Assembly (NCBI GenBank): GCA_938743325.2
Contig: OW568871.1
Span: 248,001 to 312,000, forward strand
DNA: 64,000 nucleotides
From: Pycnococcus provasolii
Taxonomy: Eukaryota; Chlorophyta; Pseudoscourfieldiophyceae; Pseudoscourfieldiales; Pycnococcaceae
Direction of reading: 5' to 3'
The notes below the pieces were generated by a model. That model did not search any database. It was not told the DNA's origin and saw nothing but the letters and a program-made list of their open reading frames with translations. A program made the translations under genes and the position numbers. This document shows positions 1 to 64,000 of the stretch, one piece after another. Positions within the stretch are counted from its first letter, which is position 1, and each line of letters begins with the position of its first letter.

Positions 1-1076
1 TGCCAGAGCAAGTTCGCGACGTCCATCAACAGCTTAGATGTCGCTCGTTTCTCCACATCCAGTGTATCCAACGCACGAATCGCACTCTCAACGACCCAGC
101 TTCGCATCTGATCTTTGATGCGCTTGTTGACCTCCGACGCACCACCTGGATACACTTTCACCGCATTGAGAATGGCGTCACGGTCCTCCGCTTTCCACGC
201 CTCGGCACGCTGCACGTCCATGCCGACCATCTTCACAGTCACCTTATCTGCGCCCTTCTCCACCAAGAAGTCAGCGAACGCCTTCTGCTCCACCGCCGGT
301 AAGCAAATCTCTAGTTTCGCCTTGCCGTCATCAATCGTACTCAGAATCTCCCAGATACACCACGCGCGCGTCAGCGGGATCGGATCGTCCCAAGGCATCA
401 AAATCAGCACGGTGTGTCCGATGCTCGCGACCGCCTCCTTGAACGTCGTGAACCACCAGTCGGGCGGCACTTGCAAGCTCGCGTGCTGGTTGACTGTGAA
501 CACGTCGAACCATACGTATGCATTCTCGGAGAGGCTGCCGAGCGCGTCGACGACATTCACGAATGTGTACTTCCATGCGTGCGACACGAATACCGTCGCG
601 TCTTGCACTTCCGCAGGTTCTGTGTTGCTGAGCATCTCTGCGTAAGACGTTTTGACGTGTTCGGTTGCAGGCTTGACAATACCAAAGCACAAGTCGTTGG
701 TCGTCATGAGCTCGAACGGGATGTCGACATACTGCACGTTCGTGGGTTTTCCGTCGCCGTCCTTGCCAGCAGCATTCATGCGCGTGCGGTGCTCTTGCAA
801 GTTGTCTGTGGTGATTTGCACGACGACGTCTGCCCCTCCGCCATGTTCCGCCTTAAGGAAGTCCTTCGAAGACCACGTATACTTTTTCTGTTTGCATGCG
901 TCGACAAATTGCCTCAGCCACGCTAGACGCACGCCACGTCGCGGGAACACTTGCGTGTTTTCCTCCTCCGAAGTGTATGATGTTGATGTGTCTCTCCTTC
1001 CGGCAGCATTGGCGTCGTCCGGGTGTGGAGACAGGGACGCCGGCGCCAGCGCGGGCATTGGCGCGACACGCGACAT
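1..1076 (-). CDS. SHAWK-domain protein, partial (3' end beyond window)
   Basis: The frame is open from an ATG at 1076 to the left edge (358 codons), with an in-frame stop 12 bases upstream of the ATG, so the start is well set. The first 90 residues or so are Ser/Asp-rich and low in complexity. A folded part follows with VFVSHAWK at about 162-169, then VWFDVFTVNQH, WWFTTFKEAV and TRAWCIWEIL up to about residue 250. This Ser-His-Ala-Trp block followed by a D-x-F motif and a C-x-W-E helix is typical of TIR-like N-terminal domains that in algae often precede kinesin-light-chain-type TPR repeats; that is family knowledge recalled, not searched. The last residues visible are helical (RATSKLLMDVANLLW) and could begin a TPR region. 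The role is probably signalling or scaffolding, but unproven. The gene has no stop in the window. Confidence 0.75.
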   Translation of the reverse strand, partial: MSRVAPMPALAPASLSPHPDDANAAGRRDTSTSYTSEEENTQVFPRRGVRLAWLRQFVDACKQKKYTWSSKDFLKAEHGGGADVVVQITTDNLQEHRTRMNAAGKDGDGKPTNVQYVDIPFELMTTNDLCFGIVKPATEHVKTSYAEMLSNTEPAEVQDATVFVSHAWKYTFVNVVDALGSLSENAYVWFDVFTVNQHASLQVPPDWWFTTFKEAVASIGHTVLILMPWDDPIPLTRAWCIWEILSTIDDGKAKLEICLPAVEQKAFADFLVEKGADKVTVKMVGMDVQRAEAWKAEDRDAILNAVKVYPGGASEVNKRIKDQMRSWVVESAIRALDTLDVEKRATSKLLMDVANLLW

Positions 1077-1520
1077 ACAGTAAGCTTATGCACGTGCGTG
1101 TCAACTGTCTAGGGTACTGTAAGCCACTGTGCGCCAATGTAAAGTAACATGGGAATCTTGATGTGATGACGGGTCCAATCGCAGCGGAGGTGATCAACGG
1201 CAACTTGCAAGGTCAACTTGCATGTGCATGTGCATGGGCCATGCAGGTGGTCAAAGACATTCCTGGAAAGGTACAAACAAGTCTTTGGAGCCTCCTTGGC
1301 CGTATAAGTTACGGTCATTTATTACCACCTAACGCACGGTCATTTATTGCCTCGGAGTTCAGTAAGTTACCAAATAGTTCTACGATAGTGCCATTGTATG
1401 AGGTAGGTAAGACACCTGGTCAAGACATTCCTGCAGGTTTGGATTTCGCGCCGGTTTTCGGTTTCGACTTCTATGCCCTTTCATCATTCCATTTTAGGAT
1501 TGCTGCAGTAGCACGCACTG
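1077..1520. other. Intergenic, divergent promoter region
   Basis: The 444 bases lie between two divergently transcribed genes and should hold both promoters. A short direct repeat containing GGTCATTTATT occurs twice near 1313-1350. I see no RNA gene. The plus frame open across 1163-1687 has poor codon texture and overlaps the next gene, so I do not call it. Confidence 0.5.
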
Positions 1521-3146
1521 ATGGCCGCGGTGTCGTCGGCGGCCGGTGGTGGTGGTGGTGGTTATCAAGAAGTTACCATGTCCTCTCCCTCGGCCATGTC
1601 TCTCATGTCGTCGTTCCGTGCGGACTTGCACCCGCTTTATCCCGACTACCAACGAGCTTTAGCGGTCCTACGGGCGGCGCATCGTGATGGTGATGCAACC
1701 TTACTCAAGAATACGATACCTATCACGTCCACGGACGCCACCTTATCATTCTTAGGACGGTGCCTTCTCGACGAAAGCATACGCCGCGTTGAAGAAAGTG
1801 AGGAAAGGAATAAGAGAAAGGACGAAAAGAAGGAGCAACGATGACAACAGCAACAGCAACAGCAACAAAACAACAATGACAACGACGACAACAATGACGA
1901 TGACGACGACGACGACGACGACGACGACTATTTTTCAGAGAAACAAAGTCGCATTCGCAACGAAAAAGAAAAAGAAAAGGAGCGACAAAAAGACGCGCGC
2001 AAGCAGTGCATCTTGGAAGTTGTCAAAAACTACAAACACGTGGCAGACGTGCAATACACTACCGGTACAGCCGCTTACCCGGTCAAAGGCCGCGAAGGCG
2101 AGGTGGCGTACCCGCTCATGATGGCGTTAGCGTTTAGAGAAGATGACGAAATCATTCATGCCATCCTCGACGCGTGCCCTGGGGCTTGTGCATGCAAGGA
2201 TAATAAAGGAATTCACCCACTCGACGTCGCGGTGCAGTGTGACGCGAGCGCGGAAATCATCAACAAAATCGCAAAGCTCCAACCTCACGTCGCCGAAGGA
2301 ACTCTCGAAGAAGCCTCGACATCATCAGCCGCTGCCGTTGAAGTTTCGTCGACCCGAGCGTTCGCGATATCGGCACCGGCCATCTTCCACACCGTTGGAA
2401 CGCTCTATGATGCTGAGTGGGTTAAAGACGTGGTGCTGCCTCTCTACGAATTGAGTCCACGAGCGGCAAGCACGCCACTCGGAAAGGACTTGTGGACTGG
2501 CAGCTATTTGTTCCATACGGCTTGCTGCAATCCCACCGTGCAAGGTTCTGGGTTTTGCTCATGGTCTCCGTGCGATGAGACAGCGACGGCGTTGGCGGTA
2601 CTCGCGATGTGGCCTAATGCACGGTGCCTCCTACCGCGATCCGTGATTGAGGAGAAGGACGTTGAGCCGTACGACTATCCGATTGCCATCCTGGGTGAAA
2701 ATGCCACGGATCACCACATGTTTAGCGAGGTAAGCTTCGCGGTGATGTATGTGATCTACGTGCTCATGGAGCGACTGGCGCCAAGTAGTGCGAAGGACAT
2801 TCGCAACTTCAGTTTCGGCGGGTCTCCGTACATCGATTGGCTCGAGGAGCGCGCGGCAGCCCGCCTATTCGGCGACCGTGAACGAACTGCTGCTATGTTG
2901 AAGCGAACGTGCGAAGACGCTGCAACACGGCGTTTGCACTGGAGCAACGTCAGACGAGAGGTGAAGACAGCATTTCTCCTCTGCGCGAAGAAATGCGACA
3001 CCAACAAGTACGCGCTCGGACGAGTGGGCGAGGACGCGCTCCGCCTTATCTGCAACGCCGTCGATCGCCAAGGCGTCGAGAGCGCCTTGGAAGACCCTGC
3101 GGTGAGCCCGTTGTTCCGCACCGCTGAAAAGTTGGCGTTCCGCTGA
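1521..3146 (+). CDS. Ankyrin-like repeat protein, two exons
   Basis: Two open blocks in the same frame are separated by a TGA at 1842-1844 inside a CAA/GAC repeat tract. A consistent intron removes it: donor GTGAGG at 1798, acceptor TATTTTTCAG ending at 1938, 141 nt, phase 1. Exons 1521-1797 and 1939-3146 then encode 494 residues without a break. The N-terminal part is Ser/Gly-rich, then helical. After a Lys/Glu-rich linker, the region encoded from about 2080 to 2300 (PLMMALAFREDDEIIHAILD and KGIHPLDVAVQ) has the spacing of degenerate ankyrin repeats of the kind common in algae and oomycetes. The C-terminal 250 residues match nothing I recognise. No signal peptide or membrane segment is apparent. 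The alternative is a single in-frame stop in a decaying gene, but the good splice signals argue against it. Confidence 0.7.
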
Positions 3147-3270
3147 AAAGTTGGCGTTTGTCAGCTACTGAAGAACCCTAATCCTAAGGTTAACCCTATT
3201 TTTAATTTTCAAATTGTTGACTCTTGATTCATTCTGTGACAGTTTTTCCTCCCTCCCGTTTTTTTGTGCG

Positions 3271-4758
3271 ATGTCGCGATGCGTGCCATGGTGGGCTTGG
3301 TGGTGGCGTCAGCAGTCGCGTCACTCAGTGAAAGGTGTTGTTGGCTTGGTGGTGGTGTTTGTGGTGGCGTGTTCTCTAAGTAGTAGTAGTTCTGGTGGGC
3401 TTGGTAGCTTGCAGACTGGTGGTGTCGTTGTTGACGACGTCGTGGTGGTGGTGAAAGCCGATGGTGGTGGTGATGTTGCGTCCTCGACGATCATCAAGCC
3501 ACCCCCCTGCTCGAAATTGCCCATCGACATGTCCCATGTCGAACTCGGTGGCGATTCACTCGGCTCAGGCTACCAAGCGACGGTCGCGCGAGCCTCGTTA
3601 AAAAACGTGCCGATCGCTGTCAAGTACGTGCGGTGGGAGAAGGTAGTGCAACAACACGACGATGACGACGACGATGATAACACGTGCGACGACTCCTTTC
3701 ATCATCATCGTCGTCGTCGTCGTATCGACGAAGTTGAGCACAACGCAGATCGCGTGAAAAAACTGAAGCACGAAATTGATATGCACTGCTTGGTGGCTGA
3801 CCACCCGAACGTGCTTCGATTTCTTGGCCCGGGTAACTACCAAGACGGCTCGTGGTTCCAGCCTGAGGATGAAGACGCCAACGAAGACGCATATAGCGAA
3901 CATGACATGTCACGCGCTCCATCATACCCCGTATTTTTGGCCATGGAGCTGGCAGATGGACGCAGCCTGAAAGAACTTGTGCACGCACGGGGCGTGAGGG
4001 CGGCGTCACAACAACGACAGCAGCAGCAACAACAAACAGAAAATTCCTTCCCACCACCCAATGCTGCCGTGCCGTTAGCATTGGCACTGCCTCTGGCGCG
4101 CGACATGGCACAATCTCTCGCACATCTGCACGCGAGCGAGCCGCACCCAATTGTGCATCGTGACGTGCGCCTCAGCAATTTCCTCGTCGTACGTGGTGCG
4201 GGAAAGGGAGGGCGTCCTGCGGCGAAGCTCGCCGACTTTGGACGTGCGACATTGCTTGCGAATCGAACGTCGCGTCTACGCTGCGAAGTACCATCTTCGT
4301 CGTCGGAGAAGTCGGAGTATCCGTGTCACAGTCTGGAGGAGACGCGGGGTTACATCGCGGCGCTTGGCGTTGCGCCGGAGGTGACACGAGGAGAATCGTA
4401 CGGAATTTCCGCGGATGTGTTTTCGCTGGGCGCCAGCTTGTTTCATTTGCTGACGGGCATACCGCACTGCGTCGCTGACGACGACAGTTCTTATGATGCT
4501 ACGTACTACGCGTTTCCTTTGAAGGAGCTTCGAAAGCTCGTGCCCACACCACGCGTGGTTGTCATGGAAGGTAAGCAGGTCAGCCGTTCTGAGATCGAAA
4601 GGTTTCTGCGCTTGGCGCACAAAGGCGCGAAGCAGGAGATTTTGGAGAGGCTGGTTGACGACGTGCTATTGGCTTGCTTACGTGCAGAGATCGATAGACG
4701 TCCAAGTGCGGAGGATTTGGTTCGTGTGCTGGACGAGTTGTTGTTGCTTCTAGTTTGA
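3271..4758 (+). CDS. Membrane-anchored protein kinase
   Basis: This 495-residue protein begins at the first ATG of the frame. Residues about 20-37 (VVGLVVVFVVACS) form a signal anchor. The rest is a eukaryotic protein kinase fold: catalytic Lys in IAVKYV (K118), HRDVRLSNFLV (D298) and ADFGRA (D322), then an APE-type VAPEV followed by GYxxDVFSLG-like GISADVFSLGASLFHLLTG. All core catalytic residues are present, so it should be active. The glycine loop reads GGDSLGSGYQATVA. Asp- and His-rich insertions lie between the Lys and the alpha-C helix, and a Gln-rich insert lies between strand 5 and helix E. The lineage is unclear; HRDVR rather than HRDLK resembles some plant receptor-like or NEK/TKL outliers. 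Upstream sequence at 3178-3197 carries CCTAAGGTTAACCC, a motif seen before many genes here. TGTAA lies about 30 bases after the stop. Confidence 0.85.
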   Translation: MSRCVPWWAWWWRQQSRHSVKGVVGLVVVFVVACSLSSSSSGGLGSLQTGGVVVDDVVVVVKADGGGDVASSTIIKPPPCSKLPIDMSHVELGGDSLGSGYQATVARASLKNVPIAVKYVRWEKVVQQHDDDDDDDNTCDDSFHHHRRRRRIDEVEHNADRVKKLKHEIDMHCLVADHPNVLRFLGPGNYQDGSWFQPEDEDANEDAYSEHDMSRAPSYPVFLAMELADGRSLKELVHARGVRAASQQRQQQQQQTENSFPPPNAAVPLALALPLARDMAQSLAHLHASEPHPIVHRDVRLSNFLVVRGAGKGGRPAAKLADFGRATLLANRTSRLRCEVPSSSSEKSEYPCHSLEETRGYIAALGVAPEVTRGESYGISADVFSLGASLFHLLTGIPHCVADDDSSYDATYYAFPLKELRKLVPTPRVVVMEGKQVSRSEIERFLRLAHKGAKQEILERLVDDVLLACLRAEIDRRPSAEDLVRVLDELLLLLV

Positions 4759-4900
4759 TGACGTTAGCATTGTAAAAATTTCCCTCTTTGATATCACACA
4801 TCCCGGTATCCGTCTGTGAATGTGAAGAATGGTGTGAATGGAAGACCGTTGGACAAAGTAAAGTGCACTCCATTACTGAATGAGGGATCTCAGTACCCGT

Positions 4901-7750
4901 CTACGCGAGAAGAAGTTTCTCCACGCACTGAAGAGCGAGCGGGGAAACCTCACTCGCCTGCGAGCGAACGCACACTTTAATGCCTGGAACACCTTCCCGC
5001 AGTGATAGCTCGAGGAGCACGTAGCCGTGGTGCGAAATCAGCTTGCCACAGAAATAAAAAGCCTCCATGCCATTATCGGCGGGCCGGCGAGCGAGGAAGA
5101 ACACGCTTCGCGCCTCGAGCTTCGCGATGAGTGCATCACCAGTCGGAATCACCGCCTGAACTCTCGTCGACTGCTCCTGAGAGTCAGGAATTCCTCGCCA
5201 AAGATCCAGGAAGGCGTTCTTCTCCAGCCTTCCATCAGCCGCGAACAGCGCGTCGAGGCTCAGGCTGTCAGTGAAATAGTACACCTGCCCAGCGGATCCG
5301 TTGTGCTTCACGGCAACCTGAAGACTCACCGACGGCGCCGTGCCCGGCGGAACAACCATGGCCGAGTTGATCGCAAGCGGTACGGAGCCTCGTGCCATGC
5401 CCCCTGGCGGAACGGGCGACGGCGTGAGTGTGACAGCGGGTGACGTCGGCGCCAATCCGAAGAAACTCTTATTGAGCTGGATCATCACGCCGTCAATGGG
5501 CTGCGCGCCCTGGTTCGACACGCTCAGCTCATAGACAACCTGGCCATTCAGAGACTTCACCGCGCCAGAAATTTCCATGCCGTTTCCTCGCGCCGCTGGG
5601 AGCACCACCGGAAGCGGGAGCGCCGGTGGCGGCGCTCCACCAGCCGCACCTCCGACCGGCGCGCCGCCACCGCCGAGCAGGTCGAAGGGGTCCACGGGCG
5701 CCGCGGGTGCTGCAGGCGCGCCGCCGCCGAGCAGATCGCCCAGCATGTCTGCGCCAGATGGCGTCGCCATTGGTGGTGCGGCAGCCACCGCGGCAGGCGC
5801 GCCGACGTCCAGACCCATCAGGTCGCCCATGAGGTCAGTGGGTGGCGCGGCATTTCCCGCGGGCGCGGTGGCCGGGGTCACATCGCCACCGAGCAGGTCG
5901 CCAACAAGCCCGCCACTGCTGCTCTCCGGGCCCGACATGGCTCCGTAGTCCACCGCGACGGGTCCCGTTCCAGAAGAAACGGGGTAGCGTGCACGGCTCA
6001 CGAAGCTCTCCGGTGGCTTGTGGTAGACACTTGCCAGCGTTCCCATGTTTGACAGCAGTTCGTTGAGCAGGCTCGCCTCTATGGACCGTGCATCGTCCGA
6101 GATGACGGGCTTCTCAGCCAGCACGACTTCCTTGGCCGCCTCTGGGTCTGTCGAAAGCAGGCGCCAGTAGACGAACGCGCGGTCACGCAAATCCGGATTG
6201 TCCGTTTCCTGGGTTGCGTTCGACAGCACGAGCTGGATCATATTCTGCGGTCCCTCCGTTGGCTTCTTCAGGAAGAGCTTCACGGTGGCTGTAAGCAGCT
6301 GCAGCTGCACGTTCGGAGGCTCCTCGGGGAATGTCTCGAGGAAGCTCTCGAGAAGCTCCTCGGCGTTGTCGATGCGGCTTGCATACTCGCCGATGATCCA
6401 GATCATCGCAGCCTTAGCATCCGGCTCGTCGAGCGTGTCGAGGTTGTCGCAGAGGTCCGCAATCACGCTCTCGTAGCGGTTCGGGTAGCGCCGGAAGATG
6501 TGCATGATCACCACAACCGCCTCCTGCGTGACATAGTTCACCTTCGTGGAGATGAGCTCGAGCAGAACGGCGATACACTTCTGGGCGGCGCGCTCAAGCA
6601 TCACCGCGCAGCGGCCAATGCACCTCACCGCCTTGCGCACGAAGTCGACGTCCACCTCCGTGGCGTACTCCTTAAGCTCGAGAAGGACTTGGTCAACGTT
6701 TCGGTCGTTCACCAGTGCGATAATGATTTCGAGTTTTTCCATCTTGACATATGTGGGATCGTTGTACTTGCAGAAGAACACCTTGACTTCGTGCTGTAGA
6801 ATTTCTGGCCTCTTCTGAACGATGAGCGCGATGTTGCGCAGCGCGACGTACTGCATTTCCGGCTCCGTGCTTAGCAGAGTGACGAGCGGCGGCGCCATTT
6901 TCTTGCACAGGCTCGCCTGCATGTCCGGACTTGTGATGAGGTCTAGTTGCTTCATGAGCACCTTGACGGCGCTGAGTACGATTGCACAGTTGGCGTGACT
7001 GAGCCTCGGCGCGACGCGCTCGACGATGGACTCCGCCTCTCGGCTGTCTCTGCTGTTGTAGCTCGCGAGCGCGTCGAGGATGAAGACCTGTCCCCACTCC
7101 GTACATTCGTTGAGCGCAGAGAGCAGCTTGAAGAGCACTTGTGGCGAGATGGCGAAGACGCCCGCCTTTGGGCTTCTGCTTGAGATTTCCATGAGCGACG
7201 CGACGGCGTTGGCGACGACCATGGGGTTGGAGTCTCCGAGAAGTTCTTTGAGTCCGTCGAGGAACCCGCGGTCTTCGACAAGTTCCGGGTTGATGTCGAA
7301 GAGTTTCGCGACGCATATGGCGGCAGTTTTGCGCACGTACGGGTCGTCGTCACGCATGCACTTCATGAGCGGGTCACAGAGGTACTCGGTAATCCGTTCG
7401 ACACGGATACACCCCATGGTACGTACAGCGAGAGCACGTATGAGCGGGTTAGGATCCTGCGAGTCCTTGACAAACGTGTTAACCGCCATGATAGCAAGTT
7501 CAGGTTGCGACTTGGCGTAGTTGATTAGGTATAAATAAACAAGCTTCTTTAGTTCCAAGTTAGAAGTTTGCATGCAGTTCACGACGTCAGGGAAAAGCAT
7601 CGAGACATCTTTCCCAACTGTCATCGCAGCTATCACTTTTTTCACCGCATCGCACTGCTTGGTTTTATCCAGAGAGCGAAGTTCATCCTTGAACTCAGCA
7701 ATCTCACCTTTCTTCGTCGTCGTGAAGAAACGACTGTCGTTGCCCGACAT
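4901..7750 (-). CDS. AP-1/AP-2 complex subunit beta (beta-adaptin)
   Basis: Large subunit of a clathrin adaptor complex, which selects cargo and recruits clathrin at the trans-Golgi network, endosomes or plasma membrane. The start ATG gives [17 protein letters not shown], matching the conserved plant N-terminus; the longer frame to 7813 lacks ATG. Residues 1 to about 590 are the HEAT-like trunk with strongly conserved blocks ([51 protein letters not shown]). Residues about 610-720 are an Ala/Gly/Pro-rich hinge with repeated DLLG and DLMG boxes suited to clathrin binding. The last 230 residues are the ear domain ([18 protein letters not shown] to QCVEKLLLA). Its 949 residues are slightly more than the roughly 890-900 of land plants because of the hinge. 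Plants use one beta type for AP-1 and AP-2, so I do not choose between them. It is intronless. Confidence 0.97.
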
Positions 7751-7829
7751 TGCACAAGTTACAAAAAAACTACAATGAAAATGAAAAATGACGAAGCAGG
7801 CGCGCGTTTCCAAAACAAGGCTCCCGGGA

Positions 7830-7854
7830 CCCCCCCCCCCCCCCCCCCCCCCCC
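7830..7854. repeat. Poly-C tract
   Basis: 25 consecutive C residues lie about 80 bases before the beta-adaptin start codon (a G run on the coding strand), followed directly by telo-box-like AAACCCTAA motifs. The length may be unreliable in sequencing. Confidence 0.9.
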
Positions 7855-8131
7855 TAACCGAAACCCTAAGGCCGAAACCCTAATCTCGAACTCGAAGCAC
7901 CCAAGGCACACCCAAGGCAGTTCAGGTTAAGGTTAGTTCTCATCAGAACATCTTTTTTTTCGACACACGGCAACGTCCCAAGCCCTTGCAAGGTCCCAAC
8001 GGGTAAAGGTTAAACGTTTCTTCCTGGGAGTAAAACCGGAACCATAAACTTTACCGACATACCACTATGCCCTTCGCACCACTACAAAGATAACAGTCTA
8101 ACACACATATGTAAGTGACACACGTACTGTG

Positions 8132-8227
8132 CACACACGTACCTGTACACACACGTCACACACGTACCTGTACACACACGTCACACACGTACCTGTACAC
8201 ACACGTCACACACGTACCTGTACACAC
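8132..8227. repeat. 25-base tandem repeat, nearly four copies
   Basis: The unit CACACACGTACCTGTACACA plus five bases (CACGT) repeats head to tail with three full copies and a partial fourth, with essentially no divergence. There are no spacers, so it is a minisatellite and not a CRISPR array. Confidence 0.9.
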
Positions 8228-8418
8228 CCCACTGTAACTGGTCTTAACGCACTGTAGACCTTGTTTTGTAGCTCAAGACCGAGCTTGAAAGACTGCTCAA
8301 GGTCCTTAAAGGCCCATAAGTCTCGTTACATACTTTAGGAGACTACTACTGCTGTACTGACAGTACAATAACCTTTGTTAGTACTCTTTCGTGTGTATGT
8401 AAATACTGACTGTATGTA

Positions 8419-9870
8419 TTAGTCGCCATAGATGCAAATCTTGCCCTTGACGCCCGTCGCCATCAAGATGCGGTGACTCAAATGCTCGATGTTGATCACG
8501 TGAGCATCCTTCACCTCGTAGCGGCGCTGGAAGTACTTCCCGCCACCGCTGCTGAACCCGTAGACGTCAAGGCGACTGCACGAGCCATTCGCAACCTGCT
8601 CAATCAATCCCATGAGGCGCGCCCAGCCGCCCGTCGGCTTACCAGCCTTAAGCTTCCTCTCCTTCTTGTACGTCTCGTAAATCGCAGTCGCGTCCTCGCG
8701 CCACGTGGCAACGTCAGGACCGTATATGACCGACATCTTGCCGTCGGGCATGCGCCCGAGATTCTTCGGCGGCGCCTTCGGAATCACGTGCAGCTTTGAA
8801 GGACGCTGCGAGCCCTTGAAGGGACCCTGCGCGTAATTCGCCTTGATGAAAATGCCGTCCACCTTCTTGCCCACGTACTTCTCGTAACCCTTCGTGACGG
8901 TGTTGTACCGAACGACAAAGTCGTGGCGGTCAATCTCCGCGCCGTTGTTGTGAGCAAGCACGTTGTCCGCATTGCCCACAACCGCGCACGTTCCCAGAGA
9001 GTTGTTGCGCAGCAAGGGCAGGTTGTCGCGCACTTCGTCCTCGCTCGCGGTTGGCGCGTACTTCTTCCACCAAGGACGACCGACGTGGTTGCCCTTCGTG
9101 GCCAGGCCGTGCTCGCTGAACGCGCAGTCTCGGTCTAGCCAGAAGCAGTGGCGCTCCCTGGCTAGGATCTTCGCCATCATCTGCAGCGTCTTCATCGACG
9201 GCGGATTTTTCACCTTCGCGGTCGTGGGCTTCACCGGTTGGCCCGAAACGCCCTCGTAGCAGTACTTGGGCGCCGTCAGGCGGTTCGGAGTGAGCGCGTC
9301 CACGGGCACCGTGCCATCCTCGTTGAAGTTGGTGTTGACGAACGGCTTAGACGTGTCTGCCTTGACGTCCTTGGAGTCAGCCTTCGCGGCGCTGCCGCCG
9401 CCACTACCGCCGCGACCACGACCGCGACCCGAGCGTCTCCTGGCTCTTCGCTCTTGCCGCCTCGCAGCGCGAGCCTCTCGCGCGCCTTCTTTGTCGCCTC
9501 CTTCGCCTTCGGATGTGGACTCTTCCCCCTCCTCCTCAGACTCCTGTAGACTCCGCCGTCTTCTGTAGCTTTCTTCGCCGTCTTCATTCGCGCCGGCTGT
9601 GTGTGCAGGCCAGCCGTGTCCATCTGGAGTGACAGCGAGCGCGATCGCACCTGGTCTCCATGGTGCCGTCCACCCAGCTTTTGCGTTTATTCTCTTGTGC
9701 GCGTGTGTTGTCCCAGCGTCTCCTTTTGGATGCTCATCGGGTGTGTGCGCGTATGCGTCATCTGCGACAGCCTTGCCAGTAACCCGTGGACTTACCACGG
9801 CGAGCGTGACCGCGAGCAAGAGCAGGCCGTGGAAGGAGCACCGGCGTGCACGCCTGCCATCTGCGCGCAT
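8419..9870 (-). CDS. GT29 sialyltransferase-like glycosyltransferase
   Basis: Predicted type II Golgi enzyme of 483 residues. The chosen ATG gives a short basic N-terminus then the anchor FHGLLLLAVTLAVVS; an ATG at 10011 would add 47 residues and cannot be excluded. The stem (about 40-210) is charged and low in complexity. The catalytic part has the family 29 motifs: the L motif (GTCAVVGNADNVLAHNNG then IDRHDFVVRYNT), an S-like motif (PTGGWARLMGLIEQV to SRLDVYGFSSGGG), and the VS motif with paired His and Glu in INIEHLSHRILMATG. Family 29 enzymes transfer sialic acid or a related ulosonic acid from CMP-sugar to glycans. Algal members are known, but the donor in an organism without proven sialic acid could be Kdo or Kdn; that is inference. 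It diverges from the folate-receptor-like gene and shares a promoter region of about 190-330 bases. Confidence 0.9.
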   Translation of the reverse strand: MRADGRRARRCSFHGLLLLAVTLAVVSPRVTGKAVADDAYAHTPDEHPKGDAGTTHAHKRINAKAGWTAPWRPGAIALAVTPDGHGWPAHTAGANEDGEESYRRRRSLQESEEEGEESTSEGEGGDKEGAREARAARRQERRARRRSGRGRGRGGSGGGSAAKADSKDVKADTSKPFVNTNFNEDGTVPVDALTPNRLTAPKYCYEGVSGQPVKPTTAKVKNPPSMKTLQMMAKILARERHCFWLDRDCAFSEHGLATKGNHVGRPWWKKYAPTASEDEVRDNLPLLRNNSLGTCAVVGNADNVLAHNNGAEIDRHDFVVRYNTVTKGYEKYVGKKVDGIFIKANYAQGPFKGSQRPSKLHVIPKAPPKNLGRMPDGKMSVIYGPDVATWREDATAIYETYKKERKLKAGKPTGGWARLMGLIEQVANGSCSRLDVYGFSSGGGKYFQRRYEVKDAHVINIEHLSHRILMATGVKGKICIYGD

Positions 9871-10196
9871 CTCCAGAGCTCCGCGGAGTAGGAATAGTGG
9901 AGCGATCTCAGCCTTCGCAACGAACCCGACGGTGTCGAGTGTCGACGGTGTTGCGGACGGCGTTTTGACGGTAAGTTGCCACCCCATTGCCCATCGCTCG
10001 ACCAGCTTCATCGGAGCAACACGCCTGACCACCTCGCACAACCGCCTCGCACGTCCATGGAGGCACACTCTGACACTCCGCACTCGTCATCCGCTTGCAT
10101 CCCAGGTTGCCGGTCGTGGTCATAGGTAAAGGTTAGTCGTGTGAGCGTGCGGCGAAACAACCGTTCGAGCAGGTCGTTCGCGCTCGATATCTCGCG

Positions 10197-10964
10197 ATGT
10201 CGTGCGCCGATGGCGACCCGCCGCGCGCCATCACGAACCCGCACCGACTCGGCATATGCGCACCCGTCGCGCCGTGCAGCTGCTGCCGCGAGGAACCCAC
10301 GCAACACCACCAACTCAGTATTGCGCACACGTCCGCGCTCACGGGAGAGTGCTTGCGCAAGGCGCAGCAAGTCACGTGCTTACCTTGCGACGGGCGGAAC
10401 GCAACTTCGCCGAACGGTTTAATGCCTTGCGCGACCTTCTGCGACGCCTTCTACGACGCGTGCTCGAGCCAGAGGTTTGCGGTGGAGGATGAAAGACGAC
10501 CAGGTGTTGGAGCGCTACGCGCGTGTTCACGTGAAGACGAGAGTGGCGCGTGCGCACCGCTCGACGAACTGCTCGCGGATGGTCCGAGCCTGTGTGCGCG
10601 CTTAGGACTGCGTGCCGCGCACGACGCGAGCGACTGCTTCGACGGAAAGGCGCGGAGGGCGCTTACCGCATGCGCCGTTGCTGGAACCATCGACGAGCGC
10701 GCAAAGATAATAAATCACGCCGCACGCAATAATGTGGGCGCCGTTGGGCTTGCCGCGCGCCTCTTCCCGCACCTCAAGGGTCCCGCTGCGCCGCCGAGTG
10801 AGACGCTAGAAAGGGTCGTCGTCATTTACCTGATGTTCTGCACACTTGTATTGGTCGGCATGCTGTTCGTGCCGTGGTCTATGTTCAGACGAGACGGCGG
10901 CGACCGTGGTGCGAGAATGGCATACAGAAGACGAGGTGCCACGTACGCCAAGAAGGATGCGTGA
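10197..10964 (+). CDS. Folate-receptor-like Cys-rich type I membrane protein
   Basis: This 255-residue protein starts at the first ATG after an in-frame TAG. The first 130 residues are Cys-rich (CAPVAPCSCC, GECLRKAQQVTCLPCDG, LMPCATFCDAFYDACSS), a spacing like folate receptor or Frizzled-type Cys-rich domains. One hydrophobic helix (VVVIYLMFCTLVLVGMLFV) lies near residues 205-228, followed by a basic tail. This suggests a surface or endomembrane ligand-binding protein with its Cys domain in the lumen. Oddly, no signal peptide precedes the Cys domain, so an upstream exon may be missing or the start misplaced. Its 3' end lies 21 bases from the convergent neighbour. Confidence is good for the gene and moderate for the fold. 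Confidence 0.7.
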   Translation: MSCADGDPPRAITNPHRLGICAPVAPCSCCREEPTQHHQLSIAHTSALTGECLRKAQQVTCLPCDGRNATSPNGLMPCATFCDAFYDACSSQRFAVEDERRPGVGALRACSREDESGACAPLDELLADGPSLCARLGLRAAHDASDCFDGKARRALTACAVAGTIDERAKIINHAARNNVGAVGLAARLFPHLKGPAAPPSETLERVVVIYLMFCTLVLVGMLFVPWSMFRRDGGDRGARMAYRRRGATYAKKDA

Positions 10965-10985
10965 AATAAATGTATGTATACACGT

Positions 10986-11831
10986 TTACAATTCTGAGGC
11001 TGGTGCTGCACACGGCTCCCACCGCGGCGCGAGGCGCCGCCTCCTGCGAAAGAGCTGCGCATCCTCGGCACTCGCGGCGCTCGGGAGGAGCCCGTGGAAG
11101 CCGTCGCCGGCGACGTCCTTGTCCTCGATGCGCACCGAGCACGGCCCAGGCGCACCCACCTTAGCCAGCCTTGCCTTTGCAAGCTCAACGGCGCTCGTGA
11201 CGAGCTGTTCCACCGTTGAGCTTCGCTGCACAGCTACCCGAACGATGCCGCCAGTTCCTCGTCCAAAGTCGAGCTCGAGCGTCCACGGCTGAGGAATGCG
11301 CACCCTCCTCTCACCACCGCTTCGTCCTAGCGGCAACTGGACCTCCGCACCAGCCGGCATGCTAGCACCTACAGGCGACCAGTCGTACCCGATGTCGTCG
11401 TTTGCACCAGCCACCACAGAGAACGGCACCCACGACGGCAGCGTCGGTGGTTCTGCACCCTCGGCGTACGCCGTGAGCGCGTACCGTCCTTCGCGCAGGC
11501 CACGCACGTTGAGCGGTTCTGCGGCGCATCCGCTCGCAACTACCCCTTGCAGTGGCCATGTAGGCGCTTTCGTTCTCAAAGCGGTGCTTTCCGAGACTAT
11601 TGCGACGCACGTTTTCGCCGACTGCAAGTTTGTGCGTGCGACGAGCGACGTGCCAAGTTTGACTTGCACTCCTGGCGCGGGCGCGACGAGCTCGAGGTCG
11701 TGGCCGTGGCCGTGCTCAGCAAGACTTCCAGCCGTGGCCTGACCGTACCGTATTGTTATTGACAGCAAGCATACTAATCTGAATACTAAGCATATGCACT
11801 TCGCATGACATGGATGTGCGTCAAGGGCCAT
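10986..11831 (-). CDS. Secreted protein of unknown function
   Basis: Frame of 281 residues from an ATG that gives a hydrophobic segment near residues 10-26 (CICLVFRLVCLLSITI), a plausible signal peptide; another ATG at 11852 adds seven residues. The mature part has beta-rich stretches (HDLELVAPAPGVQVKLG, VPFSVVAGANDDIGYDWSP, WTLELDFGRGTGGIVRVAVQ) and ends with an Arg-rich tail. I recognise no family. Codon use is strongly G/C-ending, like the neighbours, which supports coding. It converges on the folate-receptor-like gene. Confidence 0.6.
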   Translation of the reverse strand: MALDAHPCHAKCICLVFRLVCLLSITIRYGQATAGSLAEHGHGHDLELVAPAPGVQVKLGTSLVARTNLQSAKTCVAIVSESTALRTKAPTWPLQGVVASGCAAEPLNVRGLREGRYALTAYAEGAEPPTLPSWVPFSVVAGANDDIGYDWSPVGASMPAGAEVQLPLGRSGGERRVRIPQPWTLELDFGRGTGGIVRVAVQRSSTVEQLVTSAVELAKARLAKVGAPGPCSVRIEDKDVAGDGFHGLLPSAASAEDAQLFRRRRRLAPRWEPCAAPASEL

Positions 11832-12917
11832 CGTCGCGAAGGCCAACATCATCGCGGGTTGGACAGTTGGACGGCCGGACGGGAAGAGGAAGATGCTTTG
11901 ACCCGTGTTGTGTTGCCGATGAAGAGGAAGAGGAAGATGAGTTTGACCACCTACTCTAGTGGCTCTAGAGCACGTCTTGCTTGGGATGAGCTCATGCACA
12001 GTTTTATCGTCGTGTTTTACCAAAGAAAACAACGAACGTGGGAGAGAGAGAGTCCAGTGCGAGAGTCTTTTCCTCGACTTGCTTGTATGTGCCTAGTTGG
12101 TATATTTGCTTTCGGCAACCCAGGCAGGCACTGGCCAGGCGCAAGCAAGCAAGCTGCTACCAACTACCTTTATTCATAGTGGTAGCACCACTGCCAAGTG
12201 CCAACACACGATACGATGATAGACTAACCTTACTTTCACCTTGCTCTGAGCCAGCTCTGCTCTGATCTGCTCGGCCAACGTGCTCGGCCAACATAGACTA
12301 GGATAGGTGGCCAACGTGCTCGGCCAACGTGCTCGGCCAATGTGCTCGGCCAACGTGCTCTGAGCACCTGCTCTGAGCTCGGGCAACGTGCAAGGTGAGC
12401 TCGGGCAAATTGCCAAAATGAGCCAAGGTGCATGGTGCAAGGTGCAAGGTGCACTGGTGCATGGTGGTGAGCTCGTCGAAGAAGGCGAAGGCGACGATGA
12501 GGTGCAAGGTGGCCGACAACAAAAAGAAGGAGAAGGAGAGAAGAAGGTGCGCATGTTCCCAAAACAATCAGTCAGAAGAAAAAGAGCGAGCGAATCCTGA
12601 GCGAATCTCAATCCCAAACGAAATAAATGTGGAACGAAATGTTCAACGTGATCAATAGACTAATAATGTTGTTTGTTGAACCAGGTTGGTGAACGTGGTT
12701 AGTGAAGCAGGTTGGTGAAGCAGGCTGGTGAAGCAGGTTGGTGACAATCCTCGAAATGTGGAACGAACGTGATGGGATGGGATCAAGTGCATGGAACAAC
12801 CCAACCTGATTTCTGGGTCCCCTCGAAAATATTTTTTTAACACAACATTCATTTTCATTTTTTTTCATTTTTTTTCTGAATTGGTTTCATTTTTCATTTT
12901 TCTTTTTTTCAGGAGGG
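11832..12917. other. Intergenic, repeat-rich
   Basis: Over 1 kb without a supported gene. It contains degenerate tandem motifs built on GCTCGGCCAACGTG (about 12265-12362), GTGCAAGGTGCA (12420-12460) and AAGCAGGTTGGTG (12680-12745). The last 60 bases are T-rich and end in TTTCTTTTTTTCAG five bases before the next ATG, which resembles a 3' splice site, so a leader intron for the following gene is possible. Confidence 0.6.
12265..12362. repeat. Degenerate tandem repeat
   Basis: Repeated TGCTCGGCCAACG units, about 13-14 bases each, with small variants and one interruption near 12293-12310. Function unknown. Confidence 0.7.
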
Positions 12918-15683
12918 ATGATGCCTCAACACGTGTTGGTTAGCGGCAACGTGTTGGTGACGACGCTCGTGTGGTGTGCCTCCCTGACGCTCGTGGTGCT
13001 CCCACTTGCGTCACACGCACAAGCTGCAGACTTCGAAACACCGACGTACCGCGCGACGCTCTACTACACTTCTGCGGAAGACAAACAATGTACGGGCACA
13101 CCCGCACGCGTACTGCTCAAAGACGCCGCATCGGAGAAAAATATGGCGGCCGTCTACATGAACAAGACCAGCAACTACACGCCTCAGGCTAAGTGCTTCG
13201 ACTGGGGCGGATATACTACTGGCGTGGGCTTAGACAGCAACGCGACAAATGGAAATACGTGCATGAATTACGTCTTCAAAGACGAAACGTGCAGCGAAGT
13301 CATGCAAAAGTCGCCAGATACTAACTGTCAGCAGATAGAAGAAGAAGGATCAATTTACAAGTACAAGAAGGGCTTATGCTTCAAGTCCAAGCCGACGGCT
13401 GAGGACTTGGGTGTGAGCAGTGACGCGTTCTTCGACCTCTCGGTTGACATCACCAGCATAGACACGAACAAGCTCAAGGAAGCGCCGTACGTCGTCTCGG
13501 AGAAGTTTCGGGACGCCGAGTGCAAGACGCCTTACGAGCAAACGGTATTTTCGTACCGAGGCTACTTCACACTAATTTTGGAACGGTATTTTGGCGTGAA
13601 GGACGCGGACGCATACTTAGACAGCAAGTGCCAGCCGTCCACCTCCTTTGGGACGTGGCACAAAACCGCGTTGTATCCCTCCGAATCCGAAGAAGGAGTG
13701 CAGAGAGGCTGCGCGACGTACTACTTCACGGACAACAAGTGCGACGAGGTGTTCGCCGTCGGCGAGGTTTTGGGCGGAGGTTCCGCCCAAACAGATAAAG
13801 GCTGCGAGTACAAGTCTGAGAATGGAGAGACGTGGTACGAGAAATCCCACTGCGCACTCTCCAAGCCCAGCCCTATGCTGGGCGTCCAGATGAACGACTT
13901 GTCGCTCACGGATAATGTCAAGCTTGAAGACATGAAATCGGCGGTGTGGATGGCGTCCAGCAATTACGGCAGCGACTCGACGTGCAGCAGCCAACCCACG
14001 TCTGTTTCCGCATACACGGCGGACAACTTTTATAAGTTTAGATTGAATATGCAAGCGCCTGCGGATGGAAAGCTTTGCGTGCCATATCCCACGGGCGGGT
14101 ACGGCGGATTAATCGTTGCCCCGGAAAAAGTGGGCAGCACATGTTTGAGCGCGGTGTTCTCGGATGCGGAATGCACCAAAACCATGTATGTCCAAGGTTT
14201 GACGTGTTCGCTTAACGACGAGGGCGTGTACGAAAAGCAGACGTGCTACGTGGAAGAGCCGACGGCGGATGAACTGGGGCCCACCTACACGAAGCAGATT
14301 GACCCTAGCATAAAGCTCGAGCAGGTGCCTTACATCATGCAGAGGAAGTTCAGCGATCAAACGTGCACAAAGCCCATCAATCACACGGATAACAGCTTAA
14401 GATCGGGCGAACAATTTGCTCAGTTGGCAACAGTTGATAACAGCAATGGCGGCACTTCTCCTACCGGACTCTTTTGCATTCCGGTGAACGATCCGACGGC
14501 CACTTTTGGCGATAAAATGATCCTCTCGCGAGAAATTGGATTTGATCCATCTACGAATCAGTGCATCATGAAACAATACACGGCGCCGGGATGCAAAGAC
14601 GACGCTGTCGCCGCCCAAACCATCTTTACCGGCGAATCGTGTGATGCTGACGACACAGCAGCGACATACTCGGCGTATACGTGCCTTCGATCGAAACCAG
14701 ACACACTCCCTGCGGGAGTGGCGGATTGGACGTCATTTCCCAAGAAGAGCACACTTAAGGCGCCTAAGTACATCGAGGATCTGAAATTTTCTTCCAGGGA
14801 CTGCTCTGACGTGCCGAAAAAGGAAAGCGCTTCATATACGCCATGGGTCGAGAAACAGATGGAGGTGAACCCTGGACTTCAGGGCAATAGCAAAGACAAA
14901 ATTCTCGTGGACAACTGCTTTACTTGGCCCGGATCCGCTTTGCAGTATGTCAGCATACTCCAAAGTCCAAATGGCAACGGTTGCCTTTTGTACTATTACA
15001 ACGACACCACATGCTCCGAGGATAAGTTTGTTTATGCGCGACCTGTCTTTACTGGTGAGTGCAGTACAAATGACCTCCCGGGTATTGGTGGATTCGAACG
15101 GGTCACTTGTATGGCCGAAGCTCCGGCCCAGTTCTTCGCCGAAGCAGTCGTGTCGCTGGAGGGCGTGACATCGCAGACATTCGACGAGTCGAAGTTCATT
15201 GCGGGTATTGCGGCCACCGCCATGCTCGACAAAGACCTCATTGAAGTGACCAGCGTCAAGGACGTGAGCTCACGTCGTCACTTGGCGGCTGCGGGCGTGG
15301 AGGTGACATTCATTATCAAGGCTGCGGACGAGGCGGACGCGAAGACGTTGGCGAATGACATCGTCAAGGATGAGAGCATGGCGAGCAAGCTTGTGGAAAA
15401 TCTCAAGAAAGAGGGTCTTGCTGTGACGTCGGCGGCGCTTGTGAAAGCTGAGGGCAAGAGCATGTCCGTGGTGGCGGCCACCACCACCACTACAACGATG
15501 GCAGCAACGACGACGACGACGACGACGGCGACGACGACGACCAAGGCGGTCGCGTCGAAGACTGCCACCACCACCGCGGCACCTGTTGGGGCATCTAAAC
15601 CCACAAGCGGCGCGCTATCGCACTCGCGAGTGGCCTACTATCCTGTAGTGATTGCGGCTGTTGTGTCAGCGATGCTTGCTTAA
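12918..15683 (+). CDS. Cys-rich repeat surface protein, probably GPI-anchored
   Basis: This 921-residue secreted protein opens with a signal peptide (VLVTTLVWCASLTLVVLPLA, cleaved near SHAQA). The body has about five related Cys-rich modules, each starting with an aromatic/basic strand and a Cys-x-x-x-Pro-like step (YTSAEDKQCTGTP, SEKFRDAECKTP, SSNYGSDSTCSSQP, QRKFSDQTCTKP, DLKFSSRDCSDVP). A domain near 740-850 has the sequence SSRRHLAAAGVEVTFIIKA, resembling juxtamembrane SEA-like domains. A Thr-rich tract then leads to a hydrophobic C-terminus (AYYPVVIAAVVSAMLA) with no tail, as in GPI-anchor signals. A role in the cell coat or adhesion is likely by inference; I know no named family. T-rich sequence ending in CAG just before the ATG hints at a leader intron. 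Confidence 0.85.
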   Translation: MMPQHVLVSGNVLVTTLVWCASLTLVVLPLASHAQAADFETPTYRATLYYTSAEDKQCTGTPARVLLKDAASEKNMAAVYMNKTSNYTPQAKCFDWGGYTTGVGLDSNATNGNTCMNYVFKDETCSEVMQKSPDTNCQQIEEEGSIYKYKKGLCFKSKPTAEDLGVSSDAFFDLSVDITSIDTNKLKEAPYVVSEKFRDAECKTPYEQTVFSYRGYFTLILERYFGVKDADAYLDSKCQPSTSFGTWHKTALYPSESEEGVQRGCATYYFTDNKCDEVFAVGEVLGGGSAQTDKGCEYKSENGETWYEKSHCALSKPSPMLGVQMNDLSLTDNVKLEDMKSAVWMASSNYGSDSTCSSQPTSVSAYTADNFYKFRLNMQAPADGKLCVPYPTGGYGGLIVAPEKVGSTCLSAVFSDAECTKTMYVQGLTCSLNDEGVYEKQTCYVEEPTADELGPTYTKQIDPSIKLEQVPYIMQRKFSDQTCTKPINHTDNSLRSGEQFAQLATVDNSNGGTSPTGLFCIPVNDPTATFGDKMILSREIGFDPSTNQCIMKQYTAPGCKDDAVAAQTIFTGESCDADDTAATYSAYTCLRSKPDTLPAGVADWTSFPKKSTLKAPKYIEDLKFSSRDCSDVPKKESASYTPWVEKQMEVNPGLQGNSKDKILVDNCFTWPGSALQYVSILQSPNGNGCLLYYYNDTTCSEDKFVYARPVFTGECSTNDLPGIGGFERVTCMAEAPAQFFAEAVVSLEGVTSQTFDESKFIAGIAATAMLDKDLIEVTSVKDVSSRRHLAAAGVEVTFIIKAADEADAKTLANDIVKDESMASKLVENLKKEGLAVTSAALVKAEGKSMSVVAATTTTTTMAATTTTTTTATTTTKAVASKTATTTAAPVGASKPTSGALSHSRVAYYPVVIAAVVSAMLA

Positions 15684-16195
15684 GGATTCTTGAGGGTTGG
15701 GGATATATGGCGTACACTTTTTTAGTGTGTGTTTTTTTTTTGAAATCAACTGTAACGTTCGGTTCAGCAACACCAAAAATGATGCTGTCTCGCTCGTCAG
15801 GGAAGGGGTTTCAGAATTCAGTTGGGGGTTTTGGCATATTTACCATTCCCCTTTTTTTTCCAGAACTAATTGAGTTACAAGGAGATACTTGCTCTCATTC
15901 ATAAGCAAAAAAGAGTAAGGTGTGTGTGGCCTCTATTTTCTTCAGCCCCTACTCTCGCGCTACAAGCAAAAAACAGTATGTAATCCTTGACCTAACTCGG
16001 TCCTAGATTGTTGCGCTTTCTTTGCCAGAAAAAGAGCTCGCAAAACCCACAAACACGTACCGTCGTCAAAAGCAAAATCAACGGCGAACCGAACGTGAGT
16101 TGACGCTCTGCATGATGATCTGCATCATCATGCATCATTTCATCGTCGTACAAGTTCTCCTCGTCCTCGTTCACCTTCTTCGCGACGCTCGCTGA
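15684..16195. other. Intergenic
   Basis: A TGTAA lies near 15750, suitable as a poly(A) signal for the upstream gene. Nothing else is supported; the minus frame at 15992-16174 is short and Asp/His-rich and reads like chance. Confidence 0.4.
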
Positions 16196-16402
16196 TTAAA
16201 TCGCAGCAGTTGGATCGGTGATCCCATCCGTGAGTTCCTTGAGCAAGTCGTGCGCATGTTCTGCCGTATGCGCTGAGCGCACGCAGCTCCCGATGTCCAC
16301 GTTGTCGTCATGTCGTAGCTGCTTCCATGCAATCTTGATTGTCGACAACTCCAGTACTTGATCAAGTCGCACGAGCGCTGCGCCACAACCGCACCCGCCA
16401 TT
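16196..16402 (-). CDS. Possible small gene or terminal exon, unknown
   Basis: A minus frame ending at TAA 16196 encodes an amphipathic-looking peptide (LVRLDQVLELSTIKIAWKQ then HDLLKELTDGITDPTAAI) with codon choice like real genes here. The frame has no ATG of its own; it opens just after a TAG at about 16415. A nearby ATG with a good context (16401) is in another frame. It may be a last exon of a spliced gene, or chance. I recognise no family. Confidence 0.25.
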   Translation of the reverse strand, partial: NGGCGCGAALVRLDQVLELSTIKIAWKQLRHDDNVDIGSCVRSAHTAEHAHDLLKELTDGITDPTAAI

Positions 16403-16752
16403 GTTTTTCGTCAACTAGACGGACGTTTGCGACGGGCGGCGCCGCGGCGGGCCGGCGGCGAATTGAAATCTTGCGATCCGGGAAAAACGGGGAGCAACAT
16501 AACAGGCACGAAAGGCAACGCCGCCATGGATGTAATTCTTACAGAGAGAGAGGCGTGCTCGAGCGGGATCCCAAAAGTCCTCCCCTTGTTTTTTCCTCCC
16601 CCCCACCCAAAAAAGCTCGAAACAATATCCTGTCCTACGACGGATCCCTTAAGAGAAAAACCAGCGGTGACATTGCGTGACAACCAATTGCGGCATCGTG
16701 GCATGACCCATCATCGGGTCACGCGCCGCCATAGATCGACCGCAAATCCTGC

Positions 16753-17856
16753 ATGGTGGACCACCGACGAAGAAGCCATTCTTCTGGCTATTCATCACGC
16801 ATGCCGCTTTCCGTCGTCGCTCTCATAATGCTCGCATTTATGTCGTGGACACTCTTGCTGTTTCGCGTGGCAAATCGTCAGCAAGGGTTGGGGCAGCAAC
16901 AACAACAGGAGCAGCGTTATCATCACGATCCCAGGGTCAACAACAGTCTGAAAAAACACCAAAGAGACATTCTCGCTGTGGTGGGGGTATTCACGTCGTT
17001 TTTGGAGCAGCCTCCAAAACGCGATTCGTTCACTAGGAGGGATGCGCTACGCTCGACGTGGTTTCCGCCGAACGAGGAGGCGATTGATGCAATGTTCAAC
17101 AAGCATGGAATCATCATGCGGTTCGTACTGGGACAGCAGGCTGAGCCAAGAAACGAACGAATCGAGAGGCGCATTGATATCGAGGAGGAGCGGACGGGAA
17201 GCTTCCTGCGACTCGCGCACGTAGAAGACTATCACGCGCTGCCACGCAAGACGCTCAAATTCTTCCACAAAGTCAGCTCGCTCTTTCCTGAAGCTCTGTA
17301 CGTAATCAAGGTCGATGACGACGTGTATGCGAACGTCGATCGCCTGCCGCAGGCGATTCGACAATGGGAGGAAGATCGTCATGATTACGTAAGTTGCATG
17401 AAGACAGGAAAGATCTTCACGGATCCTTGGCAGCGGTGGTATGAGCCACAGCATGCGCTTCTCGGTGCTGGTGCGTTCGCGAATCAGCCGCCGTCCACGC
17501 AGCAGCTGTACTTTCTTCATGCGTGGGGGAGTGCGTATGCTATATCTATGCGCGCTGCCAATGCGTTGTCGGCGCTTGCGGTACTCGACTTACCGATGCG
17601 TTTGCTGGCGAACGAGGACACAACCTTGGGCTTGTGGATGCTGGCGATGAACATGCGACATGGCGACGATCGACGGATGTGCGAAAAAACGTGCTCAGAA
17701 ACAAGCGTGATTGTCTACGATATGCCAACGTGTGCTGGCTTGTGCCATCCCGTGAGCGATGCGCTGCACACATTGCATGAATCTGCCGCATGCCATACAG
17801 CGAGTGGGCACGTGCTGCGACGCACACCGCCATACTTTGTACTACCAAAAGTGTAA
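16753..17856 (+). CDS. GT31 beta-1,3-galactosyltransferase-like protein
   Basis: Type II membrane protein of 367 residues. The signal anchor is at about 17-40 (MPLSVVALIMLAFMSWTLLL), followed by a Gln-rich stem. The catalytic region has family 31 marks: an RRDALRSTW block near 95, the metal-binding DxD in VIKVDDDVYANVDRL near 193-207, and EDTTLGLWM near 290. Conserved Cys residues lie at the end. Family 31 enzymes add beta-1,3-linked Gal or GlcNAc in the Golgi. In plants, members build arabinogalactan chains on Hyp-rich proteins, which would fit the large Pro-rich protein nearby, but that link is inference. The gene is intronless. Confidence 0.88.
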   Translation: MVDHRRRSHSSGYSSRMPLSVVALIMLAFMSWTLLLFRVANRQQGLGQQQQQEQRYHHDPRVNNSLKKHQRDILAVVGVFTSFLEQPPKRDSFTRRDALRSTWFPPNEEAIDAMFNKHGIIMRFVLGQQAEPRNERIERRIDIEEERTGSFLRLAHVEDYHALPRKTLKFFHKVSSLFPEALYVIKVDDDVYANVDRLPQAIRQWEEDRHDYVSCMKTGKIFTDPWQRWYEPQHALLGAGAFANQPPSTQQLYFLHAWGSAYAISMRAANALSALAVLDLPMRLLANEDTTLGLWMLAMNMRHGDDRRMCEKTCSETSVIVYDMPTCAGLCHPVSDALHTLHESAACHTASGHVLRRTPPYFVLPKV

Positions 17857-18041
17857 TGGAATTGAACTTCTTTGCTCGTTGTTACAACAATCTGTTTTTC
17901 TCATCATTAGTTTTCAACTAACTTTTGTCGTCATCACGTCAACATAAAATGCGTATCACGCCTGGCAACACAACTTTATTCATTTCAAGAGCGGAGATAC
18001 TCAATGAGGATGGATTCAAAAATGTTTAGTGTTGTTGTTGT

Positions 18042-18804
18042 TTAGCATTGCGAGTCGCCGGATTCACCTTTGCTGTTGGACTTGATGAAGCCAGGTTTGG
18101 TAATCTTCAAGGAGAAGGTTGGGTCCGTCATTTCCTCTGCCCCGGTCACAGCATTGATGATTGAAATGATAAGAGCAAACCACACGTAGATGATGCTGAG
18201 AAAACCGGTGATGATCCCAAGGTTACCAGCATAACCAAATGTTGCAAACAGAGATCCAAAAAGATAAAAGAACGCCATGCGTGCCCATGATCCCTGTTTT
18301 ATTTAGTGTGTTAGGCTACGTCAGTGATTGGTTTCTTTTTAATTTTTGGTGGTTAGAGGTAGACTTACGGCAATGAAGTTCATCTTGAAGTTCGCAAAAT
18401 GGCAGAGCACCATGATGATGCCAAACATGAGTGGACTCCACACATCAAGGAACACATCTGGACGCAGCGTGAACACCTGTTTTATTTAGTGTGTTGGGTT
18501 GTTGTTAGTGATTGTTGTTGATCTGCCATGGATGGTTAAAAAATTGACTTACGTTTCGCCAGCGCGGCTGTCCCAAAGTGAATCCTCCAGCGAACGGACC
18601 GTTGACATCAGCGACGGGATTGTCACTGTTAGCCCACACAAGCGATGGACCCACACAGTCTTGGACTCGATCATCACAGAAGTCGACAAGAACGTTGTCG
18701 AGATGGACGAAGCCAATGACCATGACCAGTAACCCCACAAAGAGCGAGTAGGCACGGATAAAGCCCGCGAAGCAGTTGGTACCACAGTTGATTGTAGACG
18801 CCAT
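18042..18804 (-). CDS. Tetraspan membrane protein, three exons
   Basis: Exons 18553-18804, 18369-18476 and 18042-18293 join in phase 0 to give 203 residues. Both introns have GTAAGT donors and CAG acceptors. Four hydrophobic helices are visible: SLFVGLLVMVIGFV, SPLMFGIIMVLCHFA, MAFFYLFGSLFATFG and GIITGFLSIIYVWFALIIS. A Cys-bearing luminal loop lies between helices 1 and 2, and a short Lys/Ser-rich cytosolic tail ends in Cys. Size and layout resemble the COPI-associated (TVP18-like) membrane proteins of the Golgi, a guess from topology and the RAYSLFVGLLV start, not a proven match. The start context is preceded by a long homopolymer tract at 18888-18927. Confidence 0.85.
18294..18368 (-). other. 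Intron 2 of the tetraspan gene (introner-like)
   Basis: 75 nt, starts GTAAGTC and ends ACACACTAAATAAAACAG. It shares its end, its start and an internal CAATCACT with intron 1 of the same gene. Confidence 0.9.
18477..18552 (-). other. Intron 1 of the tetraspan gene (introner-like)
   Basis: 76 nt, starts GTAAGTC and ends ACACACTAAATAAAACAG. It is alignable along its length with intron 2, which is unusual for neighbouring introns and suggests a common source. Confidence 0.9.
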
Positions 18805-18887
18805 TGTTGGAGTGAGTAACGTGCGTAACGTGCGTGACGTGTATAAAAGTGGAGAATGACAGACGAAGCAGGCGGGAAACGGGAGTC

Positions 18888-18927
18888 GGGGGGGGGGGGG
18901 GGGAAGGGGGGGGGGGGGGGGGGGGGG
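18888..18927. repeat. Poly-G tract
   Basis: About 40 G residues broken only by AA at 18904-18905, 84 bases before the tetraspan start codon (a C run on its coding strand). Confidence 0.9.
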
Positions 18928-19188
18928 AGAACACCCGTACGATACGGTTGGTGAAATTTCATTCCTCAACCGGCTCAACGGATCTATTCCTAAGTACTAT
19001 TCCCCTGTTCCATTCCAACGGCTAGTTTCATATTTGGGAAAACGCATTCATTGGAAATTAACAACGGATTTAAATAGGGTTTGGGGGTGCCGGGTGCCCT
19101 TCTAACCCCTTTTATAGTCTATAAGAAGTAGCACTTGAATTTTATTTAAAAAAATTGAAGTTGTGTTGTTGTTGTTTCCAGAAAATAA

Positions 19189-21401
19189 TCATGTCCCCCT
19201 CAAATGAGGACTACTTGCGGATGAAGGGCGCGACCTTGGGGAGGGACCACTTCTCGGATCACGCGGTGCCATCGTCGACGCGGAGGAAGGGCGTGATCCA
19301 CCTACACCTCTTGTTGCACTCGAAGGACGTTGTGCGCCACTTCGAACTGCACTAGAAGGCCTTGAGCCGCCGCCGCCACCACCACCACCACCACCACCAC
19401 CTCCTCTCCTGGATGCAGAGTCGAGCCTTGCACGAAGTTCTTGATTCTCCACCAGAAGACGGCGTTCCGTGTCCATCTGCAGGGCACGACTCACCTCGTC
19501 GCTTGTCGTCGACGATGCTGACCCAGGACGCCTTGCACGAGCCTCGTACGGATTGTTTTCCATCTGCAGGGCACGACTCACCTCCAGATTTCCAGCATTC
19601 CAACGCAGTTCGTTGTGGTCTTCTTCGTGCAGAAGGCCCGTCTCCGCATCCACACTGCCGTCGAGCTGTCCACTGTGGTCGAAGCTACGTTGTCTTCGAG
19701 TTGGCGTCGTCCGACTACGTTCCCCCTCGCCCTCGGGAGGTGCTGCTTGAAGAAATCCCGGGCGAGACGGAGGAGGACGAGGAGGCGCGCCGCTGTTCAA
19801 CACGACAAGTGGTGCAGCGGCAGACTGCTGATGTTGCATGGCACCGCCATGTTGTCCACTTGGTGCGGAATCTGGACGGGGTGCTGCTCGTTTTGTCGTC
19901 GATGCCGATAGGTTGTCATAAGAGCGACGCTGAAAGGCGGGGGACGACGGAAGGGACGACGGCTTACCACCACTTCCTTCTGAGGCTTTGGACGGCGTCG
20001 CGGCAGTGCCGGCTGCAGCACTCGCCTCGATCGTAACGTCCGCCACACTGCCATACGGTTGCTGATCCACGATCATAGACGACTCATCACCCTCAAGCAA
20101 TTGCTCCAGCTCACTCGACTTACGGAGAACGTCTGCGCTCAGCGGCCTCGTCGGTGCCGAAGTAGGTCGATGCGGGGCTGGTGGGGCGCCGAGACGAATC
20201 GGAAGCGAGCTGAGAGGACGTACGGGCGGAACATTGGCCAATTTCTTGCCCCCCCGCGCGCTAAGAGGCCTGCCCGTTCTCACGTCGTTCGCGATGCCGT
20301 CGAGGCGCTGACGTGCAGCCTCGTATGCGTCCAGAGGAGGTTGCTGTGAAGTTGTCCCAGGCCGCGGCGGCGTGGCCATGACGGATGCAAACGAAGTGCG
20401 TCCAGACTCGCCGCGATCAGATTCGATCATGTTCGAATCGTGATCGTGATCGTGATCGGGCAGGTGTGCCGGGCTTGCCGACGGAATGGGAAGATCGTCC
20501 ATTGTCAATTCATCCGCATGGTTAGTGCGATGCGAAATAGCCGGGCTGTCCTCAGCCACATCGACAATCAACGGCAAGGCTGGAACGCCACTCCACGTCG
20601 TCTTCTCCTTGTGCGGGGATAACCTTGGATCAGCCGAGGCTGGGCGTGTGGCGGTCACTTCTCGCAGCGCCAAGGGTGGGAAAGCGCTGGAAGGCCGTGC
20701 CAACGGTTCTCCGCGAGCTTCCAGCATGCTGTGGCTCGGAAGACTCGTACGGGGGGCATGCTCTGCGTAAGCGCGGAAGGTGTCCCCGCCGTCAGCATCG
20801 GGATCATCACCGGGGTCATTGCCGTCGAGTAGCGTAAGCGCGTGCTCTCGCTCGGGCACAGGCAGCAGTAGCGGGGATTTCGAGGGCTGATCAGGCGCGG
20901 GGGATGCCGCGACGATTGCCTTTGTTGGCTGTGGTTCGACCTTGCGAGGCGTTCCCAAGCTTGCCGCAACGACTCCGGCTAGAAGTCCAAACAAACATCC
21001 CGCTAGAACCGTCGCTATGATCGCTATATCATCGCCTTCCACCAACTTATCGAAGAAGTTGTTTAAACTCAGAGAGTCGTTCTCCGTCGCAGGTGGCGGC
21101 GGCATCGGCGGCGTGGGTGGTGCAGGAACGTAAGGACTCAACACGAAGAGGTTGCCGTTAGCCTGACGATATGCGTCAACGCCATATGCGGTAGGATTCA
21201 TCGTAAACAAACGTGCGCGAACGGTAGAGAGCCATGTGGCAGACCATGCTGCCTCGAGTTTCGCAGTGAATAGAACAGCGTGCTCGAACGCCGATTTCAC
21301 GAGTGGTGCTAGCTCAAGAGGGCAATGCACGATAACGCCAACGTCGCAAGCTGCGAATGCGATTGCACCTCGCTGACGTCGCTGAGACAGGCTTACTGGG
21401 A

Positions 21402-21432
<31 letters not shown>

Positions 21433-24400
21433 TGTTCGGTCGACGCGAAGACCAGTCGGAATAGGTGCATCGGAGCGGCCAGTAGAATAGTCGACGTCGT
21501 ACGCACCGAGAAAGTTGACGTACACATGACTTTGGGACAGTGAATATCTCGTTGTGCTCGAGTCTCCGGCGTATTCGAACAGCACATCAGACAGCGTTGC
21601 AATCATAATGCGGCTGTGAGCTTCCACAATGACCCTAGTGGCATTCTCGACATGTAGGTATGCAACTACATTCACAAATGTAACCTCTGGCTTAGTAATG
21701 GCGATAGCATCACTCGCCGTCGTTTGCGATGTAGACGGCGGCGGCGGCGAAGACGGTGCCGTTGTCGTTTCATCACCAGGATTCGCTGTCGTTTGATTTG
21801 ACGCACTGTCTCCAGGAGAATTGCTAGAGCCGGTTGTTGTTTTCGTGACCAGGCCATCACCACCGTTAGGGTCGGAGGGGCCCTCCGCCGCAGTCGTCGT
21901 CATCGTCGCTGTGGTGGTGGTCGTCGTGACCGGCTTGGCTCCTGGCGTTAGCGGCGGGCTTGGCGGCGGGCTCGGTGGAGGCGGCGGGCTTGGCGGCGGG
22001 CTTGGCGGCGGAGGCTTTAACTTCTGACATCGGTCAATGTTCTGCGAGAGTACGTATAGACCAATTTTGCCAACATTGGTGAGTTCACTCGACTCACGCA
22101 CTTGATTCTTTTCGTCGAGCGTGAAGGTGAGCTCGTACCGCCCAGTGTGGAGCCTTAGCGAGTTCTTACCTCCAAGCAGCGGAAGCACCATTCCCGTCGC
22201 TTCTGCCGATGTGCACACGTGCATGCGAGGCTGCGCAATGACATATCGTTGCACCGGCGGTGGGGGGGAGTAAGGGCTTGTCACCACCGAGTTGAGGCAC
22301 CCTGATTCGATGCGAACTTGTGCCTGCTCACCCGGTTGGAGGCTGGATTGTGCAACCGTGCCTTCCGTGTTCCCCACACCGGTATCCACGGCACTGATGC
22401 GCCACCCAAGCGCATGCTGGCCAGCGGCCAATGTTCCATTGTTCCTCTCAGAGACCTGCACGTCGAGACCGTATGCAAAGGGCATTTCGCCCTCGCTCTT
22501 ACGCGTTGTCATCTTGAGCAAATGTCCGTCGGGTATGCAGTAATCTTCGCCAAAGGCGACGAAGGATCCTTCGGTGTTCTTAAGGCCGCCGATCCACACT
22601 CCGGGTTTGTAGTACTGCCCGAATGTGCCCGCGGGCGGCGCGTAGACAAGCTCCGCCTCCTTGATCGTCACGGCCAACGGCGTACCAGGAACAGGTGGTG
22701 GTGGACTGGGAGGCGGGTCACCGGCTTTGCCAATCTGAAATGGTGGTGGCGTTCCTGGACAGCTATTCATCCAGCGAAAGTATACCGTCACGAATAATCT
22801 GTTGTTCAGCTCGCCCATGCCTCTGGCGCCCTCGTGGACCGAATTCCAATTGTCGAGCACAATCGCGACGGTATGTCCACGGCTGTCTGGCAAGCGATCG
22901 TACTTGTTGGTTTGGAGCGGGATGCCGCCGCTGCACTCGAACGGCGGGCGTCTCTCGCAGTCAAAGATGGAGAAGGCCTCGGCAGACCGCATTCCTGCAA
23001 CGTTCGGTGTGTCGGATTGTTCTGACGCCATCACATTATCCCAGTAGATGCGATTCGAGTAGCCGCCCTGAACGCTCTTTCCACCATAATTCGCGTATGC
23101 ATATCGCACGGAAAGCCCAACGCGCTTTGGAACCGATTCACTCTCGAGCATGAGGCCCATGAGCGGCTCATTGAGGTCCCACGGATCGAGGCACACGAAA
23201 CCTCCATTCGACGCGGTCTTGCCTCCGATGGTGATTCCGGGGTACCCCGCGGCAAGGTCGGGATCTGTCAGCGGCGGCGGCGGCGGCGACGGCGGAGGTG
23301 GCAAGTTCGGCGGGAATGGCGAGTTCGGCGATGGTGGTGGTGAGGGAGGTGGGCTTGGCGGCTTCGCCGGTGGAGACGGCGGCGGCGGCGGCGGGCACTT
23401 GTGCCAACCGAAATAGATCTCCACGCTTTTTTCCACAGACACGGGCTTGTTTGCGGCAACATCTCGCCACATGAGCGTCGCAGTGAGCGTGCGCATTGCC
23501 GCGTCTGGGAGCTGGCCGTTGATCACGGAACCACGAAGTCCCACGTGAGGCGTGGCCCAGTCGAGGTTGGCGCGAAGCGATTTCGTTGGGTCTGCGCCTA
23601 AGGGAACGGTGGGTGCAGCCCCGAATTGCGGACCGTACGCCGGCAGCAAGATGGTCGCTTTCTGGAACCCATCGATGAACGTGGTAATCGTGGTGGAAAC
23701 TTCCGAGGTGGATCCGCCGCTGTCGCGCCAGGTGAACTTTACCTGCGGAAGCTGGCGAAGGAGTGCCGTGGAGGTTCCTCCATTGTTCACAATGGTAAAA
23801 CGCAAGCTGGCAAGTCCAAACGTGGTTGGCGACTCGTTTTCGTACGTTGAGGGATATCCGAACACGACGTCCCTTCGCCCAAGGCACGCCATGCCGCCGA
23901 GCGGCGCGGCTGTGTTTCCAATTGAGATTCGCAGGTCCTCTCCAAAGCTCAGGCTCACGGGACTTGGCGGCGGCGGCGGGCTCGGCGGCGGCGGCGGCGG
24001 CGGAGGGTACGGAGGCGGGCTCGGCGGCGGCGGGTTGTGTGGCGGTCGCGCAGGTCGTTCCGGCGGGCGTGACGGGAATGGCGGCGGGTTGGGTGACGGG
24101 TATGGTGGTCTTGGCGGCGGGCGAGGTGCCAGCGGCGGCGGCGGTGGCGGAGGTGAGGGTGGCGGAGGTGGTGGAGGAGGTGGTGGCGGAGGTGGCGGAG
24201 GTGAGGGTGGCGGTGGCACGGGACCAGACGGTGGTGGAGGACGGCACGGCCCTTCAATTTCCTTGCCAATGATGCACGGCGGCGGACTCGGCGGCGGCGG
24301 GCTTGGTGGCAAGTTGGGAGGAAGGGGTGGCGACGGTGCACCGGGCGGCGGCGACGGTGGTGGCGAGCACTCGTTCGTGAGGAACTCCGTCTCTCCGATG

Positions 24401-24460
24401 AGCGTCACCTTGATGCAAGGTGCGTGCGGCGGCAGCGGCGGCGGCGGATTTGGCGGCGGC

Positions 24461-24491
<31 letters not shown>

Positions 24492-24831
24492 GCGGTGGCG
24501 GTGGTGGACGCGGTGGTGGTGGTGGCGGTCTCGGCGGCGGCGGTGGCGGGCACCAGTTTCCGAGCTGCGAGATTCCGCAAGGGGGTGGTGGGTTCGGCGG
24601 CAGGTTGGGTGGGTTGGGCGGCGGCGGCGACGTCGGGCTCAGCGGCGGTCGCGGCGGCGGATTGGGCGGCGGCGGTGGCGGGCACGGGACCTCCTGTTCT
24701 CTGAGAAAGTCGTAGCAGAACTTACGGTTTGTCGTCGTTGACGTCGTCGTCGTCGGTTGCGCCGAGACGACAAGAAGGCTGCTTACACTGCTGGTAAGTG
24801 CCAGGAGCACCAGAGAGAGGAGGTTGAGCAT
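19189..24831 (-). CDS. Giant Pro-rich (SPPP) single-pass surface protein
   Basis: This 1880-residue protein has a signal peptide (MLNLLSLVLLALTSSVSSLL). Residues about 50-340 are SPPP/PPPP repeats interrupted by small Cys pairs, a Hyp-rich glycoprotein pattern as in pherophorins. Three beta-sandwich regions follow (about 345-480, 520-690, 715-935) that resemble CARDB/adhesion domains, for example TGRYELTFTLDEKNQVRESS. Pro- and Thr-rich linkers lead to a juxtamembrane domain with SLSQRRQRGAIAFAACDVGV. One transmembrane helix lies near 1266-1292 (IIATVLAGCLFGLLAGVVAA). The tail of about 590 residues is cytosolic and carries about eleven R-P-x-S-A motifs. It probably links wall or adhesive structures to cytosolic partners. 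The frame is intact and intronless despite extreme repeats. The promoter side (24840-24970) has many CTTAAG and CCTTAA motifs. Confidence 0.9.
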
Positions 24832-26943
24832 ACTGAAAGCTAAAAAGCGAAGGAGGCCACCTTAAGTAAGTCAACCCAGCTTAACAAAACACACGCAGTG
24901 AGGGCAAGGTCCTTAAGGAGCCCAAGTACCTTCTTAAGTCAACGGCGCCTTAACCTTAATAAGGGTGTTTGTTGTGTCGCAATGGCAAATGGAGTGACAG
25001 CGGACGACAGCGGCCAGAAGGGCGCGTTCAATTGAAGGAGAAAAGGTCGAGGTCGAGGTCGAGAGAATTCGAGAGAAGTCGCGTTTCAACGAGGTCCAAA
25101 CGAGAAAACAACGGGCGAAAGAAAACGGAAAACGTCAATTAATTGTCGTTTGACCGTGTATAAACTGTATGCGAACAACGCATTTGACATTGTTGTTTGT
25201 TTGTTGTGGGAAAACACGGCTGGGAAAAGTGTACAGTAAATGAACACACACACACACGTTCACGTTGGTGGTGGTGGTAGGAATGCACAGGAACGAGGTC
25301 GTGCACAGGAAGGAGGTCGTGCTGTCGTGACCACTGTGCCCTAATATTAATAAGGATGGTTGGTTGGACCATCTGGTTTGACCGCTTGCTTGTGTTGGAC
25401 TCTTCTTGACAAACAATAGGTCCAAACAATAGGTCCAAACTCCAAACAACACACTACCCTACATGTGCCAACGTCACAACGTGGTGGTGGAACGCTTTTT
25501 CATTTTTTTTTTAAAGCCAGCGTGATGCCACTGATTGGTACTGCTACCAACTACCTAATGAGGCTCCATGGACCATGGTGAGGACCGCGCCACAGGTCTT
25601 GGTTCGCGTGGAGGTCAAAGGCCACCACCACGACGACGATGTTTGCGTGATGTTTGCGTGCATGGCCGGAACATGCCTGCACTTCGCCATGGTCGGTTCG
25701 GGCAAGTCGTCGTCGATCACGCCAGACGCGCGTTCACCAACACGGTCAACCGAGAAGTCCCAACCCCGAAAATGGATGGAAAAATATGGATGTCTTGCAC
25801 GAGTGATGAGTAGTACTAGTTGTCGTCACGCACATCCATCTAATAGGTACAGTAGCTAAGGCTAAGCTGTATGGCAATTGGCAAGCGTTGTTTTCTTCCT
25901 CTCTTCGAGCTCGTTCGTCCTGCTTGCCCTGCCCCAAGGTGTCTTTTTGGCAAATTCAACATTTTGGTTGGTACTGTAGAACAACTCCTTGGGGAGCGTG
26001 CGTGCTCGTCCTCTTTCCTCTTGCAGGCATACTTCTAATTCATCATTTGGCAAGAAGGTTAAGGGGAGTGCACTGCACTGCACTGCACTGCACCGCTGCA
26101 CCGCGGCCTCACGAGGTTTCAGTTCCTACAGTACATCAGTTGTTGAGTTGATCCAGTTCTTCCAGTTCACCGTAGAAAGCAGCAGCGTTGACGTCGCCTT
26201 TCCTTTGCTCTTTGCTCCCTGGCTGCCTGGGACGGGACGGGACCTGGTGACGGAGAAGAGGCGGAGGAGCAAGGCGGAGGAGCACCCCAGGGGAGGAGGC
26301 ACCCTCGTGTTGTCGCGTAGTCTCGTTCGGTCTTTACCTAAGGTTAGGGTGGGTTTGCGACGACCGTCAACTCGTCAACGTCCCGTGCCGTGCCGTGCCG
26401 TGCCTGCGACCACACCCAGTTGCCACTTGCCAGTCAGTTGAGGAGTTGGTTGTCAGCGCACGGTCTTCTTCTTAGGTGTCTCCACCTCCACCTCCACCGA
26501 GGTACCTGGTCTCAAGGTCGATTGGTTTGGTCGGTGCTGGTGTCAAACCCTCGCTGTTCTCTCTCTCCCTCGCGTCGTCTCGCGTCGCCTCGCGTCGCCT
26601 CTAAGCTTAGTAAGGGACGACTTGGTGGGACTGGTTTGGTTGGTCGCACGGCGCAGCACAGCACAGCACAGCACAGCACAGCGCAGCGCAGCGTCGCGCA
26701 GCACAGCACACAGGTCGCCTCAGGCAGGACGTCGCAGGACGGACGGACGGGTCTACCGGGTCTGCGCAGGACTCACCGCGTCGACTCACCGGAACCGTCG
26801 CCTGGTGGCCTGGTGGCCTGGTGGTGGTCACCCACCACGGAGAGTCTACCTTTTAGCGGAGCGTCTACGTTGAGCTCGCTCACGTGCGTGTGTGTGCATA
26901 ATAAGATTACGTGCATACGTTGACCCGGCGACATTTGTGAACC
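24832..26943. other. 2.1 kb intergenic region without a supported gene
   Basis: Several short frames exist but all have low-complexity or Arg/Ser-heavy translations and none has clear domains. The region holds CTTAAG-type motifs near both flanking genes, a CACTGCACTG run near 26070-26095, a CGTGCCGTGC run near 26385-26402 and a CAGCACAGCA run near 26650-26710. I see no tRNA. An unannotated non-coding RNA cannot be excluded. Confidence 0.5.
26648..26710. repeat. CAGCA/CAGCG microsatellite
   Basis: A run of CAGCACAGCA and CAGCGCAGCG units, imperfect. Confidence 0.8.
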
Positions 26944-28410
26944 ATGGCGTCGCTGCTGTTCGGCCTGCAAGACTCACTAGTGGAAGTCGTCCCCATGACA
27001 GCAAAAACAACGACGAGCCGTCAAAGAAAACTACAGAACCATTCCAGGAAAAGGCCAGCAGCATGGCCGGCACACAAACAACACACAGCCGCCACCTGCT
27101 TAGGCCTTGCAGCGGCGCTCGCCTTGCAAGCAACGGCGGCGTGCGCTCACACAACGGCGAATACGCTGCACAGACGCGTACTGCTAGAAAGCAGCACTGT
27201 CAGCGTGGGGCCGGATAACACGGTGTACAGAGACGCTTACCCGAAACCGGAGCTGGAACTTCCTGAGAAGCAGCTCATATTCTTCATATTCCTTGGCATC
27301 ATCCTCGTGCTCTTCGTGAGCATGCATGCCTTCTTCGCGTTCATGAAGTGTACCAACAAGGAGTGGAAGGAAAACCAGGTGGTCCCGGAGGATGGTGAAG
27401 GCGAAGGCGAAGGCGACGAGGAGAGCGCATCGAAGTCGCCACGAGGCGCCGATGACAGCAACAGCAACGCATCAGCACCAGCAACCCCTGCAAGCTCGGC
27501 AGCTGTGCCAAAACCAAAAAGCAAGTTGCGAGGGGTGAAGGCGTGGAAGGCTGCCGCAGAAGCGCGGCAGCAGCACCCGCGCTTCATCTGGCTGCAGAAC
27601 GCCATGGTGCAAGTGCTCGAGCAGACGGAAAAGTACGAGAAGGAAAGGAAAGTGGAGCTGAAGGAGCAGGAGGCGAAGTACGAAAAGCTCAAGGCGGCGG
27701 CGAAGACGGCGTCGGCGGTGGCACTCTTCAAGAAGGGCAAGGGCGCCAAGAAGAAGCAAAGCCTCATCGACATGGTGCGTCCGACCGACGCATCTGGTGT
27801 TGGCAACGAGGATGCCGTTGTCTGGAACGCGGAGCGCGGCACGCTGACGCACACGCTGACGGCAAGGAAGGAGCGCATACACGGAGGTACCAGCAAGGAG
27901 ATGAGCGAGTTGGACGTGATGAGGCGTGAGTTTGAGGACATTTCGCGCAACGAGGAAAAAATTGCCGCGGATGCGGAGGAGCGTGGCGAGGATCCGGAGT
28001 CAGCGTTGACGAAGAGCGTATTCGAGCAGGAGCTCGGCGGCGACGACGAGTTGCCGCCCATCACAAACGCGGGGTTGATGCCGCGCGAACAGCGCATCAA
28101 ACAAGGCAAGCTGAGCAACTTTGAAATCGAGATGAACGACAACCTCGAGGTTGTGGAGGCGCCACCGGAGCCAGAGCCAGAGCCAGAGCCTGAGCAGCAG
28201 CCGGTTGAGGCGAGTGGTGCAGGTGATGCAGCTGGTGCAGCTGGTGCAGCAGCAGCAGATGGCGAAGCAGCTGCTGCTGGAAGTGATGCTCCTCCTGCTG
28301 ACTCTGCCGCTGGTGCTGTGACAGAAGCGGTAGTTGGCGCGGCGGCGACAAAAGACGACGACGCGCCTCCTGTCGACGTGGACTATCATCTTCCGGTGAA
28401 GTTTCACTAG
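26944..28410 (+). CDS. Single-pass membrane protein with long charged tail
   Basis: This 488-residue protein starts at an ATG in good context (ACCATGG). An N-terminal hydrophobic stretch near 50-67 (CLGLAAALALQATAACAH) could be a signal peptide within an unusually long leader; later Met residues at 18 or so are alternative starts. One strong transmembrane helix lies near 110-133 (LIFFIFLGIILVLFVSMHAFFAF). The remaining 355 residues are hydrophilic: acidic and Ser-rich, then a Lys/Glu coiled coil (TEKYEKERKVELKEQEAKYE), then a Pro/Glu and Ala-rich end. I recognise no family. It converges on the next gene with 53 bases between stops. Confidence 0.75.
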   Translation: MASLLFGLQDSLVEVVPMTAKTTTSRQRKLQNHSRKRPAAWPAHKQHTAATCLGLAAALALQATAACAHTTANTLHRRVLLESSTVSVGPDNTVYRDAYPKPELELPEKQLIFFIFLGIILVLFVSMHAFFAFMKCTNKEWKENQVVPEDGEGEGEGDEESASKSPRGADDSNSNASAPATPASSAAVPKPKSKLRGVKAWKAAAEARQQHPRFIWLQNAMVQVLEQTEKYEKERKVELKEQEAKYEKLKAAAKTASAVALFKKGKGAKKKQSLIDMVRPTDASGVGNEDAVVWNAERGTLTHTLTARKERIHGGTSKEMSELDVMRREFEDISRNEEKIAADAEERGEDPESALTKSVFEQELGGDDELPPITNAGLMPREQRIKQGKLSNFEIEMNDNLEVVEAPPEPEPEPEPEQQPVEASGAGDAAGAAGAAAADGEAAAAGSDAPPADSAAGAVTEAVVGAAATKDDDAPPVDVDYHLPVKFH

Positions 28411-28463
28411 TAAGATTACTCATAACAAAAAATGAATTACGAAGAACAAGTATACATCCATTG

Positions 28464-29063
28464 TCACCACTCGGCACGCATCGTTGCGGCGTGCGTTTCC
28501 ATTGGCCTCTGTTCCATCTCAATCTTAGGCAAGAAGTACAGCGCGAACACGGCGATGCTGACGAGTGTGCCAAAGAGTCCGGCAGCGACGGCGACTCCGA
28601 CGACTGCGGATGTGGTCCAAGCAGCAGTGTTATCGGTTGGTGGAAGACGCTGCTGCTTTGGAGGAGCAGTTTGTTTTGACTTTCGCAGCCGAGGATGTGT
28701 CGAAGACGACGACACATCCTGCTGATGATTCCGTCCAGCCGCCACTGTTCCGAATCGCCCACCAACTCTTCTGTTGATACCGCACACGCAGCATACGTTA
28801 AGGCAAGCGAGACAAACACTGTCATCGTCGTCGTACGGCTTGCCTTCGCTGTCGACGTCTGAAAAAGTTGTTGGTGATGCAAGAATGGAGGAGGATGAGG
28901 AGGGGGAGGAGGGGGCATTGTCGTTGCCATTGTCATCGTGCACCATACGCAAGTCCATCAGATTCTTCGACTTGTTTGTTCGAAGTCGATTATTGTTATC
29001 ATTATTATTATTAATACCACCTTGCTGCTGTTGATGATGATGATGATGAGTGGAAGAGCTCAT
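28464..29063 (-). CDS. Small tail-anchored-type membrane protein, unknown
   Basis: This 199-residue frame from an ATG encodes a His/Gln/Asn-rich start, a Ser-rich acidic stretch, a CLACLNVCCVCG cluster and one transmembrane helix near residues 152-176 (SAVVGVAVAAGLFGTLVSIA). It recalls small single-pass proteins with a lipidatable Cys cluster, but no family is recognised. The promoter carries TTAAGG-type motifs (29070-29165). Confidence 0.6.
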   Translation of the reverse strand: MSSSTHHHHHQQQQGGINNNNDNNNRLRTNKSKNLMDLRMVHDDNGNDNAPSSPSSSSSILASPTTFSDVDSEGKPYDDDDSVCLACLNVCCVCGINRRVGGRFGTVAAGRNHQQDVSSSSTHPRLRKSKQTAPPKQQRLPPTDNTAAWTTSAVVGVAVAAGLFGTLVSIAVFALYFLPKIEMEQRPMETHAATMRAEW

Positions 29064-29871
29064 TCTTCTTCTTAAGGTTGAACCGCAGCGCTCTTCACGA
29101 GCGAGCCCTTAAAGTAACCTTAACAAACCTTAACAGCCTTAAAGTAAGTAACCTTACCCTTAACAGCTTGCAAGGTATTGTATTGTATGTAAGGTAGGTA
29201 ACGGGCTGATTTTCTGATTTTCGGATTCTGGATTCTGGCTTGATTCGTGATGAACAAGTAGGGGAGCGAAACTGACGGCCGCGGCTGAAACGGGAACATG
29301 AACTGCAGTGCACTACGGCAGCACCACCACCTTCACCTTCACCTTCACCTCGACCAATCACCGATCAACTCGACTCAACTCGACTTAACCTGCCGACCAA
29401 ACCAAGGGTGTTGCCGACCCTTCTCGCCGACTTATCCTGCCGAGTGCCGACCAATCAAATGAAGGATTTGCCGACCAGGTTTGCCGACCATACAGTGTTC
29501 CCTTCTCGCATTCGGTCGTTCTCTCTCTCGAGGAGTCGGGCAGTCGGAGGGAGGGAGGCGCAAGCGTGCGGGGAGTTCGTTGTTCCCTTAAACTCCCTTA
29601 AAACGTAGCTTACCTTAGGTGAAGTGATGGGCAGTGGACGTTTGTTTTGTTGCATGAATGTACTCGTGAATATTCGTCTGTTTCTCTTATTTAGTTTCAG
29701 TTAACCTCATGTACAGCGTGGTTGTAGCTGAGTGTAACCACCAAATCTTTTGTCTCTTCTAGTTTGATCTCAACAACAAACAAACAAACAAACAAACACT
29801 GGCTAACTTATCGTTGGTAAAACTTATATACGCAAAGGCTTTGTTAATTTTTCTTTCACAGTCTGTGCTGT
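29064..29871. other. Intergenic between divergently placed 5' end and chorismate synthase 3' end
   Basis: It contains repeated CCTTAA/AACCTTAA motifs (29070-29165), short repeats built on TGCCGACC (29390-29490) and an (AACA)n run at about 29776-29798. No gene is supported. Confidence 0.5.
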
Positions 29872-31230
29872 TCAGTCCTCCTCCACGCCGCGCAGAACGC
29901 TCGTCGCCTCCGAGCGCGGGGGACCCGACGACGACTTCGGCTTCTCGTACTCAAACTCCGTTGGCCGAATCGCAGCCGAGGAGATCTGCTCGGGATCCAA
30001 CACGAGGCTCGTCTGTGCGTAGTGCATGAGCACATGGTCCAGAAGCACAAGAGCGACCATGCTCTCCACCATGGGAACCGCGCGAGGAACCACGCACGCA
30101 TCATGGCGACCGCGCGCCTTGAGCGTCGTTGACACCTTCTCGCGCGTGATGGACTCCTGCTCCTTCATGATTGTGGACGTGGGCTTGAAAGCGACGCGCA
30201 TCTCAATCAACTCGCCATTCGCGATTCCACCGAGGATTCCGCCCGCGTTGTTCGTGCGCGTGCGAATTTCATTCGTCGCGTCGTCCGTGTAGATGAGGTC
30301 GTTGTGCTCACTTCCCGTCATGGCAACTGCGTCAAATCCCAGTCCCATCTCAAACCCCTTGGTTGCTGGCAAGCTCATGCACGCCTTGGCAAGGTCGGCG
30401 TCGAGACGGTCGAACACCGGCGCGCCGATACCTGGCGGGCAGTTCTGCACCACGCACGTCACCACGCCGCCGCACGACTCGCCTCGCGTTCGCACGTCGT
30501 CGATAACGGCGATCATGTCTTCTGCCAAGCTTGCGTCGGGGCAGCGCACCATGTTCGCCTCGATGTCGTCAAGCGTGAGCGTGCTGTGGTCCACCGCGCC
30601 GAAAGGAACCTTCACTTCGCGCACCTGCGACACGTACGCGAGCACCTCCGTTCCGCACACCTCGCGGAGCACCTTCTTGGCAACGGCGCCAGCCGCGACA
30701 CGCCCGATCGTCTCGCGCGCGGATGAGCGTCCACCACCCGCAATGGCGCGCGTTCCAAACTTGAGGTCGTACGTGAAGTCTGCGTGCGACGGGCGGTACG
30801 CGACGGAGATCTCGCTGTAGTCCTGTGGCCTGTGGTCCTTGTTGCGAACGAGAACGGCGATGGGCGTGCCGAGCGTTCTCCCGTCGTCGCCAATACCGGA
30901 GAGGATCTCCGCGGTATCCGTCTCCTTGCGCGGCGTTGTGATGCGCGACTGTCCCGGTCGACGGCGGTCGAGCTCAAACTGCATATCGTCGACGGAGATG
31001 GGAACACGCGGGGGGCACCCGTCGATGACGCATCCGACGCCACCGCCGTGCGACTCGCCGAAGGTGGTGACGCGGAAGAGGTTGCCGAACGTGTTGGGCG
31101 CGGATGCTTGAGTCCTCACGGTGGAGCGTTGTGAGCGGCGGCGTTGTTGTTGTTGTTGTTTTGCTCCTCTAGTAGCAGTGGTGGCACTGTTGCTGTGAAA
31201 GCCACGGACCTGCTGCGACATGGCTGCCAT
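29872..31230 (-). CDS. Chorismate synthase, plastid-targeted
   Basis: Catalyses the last step of the shikimate pathway: 5-enolpyruvylshikimate-3-phosphate to chorismate, with reduced FMN. The ATG at 31230 gives a 452-residue precursor; an ATG nine bases on is an alternative. The first 50 residues are Ser/Thr/Gln/Arg-rich and lack acidic residues, as in a plastid transit peptide. The core opens with [17 protein letters not shown] and continues with [30 protein letters not shown] and [18 protein letters not shown], the classic signatures including the two catalytic His regions (ESHG and RPSHAD). The monofunctional length is normal. The C-terminal tail after about residue 425 is extended and charged. 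Its 5' end is about 100 bases from the first duplicated segment. Confidence 0.97.
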
Positions 31231-31420
31231 CGTTTTTGGTTTTGTTTTTTTTGTTTCGGGGAGGGAGGGAGGGAGGGAGGGAGTTGCCTGGTGGCGTGGC
31301 GTGGCGGGGTGGAGTTCCAACTCCGGGGGATCCACGCCGATAGACAGACGGCGGCGGAATGGATTTTACCGTCCTCAGGCTCTACTTCGACCACGGCCAA
31401 CAACATGTCCAGCGTACACA

Positions 31421-31441
31421 GGGGATACCGGTTCGGAAAAA
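31421..31441 (+). promoter_or_regulatory. Shared leader element of permuted tRNA genes
   Basis: GGATACCGGTTCGGAAAAA (within a 21-base block) lies nine bases before the tRNA-Ser 3' half. The same block with one change precedes the tRNA-Leu gene. Its ACCGG can pair with CCGGT in the trailer of the Ser gene. Confidence 0.55.
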
Positions 31442-31450
31442 CTTGTTGAC

Positions 31451-31574
31451 ATCCACTGGAGCAATCCGCGGAGGTTCGAACCCTTCAGGTGTCGTAACTT
31501 TTTTACCGAGAAGTTTAGCTAAATCCATGGCGACGCAGACACTTTGGCCGAGTGGTTAAGGCGGTGGACTTGAA
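31451..31574 (+). tRNA. Permuted tRNA-Ser(UGA), copy 1
   Basis: The 3' half (31451-31494) lies upstream of the 5' half (31538-31574). Joined at the 37/38 boundary they form a full class II cloverleaf: acceptor GACACTT with AGGTGTC (one G-U), D-stem GCC/GGC, anticodon stem GTGGA/TCCAC around loop CTTGAA plus A (anticodon TGA), variable arm GGA-GCAA-TCC, T-stem GGAGG/CCTTC with TTCGAAC loop, and discriminator G. A 43-base intervening segment separates the acceptor ends. A T9 run at 31596-31604 is a good Pol III terminator. Oddly, a T6 run (31499-31504) lies within the intervening segment. Leader AACT and trailer AGTT can form a short helix next to the splice sites. No ordinary tRNA-Ser reading fits either half alone. 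Confidence 0.87.
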
Positions 31575-31595
31575 TCTGGAGTTATCCGGTAGTTC

Positions 31596-31604
31596 TTTTT
31601 TTTT
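31596..31604 (+). terminator. Pol III T-run terminator
   Basis: Nine T residues 21 bases after the 5' half of the permuted tRNA-Ser, copy 1. Confidence 0.7.
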
Positions 31605-31787
31605 GCGCGACGTACAAACTGTGACGTGGCGACAGGCGTGTGTGTGTGAGAGGCCTTGAGGTTGGTGGTGGCCGCAAGATTGACTAGTGTCGTTAAGAAC
31701 AAATAAATCGAAAATGCATCAAATCAACAATTTAAAATGTACAAACTACAAGTTACAAAACTTTCAGGCACGTATCGTCTCACACAA

Positions 31788-32651
31788 CTACACGCCGGCG
31801 GCACCCCCGTGCAAGAGAAGTGCGCGTGCCGTGCTCTTCGCGCGCGCTGAGCTGTCGCCGTTCGCATGCGACCGGCTCGAAGGCACACCTCCAGCTGAAG
31901 ACTTCAGGTTAAGAGCCGGAGGCTGCTGATGCCTTTGCTGTTGCGTCGTCGCCTTTGTCATCATCAGCTCAAGCTGGCCTTTCAGCGTGTCTCGCTCGGC
32001 GCACGCGTCTCGCTCGCGGCGCTCGGAAGCGAGACGGTCCGCACGACAGCGTGCCACCTCCGCCTCGAGCGCACGCTCGCGCTCGGTGCTAGCCGCAAGC
32101 CTCGTCTCGGCATTGCTCAGCGACATGCGTGAGGACTCAGCAGATGCCTTGGCGGCGTCTAGGTCGCGCTGCATTGTTGCGTGCCTGGCGCCGCTTTCCT
32201 CGAGGCGTGCCGCCTGAACGGCAGCAGCTTGCTTGCTCGCATTTGCCTCAGCACTCGCCTTGGCCGTCTCAGCGGAGGCGAGCCAAGCACCCCAATTGGA
32301 CGCGCTCGCCAGCTTGCTTCGAATCTCAGCCGTCTCGCGTCGCAGGCTGTCCACCTCCGCACTCAGCGCGTCGCGCTCACTTGTCAGTGTGTCCATCTGC
32401 CTTGCACTTTCGTCCCGTTCTTTCGTCACCGTTTCGAGTTTGGCTGACAGCTTGTCCGCCTCCTTGCTCGCCTTTGTGTTTGCCTCCCTCTGCTCCGCGA
32501 CCGTCGCAAGCAGCCGGTCGCGCTGACTAGCCGCCTCGTCGCGCGCTCTCCGCGAGCTGTCGAGCTCCGCCGCGGCAGCATTCAGCTCATATGGCGCTGC
32601 CGAATAGACAAAGTCTATAACGTTACTGAATTGAGCGATCTTAGCAACCAT
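31788..32651 (-). pseudogene. Truncated copy of coiled-coil gene
   Basis: The frame encodes 287 residues. From ELNAAAAELDSSRRARDE to the end GGAAGV it is almost identical to the C-terminal 265 residues of the complete gene at 35278-36534. The first 22 residues (MVAKIAQFSNVIDFVYSAAP) come from unrelated sequence past the duplication breakpoint at 32589, so about 150 N-terminal residues of the parent are missing. It is still open and could be expressed if a promoter exists, but most likely is a fragment. Only a few base changes separate the copies, so the duplication is recent or maintained by conversion. Confidence 0.75.
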
Positions 32652-32679
32652 CTTCGCTTCTTATTCAAAAATTTCGTAC

Positions 32680-33960
32680 ATTTTTCCATCGCATCCGAAT
32701 TATGACTTACATTACTTGTCAACGCCTCCACCACGGCGGCGCTTTCCTCCGACCCGGGTCCCGTCGGCGATGTCACCTTTGCCACCGTGACGCGAGCTTT
32801 TGCTCGGCGTGCAGCTTTTGATGGAGCAACAGCGCAAGCGCGGAACGAAGCCTGGTTGCGACTACTCGTCTGGAGAGTCATCTCCGGATCTCGCCGCATG
32901 CATCCCAGCGCCAGAACGTCCGCGCTCAGAGGGTGCCGTAGCTGCACGGATCGTGCCATCCTCGCTCCAAATGTCCCAAAAGAAGCATGCGCCCGTCGCG
33001 ATTTGCTTATTGAAGTAAGGATTCGGCAGCGGTGGCAGAAGGCGTCGCGCGTCGTCTCCACGGGATTCACGCCGCACTCGATCGACGGCGGCGCGGCAAC
33101 GAAGCAATGGCTCGCGTTACGAATCAGCACGCTGACGCGCGGCGAGTCCGTCATCCGCTCGTAGAGAAAGTCCACCCCGTCCGTGGTTGCTCCCATGCGG
33201 TCATTCTCGCCCGCGACGATGAGACCCGACAGCCCGGGCGCGCCGGTGAGGTTGGACATCGACTCGCGCGTGCCCACACCACCCTGCTCAATCGGCAAGC
33301 CTGGCGTTGGCGCGAGCGCCGCGAAGCTGCGAAACCGCACCTGACCGCAAGTCGCCTCGCCCTGCACCGCGCACGTGCGCGCGACGCTAGCAGCCACCGC
33401 ACCGCCCACGGAGAATCCGCTGATTGCCATTCGATGCGCGTCGACACGCCCGCGAAGCGCATCCGCCTACGCCACTCACGATGCGTCGTACGGAATCGTT
33501 TGCACGCGGCTGTCCGGGAAGGGTGGCACGTCGCGCCCAGCCTTCTTTCTTCTTCCGGGCAAGCGAAACGTTGACGTCGTCGGCGTCTTCATCTTCGCAT
33601 TCGCCGAAAAGGCTTGACCCGAGAGGTCGGGGTAGGCTGCGGCGAGCACCGCGTGAAGTCCCATGACAGGATGAGCGGTATGCATCAGGTACGCCTCGAT
33701 GCCTTGGCAGTTGGCGCAAGCACGAACGCCGCTCGTGGCGTGGTGCAGGCTATACGCCACGGCAAACCCGTGGCTTGCGAGGTGCGTGAGCGTGGCTGAG
33801 TCCTTTGACGCGCGCCCACGTTCCAGCGTCCATGCCGAAGAGCGGGTACACCAACGAGATGAGAGGAAGTCAGCGCCGCTGTGCGAGGGAAAAATCCCTT
33901 GTAACGGCGAATGTCTGGGCTTGATTGATGTCGCAATTTCGGTTGTCACGCTGGTCGAGT
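32680..33960 (-). pseudogene. Broken alpha/beta-hydrolase gene
   Basis: Pieces of one alpha/beta-hydrolase are spread over different minus frames in the expected order: VYPLFGMDAGTWARVK near 33850, then LTHLASHGFAVAYSLHHATS near 33790, then the nucleophile elbow MAISGFSVGGAVAAS at 33430, then SGLIVAGENDRMGATTDGVD near 33210, the His region RNASHCFVAA near 33115, and NPYFNKQIATGACFFWDIW near 33015. The order resembles plant chlorophyllase or dienelactone-type hydrolases. At least three frame changes are needed, none with convincing splice sites, so I call it a pseudogene rather than a spliced gene. It sits between the two copies of the segmental duplication. Confidence 0.6.
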
Positions 33961-34053
33961 CTCGCTGGTCGGGGAGAAAAAAAAATCCCCCCCGGGGATC
34001 CCGGTCCAGTGGGACATTTGTAACGGGAGGTTTTTGATAAACGAAAGTAAACA

Positions 34054-34539
34054 ATGTCGCCCACGCGCCCGGTTTGGAGTGGCATGGTGCGGTGTGCGAC
34101 GCAGCCTGACACAATGTCGCCCACGCGCGCCCGCCGCCTGAGCAAAATCGGGAGGACGCGCCGCACGTGGCGGTCTGGCGGATGCCGTCGATGCATCCAA
34201 GTGATCAAGGAGTTCGCTACGGAGCTTGAAGCAGAATCGCGCACGACGTCTTCTGTGACCAGCGACGAATCAAATGCTTGCGCAATTTCGTACGTCTGCG
34301 AGAAGAGCCAAAAAAGCGCGACCTCACGGACCCTCGAGGAGGAGGAGGAGCGCCTCGCCAGCATAGACGCACAACCAAAGAAGAAACCAGTCACCATGAG
34401 TCCAGCATTCTTACAAACAATGCGCGAGAAGTGCGCCACGATTACATTGTCGGTTTTGTATGCGCCAGCAGGCATATACATTTACCAACACGACCACGCG
34501 CATGGAGTTACCACACAAGGTCAAAATCAAATTCCGTGA
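34054..34539 (+). CDS. Possible small protein, unknown
   Basis: This 161-residue frame has an Arg-rich start then a plausible helical part (VIKEFATELEAESRTTSSV, RTLEEEEERLASIDAQPKKK). The ATG context ACAATGTCGCCCACGCGC occurs twice, at 34054 and 34114, a local direct repeat. No family recognised. Overlapping minus frames look less protein-like. Low confidence. Confidence 0.3.
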   Translation: MSPTRPVWSGMVRCATQPDTMSPTRARRLSKIGRTRRTWRSGGCRRCIQVIKEFATELEAESRTTSSVTSDESNACAISYVCEKSQKSATSRTLEEEEERLASIDAQPKKKPVTMSPAFLQTMREKCATITLSVLYAPAGIYIYQHDHAHGVTTQGQNQIP

Positions 34540-34910
34540 CCGCGGCGGTTGAACTAAGGCATTAAATCGATTTCGCGATTTTTCCGACAATCGAGATATT
34601 CGGACCGGGAGCGTTCGCTCTTCCGCGTTACTCGAAGAGGTCAAGAGGGACGATCGCACGTGTGCACACAGCCACCGTCGAACTCACTAGGAGTTCATTC
34701 TTCTTGTAATTGTGTAACGACATTAATTGGTTCTTGCACCTAAGAAGATTTACGTACACTCGTCTATTACTTTACGTACACACACCTTTTTCCTCTCTCT
34801 TAAGTACCCGTGTAGTTTCCAACACGCCGATAGAGAGACGGCGGCGGAATGGATTTTACCGGAGTCCTCCTCTACTTCGACCACGGCCAACAACATGTCC
34901 AGCGTACACA

Positions 34911-34931
34911 GGGGATACCGGTTCGGAAAAA
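34911..34931 (+). promoter_or_regulatory. Shared leader element of permuted tRNA genes, copy 2
   Basis: Identical to the block at 31421-31441, at the same distance from the tRNA-Ser 3' half. Confidence 0.55.
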
Positions 34932-34940
34932 CTTGTTGAC

Positions 34941-35064
34941 ATCCACTGGAGCAATCCGCGGAGGTTCGAACCCTTCAGGTGTCGTAACTTTTTTACCGAG
35001 AAGTTTAGCTAAATCCATGGCGACGCAGACACTTTGGCCGAGTGGTTAAGGCGGTGGACTTGAA
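34941..35064 (+). tRNA. Permuted tRNA-Ser(UGA), copy 2
   Basis: Identical in sequence to copy 1: 3' half 34941-34984, intervening segment 34985-35027, 5' half 35028-35064. The same T6 run lies within and a T9 run lies at 35086-35094. The absence of any change in the two tRNA halves fits either recent duplication or selection. Confidence 0.87.
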
Positions 35065-35085
35065 TCTGGAGTTATCCGGTAGTTC

Positions 35086-35094
35086 TTTTTTTTT
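35086..35094 (+). terminator. Pol III T-run terminator
   Basis: Nine T residues after the 5' half of the permuted tRNA-Ser, copy 2. Confidence 0.7.
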
Positions 35095-35277
35095 GCGCGA
35101 CGTACAAACTGTGACGTGGCGACAGGCGTGTGTGTGTGAGAGGCCTTGAGGTTGGTGGTGGCCGCAAGATTGACTAGTGTCGTTAAGAACAAATAAATCG
35201 AAAATGCATCAAATCAACAATTTAAAATGTACAAACTACAAGTTACAAAACTTTCAGGCACGTATCGTCTCACACAA

Positions 35278-36534
35278 CTACACGCCGGCGGCACCCCCGT
35301 GCAAGAGAAGTGCGCGTGCCGTGCTCTTCGCGCGCGCTGAGCTGTCGCCGTTCGCATGCGACCGGCTCGAAGGCACACCTCCAGCTGAAGACTTCAGGTT
35401 AAGAGCCGGAGGCTGCTGATGCCTTTGCTGTTGCGTCGTCGCCTTTGTCATCATCAGCTCAAGCTGGCCTTTCAGCGTGTCTCGCTCGGCGCACGCGTCT
35501 CGCTCGCGGCGCTCGGAAGCGAGACGGTCCGCACGACAGCGTGCCACCTCCGCCTCGAGCGCACGCTCGCGCTCGGTGCTAGCCGCAAGCCTCGTCTCGG
35601 CATTGCTCAGCGACATGCGTGAGGACTCAGCAGATGCCTTGGCGGCGTTTAGGTCGCGCTGCATCGTTGCGTGCCTGGCGCCGCTTTCCTCGAGGCGTGC
35701 CGCCTGAACGGCAGCAGCTTGCTTGCTCGCATTTGCCTCAGCACTCGCCTTGGCCGTCTCAGCGGAGGCGAGCCAAGCACCCCAATTGGACGCGCTCGCC
35801 AGCTTGCTTCGAATCTCAGCCGTCTCGCGTCGCAGGCTGTCCACCTCCGCACTCAGCGCGTCGCGCTCACTTGTCAGTGTGTCCACCTGCCTTGCACTTT
35901 CGTCCCGTTCTTTCGTCACCGTTTCGAGTTTGGCTGACAGCTTGTCCGCCTCCTTGCTCGCCTTTGTGTTTGCCTCCCTCTGCTCCGCGACCGTCGCAAG
36001 CAGCCGGTCGCGCTGACTAGCCGCCTCGTCGCGCGCTCTCCGCGAGCTGTCGAGCTCCGCCGCGGCAGCATTCAGCTCAGCCTCGATGCCGTCGCGCGCG
36101 TCTTGCTCCTCCTGCAGCGCGCGTTCGAGCTGCGACTTTCCCATGTCTGCAGCGGCTGCGGCGTCTGCAGCCTCTTCGAGCTCGCGTCCGACGTCGTCGA
36201 CCATGGCGCTCGCGTGCTCCGCTTCTGCGAGCGCCTCGTCATATCTGGCTCGCATGCGCGCCATGTCATCCTTCGCACGTTTCGCCGCCTTGTCGGCAGC
36301 CTCTGCCCTTTTGTTGGCTCTCGTTTCCGCCTCTCTCGCGTCTCTCTCTCTCGCGCACATTTCCGCCACCATGGCCGCGGCGTCCGCGAGAGCTGCTTGG
36401 AGCTGCGTCCAGTCCGCGACGTTGCTCTCGACGATTCTGAGGACGTCAAGTTGGTCGGCGAGTTGGCGTAACGACGTGCGCGCGGCGGTGGCGAGCTGCG
36501 CGGAGTCGTACTGCGTCTGCGTCTGCGGCGCCAT
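35278..36534 (-). CDS. Coiled-coil protein, unknown
   Basis: This 418-residue protein starts at an ATG (MAPQTQTQYDSAQLATAART). Residues about 20-370 are an almost continuous Ala/Glu/Arg-rich heptad coiled coil (REAETRANKRAEAADKAAKR, LDSSRRARDEAASQRDRLLA). A single break near 235-245 has SNWGAWLAS. The tail is Gln- and Ser-rich. It is probably structural, perhaps cytoskeletal or basal-body related, but nothing fixes a family. The promoter has AACTAAGGTTAAC at 36590-36603. The 3' two thirds are duplicated at 31788-32589. Confidence 0.8.
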   Translation of the reverse strand: MAPQTQTQYDSAQLATAARTSLRQLADQLDVLRIVESNVADWTQLQAALADAAAMVAEMCARERDAREAETRANKRAEAADKAAKRAKDDMARMRARYDEALAEAEHASAMVDDVGRELEEAADAAAAADMGKSQLERALQEEQDARDGIEAELNAAAAELDSSRRARDEAASQRDRLLATVAEQREANTKASKEADKLSAKLETVTKERDESARQVDTLTSERDALSAEVDSLRRETAEIRSKLASASNWGAWLASAETAKASAEANASKQAAAVQAARLEESGARHATMQRDLNAAKASAESSRMSLSNAETRLAASTERERALEAEVARCRADRLASERRERDACAERDTLKGQLELMMTKATTQQQRHQQPPALNLKSSAGGVPSSRSHANGDSSARAKSTARALLLHGGAAGV

Positions 36535-37155
36535 ATCTAAGGTATCTTCTATTGGCGAGAGAAGAATGAAGAGGCCTTGTGTTCGGTCAAACTAAGGTTA
36601 ACTTCCCCCAGAAGGGCAGAGGAATGGATGGGTTCTCCAGTTCTCTGCAAACTTTACCCGTAGCACATTCCTACTACCAGTACATACACTGTGTGCATTC
36701 ATGCATGTGGTTGATTTGCTTGTTGACCACCTTCGCAACGTACAAAAAACACCCCTGGGAGGCAGCCTCAAGGCTCAAGCCTGCCAGGACGTGGCGAACC
36801 CCCTTGGGCAACCACTCGCCAAGACGCCAAGTTCCCAACGCGAAATCATCAGAGGCGAACTAAAATTACCACGGTAGTCTATTGTATGTACCAACCTTGC
36901 AAGACCTTTTGCAAGACCTTGCCAGACCTTGCCAGACCTTGCCAGACGTTGTCTTCGAGCCTCCTCTTGTTTGGCCTGCCCCCTCCAGGTCAAAAGCAGC
37001 ATCTCGAAAGCTAACCGTAACCCTAACCGTAACCGTAACCCTAACCCTAACCGGATGAAAGCGGATCCCTTTTGAGGGTTCCAAAAAACGGACAAGATAT
37101 TTATCCCCCATATCCCTATGTTTTCCCTTTCCCACTTTCATCATATGTAATCAGC
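36535..37155. other. Divergent promoter region with telomere-like repeat
   Basis: It lies between a minus and a plus gene. It contains a short repeat of CCTTGCCAGA (about 36916-36950) and the array at 37011-37053. No gene is supported. Confidence 0.5.
37011..37053. repeat. Telomere-like CCCTAA/CCGTAA array
   Basis: About seven units mixing AACCCT and AACCGT, about 100 bases before the hydrolase start codon. Confidence 0.85.
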
Positions 37156-38364
37156 ATGCCGGCGTCACCATCATCAATGACTTCTTCAGCTCCCAATTGG
37201 CGTGTGTCGTCATCAGTGTCGGTGTCCATAGGATTGAGCGTGTCGCTCGTCACGCTCGGACTGTGGAGTCTGCACCTGCACCGCCGCCTTGCGTTACTCG
37301 CTCGACTACTCGTATCAGCTCGTGAGGCGGCTCGTGATGCGGCTCGTGATGATGATGGACACTCGGGCGATGATGTGAGCCTTGGCGGTGAGGATACCAA
37401 CCACCAGAAGTTCGTTTCTCACTTGCGTCTCATGTCTGGACACCTGTTGAGATACGGACCATGCGAAGAACATACCATGTTCATATCTGTCTCCCCTGGT
37501 GGTGAGCAAAACCACAACGCACAGCTCGTGCCACAACATTGCGCGATTTGGATTGGGGGACTCACCGATGGAATACTCGGCGCGCCGTACCTACAACACC
37601 TCTCTCGACAACTGCACCGCAATAACTGTGCTCTCGTACAAATCAACATGAGGTCGTCGTACAGGCAGTATGGACTGCACACGCTCCGCGACGACGCGGA
37701 GGACATATACAGAGCCATGAAGAAATTGCTAGTGCTGGGGGCAGAGAAGTTCTTTCTTATTGGGCACTCGACAGGCTGTCAAGACTTGTGTAAGCTTGGT
37801 GACGCGCTCGTGCACTTGCGTGGCAGTGGTACCGAAACCGAAAAAGTCGCAGCGACGGATATGATGGCGAGGTGGTCGGGTGCCGTCTTGCAGGCACCAG
37901 TCAGCGACCGCGAAGACTTGAGTGCTGAGTCGTTGTCCGCCTTGTCGTATGCGGAAAAATCTGACGACGACGACGAGATCATCCCTGTTCGTATCCTCGG
38001 AGTTGGTCATCCTCCCATGACTTGCCGTCGTGCCAAGGCACTTTGGTCGCGAAACGGTGACGACGACTGCTTTTCGACGGATTTGACAGACGACGAGTTG
38101 GCTCGCCGTCTCAGTGGCATCGGCGAGGCGACGTGCGCTCACTTTTTATTAAGTGGCGGCGACGAGTACGCGGGCGGTCCACTGAAAGGTGGCGGCGATG
38201 GCGCGCACGCATCTCACGGCGCTCGTCTCGCGCGTCTTTGCGGCAAGGATGCAAGTTCGTCCGTCGTGAGCGGCGCGCTTCACAGCTGTTCGAATCGGGT
38301 GGAGGCTTGCGTGGAATCGATTTTGCAGCACATGCGCGTCGTTGGGTTCGTGGCATCACCGTGA
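37156..38364 (+). CDS. DUF1749-like alpha/beta-hydrolase
   Basis: Protein of 402 residues from the first ATG. An N-terminal membrane anchor lies near residues 19-40 (VSIGLSVSLVTLGLWSL). The catalytic part has the strand-and-turn IWIGGLTDGILGAPYL, then MRSSYRQYGLHTLRDDAED, and the nucleophile elbow GHSTGCQDLCK (GxSxG). This order matches the DUF1749/UPF0613 esterase-like family found in fungi and plants. The late His is probably in the GALHSCSN block. Asp-rich inserts are lineage-specific. The substrate is unknown. TGTAA follows the stop within 20 bases. Confidence 0.85.
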   Translation: MPASPSSMTSSAPNWRVSSSVSVSIGLSVSLVTLGLWSLHLHRRLALLARLLVSAREAARDAARDDDGHSGDDVSLGGEDTNHQKFVSHLRLMSGHLLRYGPCEEHTMFISVSPGGEQNHNAQLVPQHCAIWIGGLTDGILGAPYLQHLSRQLHRNNCALVQINMRSSYRQYGLHTLRDDAEDIYRAMKKLLVLGAEKFFLIGHSTGCQDLCKLGDALVHLRGSGTETEKVAATDMMARWSGAVLQAPVSDREDLSAESLSALSYAEKSDDDDEIIPVRILGVGHPPMTCRRAKALWSRNGDDDCFSTDLTDDELARRLSGIGEATCAHFLLSGGDEYAGGPLKGGGDGAHASHGARLARLCGKDASSSVVSGALHSCSNRVEACVESILQHMRVVGFVASP

Positions 38365-38444
38365 CGGGTCGCGTTCTCGTGTAATAATAATTATCTGCAG
38401 TGACAAAAATGTTCAACTTTTTTTCTTTTTACAGGGAGAAGTAC

Positions 38445-39509
38445 TTACAAGCTCGACGCGCCTTCTTTCGCGAGCAACATGAGCGCGTTGACGGTTGTGC
38501 CATCCAACTGCTCTTTGCCGGTCAAGCGCTCCGCCTCAGCCAGCTTGATCTCCGCTTGCTTTCTTAGCGAGTTCGCGAGGTTGTTGATGACAATGAGCGT
38601 GAGTGCATGGGCATCGCCGAGCTCGCGCCGACAACCGTCGAGCGCCTCGCGGTACAGCGGTTCTGCGTCGGCGTACTTGCCTTGATCCATGAGCGAGTCT
38701 GCGAGGTTATTGATGGAGTCGAGCGTGTCTCGATGTGCATCGCCGAGCTCGCGACGAGAACCGTCGAGCGCCTCGCGGAACAGCGCCTCCGCGTCGGCGT
38801 ACTTGCCTTTCTTATGGAGCAAGACCGCGAGGTTGTTGATAGAGTCGAGCGTACTCGGATGCGCATCGCCGAGCTTACGACGCTTACCGTCGAGCGCCTC
38901 GCGGTACAGCGGCTCGGCGTCGTCGTACTTGCCTTGATCCATGAGCAAGGCTGCGAGGTTGTTGATGACACTGAGCGTGACACGATGCGCATCGCCGAGC
39001 CCGCGACGAGAACCGTCGAGCGCCTCTCGGCACAGCTTCTCCGCCTCATCGCACTTGCCTTGATCCATGAGCAAGGCTGCGAGGTTGTTGATGACCATGA
39101 GCGTGAGTGGATGCGCATCGCCGAGCCCGCGACGAGAACCGTCGAGCGCCTCGCGGTACAGCGGCTCCGCTTCGGCGTGCTTGCCTTGCTTATGGAGCAA
39201 GAGCGCGAGGTTGAAGATGGACGCGAGCGTGTCTCGATGCGCATCGCCGAGCTCGCGCCGACGACCGTCGAGCGCCTCGCGGTACAGCTTCTCCGCTTCG
39301 GCGTACTTGCCTTGATCCACGAGCGAGGCTGCGAGCTCGAAGATGGACGCGAGCGTGTCCGGATGCGCATCGCCCAGCTCGCGCCGACGACCTTCGAGCG
39401 CCTCGCGGTACAGCGGCTCGGCTTCGGCGTACTTGCCTTGATCCCTGAGCGAGTTCGCGAGGTCCGTCAACGACTCAGTAGTACTACGCTTCCTCTTCTC
39501 ACTTGCCAT
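38445..39509 (-). CDS. Kinesin-light-chain-type TPR protein
   Basis: This 354-residue protein starts at the first ATG (MASEKRKRSTTES). It consists of seven full 42-residue TPR units and a partial eighth, each built on DQGKYAEAEPLYREALDG then RRRELGDAHPDTLASI. Unit length and the GDxHPxT link are those of kinesin light chain/NPHP3-type TPRs, which bind peptide cargo or partners. At DNA level it is a 126-base tandem repeat with high identity between units, suggesting recent unit expansion. No N-terminal effector domain is present, in contrast to the SHAWK gene at the left edge. The promoter has AACCCTAACCGTAACC at 39610-39635. Confidence 0.92.
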   Translation of the reverse strand: MASEKRKRSTTESLTDLANSLRDQGKYAEAEPLYREALEGRRRELGDAHPDTLASIFELAASLVDQGKYAEAEKLYREALDGRRRELGDAHRDTLASIFNLALLLHKQGKHAEAEPLYREALDGSRRGLGDAHPLTLMVINNLAALLMDQGKCDEAEKLCREALDGSRRGLGDAHRVTLSVINNLAALLMDQGKYDDAEPLYREALDGKRRKLGDAHPSTLDSINNLAVLLHKKGKYADAEALFREALDGSRRELGDAHRDTLDSINNLADSLMDQGKYADAEPLYREALDGCRRELGDAHALTLIVINNLANSLRKQAEIKLAEAERLTGKEQLDGTTVNALMLLAKEGASSL

Positions 39510-39607
39510 GCCTGCCGCAAATGCCGCCAAGAAGGCTGACGACGACGACGAGAACGAGGGATGACGAGGATGATGAGGTCATCAACCCTAGGGTCATCCC
39601 TAGCCCT

Positions 39608-39635
39608 TAAACCCTAACCGTAACCCTAACCGTAC
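39608..39635. repeat. Telomere-like CCCTAA/CCGTAA array
   Basis: Four to five AACCCT/AACCGT units about 100 bases upstream of the TPR gene and directly before the retroelement repeat. Confidence 0.85.
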
Positions 39636-39636
39636 C

Positions 39637-41370
39637 AAATCTTCAGTTCTACTTGTTTAATTGGGGTTTTTGATTGGGGGGAGTCGCTCGCGCAGCTGGT
39701 TCTGAGCGGCCGCCCGGTGGGTCTCGAGACCCTCCGGCGGCCTCTCCCTTAAGGCTGCTCGCGCGTATCCACTCTTGCTGTTGGTTGCTTGCTTCGCAAA
39801 CAACCTCACAGCCGCACTACACGCGAGTAGTGGGAGGTCGAACACACGCCGGACGCGTCTTCGAGGGACGTAGTTCGTGTACCGAAACGGTCTGAGTATC
39901 TACGCTTAGATCTAAACATCAGCAACCTTCGATTGGAAGTTTACTGTTGGATTCTTAATCGATTGATTAATGGGTGACGCGCCGAACGAACTCGAGGTTC
40001 TGGAAGCTCGTCGCGAAATATTGCAGCTGGAGATTGCGCTAGCGCAGGAGCGCCGCGCAGCTGCAGAAGCAGAGCAGAAGGGCAAGAAAGCGGCCGACGA
40101 AGGAGGCGAGCCCACGTTAGATTACGTGGTGCCAGCCAGCTATCCGGACGCTCGCCACGCGGAGTCGCTACCTACGGCTGGGATTCTGCGTCGTGGCAAG
40201 CCAACCCTGCTCTCCTTGCCGTCGAACCCTGTTCTAGGTGGGATCGAAGAAATTCAGGCTGGTCATCGATCTGAGGCCACTGAATTTATTCTGCGGGGAA
40301 GCTACCTGCAACGTCGAAGGGCTGCGAGAGCTGAACCATATCCTGCAGCCTCAGGATTTTATGGTGGCGCTGGACCTTACAGACGGATACTTCCACCTGG
40401 ATATGTCGGAAGAGTCAAGGACGTACATGGCCTTCCGCATCGGGAAACGGCTGTTCAGAACAGCTCTACCTGATCTCGAGTACATCACCAAGCTCCCCGA
40501 GATTCGGGCACTCCTCGCGTGCATTGTCTGCTACATTACCGGGTCGCGCCCGAGTTCCATTGCGTTACTGCCGCTGACGGGTGTCGCGTTCGCACTGGGC
40601 TCGGAGCTTGGCATCCAGCGCTCTTACGTCAAGACTGCTCCGGATGCTTGCGACTTCGACGTTCCAGGCCGCAGAACGGTCACCTGGCCGGTGACCGCGA
40701 CGTGGCAAACGCTGGGACGAATGCTCACGCGCTACGACCGAATGCGCCGTCGGGTGTGCTCGCGTGCGACGTACTTCTTCAACCTTGGTGAGAAGGCACG
40801 TGGCGACGCGTTTGCACGCTGGCTGCCGGTGGCGCTGCGAGCTGTAGGAGCTGCAGCCCCGCCCAACGGACATTACGCTCCCAAGAGCTTCCGCTCTGGG
40901 TTCGCGTCCGCGGTGACCGCGATGAACGTCTCGCCAGATCGACGTAACTACATCGCGGGCTGGGCTGCCAACTCGCATGCGGTCGGCACTCACTACGTCG
41001 ACAACAGTGTCGTCGTTGACGACGCCGCCCGCTTCCTTTTGGCCACCTCATCGGCTTGCCGCCGCCTCCTGTGGAGGTGCCTGTCGCGCCTGTCGCGCCT
41101 TGGAGCTCGCCGCTGGCCAATTTGGCGTCACGATTGGTGACACTCGTCTCTCCTCTTCGTGGAGATACGTGACTATGATGGCAATACTGGCCCCCCCTAA
41201 AATCTTCAGTTCTACTTGTTTAATTGGGGTTTTTGATTGGGGGGAGTCGCTCGCGCAGCTGGTTCTGAGCGGCCGCCCGGTGGGTCTCGAGACCCTCCGG
41301 CGGCCTCTCCCTTAAGGCTGCTCGCGCGTATCCACTCTTGCTGTTGGTTGCTTGCTTCGCAAACAACCTC
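39637..41370 (+). mobile_element. Broken tyrosine-recombinase (DIRS-like) retroelement
   Basis: A fossil element bounded by 171-base direct repeats (39637-39807 and 41200-41370) that are essentially identical, implying a young insertion. In between are a coiled-coil gag-like start near 39970, a reverse-transcriptase remnant near 40240-40460 (FRLVIDLRPLN, MVALDLTDGYFHLD) and a tyrosine-recombinase remnant near 40620-41030 (SFRSGFASAVTAMN, AVGTHYVD). The recombinase in place of a DDE integrase points to the DIRS/PAT group, known from green algae. At 1.7 kb it is much shorter than a whole element and has lost most of its polymerase region; at least two breaks. Confidence 0.75.
41180..41202 (+). 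repeat. Short repeat, element 3' region
   Basis: GGCAATACTGGCCCCCCCTA plus three A, repeated at 42414-42436. One copy abuts the right repeat of the retroelement; the second follows the inverted repeat, so it probably marks another remnant of the same family. Confidence 0.75.
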
Positions 41371-41418
41371 CCACCCTCCCTCCCTGTTGACTATGGTTGG
41401 TTACTGGAGCAGGGGACC

Positions 41419-42370
41419 TACAGTCATTTGTTCTCAGTTTGTCCCACTTTTCGAACTCCGTAGGTGCCGTTGAACTAAACTTTGGAGGAACTCTGGAGGA
41501 ACTTTGGAGGAACTCTGGAGGAACTTTTGGAACTCAAAGAGGAACTTTTGGTCGAGGAACTCTCTCCGACCCTCTCCAGCGTCCCCACGCTGGGAGGCCG
41601 CGGTCCAGCGTCGCAACTCTTGTTGGTTGTACCTTCAGGTTGTACGGTTGTACGGTTGGCCCCTGTCTCGATACTTTGTCTACACCAGGAAGGTGGTACG
41701 GCTTGTGGCGCCATGGCGTCATCGCAGGCGGTGGTGGCGCGCGTAGCGGCGCAGCATGAGGTGTTGGGCTTGAAGACTGGCTTACTGGGTGACTGGTGAG
41801 GCGTAAGTATACTTAATGTAAGTTAATGTTGTAACAACTTCCTCAACATCAAACCAACATGGAGGGGAAAGACTAAAGAAGGCGACCTTAAGGGAGAGTG
41901 GGTTGACCTTAAGGTTGTATACAACGAGATGTTGTTGACAATGTAACAACACTAACTTACATTAAGTATACTTACGCCTCACCAGTCACCCAGTAAGCCA
42001 GTCTTCAAGCCCAACACCTCATGCTGCGCCGCTACGCGCGCCACCACCGCCTGCGATGACGCCATGGCGCCACAAGCCGTACCACCTTCCTGGTGTAGAC
42101 AAAGTATCGAGACAGGGGCCAACCGTACAACCGTACAACCTGAAGGTACAACCAACAAGAGTTGCGACGCTGGACCGCGGCCTCCCAGCGTGGGGACGCT
42201 GGAGAGGGTCGGAGAGAGTTCCTCGACCAAAAGTTCCTCTTTGAGTTCCAAAAGTTCCTCCAGAGTTCCTCCAAAGTTCCTCCAGAGTTCCTCCAGAGTT
42301 CCTCCAAAGTTTAGTTCAACGGCACCTACGGAGTTCGAAAAGTGGGACAAACTGAGAACAAATGACTGTA
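41419..42370. repeat. Large inverted repeat (about 420-base arms)
   Basis: The left arm (41419 to about 41838) and right arm (about 41941-42370) are near-perfect reverse complements around a spacer of about 100 bases. The arms differ mainly by one extra 12-base unit in a GGAGGAACTCTG tandem tract. Frames read through either arm are mirror images of each other and are not supported as genes. The layout suits a foldback element or MITE, or a hairpin RNA source. Confidence 0.9.
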
Positions 42371-42853
42371 CTTTTGGTTTTAATTTCGGTTTGTGTAAAA
42401 GATGACCTTCATTGGCAATACTGGCCCCCCCTAAAACCTCCCCCTTGCACAAAGGAAAAATGCACACTTCCCTTGCGGCTGTTTCTTGCACACCGGATCC
42501 ACCGGCCGGTGTTGCATCCATCACGCTAATTAAGGTGGTCAAATGTACGACCCGAACGCGAAGGGTTGGAGAGTCCCCTGCAAGAAACAAACACTCTGGG
42601 AAGAAACACTCTTGCAAGCTCGCGGCCGGTGTGCAACCTAGGGGGGGACCTACTGTATTATTTTTTTCTAAGAAGTAGTCGGAGGTTTGGTAATAACCGG
42701 ATGGAGGAGGGTCCTGTCAGCCGATGCATCTCCTCCCGCCGTCCCGCGCGCCGAGAAAGGAAGAAAAAACGGCCCAGGCGCGGCGGTGTGTTCTCATTCG
42801 CACGCACAAAACATAGAAGTACTTCCTTAACCGTTGCAACCGGTTAATTAACC
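42371..42853. other. Intergenic with short inverted motifs
   Basis: After the repeated block at 42414-42436, two stretches carry GCACACCGG and CCGGTGTGC in opposite senses (about 42490-42520 and 42620-42635), suggesting a further small palindromic element. The 60 bases before the next ATG hold CCTTAACCG and GGTTAATTAACC. Confidence 0.5.
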
Positions 42854-45046
42854 ATGGCGGCGGCGGTGGCGGAGGTGGTAGATGCGGCCGACCTTGCTCT
42901 ATCAGCTTCAGGATATCATGATCAATCTCGCTCTCTCGTCAGTAGTAGCAGTCAAGGTCAACCAGTCTCCTCCTCGCCTTCTTCTCCGCCCCCTTCCCCT
43001 CTTGCGGGCGTTTCCTCATTTCCTCCCCCTCGCCACTACGCGCCGTTCACGCCGGAAACCATTCAAGGATTCGATTGGGGCACGGTGTACGAACTCATGG
43101 CCAAGGTGCTCCTCGTCTCCGCGACCACCACAGCTATGCTCACTATCGTATTCACCATCAGGAGAAGAAGAAGACAGCCACTCAGAGCGCAAGCGCCTTG
43201 GCTGCTTGCCGCGCAGGTGCTAGGCGCGTGGCTCATGGCGTCGCACGTCTTGCTCGCCTTCGCCTTCCTGCCAAACCCGAACACGTGGTGCGACGTCAGC
43301 AGGATGCTCGCGAGCACGTACTACGTGCTTCTCGACGTGCCGCTCGCCCTGCGCACGTGGCGACTCGTGCACGTCTTCTTCTTCCCCGACGCTGCCGTGT
43401 TGCGCGCGACGGTCGACCCGTCGAAGCGACGACGCAGAACGAGCCCCGTCTCCGAGTCGCGCCTTTGCCTGTACTTGCTGCTTTCTGTCGCCGCGTCGTG
43501 CCTGTACGCCTCGCAGGTGGACGGTATCGCCGCTCTGCGTCCGGAGTCAGGTTGCCGGCGCAATTTTCTCCTGCCGTGGTGGCCGCTGATGCACCTTGCC
43601 GAGACTTGCGTGTTCGCGTACATGATGTTTCTGCAGCGCCACGAGACACGTGGGAGCCACCTCGAACGGCTGCCTGGTCGACTGCCACGATGCTTCAGCT
43701 TTCAGAAGGAACTTGGGATTACCGCGATGCTCTGCGCCATTCAGTTGGCTTGCGACGTGCTCGGAGCGGACGAGTTCATCAACCACACTCGCATCTTTCC
43801 ACCCGTCCACGACCACCTCCTCGCCCGAGGGTACGTCGCGCTCGGATGTCTACTGCGCAGCTTCGGCGTTCTCACGTGCGTTGGTGTTTTCTACCTATTG
43901 CCGACACTCGGAAGGCGAGCGGAAGGTGCAACGCTCGCAGCACTTGCGGCTCTCGACCTCGGCTCGCGTGCGGCGATGGGCGCTTCGGATGCGTACGGGC
44001 TTACCGACACCCTCCTTGCGGACGAGGAAGTGGCCGCGCTCGCATTCGAACATCAGCTGCCGATGCGTCAGCGTAGTGGTGCTCAGGTCGAGGAGGAGGA
44101 AATCAACGCCGCGGCGAGCGCGCAAGCTGAGATGGCGTGGGCGCAGCGCTCGTACCGTCAAGGGCAGACGTCATTCTCCAGCCGCGTAGGATCGAACGGC
44201 ACTAGCGACGGGCGCAGCGGCGCGAGTGCTGGGCACAGCATCGGGTCTGTGGCACAGCCAGAGAATTTTGGGAACTTCATCGTGGACTCGCGCGAGCAAA
44301 GGCGTGCTCGGCGCGCGGCACTGCGCGCAGTACTCTGCGAACCGGCCGATCTTGCCCAATTCAGCGTCCACGTGGAGGACCTGGACCGTGCGTCGTGGTC
44401 GTCCGCGGATGACGGGGAGCCGGCACGACCGCGTCTCTCTGAATACCTGAGCCTGGCTCTCGAGCTTGCCATGGCGATTGATGTGGGCGGCGGTGCCAGC
44501 CGAGCTGACCTTCTCGAGCGCACGCACTTGCTGCCCCCACCTCTGCGCCTCGACCTCGAATGTTGGCTGACATTCGAGGCGAGCGCAGATACGAGCCGAA
44601 CTGGTGGCACGGACAGCCTCGACGATGAAGTAGCCGGTGAGCGCGTGCACAGCGCCGCGGCACAACGTGCGGCGGCACGTGCGCTGGCGTACACCCTGGG
44701 CATCCTAGAGGCTGGCGCGGTGACGAGCTATCTTCATTCCGCGCGTCGCGGACGTGCCGAATGGCTGACCTCTCGACGAAGGCTCGTGCGATTGCGTGCT
44801 CTGCAAAGTGGGATGGTGAATCCAAGCGACGATGCCGCGGAGCTACATCTTTCCGATGACGCGCTCGCGTCAGATCTTGAAAGCGCCGCCGAGCCGGGGC
44901 GTATAGGTCGCGATATCCAGCTAAGTCTGTGGGCGCAATTCCGTGACGGCGTCGACGGTCTGTGGTGGCGTGTTTGGTCAGGGCTCAATCCTGGCAACTC
45001 CATGTCGTCGGAGCCATTGCTGGACGGAGCGGCAAGGCAAGTATGA
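42854..45046 (+). CDS. Seven-transmembrane protein with RGS-like tail
   Basis: This 730-residue intronless protein starts at an ATG in good context. Residues about 1-70 are Ser/Pro-rich. Seven hydrophobic helices follow, including AKVLLVSATTTAMLTIVF, PWLLAAQVLGAWLMASHVLL, YVLLDVPLALRTWRLVHVFF, LCLYLLLSVAASCLYAS and RSFGVLTCVGVFYLLPTLG. The LRTWRLVHVFF at the end of helix 3 recalls class C and AtRGS1-type receptors. The tail of about 350 residues contains helical segments (ALRAVLCEPADLAQF, LSEYLSLALELAMAID, AQRAAARALAYTLGILEAG then YLHSARRG) that could be a diverged RGS box. It is a candidate sensor in the plasma membrane that acts on a G-alpha protein. The 7TM call is firm; the RGS call is tentative. 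TGTAA lies nine bases after the stop. Confidence 0.7.
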   Translation: MAAAVAEVVDAADLALSASGYHDQSRSLVSSSSQGQPVSSSPSSPPPSPLAGVSSFPPPRHYAPFTPETIQGFDWGTVYELMAKVLLVSATTTAMLTIVFTIRRRRRQPLRAQAPWLLAAQVLGAWLMASHVLLAFAFLPNPNTWCDVSRMLASTYYVLLDVPLALRTWRLVHVFFFPDAAVLRATVDPSKRRRRTSPVSESRLCLYLLLSVAASCLYASQVDGIAALRPESGCRRNFLLPWWPLMHLAETCVFAYMMFLQRHETRGSHLERLPGRLPRCFSFQKELGITAMLCAIQLACDVLGADEFINHTRIFPPVHDHLLARGYVALGCLLRSFGVLTCVGVFYLLPTLGRRAEGATLAALAALDLGSRAAMGASDAYGLTDTLLADEEVAALAFEHQLPMRQRSGAQVEEEEINAAASAQAEMAWAQRSYRQGQTSFSSRVGSNGTSDGRSGASAGHSIGSVAQPENFGNFIVDSREQRRARRAALRAVLCEPADLAQFSVHVEDLDRASWSSADDGEPARPRLSEYLSLALELAMAIDVGGGASRADLLERTHLLPPPLRLDLECWLTFEASADTSRTGGTDSLDDEVAGERVHSAAAQRAAARALAYTLGILEAGAVTSYLHSARRGRAEWLTSRRRLVRLRALQSGMVNPSDDAAELHLSDDALASDLESAAEPGRIGRDIQLSLWAQFRDGVDGLWWRVWSGLNPGNSMSSEPLLDGAARQV

Positions 45047-45327
45047 ACATTGTAATATTATGAAGAAGTAACTAGTAGCCTTCCCTATCGAGAAATGGAA
45101 GAGGTCCGTGGGCGTCCCGTCCATGGGGTGGTACCCTACAACACCAATGGACACCAATGGGAACGGGTGCATTTTCTCAATAAAGAGTAATCGAATGGAG
45201 GTTTCGTTTTTGGTAGAAGATGGTAGAAAGATGACAGATAGTTTATGTTAAACTTTAACCACTTTAAATCTTCAAAAAAGACTTCCACGCGCATAAAATC
45301 AGACAAATTGTCGACAGTTCCAAATAT

Positions 45328-48300
45328 TCAGACCGCCTGTGATGGAGGAGATGCCTGTGATGGCGGAGACGCCTGCTTTGATGGCGGAGACTTCTGATAC
45401 TCCGCGCGATTTGCTTGGCCACGTGGTCCAGGGTATGTCGCGTCATCGTCAAGCTCGCTTCCCATTAGCTCGATCGTGCGCGTTGGACTCTGCGTGTTCG
45501 TGTGCTGTCCCGATTGACCCGACTGCGCTGGACTCGACATCGGGCTCAACTTCGCCACAAGCTCCTCCTGCTGCTTCTCCATCATGTTGCGAAACATGTA
45601 TATCATCCCGAAACCGCCCACTAACACCACAAGCGCGGAACCGCCAATCGCAAGACCTATTGCAAGGCCACGGTCCGAACTGTCATCGCCCCCGCTGCCG
45701 CCGCTTGGTGGCAGAACCTGTATCGGAGGTGTCCCTTTTGTCGTCGTGGTTGTCGTGGCCTTCGAATCAGGCAACCGTGGTGGTGTGTATGTGGACATGG
45801 TAGAAAAGAGGATCCCCGAGGCTTCGACATAGGCACGCAGATTTCCATTGGTGATTGCAGACGCTAACGCCGCCTTCGCCTCTTCACGATCTCCCGCGCC
45901 TGTCATGCCAAATGTGACCGCCACACCCTCCAGCTTCGCAGGCTTAATTACCACCAGGGATTTGATGTTGAACAGCATGGCAGAGTGCTTCCGAATTTGC
46001 TCCAGGAACATCGAGGAATTCTGCAATGATCGCACGTTGATGCGATTGGCCGCAAGTGTTGCAGCTGAAGGAGACGAAGCAGAAAGCTCGTACGATACAG
46101 ATAATCCAACCTCCTTTAATAGCGTTCGGCGACGGCCAACATCCAAAAATGTCGTAATGCCGCACTGATCGGCTGGAATTCGCGTGATATTTTCAATGCT
46201 TTTGCAGAATCCAACCGACTCTTCAGCACCCCACTGGTCTGCACGAATACCTGTGAAGGTTATCGTTCCCATCACAATGTGAGCAGTTCGCCCCGCGATA
46301 GCGTTCGTCGCAACGATGCCCTGTGGCCCAGAGAGGTAATTTCGTACTCCCTCCTCGAGCATCTCGCGTTTCTCGCCTGCAAGATACGCCCCGTCACCGC
46401 CTCTCACCAGGATCGTGAGGTTTACGGCGCTCAAAAACGGCGATTCGATGGGTGGAGCAAGTTGAGGATCCACGTAGCCGTCGACAGCAACCGGCGGCGG
46501 TGGGGATGGTGGAGGTCGCGGCGACTGCGGAGGAGGAGATGGCGGTGGCGGATTATTCGGCGGTGGCGGAGATGGCGGCGGCGGTGATGGAAATGTGAAA
46601 GGCGGCGGCGGTGGCTTCAAGAGATCCGTCGATCCTGGAGCCATGGTTGTTGACGGAGTTGTCGACGGAACGGGTACACCGCTTTGCTCGAATCGTGCCA
46701 CGCATCCTGGTGCAAATTTGTCGGCATTGAATGTGAATTCTGCGGCGAATCCGGCAGTTTGACCCTTCATCTGAATGCTCAGCTTGTGCGTTCCACTGCG
46801 CTTTGGACTGCAAAAACCTACTGCGAACGCATTTGCATTCGTCGCGAGTAGCGCTTGTGCAGCGCTACTGAAGCTTGCGAGCAGATCTCCCGGGGTGCTC
46901 GATACCGAATGTCCCGTCTTTCCAAATGTTTTAATCGTAGCTTCGCTGACTTTGCTACCATAAGCAATGGTGAACACATTGTGCCCCGTTTTGGCAATCG
47001 CATCTTGTGCTTCGGCAGACGTCTTGCGATTCGTGGAATCATTCCCGTCGGTGAAAAGAACGACAGATCCACGAAGGAAACGCATTGCATCTGCATTATC
47101 CTGGGCACGCACATCCATAGCGTCCAGCGCCTCAATAACCGCGCCATTCAGATTCGTGGGGTTTGCATCCGTGAATAGACTTCTGGGATCATCGGGAATA
47201 GCGCTTATTGCAGCCTTGATGGTGTCGATGTCCTTGGTATAATCCTGCAATCTCACCATTTTTGCATCGCCTGCAAAGCCGTACAGGCTGAATTCCTGGA
47301 AGTCGACGCAATCACCTGCGTACACGATGTCAACGAGCTCTTTTGCCGCAATGCGAAGCTCATTAAGGTATCCACGGACAGAGCCGGACAAGTCTATTAC
47401 GAACTGAAAGCTCTGGATTTTTGGCAGGCACGACCAATTGCTCTCCGAAGGGTCCACAAGCTCTCCATTCTCTCTCAGCTCGAGGATGTCGCACGGAAGT
47501 CCCGAGCACACTGTGTACGGATTACCAGCGCTGAGCGAGTTGCCTTCGCAGTCCTTCATTCTGAAATGAGCAAGCACTTGGCTGTTATTATAGGAGACGC
47601 GGGTGATTGTATCACGATTAAAATCCGCGCACGTGGGAAGCACAACGCGGATGCATCGGAAGTCCGAGTACAAGTATCCGTCAGATGCATAAAAGCAGAG
47701 CACGGTGTCAGACGCCCGGTTGTCGAGGGCAATGTTATCTCCACTGTTGTCCGGAGCTGGCCAGGTAAGTTTACGTGCAACGCGCTTCGGCCCAAGTTGA
47801 CGAGTAGGCTCGAGAATAATGGATTTATCGAGCACGCTTCCAAGCGTGGAGTAGAAGATGTCCAGCTCAGTACAATCATCCTTGTCCTCCGCAACGATGT
47901 TGAAGGTAATATCGCGCCCGCGAACGCCTACCACCTTTGCGCGTGGACTCGGCGAGAATCCTCCGACGTCGTTTGGATCAAGGTTTGGAGTACCATCGGG
48001 ATTCTCGCAACCGCATTCGACGAAAACTGGTTTCGTGTTTAGGTAGCACGTTCCATCCTGTGGTGTGACCAATGGCGCCGGGGGTGGAGCCCTGACAGAA
48101 CTTACTTCGCGCAAGTTGCGACGACCCGCATTTGTCTGAGGTGGAGGAGGACTTGGCGGTGGCGGGCTCGGCGGTGGCGGGCTCGGCGGTGGCGGACTGT
48201 AATTAGCACATCCAGCTGGACAGCACGTATCCTTCGCAGATGTGCACGTATGCTGCTGGTATCGGCCAAGCTGCCCTGTGTACGTAAATGCGGGGCAGTA

Positions 48301-50159
48301 CCACGGACTGTTCCCTGCTGTGACTGTCACGGGAGGCTGACACTGGTACGGATCGTACTCGAGAAGGTCTCTCGTCTCCCCGCCACCACATATGGTGCAT
48401 TTTCCACTGCCTCCCCCTTCTTCTGGGATGCCGTACATGCCGTCAAGGTTCATCGGAGTTTTGATCGTACTCTTCACGTCGGGTTTGCACCCCAGCGAGC
48501 ACATACGCAGGGGCACGTAGAGATACAGCAGCATATCAAGTGGCACGGAAATTTCGCTCAGCGGATCGTTGATGTCTGCACGGCTTGAGATCATGACGAC
48601 AAGGTTGTACAACCCAGGCGGGAGCGGATCTTTGTTCCTGCCGATATCCCTGCGCAGCGGGCTGATGCCCGTCTCCCAAGTCACCTCGCCCGTGAGACTG
48701 TTGATGGTCAGATCCGGCGGCTGCGTGGCGTAGTTCCTCGAGTCGCTCCATGCCGGGTACTTCTCGCAAAAGCTGCACGGTCCTTCGTACACCAAGTTGT
48801 TGGTGCGTGCACGGGTGCCGTGGTCGTACTTCGAGCACGTGTACGCGGACGCTGGGCACCCTGCGCAGGTCCCGCCACATTCCGCCTGCAGTCTCTGCGC
48901 ACGTGCCGCATCCCACTTGAAACGCCACCACTGGTAAGCGTTACCGTCGGGGTTGAGCGTGTCAGGGTTAGGCACCTTGCCCGCGCCGATGTCGTTGGCG
49001 AGAAGACGGCCTTGCTGCTGGCTCGTTCCCAGCGCAAAGGAAACCGGCTGCGCGGCGCCGTTGTTGAAGTCCGGGTCGTACGCCGCAACCTGGAACCTGG
49101 CCATTGTGGGCCAGCCGGTGTACGGCACGGGAAAGACGGGAGCGAACGACGCGCGCGGGCTGCGGTTGTTGCCGACGATGTTCACCTGCACCTCGAGTCG
49201 AAATCGCCCGTTCGCGTTGTTGTGCAGGTCCACGAGCCTGTTCCCACTCATGAAGAACGCGGTCCACGGAGTTCTGGGTTCCGCCAAGCGCGGTCTGCTG
49301 TAAATGTAGTACGAGATGCCTCGCCCGAAGATGAAGTTGCCAAGCGGACTGTCGTTGAAGTCGACAGTGTGGATGGACAAGACGAGCTCTTTGCTTGTTC
49401 CGTCACCCAGAAAGAAGCCGTACGCCTCCGTCCACGGCGCGCAGTAGTCTGGCGTCTCATCGTTCGCACTCTCGCAAGGTTTACCGGCAGGGTAGAGCGT
49501 CGTGTGCGTCAGGTGCGGCGTCAAAATTCCAGCGGCGACATTAGCTGGGCACGTAGGCGAGTCGCCGGTATCCTCCGCGTCGTCACACACCTTGTTATAT
49601 GGCAAGCTCTGTCGTCTGCTGAGCATGCCGACGGGAAAGCGGAGCTTGTATCCCATGGCCATTACACCTGACTGGTACCCGTCGTAGCCTGCATTCTTGT
49701 CGCCGAAGAACTGCCACGAGTTGCTGTCGTCAATGTTCCCGACGAACGAGGCTGCGGTTGTGCCCCCGTCGTTCCACTGCTCACCAAACCACCGTCCCCA
49801 CGGATAGTCACGTCGGTATGCGAGCTGGAAGTGAAATTCGACGGCGTTGTTCAGTTTCGGGCAGCCGTTGCTCGCCTCGGGGCTCGTGCAGGGCACCCAG
49901 TAGAACGTCCCATCTGCGTACGAGAAGCGTGTGTGTGCGTGTGTTTATGAAGTATCGTGAGTTGAACCTGTAAACGTTTCTCACACAAAGAAGTGACATG
50001 ACACGAAAATGTTGATGCGAACGTACACCTGAAGTGCGTCGCCTCTGCTTCCTTGAGAGGACACAATGCAAGAAGCAAGACACAAAACGCGAAAACACGC
50101 GAATACGATGAATACGAATACGAATACGATGACGGCGATGCGAGCGAGGAACGACGCAT
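45328..50159 (-). CDS. VWA-domain adhesin-like surface protein, two exons
   Basis: Exon 1 (50027-50159) encodes a signal peptide (VFAFCVLLLALCPLKEAEA) and ATHFR. The intron is 49914-50026 (GTACGT donor, CGCAG acceptor, phase 1). Exon 2 (45328-49913) continues, so the joint reads ATHFRYGTFYWVPC, a motif typical of such algal proteins. The product has 1572 residues. The ectodomain has beta-sandwich regions, Cys-rich segments and SPPP linkers near 605 and 1140-1190. A von Willebrand A domain lies near 875-1065 with the MIDAS DLSGS and VVLFTDGND. Then comes a SEA-like part with GRRRTLLKEVGLSVSYEL, one transmembrane helix near 1459-1485 (GLAIGLAIGGSALVVLVGGF) and a Pro/Ser-rich tail. The likely role is metal-dependent adhesion at the cell surface. 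Without exon 1 the protein has neither ATG nor signal. Confidence 0.9.
49914..50026 (-). other. Intron of the VWA-domain gene
   Basis: 113 nt, GTACGT donor and CGCAG acceptor. Its removal rebuilds the ATHFRYG motif and bypasses an in-frame TAA. It does not resemble the twin introns of the tetraspan gene. Confidence 0.85.
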
Positions 50160-51270
50160 GACAACCCCACCCCTCACAAGCTTAACTCTTAAGGGGAGGT
50201 GAGGTGAGGTATGGTGAGGTACTATCCTCACTAAGCAAGCAGCTTAAGCAGTCTTAAGACACTCACACGCACACGGATGATATTGATGATGATGGCCGAC
50301 TGACTGCCTGCAAATGTGTCGTCGGCCGGGGGAACACAAGTCGCGTGCGTGCGGCAAGTCGTGTCGTGTCGGGACCCACGAGGCCACGACGGACGCGCGA
50401 TGCTAACCTTAGCTGCGCGTGTTGGGTTTGATTGAGTCTTGCACTGCACTAGTGCACTGCACGGCTGCACGCTAATAAATAGTGGTAAAGTTGACCTTCT
50501 CGAGTTCTCGTTCGGCGGCGGACGACTTTTGATCCCATCGGGATATATACACTCTTGGCAGGTGATATTTGCCTTATTTGGTAGTTGGTACTGCTCGTCA
50601 GACCTTTGGAGTTTGGAGTGGCGATTCTTCGTTGGGGCTCATTCCATCCCATCCCATTCCATTCCATTCCTCGTCACGTCGAGACTCGAGAGAACGCCAA
50701 AAGAACGTCGAGAGCGATCTCGCTCGCTCCGTCGTCGTCGTCGTCGTCAAATGGTTTCGTCGAAAGAATTCGTCGATCGAGAACGCGAGTTTAGGCAAGT
50801 TCTCATCAGCAACTCGGAAAGTCGGAACTCCTTTTCTCGTCTCTGAACTCGACTCGTCGACTCGACGACAAGGGACATGACACTTGCGCACCGCCGCACG
50901 ACACCTGGCACGAGGCGAGGAGGTGAGGCAAGGCGACGTTTTCGCTGAACTTCTTTCAAATAGATCAAGTAGTGGAAAGCGTGACGTCATAATTAATTAT
51001 TGGTACCGGCACAAGTATTGGTTCAGTAGCGGCAATTTGTATGCCCTTGATCAAGCACGCTGCACGCACTCACGCCACTGACACTAGTATCCTGTGCAGA
51101 AATACTCGGACAGAGATTTCTGACGACGTACTCGCTCGTTTCGAGTGATTTTTCGTTCTAGACTAACTAAATGCATTACACTCCTTTGGCCAGAGCCAAC
51201 GTTTGAGCCAAAAAAACGCGTCAGGAGCCGGGAACTGCGATCTTCTCAAAACCCTAATACCCCTCACCCG

Positions 51271-51334
51271 ATTAGGGTTAGGGTTAGTGCTAGGGCTAGG
51301 GCTAGGGTTAGGGCTAGGGTTAGGGTTAGGGTTA
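51271..51334 (+). repeat. Telomere-like TTAGGG/CTAGGG array
   Basis: About ten units of GGTTAG or GGCTAG, G-rich on the plus strand and pointing towards the second array. Confidence 0.9.
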
Positions 51335-51391
51335 CCATGTATTTTCACCCTTTAGTTCCCCGCAGTTAAAGGTGGTCAGAAAGTTTCACAT

Positions 51392-51418
51392 CCTAACCCT
51401 AACCCTAACCCTAACCCC
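51392..51418 (-). repeat. Telomere-like CCCTAA array
   Basis: Four CCTAAC units in the opposite sense to the array 57 bases to the left, giving a TTAGGG-spacer-CCCTAA arrangement. Confidence 0.9.
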
Positions 51419-51801
51419 GAAATTTCGTATAACGGGGGCTCCCGACCTGTGAGTTAAGCACTGAGTGACGTGCAGTGCGCTCGTGATGCTGTTCAGGCAA
51501 CGGCTAGTTTCGCTGCAGCTCCTGGCTTGGCCAAAGGAGTACTCAACTGGCGTGTGCATGGAAAAAATCCGGTCCAAAACTTCCCGAGATAGCTGTTTCG
51601 CAGCCTGTCCGAGCATAAACGCAAAAGACACTAAGATAGTACTATGTACTGTAATTTTACCACAGTCGTGAGCTTAAGCCGTTAGTGGTAGATCAAGAGC
51701 AGTATGGGACGCACAAACTGCAAACTGCAAATGCAAACGAAAAGGAAGGCTGTGTCTCATCGTGATGGGAGGCAGATGGGAGGAGTGCGTGTCGTTTTGG
51801 C

Positions 51802-51858
51802 ACACACACACACACACACACACAGACACACGCACACACACAGACACACACACACACA
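51802..51858. repeat. CA microsatellite
   Basis: Dinucleotide CA repeat with a few GA and CG interruptions. Confidence 0.9.
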
Positions 51859-52132
51859 CCCTTGGGATCCCCTTGGAAACCTCTTGGAAACCTCTTGGAA
51901 AACTCAACGACGACCCTTGGACTCCACTCCGAGTGTTTCTTGGGAGTTGGGACGGACTCAAAACGACGACTGCCTGCAGTCGTCCGGCGCCGGCCCCATC
52001 ACGCACTTCGGCCGCGGTCTTCATCACGTCGCATTCTCTTAAGAATCTTCTCTTAAGCGCGCTTTTCCTTTGTCTTAAGCTTGTATTAGGTCGGAGGTTG
52101 TGTTAAGGTTGTGTTAAGGTTGATAGATAACA

Positions 52133-55100
52133 ATGGAGCCTGAGTTGACGCCTGACCCCGGGTCGCACTACGGCACCATACTGGAGCGACCCATGTCGCG
52201 ACAGTCCGCGGGATTCGCGGACAGCGCCAGCGCAAAGCCGTTCGGAAGCTCGCTCGCGTCGGTGCACCGCGACGCCGTCTCCGTCGCACACGACGCCGCC
52301 ACGCTGCCGCCGCTCGTACCCACAGCAGGAAAGGTGTCGTCGTCATACCACCACAAGCTCGCGGCGCAGCGAAGCGCGGCCGATGCGGCGGCGGCGGTCA
52401 AGCAGGCGCGCTACCAGGTGGCGCTCGACTCGAACGTGCGCAGATTTCCCGTCACCACGAGACGCACAAGGGTGGCCTATCGAACAAGGGACGCCCAGCA
52501 AAACTGGAACAACGAAGAACTCGTCGAAATGATTGGATACGACGACCCCGCTGCCCCGCTGGCGCTGCCACCCATCGACGGCGCGCCCGAATACCTGCCC
52601 ATTGCGCCACGAGCCGGCGCATCGGAGTTCGGCGCGGTGGAGCCTCGGTCGCGCATAGCCACGCAGAGCGGAACGACTTCAATTGGCGTTCAGGCGGCGC
52701 CGGTGGGCTGGACGAGATACTTCTTCAACGACCTGCAAATCGCACGTGCGATGGGGACGCTCGGTTGGAACAGAGAGGTGAACGAGACCGACGCGGCAGC
52801 CGGCCCGTGGCTGTACCTGCACTTCGATGTGCGCATGACGCCGCCTGACCAGCTCATGTGGCTTGGCGTCGTGCCGCTGAAGATTGAAAACGTGCCAGAT
52901 CCGGAACGGCCGATTCTGAACGACGCAATTGCCGACTCACCCGAGTGGCTTCAAACTCTGTACGACCGTGTGCACTTCGCAAGCCTCGAGTGCCACCTCG
53001 GGCAGAGAGTCACCGCGGGCGGATGGCCGGATGCAAGTGCAGACACGAGATCCAAGGCGGTATGGGATTACAACAAGAAGCGTGGCGACGGAATGTTTGT
53101 TCCCATGTGCGGATTTGACGGATCCGCTGCCGCACGAGCGAACCTCGTCAGCGTGTGCAACTACGCGTCCATAATCGAACCGCGCGCACGCGAAGACGCA
53201 CTTGCGCTCGTGCGCCTGCAGAGTGGGCTCATCCAGTGCCTCATCTCTGGACTCATCAAGGCGGACGTCAACTGCAAGGTTGCTCGCGCTGACGTGGACG
53301 AGGCGTTGGCAAATCTGAACGAGGAGCACGGCGCCCTCGGCGAAAAGGCGGACAGCCTGGCGGCCGATCTCCAGGCGGCCGAGGAGAAACTCGTGCAATC
53401 AGCCTCGGAAAAGTCCAAAGCGCTCAAGGACGTTATTGATAGTCTCAACAGCGAGTTCGCCGTCGAACGCACTGGACTCGAATCTCAGATATCTGAGCTC
53501 AAGGAGCTGCAGGCTGCTGCAGAAGCAGAAAAGGAGGAGCTGCAGAACCGCATCAAGGAACTCGAGAAGGAGATGGACAAAATTATATCAGCCAAGGGAA
53601 AGAGTGACGAGTTGATTCCCGCACTGAAAGAGGAGTCGAAGCTCTTGCGCGAATCCTACGACAAAGCCCAAAAACGCATGAAAGAACTCAAAGACACAAT
53701 CAACAGTCTGGAGAAGAAGTTTGAGCATGCCGAACAGGTCGCTCGCGAAGCTGGGTTGATGCTTGATCAGAAACTTGCGGAATGCACAAAGCTGGAGCAC
53801 GCTGCAAAGGAATTGACGGAGGCACTTGACCGAGAGAGCAAAAAGGTGGAGGAACTTAGCGAGGAGCTGCACGAGATGAAGATTTCTCACTCAGCCATGG
53901 CTGGCGTGTCAGGCGAAAAGCTCAAGGAGCTGACAAACAAGAATGCGGAGCTCCTCGAGGCTAAGCAAAATCTGAATGAGGAGGTCAAGAATTTGCGTAA
54001 GACGCTGCACGAAAATACACAGAATGACAAGTACCTTGTCAAGCGCGTGAAGGAAATGGAGGCGGAGAAGGAACAATTGGAGGAGGCCAAGGCGTTGGCA
54101 GAGACCAAAATCCAAGAGCTCGACGCCCAACGCCAGGAACTCGTCGTCAGCAAGAAAGGGCAAGTTCAGGAGCTGCGCGCGATGAAGGAGCGCGTTGCGG
54201 AGGTGGAAACGTTAAGGTCTCAGGACGAGTTTCGGAAAAAGGGCTTACAAAAGGAAATCGGTCGACTCAAAGCATCGATCGAAAGCTTGAAGTCATGGGA
54301 TTCGGCGGACAAGGCTCTTGTGACGAAAGCTGAACTTTTGGAGCAGGACCTTGCCACGAAGGAAGCTGAGCTCGCGATGTTGCGGTCAGAGAAGAATCAA
54401 TTGGCTTTGGTAAATGCCGTTCACGGCGTGCGCATAGAGCAATATCGCTCAAACGTCGGAGAACTTCGAGAGAGGTTAGTTGGGCTGGCCAATGCCGACA
54501 AGGAAGCCGACGAAGCGGAACAACTTGTTGATACCATGGAGGACAAGCTCGAGAAGGCGCAGGGTGAGATTTCAAGTCTGGAGCAACAAAGAGCTAAGCT
54601 GTCGAAACAAGTTGAATTAGGCGCTGAGTCTATAGATAATCTAGAGAAGGAGCTTAGAGCTGTGAAGTTGCGACTCGCGCAGAGGGTGAACGAGATTACA
54701 CATTTAGAGCAGGGCGAGAAAGGAGTGCAGGTTCTGCAAGCTCAGCTTGACGAGTTGAATGGTAAGTTAGCAGAATCTCAAACTGACGCGCAGCACTTGC
54801 GCGCCGAGCTTTTCAAGGCGAAGGAAAGCGTGGAAGATGCCACACAGGCGAAAAGGGATGTTTTGGAGAATAACGATAACCTTCAGCGCCAACTTCGTAA
54901 AAAGGACCAGGAGATTGCGAAACTTGAAAATGGAAGGGATCCATCAGAGATCCAAGCGAGGCGTATTGAGGAGCTGGAGCATGAGGTGCGCAGCCTCGAG
55001 ACGCGCCTTAAGGTGGAGGAAGCCAGCCGCGATGTAGAGGATTTGGACCACGTGTCTGAAGTGCAGCACAGCAAGGATGACGAAATTGCCAGGCTCCTTG

Positions 55101-58100
55101 CCGAGCTCGAGAAGAAGGACAAGGAATTGAGGCAATATCAGAATGGCGAGGATGTCGACAAGGTTGCGCAGCAGAGAGCACAGGAAGCGGAAGCAAAGGC
55201 GCTCGAGCTCAAGAATGAGCTTGACGAAGCACGTGGGTTTGGCGTTGCCAATAGGATCAGGGAGGCGATGATGAAAAGGGATGTCGCGGACATGAAAGCG
55301 ACGATCAGAGCGCGCGATGTTCTGCTTAACATTCGTTCTGCTGAGCTTGCTAAGTTGAAGTCGTCAGATGGCTCGGGGGACGCTTCTGAGGACTCGGTGG
55401 CGAAGTTGAGCGAAGAACTTGAAAAAGTTCAGAAAGAATTCGGCACAGCGGAAGCGGAGAGACTTAAGCTCAGCGAGGAGCTCAGCACTGAGCGCTCTAA
55501 GCTTGAAACTGCGAACGAAAAGATTGCGGCGCTTGAAGCGGGTCAGTCGACCGACCAGTTCTTAGAGCATAAGTGTGCCATGCTCGAGGAGGAAATTGCA
55601 AAGATGAAAGGAGGGATTTCAAGCCTCAGAGAGGCGCTCACAGCGAGCGCTAACGAGGTTTCCGAGGCGGTGCAGAAAAGAGGAGAGATACAAGCGGAGA
55701 TGGACGCGCTTGAACAGGAATTTGCGAATTTCAAGCGCGAGAGCTCGGGACATAATGCGTCGTTTGAAAAATCGGCTGCCGAATCGTTGCGATTCACCGC
55801 TGAACGTGCGCGACTGCAGTCGAAGGTGGACTCGCTGGAGGCGCAGGTTGCCAGCCTGCGTAGCGGTGCGAGCACGGATGACTTTTTCCAAGAGCGATGT
55901 GCTGTGCTCGAGAAGTCTCTTGAAGACATGCGAGTGGAGCTTTCGACGGCGGAGGAAAAGGTGCGCGAACACGAGGCGAAAGTTGAGCAGGTGATGCAAT
56001 CGAGCGCAACGATTCAGGAGGCAATCCACGAGTCGAAGTCTCAGCTGGCGGCAATGGAACGCCAACTTTCGCAGGAGCGAGCGCGTTGTGGCGACTTAGC
56101 TGCCAGCAATGCAACACTCACCTCGAAGCTCCAAGCTGCGGAAGCTTTGGCATCATCCGCATCAGCGGGTCAGTCTATCGACGAGGCTCTCAAGGAACGC
56201 AATGCGAGTTTGGAGGAGCAGATGGAGCAGCTCGCCTCCGAGCTTGCGCAGGCGCGTGAGACGATGAGAGAGCAAACGGAGGAGATCGCGGCGGCATCCA
56301 CACGGGTTGATGCGCTTACCAAGTCGCTCGACGAGGCGGCGATGAAGTTGGATGGTGAGAAGGCAGGGTCGAAGGCGTTGGTGGATCAGCTCGCGCAAGC
56401 CGAGTCAGGAACGGAATGGACGATGCAGGAGATGAAGCGCTTATCCGAGGAGCTCGCGAAATCTGAGCAGAGTCGGAAGCAGCTTGAGAGTTTGGAGGCT
56501 TCCAATGACAAGGACGAGGCGACGGCTAAGATCAATGAAGAACTTGAGGCGGAGGCGATCAGCCTGAAAGCAAAGCTTCAAAATGTCGAGAGCCTACTGG
56601 CGTCGAGAAACTCGAGCATAGAGGGCCTGCAAGCTGCGTGTGCGGAAAGCGACAAGGCTGCGGCTGATGCACGTCGCGATTATAATAAGGCTACGTCCGA
56701 GCTGAAGTGGCAGACGGAGAAGATAGATAAGCTAACCAAGGATCATGCGCACATGAAAAGTGAGGTCGAGAAATTGCACGAGAAAATCAAGGCGACGGAG
56801 GAAGGAGCGTCAGCTGATGAGTTCCTCTCTGAAAGGAATCGGCACCTCGAGCATGAAATGGAGTCTATGCGCGTCAAGATCGAGAAATTGGCACAGCTGA
56901 AGGACAAGGAACATGCGATGCAGCAAGACACGAATGAGGAAGCATTGCAGATGGAGAAGAAGTTCAACGAAGCAACGTCACGAATGAGAACTCTTGAGGA
57001 GAAGCTCGCGCAAGCCGAAAGCGAGTCTGCACGCCTGGCTGAGGAAAAGGCGCGGGTGGATTCGAAGCTCGACGCGGCGAATAAGCTACTCGACGAGAGT
57101 CGTGGTGACAAACCCGTGGACGAGGCAATCAAGAATAGCAGCGAGGCTATTCAGGCGGAGAATGAAGAACTCAAGGTGAAAATCTCGGCGCTCGAGATTG
57201 ACATAAAGCGCACGAAGGAGGATTTAGACTCTGCGAGACTCACTGCGATGAAAATGACCGCCAAGGCTGCCGCATCCAACATGGCGGCGGAGGTGGCTGT
57301 CAGCAAGATTGCTTCCGCCGAAAGCGAGATGCAGCGCATGCTGCACAGCTCTGCTACACATTCACAGGGATCACAGACGGATGCTGCTGAGGCAATGCAA
57401 GCGGACTTACCAAAGGTTGAGGAGATGATGCAGGATTCCAGCACTGGGGCTGGTCTTGAGAAGAATTCAGGCGACGCCTTGCAAGCGGTCATTCTATGGT
57501 GGCATTCCATGACCAGTGCCGAGGCATCGTCGGGGCATCCTCAGATGTGGCTCGCTGCGGAGGACAAGGTTTACGGTGCATCGATAGCCAAAATGGAGGC
57601 GTCGATGTCGTTGGCGAGCGAGCTGTTCCCAAATCACAAGGACATGTCAGGCTCTTTCTTAGCTTACATCAGCGACATTCCCAAGGCAAGCAGAGGTGAT
57701 CTCATCGTGGGCGGTGAAGGCACCATTCGCACCGCAATGCATGAGAATTTCGCGACATTCCTTCCAGAAGGAGGTAAGGAAAAGGCGGATCGGGCTCTGG
57801 AATCTGTCTCTGACGCGCCAGCAACGATGCGTGCGTACCTGACGGGCACCGTAAGCTTGGGAGTTGGTAAGAATGGCAAGCTGATGATAGCGATTCCGAT
57901 CATTGCACCACCTCTGAATTCGGGTGAATCATGTAATGTCATTGGCGTAGTTACTACGGCACCGGAGACTGCTGATGGACAAGTACCACGCCGCAAGCAC
58001 ATGGATGAGGCGAAAGCTGACGCGGCATTCTTGGCATTGATTCGAGGACTGTCGAATTTTGCTGGTGGCTACGGACGAGCGGCTGGCAAGATCGAATCTG

Positions 58101-59296
58101 AGGATGCTGCGCGAATTGAGAAAACACTGGCGTCGATGGAGTCCTTGGATTCCTTCTCTCTCGATCTACACGAGTCGCTAGATAGGCAATCGACGGAAGA
58201 GATGCAGCAGATTGTCAGTGCCGCGGAAGTGGGAGGCGAGGAGGTTCTCGAGATGTACGTTGAGGATGCAGAGCAGCTGAAACCAGCTGCTGACGCGAAG
58301 GAGGAAGAGAGCGGCTTGGCGAGTACTCCTCTGGAGGAGGAGAAGGTGTTGGAGGAGAAGGTGGTGGACGAGAAGAAGAAGATGCTAGCTCGCGTTGAGT
58401 CTACAAAGGAGCTCAGTGAGGTCAGGGTTAAGGCTCTCATCAACTTGAGCAAAGTGCGAGCAGCCAACACGGTACTCGTCGACATGATGTATCAAAGAGC
58501 GCAGCTCTCTCAGCAGATTATGCTGCTGTTAGATGTGATAGAACAGAGCAAGAGCTTGAACAATGCCTTGAAGGAGATTCGCGTGTACCGAAAGGTGAGT
58601 CCGCTGATCGCGAGGATGTTGTGCGCTTTCCTGATTTTACTGCAGCCGAAGGATGAAGCAATCTTTGCAACACTTCCGTTGCCGGAAGATGCCACACCGC
58701 TTGACGAGAGTGGAAACGTGATGAGCTGCTACGGATTCCCGAGTCACGAGAATGGCGTCCATGTGGTCTGGATGGTGCTACAACGGCATCTCAAGCGCTT
58801 GGGTGGCACGATTACGAAGAAGCTTACCAAGATGGCCCGATCGGTGCGCTGTCCATCCGAACTGTCCCCAGACGATCCTATGCTGCCGTATGCCCAGCGC
58901 AGCTTCACAACGTGCGAGGCACTGCTCGAGAGCTTCACCGAGGCTGAGTTGAACAAAGCGTCGAGAGCTCTTCCCGTTATCCATCGCTTCGTGAAGGCTT
59001 TGTTGAAGAGGGGTCATGTTGCGGAAAAGATCCGAGCGTTGAACAGCTTCATGTCAGATGGCAAGGGCTCGTCTCCTCCTCCTATCATACGAACGAGTTC
59101 CATCGATCCTCAGAAGTTTGTCAAGTCGATGAGCACGAAGATGCTCATGGAGACGATGATTACCTCAGGCGAGATTCTGAAAGAGTCTCGCGACGAGATT
59201 GCGAAGGAGTTTGCCAAGGATGGCGTTGGTTCCAGCGCAAGTGTGTTCAAGGCGCGGAATAAAAATGCACAAGTCTTCATTCCTCCGGGTCCTTGA
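52133..59296 (+). CDS. Giant coiled-coil protein with GAF-like domain
   Basis: A 2387-residue intronless protein. Residues 1-380 are mostly globular with a beta-rich part (GPWLYLHFDVRMTPPDQLMW, LGVVPLKIENVPDP) that I cannot assign. Residues about 390-1760 are almost unbroken coiled coil of myosin-tail or golgin type, with repeated module breaks such as GQSTDQFLEHKCAMLEEEIA, GASTDDFFQERCAVLEKSLE, GQSIDEALKERNASLEEQME and GASADEFLSERNRHLEHEME. These recur at intervals and look like internal duplications. Residues about 1780-1990 resemble a GAF-type fold (AVILWWHSMTSAEAS to LMIAIPIIAPPLNSGESCNV). Residues 2090-2330 form an all-helical domain. It is probably a cytoskeletal or basal-body scaffold; no named family. 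A TGTAA is present 30 bases after the stop. Confidence 0.9.
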   Translation: MEPELTPDPGSHYGTILERPMSRQSAGFADSASAKPFGSSLASVHRDAVSVAHDAATLPPLVPTAGKVSSSYHHKLAAQRSAADAAAAVKQARYQVALDSNVRRFPVTTRRTRVAYRTRDAQQNWNNEELVEMIGYDDPAAPLALPPIDGAPEYLPIAPRAGASEFGAVEPRSRIATQSGTTSIGVQAAPVGWTRYFFNDLQIARAMGTLGWNREVNETDAAAGPWLYLHFDVRMTPPDQLMWLGVVPLKIENVPDPERPILNDAIADSPEWLQTLYDRVHFASLECHLGQRVTAGGWPDASADTRSKAVWDYNKKRGDGMFVPMCGFDGSAAARANLVSVCNYASIIEPRAREDALALVRLQSGLIQCLISGLIKADVNCKVARADVDEALANLNEEHGALGEKADSLAADLQAAEEKLVQSASEKSKALKDVIDSLNSEFAVERTGLESQISELKELQAAAEAEKEELQNRIKELEKEMDKIISAKGKSDELIPALKEESKLLRESYDKAQKRMKELKDTINSLEKKFEHAEQVAREAGLMLDQKLAECTKLEHAAKELTEALDRESKKVEELSEELHEMKISHSAMAGVSGEKLKELTNKNAELLEAKQNLNEEVKNLRKTLHENTQNDKYLVKRVKEMEAEKEQLEEAKALAETKIQELDAQRQELVVSKKGQVQELRAMKERVAEVETLRSQDEFRKKGLQKEIGRLKASIESLKSWDSADKALVTKAELLEQDLATKEAELAMLRSEKNQLALVNAVHGVRIEQYRSNVGELRERLVGLANADKEADEAEQLVDTMEDKLEKAQGEISSLEQQRAKLSKQVELGAESIDNLEKELRAVKLRLAQRVNEITHLEQGEKGVQVLQAQLDELNGKLAESQTDAQHLRAELFKAKESVEDATQAKRDVLENNDNLQRQLRKKDQEIAKLENGRDPSEIQARRIEELEHEVRSLETRLKVEEASRDVEDLDHVSEVQHSKDDEIARLLAELEKKDKELRQYQNGEDVDKVAQQRAQEAEAKALELKNELDEARGFGVANRIREAMMKRDVADMKATIRARDVLLNIRSAELAKLKSSDGSGDASEDSVAKLSEELEKVQKEFGTAEAERLKLSEELSTERSKLETANEKIAALEAGQSTDQFLEHKCAMLEEEIAKMKGGISSLREALTASANEVSEAVQKRGEIQAEMDALEQEFANFKRESSGHNASFEKSAAESLRFTAERARLQSKVDSLEAQVASLRSGASTDDFFQERCAVLEKSLEDMRVELSTAEEKVREHEAKVEQVMQSSATIQEAIHESKSQLAAMERQLSQERARCGDLAASNATLTSKLQAAEALASSASAGQSIDEALKERNASLEEQMEQLASELAQARETMREQTEEIAAASTRVDALTKSLDEAAMKLDGEKAGSKALVDQLAQAESGTEWTMQEMKRLSEELAKSEQSRKQLESLEASNDKDEATAKINEELEAEAISLKAKLQNVESLLASRNSSIEGLQAACAESDKAAADARRDYNKATSELKWQTEKIDKLTKDHAHMKSEVEKLHEKIKATEEGASADEFLSERNRHLEHEMESMRVKIEKLAQLKDKEHAMQQDTNEEALQMEKKFNEATSRMRTLEEKLAQAESESARLAEEKARVDSKLDAANKLLDESRGDKPVDEAIKNSSEAIQAENEELKVKISALEIDIKRTKEDLDSARLTAMKMTAKAAASNMAAEVAVSKIASAESEMQRMLHSSATHSQGSQTDAAEAMQADLPKVEEMMQDSSTGAGLEKNSGDALQAVILWWHSMTSAEASSGHPQMWLAAEDKVYGASIAKMEASMSLASELFPNHKDMSGSFLAYISDIPKASRGDLIVGGEGTIRTAMHENFATFLPEGGKEKADRALESVSDAPATMRAYLTGTVSLGVGKNGKLMIAIPIIAPPLNSGESCNVIGVVTTAPETADGQVPRRKHMDEAKADAAFLALIRGLSNFAGGYGRAAGKIESEDAARIEKTLASMESLDSFSLDLHESLDRQSTEEMQQIVSAAEVGGEEVLEMYVEDAEQLKPAADAKEEESGLASTPLEEEKVLEEKVVDEKKKMLARVESTKELSEVRVKALINLSKVRAANTVLVDMMYQRAQLSQQIMLLLDVIEQSKSLNNALKEIRVYRKVSPLIARMLCAFLILLQPKDEAIFATLPLPEDATPLDESGNVMSCYGFPSHENGVHVVWMVLQRHLKRLGGTITKKLTKMARSVRCPSELSPDDPMLPYAQRSFTTCEALLESFTEAELNKASRALPVIHRFVKALLKRGHVAEKIRALNSFMSDGKGSSPPPIIRTSSIDPQKFVKSMSTKMLMETMITSGEILKESRDEIAKEFAKDGVGSSASVFKARNKNAQVFIPPGP

Positions 59297-59627
59297 ACTG
59301 AGCGAGCCATGTTTTTTCCTCTCTTTGTAACCGAAAAAAGGACTACCCTGCGTGTTTTGCTTATTTGCTACATATACTTTGTTGGTGGTGGTGGTGGTGG
59401 TGACGAACCAACCCTCTACTTTGCGTGACTCATTTACGTTACGTTACGCAGGGTTAGGGGTTCGTCTGCATGGGAAAAAGCTGATCCCCTATTATTCTGC
59501 ATTTCAGAGTTTTGCCATTTTTTAGTTATTTTCCGCCCTTATCCTTGCCTCATCATAAAAGGTAGCTTCGATGGCAGCGCGGCGATAAGCACCTGCTTGA
59601 CTTCAAATACTACCGTGTTGGAGTGCA
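59297..59627. other. Intergenic
   Basis: It contains a GGTGGTGGTG run near 59384-59402 and CAGGGTTAGGGG about 170 bases before the next start. No gene. Confidence 0.5.
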
Positions 59628-60257
59628 ATGGCCGTCTCGTCGTCTTCGCCATCTCGTCTTCGCGGTCACGCACGAGTAAGTCGTCGTCGTGGTGGTGCCG
59701 CGTTGAGGTGTTCCAAAGGCGCAGTGGCACCAGCGCACGAGACTCGGCAAGTCGTGCCTCCCTACTGGATCTTCACGGTCGACCTCGGCCGAGTCAAAGA
59801 CACGTGGATGGAGCCACAGTGGGGGGCGAAAGGAGTTCGATACGAAATTCCGCTTGCCGTGGAGCTCAAGCCGGAGGGTGGAGTTGCCCTGCCCGTCGCA
59901 GTGGGTGCGTATGCGCAAATGGAGCTCGGCGAAGGTAATTGGACAGTAGACGGTAGCACCTTCCGCATGCAGCTTCCACTCTCACGTCGTTACGAACGAG
60001 GTGATGTTTGGCTGGACGAGGGCACACCGCTCAACTTCGCAGTCGGCTTCTATCCGGATGCTTGCCGCATTGCCCAGCGCGGAGGACGCGTCACAATCCC
60101 CGCTGTTCGTTGGTTCGTTCGACGCGAGAAGCGCCTCGTCGGTACGTGCGTCGTGCGCGGTCCTTACGCGACGAAGGACGACGCCACGAGAGAACTGGAG
60201 TCATCGCGCGTGCGCAAGGGCGACCACGATGGACGCGTGTACGAGACGCGAGACTAA
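59628..60257 (+). CDS. Probable plastid protein, unknown function
   Basis: 209 residues from an ATG. The first 40 are Ser/Arg-rich and free of acidic residues (MAVSSSSPSRLRGHARVSRR), fitting a plastid transit peptide. The rest is a compact beta-rich domain with PPYWIFTVDLGRVKDTW, RYEIPLAVELKPEGG, VAVGAYAQMELGEG and IPAVRWFVRREKRLVGT. I do not recognise the family, but the regular alternation and lack of low complexity suggest a conserved soluble domain. Confidence 0.7.
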   Translation: MAVSSSSPSRLRGHARVSRRRGGAALRCSKGAVAPAHETRQVVPPYWIFTVDLGRVKDTWMEPQWGAKGVRYEIPLAVELKPEGGVALPVAVGAYAQMELGEGNWTVDGSTFRMQLPLSRRYERGDVWLDEGTPLNFAVGFYPDACRIAQRGGRVTIPAVRWFVRREKRLVGTCVVRGPYATKDDATRELESSRVRKGDHDGRVYETRD

Positions 60258-60428
60258 CGTGTATATCATAGTACTATCCGAAAAAAAGAAAAAAACTTTC
60301 TTCTTATCCCGCCCCTCCCCCGGATTGCACTCGTCCCTCCGCCATCGTCGTTTTCATTCTGTCGTCCACCCGTTCTTGCGTCGCCGCCGCAATGGCCGCA
60401 TGCTTCTCTTGCACAAGAATGCGCGCCA

Positions 60429-60437
60429 GCAAAAAAA
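60429..60437 (-). terminator. Pol III T-run terminator
   Basis: Nine T residues on the minus strand, three bases after the 5' half of the permuted tRNA-Leu. Confidence 0.75.
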
Positions 60438-60440
60438 AAC

Positions 60441-60541
60441 GACCTAAAACCAACGCCTTAACCACTCGGCCAAATAGTCCTGACAGAAAGAATTCCGTTG
60501 ATGACTACTGCAGGGTTCGAACCTGCGCGATTTCTCATTGG
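60441..60541 (-). tRNA. Permuted tRNA-Leu(UAG)
   Basis: Read on the minus strand, the 3' half (60541-60500) precedes the 5' half (60477-60441), with 22 bases between. Joined at 37/38 they form a full class II tRNA: acceptor GACTATT with AGTAGTC (one G-U), D-stem GCC/GGC, anticodon stem TTGGT/ACCAA, loop TTTAGG plus C (anticodon TAG, the standard Leu loop), a short variable arm, T-stem GCAGG/CCTGC with TTCGAAC loop, and discriminator A, as expected for tRNA-Leu. The intervening segment has no run of four T, so Pol III could read through. Leader and trailer can pair around GCGAAAA and TTTTTTGC beside the splice sites. Confidence 0.9.
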
Positions 60542-60576
60542 TGAATTTTCGCGACTGATCCTCTCGACCAAAAATT

Positions 60577-60597
60577 CCTTTTTCTGAACCGGTATCC
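60577..60597 (-). promoter_or_regulatory. Shared leader element of permuted tRNA genes
   Basis: GGATACCGGTTCAGAAAAA, one change from the block before tRNA-Ser, 35 bases upstream of the tRNA-Leu 3' half. A TTTATATTTT lies about 10 bases farther upstream. Confidence 0.55.
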
Positions 60598-60697
60598 CCT
60601 TGACACAAAATATAAACGGCAACTTTCAACACTTTTTCCGTTTTTGCCTCCCTTCGTCTTCTGATATCATCGTTTCCTCATCATTTCCACCTTCGCC

Positions 60698-62944
60698 ATG
60701 CCCCCTGTGTCGCCGTCAACATCCATGCCTGCAGCAGCCGCAGCCAACTCACCGCACGCGTTCCTGCGCAAACTCGCCAAGCTGCCAACGCCCACGTCAG
60801 CCTGGTTCACGCCACGCTCGCCTTCGTTCCACGTACACCTCACCCAAAAAGATCTCCACGCCAACATCCAGCGTGGCTTCATAAGGTCGTTCGACGCACG
60901 TTCCCTAAGCCCGCTCGGAATTCCACGCCCAGTCGAGCAAGACGCCGCGCTCGTTGCCGTGTCGCCTCATAACACTACGGTCGTCTTGAAGAAAAACGAA
61001 AAGAAAAGTCACACGGTTGAAATATGGGATGCCGAGTATGGCCGAACGCACGTGACAGAGATCCCTGAGACGGTGCATGGCACGGTCCACGCCGCAACCA
61101 CGTTCGAGAGCAACGCCTTCAGCTCGTGCGCAAAAATGTTCGTGTACACCGCGGAAGCTCCCAAGTGCAAGCCAACAAAACACGTTGGAAATCCGCAGGA
61201 GATTCCTCAGTCCTCAGAGGACTCGTCCAATAACAACGACTCTTCCTCCTCCTCCTCTAGCGCTCTATTGACGTGGGACTCCACTCGACAATACGAGCAA
61301 ACGTGGGGAGAAGCCAGCGGCGGCGCTGTCAAACCTACGCTCTTCACACTGAATTTGGAGGATGGCACGGTGAATCGTGTACAGGGCATACCTGACGGCG
61401 TTGCTGTTGGTCAGGCTACGTTCACGCCCGACGACAAGGCACTTGTGTGCACCGCGTGGGACGACACGAGTAAGTTGGGAATTACGTTCTGCTTTAACCG
61501 TCAAAGCCGCCTATTGCTCGTTCCTCTGGGTTCTCAAGATTCACAAGGCTCACAAGGCTCTCATCAAATCTTATCGCCGACAATTCCCAGCGCCTTGTCT
61601 CCTGCATTCTCGCCGGACGGCAAGAGCCTCGTCTTCCTCAGTCATGCAGACACGCTCGCCAGTGGAGTTCACATGAGCGATGCCACCCTGCACACCATGC
61701 CGTGGCCGCCAAAGGATGATGCTACTATTACTAAGGTGCCGATTCACGGTGCGACGGAGTACCTGTACATGACGGGACGTCTGAAAACAGAGGTGAACTT
61801 TGTCACGCCAAATCGCATCGTCGTCACGTCCATCTTGAGAAGCTGTATCGCGCTGCTCGACATTGATTTAACATCAGGCGAAACGTCGATCGTTCCCCCG
61901 TGCGATGACAATGAGGTGCTCGCGGCACCGAAGAATTCAGATGATCTCGCGCAGTGCGAGAGCTCTCTGCTCGCATCCGATGGAGACGGAACCTGGATTG
62001 TGCGATTGTCCGACCCGCTGTCTCCACCTATTCTTGCCAAACTCACGCTCGATGACGCATCTTGGACATGGCAAATACTCACCAAGCCCAGTCCCGATGT
62101 GCCGCCGCCAAAGGGAGCGTACTGGGGATGCATATCGCTGCCGGGCGAGGAGGAGTCCCTCGTCGTTGGGTCGAGTGTTGTTCTTCGACCAGCTGCGGAC
62201 GTTGAGGTGAAGGGAGTGATTCTGCTTCCTCACGGCGGACCTCACACCACCTCGACGGCGCAATTCTTCGCCTCCACGCGTCTTTTCCTCGAGATGGGAT
62301 ACGCCGTCATCTTGGCAAATTACCGAGGCAGTCTGGGCTTTGGGCGACAACTTCAAATGCAGCTTCCTGGTAACGTCGGTCGACTGGATGTGCGAGACTG
62401 TGTCGCGGCTCTGGAGAGTGGCATGAAAAAAATGGACATCGATGATGCTTTGCCAAAAGCGATCTTCGGAGGTTCTCACGGAGGATTTCTGGGCGCACAT
62501 CTCGTAGGACAGCATGCTGATCTCTTCAAGGCTGCTATATTGCGCAATCCCGTGACAAACCTCGTTTCGATGGCATCGACCACTGATATCCCTGACTGGT
62601 GCTGCGTCGAAGCTTTCGGCAAACCTGCGGACGTGGAGCAGCAACCAAGTGCACGCATGGGTGACGGCTCATTTCCTCCATCGCCTGAGGCTCTTGCCCG
62701 CCTTCACGAGGTGAGTCCTATTGCACACGTGGACAACGTCAAAACGCCCATCTTGCTCTTGCTCGGTTCCGGTGATGAGCGAGTGCCGGTGGAACAGGGC
62801 CTACAATATCGTCGCGCCTTGGCGATGCGTGGTCAAGACGTCGAGACGTACCAGTATGATGGCGAGGGCCATTCTCTTGCCAAGCCTCAGACGGAATTTG
62901 AATGCCTTTCCCACACTATTCGCTTTCTGGATGAAAAGATGTAA
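60698..62944 (+). CDS. Acylaminoacyl-peptidase-like S9 hydrolase
   Basis: Serine peptidase of 748 residues, near the usual length of about 730. The N-terminal half (about 60-480) should be a beta-propeller with weak repeats (ATFTPDDKALVCTAWDD, PAFSPDGKSLVFLSHAD). The C-terminal half is the alpha/beta-hydrolase domain: LLPHGGPHTTS (oxyanion region), YRGSLGFG, nucleophile elbow IFGGSHGGFLGAH (S593), GSGDERVP (D693) and GEGHSL (H725). Triad order and motifs match family S9C. Such enzymes release N-acylated amino acids from blocked peptides and help clear oxidised proteins in cytosol or plastid. A short Ala/Pro-rich N-terminus could be a weak targeting sequence. TGTAA follows the stop. Confidence 0.93.
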   Translation: MPPVSPSTSMPAAAAANSPHAFLRKLAKLPTPTSAWFTPRSPSFHVHLTQKDLHANIQRGFIRSFDARSLSPLGIPRPVEQDAALVAVSPHNTTVVLKKNEKKSHTVEIWDAEYGRTHVTEIPETVHGTVHAATTFESNAFSSCAKMFVYTAEAPKCKPTKHVGNPQEIPQSSEDSSNNNDSSSSSSSALLTWDSTRQYEQTWGEASGGAVKPTLFTLNLEDGTVNRVQGIPDGVAVGQATFTPDDKALVCTAWDDTSKLGITFCFNRQSRLLLVPLGSQDSQGSQGSHQILSPTIPSALSPAFSPDGKSLVFLSHADTLASGVHMSDATLHTMPWPPKDDATITKVPIHGATEYLYMTGRLKTEVNFVTPNRIVVTSILRSCIALLDIDLTSGETSIVPPCDDNEVLAAPKNSDDLAQCESSLLASDGDGTWIVRLSDPLSPPILAKLTLDDASWTWQILTKPSPDVPPPKGAYWGCISLPGEEESLVVGSSVVLRPAADVEVKGVILLPHGGPHTTSTAQFFASTRLFLEMGYAVILANYRGSLGFGRQLQMQLPGNVGRLDVRDCVAALESGMKKMDIDDALPKAIFGGSHGGFLGAHLVGQHADLFKAAILRNPVTNLVSMASTTDIPDWCCVEAFGKPADVEQQPSARMGDGSFPPSPEALARLHEVSPIAHVDNVKTPILLLLGSGDERVPVEQGLQYRRALAMRGQDVETYQYDGEGHSLAKPQTEFECLSHTIRFLDEKM

Positions 62945-63067
62945 ACGTGTAAATGTGTGTTACGATTATGAACGGATCTTCGCAGATTTTGAAGGAACGA
63001 ACGAAGGAAGGAAAAGTACCCGGGTACTCCTGTTACAGGAAAAAAGGATATCAAAGCATAAATAATA

Positions 63068-64000
63068 TTATGACTCCTTAATGGTGACATCAGTTCTGCG
63101 CCTCAGAACACGTCGAAGGCCAACTGCCAGGAGCGTGAACCAAGTCAGATTTAGCACGTAACCGATGGTGAGCAAGTGCGGCACAACGAGCAGGCACTGC
63201 GAAAGCACGCCGAGGCCACTGACATCCGCCGCGGCTGCTTCCATCGCTTCGACGGAAATGCCGCCACTCACTGGCGAAAAAAATGGAATGCGCCACGACG
63301 CCAGCGCGGGCGCTTTCTTGCCGCTGCCACGCATGACGACGTCAACGATAAGTTCATAATGCCGCCACAGATGAGAGAGCCCGTATCCGTAGAGAAACAC
63401 GCGCACGGCGGCGAATGCCACAAGGAGAGCCACGCAGACCGCGAGATACATGTTCCCGCGACTTCGCTTACTTGCCGCGAGCATCCATCGAATGGAGAGA
63501 AGTGGCGTGGACATCTCACCGGCAATTAGCCACGCAAACGGAAATTTGAAGAACGAGCCCTGCTTGCATACCATGGCGCACGTGATGAAGAGCGCGTGGT
63601 GCACGAGAAGTCCCGCGGAACGCATAGACGGCGAGGCGACGATCAGCGCGAGGTCGTAGAAGAGGTATCCAAGGAACATGCCGCACACCCGAGCGGGAAG
63701 CCATCGGTACCCGAAGAAGCACGCGACGGCGTCGTCGTTGCGGCTCTGCCACAGGCACAGCAAGCCGCCAACCGTGACAGCAGGTGCGTGAAGCAGACTG
63801 ACGAGGTTACTGTACCACTCCGTGTGGAACTTCCGCTTCACACCTGCGACATCCGGTCGAAGTTCCCACACGTCTTTCCGCAGTTTTGAAGCACCCGCAG
63901 GCTTTTCGTGCTTTGGAGCGACTCTGAAGAGCACGTATCGGAAGATCCAGTATGCCGCCCCAAAGAAGCACGCCCACGCCACCGCCTCTGGGTCGAGCGC
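63068..64000 (-). CDS. TLC-domain membrane protein, partial (5' end beyond window)
   Basis: The frame runs without a break from the stop at 63068 to the right edge; no ATG is seen before the edge, so the N-terminus is missing. The visible 310 residues hold about six to seven hydrophobic helices (ACFFGAAYWIFRYVLF, VCGMFLGYLFYDLALIV, MYLAVCVALLVAFAAVRVFL, LLTIGYVLNLTWFTLLAV). LLVHHALFITCAMV followed by FAWLIAGEMSTPLLSIRWML is the TLC (TRAM-LAG1-CLN8) signature, closer to TLCD4/TMEM56-like proteins than to ceramide synthases as far as I can judge. It ends in a basic tail (RRVLRRRTDVTIKES). It probably acts in the ER or Golgi membrane in lipid handling. Confidence 0.85.
   Translation of the reverse strand, partial: ALDPEAVAWACFFGAAYWIFRYVLFRVAPKHEKPAGASKLRKDVWELRPDVAGVKRKFHTEWYSNLVSLLHAPAVTVGGLLCLWQSRNDDAVACFFGYRWLPARVCGMFLGYLFYDLALIVASPSMRSAGLLVHHALFITCAMVCKQGSFFKFPFAWLIAGEMSTPLLSIRWMLAASKRSRGNMYLAVCVALLVAFAAVRVFLYGYGLSHLWRHYELIVDVVMRGSGKKAPALASWRIPFFSPVSGGISVEAMEAAAADVSGLGVLSQCLLVVPHLLTIGYVLNLTWFTLLAVGLRRVLRRRTDVTIKES

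Follow-up and report, generated by a model that had tools for sequence, protein, structure and literature searches.

A probable working, circularly permuted tRNA-Leu(UAG) gene in Pycnococcus provasolii and its permuted and intron-bearing sister genes

The window, a 64,000-base stretch of DNA that was analysed as a whole, comes from the prasinophyte Pycnococcus provasolii and carries on its minus strand the two halves of a tRNA-Leu(UAG) gene. Read along that strand from 60543 to 60443, the 3′ half (tRNA positions 38-73; 60502..60543) forms the first part of the gene and is followed by a spacer of 22 bases (60480..60501), which bridges the 3′ and 5′ ends of the acceptor stem and has a longest T run of three, and then by the 5′ half (tRNA positions 1-37; 60443..60479). 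Three bases past the 5′ half lies a stretch of nine T residues (60431..60439), likely to be an RNA polymerase III terminator. The permuted order of the halves is confirmed as real. A preliminary description had placed the gene at 60441..60541 and named no strand; the locus was right, with its ends off by two, the actual gene occupying 60443-60543 of the minus strand, and the order it gave, 3′ half before 5′ half with 22 bases between them, agrees with the exact coordinates of the parts. The neighbour of the gene on the opposite strand is an acylamino-acid-releasing enzyme-like peptidase gene (60698-62944, plus strand).

When joined at 37/38, the halves give a sequence of 79 bases which ARAGORN (linear mode) identifies as tRNA-Leu(tag). 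Its acceptor stem (7/7 pairs), anticodon stem (5/5) and T stem (5/5) are fully paired, and the anticodon loop TTTAGGC, the T-loop TTCGAAC and the discriminator A were all read in it, as the preliminary description had proposed for the rejoined cloverleaf. The consensus residues T8, A14, D-loop GG, T33, TTC and A58 are also present by reading, and the gene has no intron besides the permutation. Placing the junction at 38/39 is equally possible and would give the loop TTTAGGT. Both halves lie in permuted order on the same strand and give a complete tRNA on rejoining, the spacer falls within 1-74 bases with no terminator between the halves, and a TATA-like stretch upstream is matched by a T run downstream. 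These features support assignment of the locus as a circularly permuted tRNA-Leu(UAG) gene of type II, with its junction at 37/38 and a bulge-helix-bulge that appears partly formed.

In its genomic order the window gave no tRNA with ARAGORN, all three of its permuted genes being missed, and no Rfam match above cut-off; a sub-threshold Rfam tRNA match (17.1 bits, cut-off 29) covers the T arm and 3′ acceptor strand of tRNA-Leu(UAG). Folding of the unjoined region was uninformative (z -0.81). A permuted-tRNA descriptor run on both strands of the window returned three matches, these being tRNA-Leu(UAG) and two copies of tRNA-Ser(UGA) on the plus strand. The first copy lies at 31451..31574 (3′ half 31451-31494, 5′ half 31538-31574) and the second at 34941..35064 (3′ half 34941-34984, 5′ half 35028-35064), the halves being identical between the two. 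Both are carried by a direct duplication of approximately 1.2 kb (31381-32554 and 34871-36044; 99.7% identical). That ARAGORN is blind to all three genes illustrates how much standard searches can miss.

Upstream of tRNA-Leu(UAG), on the minus strand, is a TATA-like stretch, TTTATATTTT (60607..60616), with GTGTCAA directly after it (60600..60606), the latter containing a TGTCA-like word which is regarded as a lead only. Such a word, often GTGTCA behind an AT-rich stretch, was seen 16-75 bases before the 3′ half in 14 of 16 permuted genes, a loose pattern counted with no control, and is a possible start element of permuted tRNA genes. The next bases, GGGGATACCGGTTC (60586..60599, minus strand), form a promoter-like motif repeated genome-wide, with 62 exact copies and 526 within two mismatches, against 112 for the reversed word. 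Its candidacy as a tRNA promoter element was ruled out, since many of the 30 exact-copy loci read (of 62) have no visible tRNA, indicating a general promoter-like motif and not a tRNA-specific one. It has the appearance of a core promoter element in this genome, found upstream of tRNA and other genes alike.

A run of 7-12 T residues, starting 1-83 bases past the 5′ half, is found in 22 of 22 permuted genes rebuilt from the genome. No run longer than T4 occurs inside tRNA-Leu(UAG). Three of the 22 have an internal run of at least six, namely Ser(UGA) with T6, Thr(UGU) with T7 and Leu(UAA) with T8. These runs would need read-through, and they count against a simple terminator rule. The T runs and the TATA-like stretch together suggest that tRNA-Leu(UAG) is transcribed by RNA polymerase III.

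Bases at the end of the leader (60544..60552, minus strand) pair with two stretches, 32-34 of the anticodon loop and, more distally, 2-4 of the trailer. In this gene, helix H has three of its four pairs, with one A-A mismatch, and helix h′ has only three pairs, one of them G-U. Cleavage of the junction by the splicing endonuclease leads to the expectation that leader bases -3 to -6 pair with loop bases 32-35, and these positions were compared across genes, with leaders swapped among genes as the control. Among 16 genes, 39 of 64 possible pairs were formed, against a swap mean of 31.1 (P 0.0006); of the eight offsets tried no other gave a P below 0.05, the neighbouring offset 4 reaching P 0.07. 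With 21 genes the count was 53 of 84 against a swap mean of 41.8, a value as high being reached in none of 5000 swaps, and among seven offsets the neighbouring offset 4 was weakly positive (P 0.039). The signal is one across genes: helix H has one of four pairs in Ser(UGA), Arg(CCU), Phe(GAA) and Gly(UCC), and several sisters have one or two of four. The genome also contains two matches to tRNA_int_endo (PF01974), the catalytic domain of the splicing endonuclease. An hBH motif has been reported for green algal permuted precursors in the available part of a review (PMC3978253), and the pairing seen in Pycnococcus fits this motif.

Loci picked by A-box and T-arm words were fetched and read, and in this way 22 nuclear tRNA genes were rebuilt as permuted, each parsed with a 37/38 junction, as against four linear ones; with loci chosen by motif, 22 to 4 is no unbiased ratio. 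The permuted set comprises Leu (UAG, CAA, UAA), Ser (UGA, CGA, AGA, GCU), Thr (UGU, CGU), Arg (CCU, UCG, UCU), Val (AAC, CAC), Ala (CGC, AGC), Lys (CUU, UUU), Phe (GAA), Gly (UCC), Asn (GUU) and Glu (UUC). After rebuilding, ARAGORN calls the expected anticodon in all 22, each of which has a distinct anticodon, with a length of 74 bases for Asn and Thr(CGU). Stems were computed for 16 genes: Thr(UGU) and Arg(CCU) have one acceptor T-T mismatch each, and the other 14 have no mismatch in the acceptor, anticodon and T stems. The stems of the six further genes were judged by eye, which showed a single mismatch in the acceptor stem of Arg(UCU) and another in the anticodon stem of Leu(UAA). The spacers range from 5 to 71 bases. 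The linear nuclear genes are Trp(CCA) and Tyr(GUA), both called by ARAGORN and both with introns, together with elongator Met and Leu(CAG), identified by eye. Seven tRNA-like loci were partly parsed and left out of the set, namely Arg(ACG) (L097/L136), L102, L139, L140, L141, L142 and L149.

Reversed words served as controls for these searches and often gave as many places as the words themselves or more, so matches were judged by reading and not by count. One A-box word had 24 places (49 reversed), of which four were organellar, 11 were read and the unfetched ones were five second copies and four with three mismatches. A T-arm word had 60 places (113 reversed), 11 of them organellar and the rest read or second copies; 33 regions were fetched, 26 of which had no tRNA by eye. 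Another T-arm word had 57 places (31 reversed), four of them organellar and 53 nuclear, and 19 of the latter were fetched. A further A-box word had 12 (25 reversed), with one region fetched. Many tRNA-related matches occur in pairs on opposite strands, approximately 2-8 kb apart, on contigs C3, C7, C9, C15, C20, C23, C25, C26, C28 and C34, and on C13 two tRNA genes are repeated on one strand approximately 6 kb apart, in two and three copies. Unlike the paired matches on other contigs, tRNA-Leu(UAG) was found in one copy only.

An intact linear tRNA-Leu(UAG) gene, raised in the preliminary description as another possible source of the transcripts, was sought in the genome (assembly GCA_938743325.2, 46 contigs) and was not found within the limits of motif searches, which miss divergent or intron-split copies. 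A query of 261 bases around the gene matched only its own locus, and its T arm with acceptor strand, allowing up to three mismatches, matched itself and three Ser loci only. A class II A-box word (up to three mismatches) had 17 places in the genome against 20 for the reversed word. Eight of these are tRNA genes, all permuted, these being Leu(UAG), two each of Ser(UGA), Ser(CGA) and Ser(AGA), and Ser(GCU); the other nine were judged by reading not to be tRNAs. A second form of the word, with 10 places (seven reversed) of which seven were fetched, added three genes, the permuted Leu(CAA) and Leu(UAA) and an intron-bearing linear Leu(CAG). Among the genes found, the UAG anticodon thus appears to be read by the permuted tRNA-Leu(UAG) alone. 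A Leu(AAG) gene was not found in the motif-based genome searches, which means that the tRNA census is incomplete. Likewise, a genome search with RF00005 scored 63 of 587 candidates, so its three nuclear matches are no census.

To rebuild eight of the 22 permuted genes, 20 introns have to be removed, one to five per gene, all of them GT-AG and 69-80 bases long. They are scattered over the acceptor stem, the D and T arms, the variable loop and the anticodon arm. In 12 cases the rebuilt tRNA allows a single boundary, which is GT-AG, the exons having been chosen with the GT-AG rule known and not blind. Some of these introns have relatives outside tRNA genes. A protein-coding gene of the window (minus strand, ATG at 18804, stop at 18042) becomes one open frame once two GT-AG introns are removed, one of 75 bases (18294..18368) and one of 76 bases (18477..18552). 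The 75-base intron belongs to a family shared with introns of tRNA-Ala(CGC) and tRNA-Ser(AGA): it aligns end to end with intron 2 of Ala(CGC) (73 bases; z 17.1, 60 shuffles) and over most of its length with the intron of Ser(AGA) (z 8.6, 60 shuffles). The 76-base intron is similar to an Ala(CGC) intron (z 9.0). An 18-base word of this family has 111 genome matches within three mismatches, including 18 exact ones; its reversal has 19. A second family joins an intron of Lys(CUU) to one of Phe(GAA) (z 24.7). At least two of the 20 tRNA introns are therefore in a repeated family common to introns of the window's protein-coding gene, with most of the 20 having no family assignment. A third family, GTAAGTTCTACTTTCATACCAACTACAAC and variants, was noted by eye in L139, L141 and L149 on contigs C13, C20 and C40, and in the permuted Arg(ACG) locus L136 (C7:701850-702700), also by eye, two GT-AG introns in the variable loop may flank an exon of three bases.

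The GT-AG introns of the tRNA genes look like introner-type spliceosomal introns, for which the homology to introns of the protein-coding gene is the strongest independent evidence. The rival view, which concerns the sister genes and not tRNA-Leu(UAG), is that the splicing endonuclease, and not the spliceosome, removes the interruptions as introns of the tRNA type. The ectopic tRNA introns of Cyanidioschyzon are taken as endonuclease-cut in the portion of the review at hand (PMC3978253), and Arg(UCG) has one 32-base interruption that lacks GT-AG ends and is not counted among the 20. However, the uniform ends and lengths of the remaining 20, the unique boundary in 12 of them (non-blind as it is), the full alignment of Ala(CGC) intron 2 with an intron whose removal helps to restore a single open frame, and the excess of the 18-base word over its reversed control all count against this view, and we consider it unlikely.

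For tRNA-Leu(UAG) itself, three other explanations were weighed against that of a working permuted gene. T-arm and D-arm motifs are short and common, and since in several searches the reversed control matched at least as often as the motif (24 against 49, 60 against 113), a single motif match means little. The full permuted descriptor, however, which recovers this gene and is the kind of finder that the preliminary description had named as a check, gave no match in any of 40 dinucleotide-shuffled windows. Chance is thereby refuted as the source of the resemblance, and its probability is negligible. The locus might instead be a dead, rearranged pseudogene, with a missed linear gene supplying the tRNA. 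Copies split by introns within a search motif would have escaped, and the linear Leu(CAG) did escape the first A-box search and was found only with the second form of the motif. Against such a relic stand the three long stems free of mismatches, the T run in its place, the absence of a close second copy from the genome, and the same permuted architecture in 21 other anticodons, which relics would not keep; we regard it as improbable. Finally, the halves could be joined in trans from separate transcripts, in the manner of split tRNAs, and the internal T6-T8 runs of the three sister genes could indeed terminate a transcript at that point. In tRNA-Leu(UAG), the halves share a strand, the 22-base spacer between them has no T run above three, and the only T9 follows the second half, making joining in trans very improbable.

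The reading we prefer, with a probability of about nine in ten, is that the locus works as a tRNA-Leu(UAG) gene, circularly permuted and present once in the nuclear genome of Pycnococcus provasolii. Given the gene order, stems, T run, endonuclease domains and cross-gene pairing signal that were observed, the following pathway may be proposed. Since permutation reverses the order of the internal A and B boxes, RNA polymerase III would initiate from upstream elements; its transcript would run from the leader through the 3′ half, the spacer and the 5′ half into the trailer and end at T9. In the folded precursor, a cloverleaf, the spacer would close the acceptor stem and the anticodon loop would be open. 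Cleavage at 37/38 by the tRNA splicing endonuclease would be followed by circularisation of the RNA by a ligase, after which RNase P and tRNase Z would excise the spacer and CCA would be added. A circle pathway of this kind has precedent in red and green algae according to the part of the review available (PMC3978253), and tRNA-Leu(UAG) is presumed to be processed by the same pathway as other algal permuted tRNAs. For this gene, we infer transcription, the polymerase, the circle, the order of processing and the use of the tRNA from sequence.

The gene would seem to represent the simplest form of a general pattern in which most of the nuclear tRNA genes parsed are permuted at 37/38. Some Pycnococcus tRNAs would apparently also have to lose one to five spliceosomal-type introns, and in such sister genes the spliceosome would need to act either before these processing steps or at some point between them. 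Taken jointly, we lean towards permutation being the normal state of nuclear tRNA genes in Pycnococcus provasolii and towards mobile spliceosomal introns having invaded them, such that polymerase III precursors would need both the spliceosome, for up to five introns, and the endonuclease circle.

Permuted tRNA genes are established in Cyanidioschyzon and some prasinophytes, as the preliminary description had stated and as the accessible part of the review documents (PMC3978253). They have so far been a curiosity of few algae and one archaeon, with 34 genes from six algae and one archaeon, and 3 to 11 per genome, in what is available of that 2014 account (PMC3978253). Its table, as far as accessible, includes Leu(TAA) and Leu(CAG) and lacks Leu(UAG) (PMC3978253). 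In its architecture, the gene resembles the type II genes of Ostreococcus, Micromonas and Cyanidioschyzon merolae, which, by the same partial source, have the 3′ half first, a junction at 37/38, a spacer of a few tens of bases, an upstream TATA-like or AT-rich stretch and a T run past the 5′ half (PMC3978253). Class II tRNAs (Leu, Ser) are often permuted in those algae (PMC3978253, in the part available), as they are in Pycnococcus.

Pycnococcus differs from the algae of the 2014 review, so far as its available text extends, with 22 permuted genes rebuilt in one genome against 3 to 11, and with GT-AG introns across the cloverleaf in eight of these, whereas green algal tRNA genes are described there as having almost no atypical introns (PMC3978253). 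A comparable case of detection is that of Auxenochlorella (Trebouxiophyceae) in 2025, where, in the part of the report available, a standard tRNA search was incomplete and permuted genes were then detected (PMC12636532). The main text of the genome paper of Pycnococcus provasolii CCAP190/2 does not contain the word tRNA (PMC11130579). Among the titles and abstract beginnings of the open full-text literature searched, no report was found of permuted tRNA genes in Pycnococcus, nor of spliceosomal introns in tRNA genes. Permutation itself is known; within the literature covered in this way, what looks new is the Leu(UAG) member, permutation as the rule and the spliceosomal-type introns. A genome with a seemingly permuted majority makes the reason for permutation testable through expression, gene replacement and relatives.

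The introns themselves resemble the introners of Micromonas and others, which, in the partial sources available, are near-identical GT-AG introns of uniform length at many loci. In the sister tRNA genes all 20 introns are GT-AG, and for one family many similar copies were found, protein-coding genes included. Introners have been described, within those same sources, in protein-coding genes, whereas in Pycnococcus they would also lie inside tRNA genes. Introns of mRNA are usually the province of the spliceosome, and those of tRNA the province of an endonuclease and a ligase. If tRNA genes do tolerate spliceosomal introns, the division between the two eukaryotic intron systems would be crossed in one gene set. 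The spliceosomal introns of yeast U6 snRNA genes would be a precedent for polymerase III transcripts; unlike these, the introns of Pycnococcus lie in tRNA genes, with up to five in a single gene.
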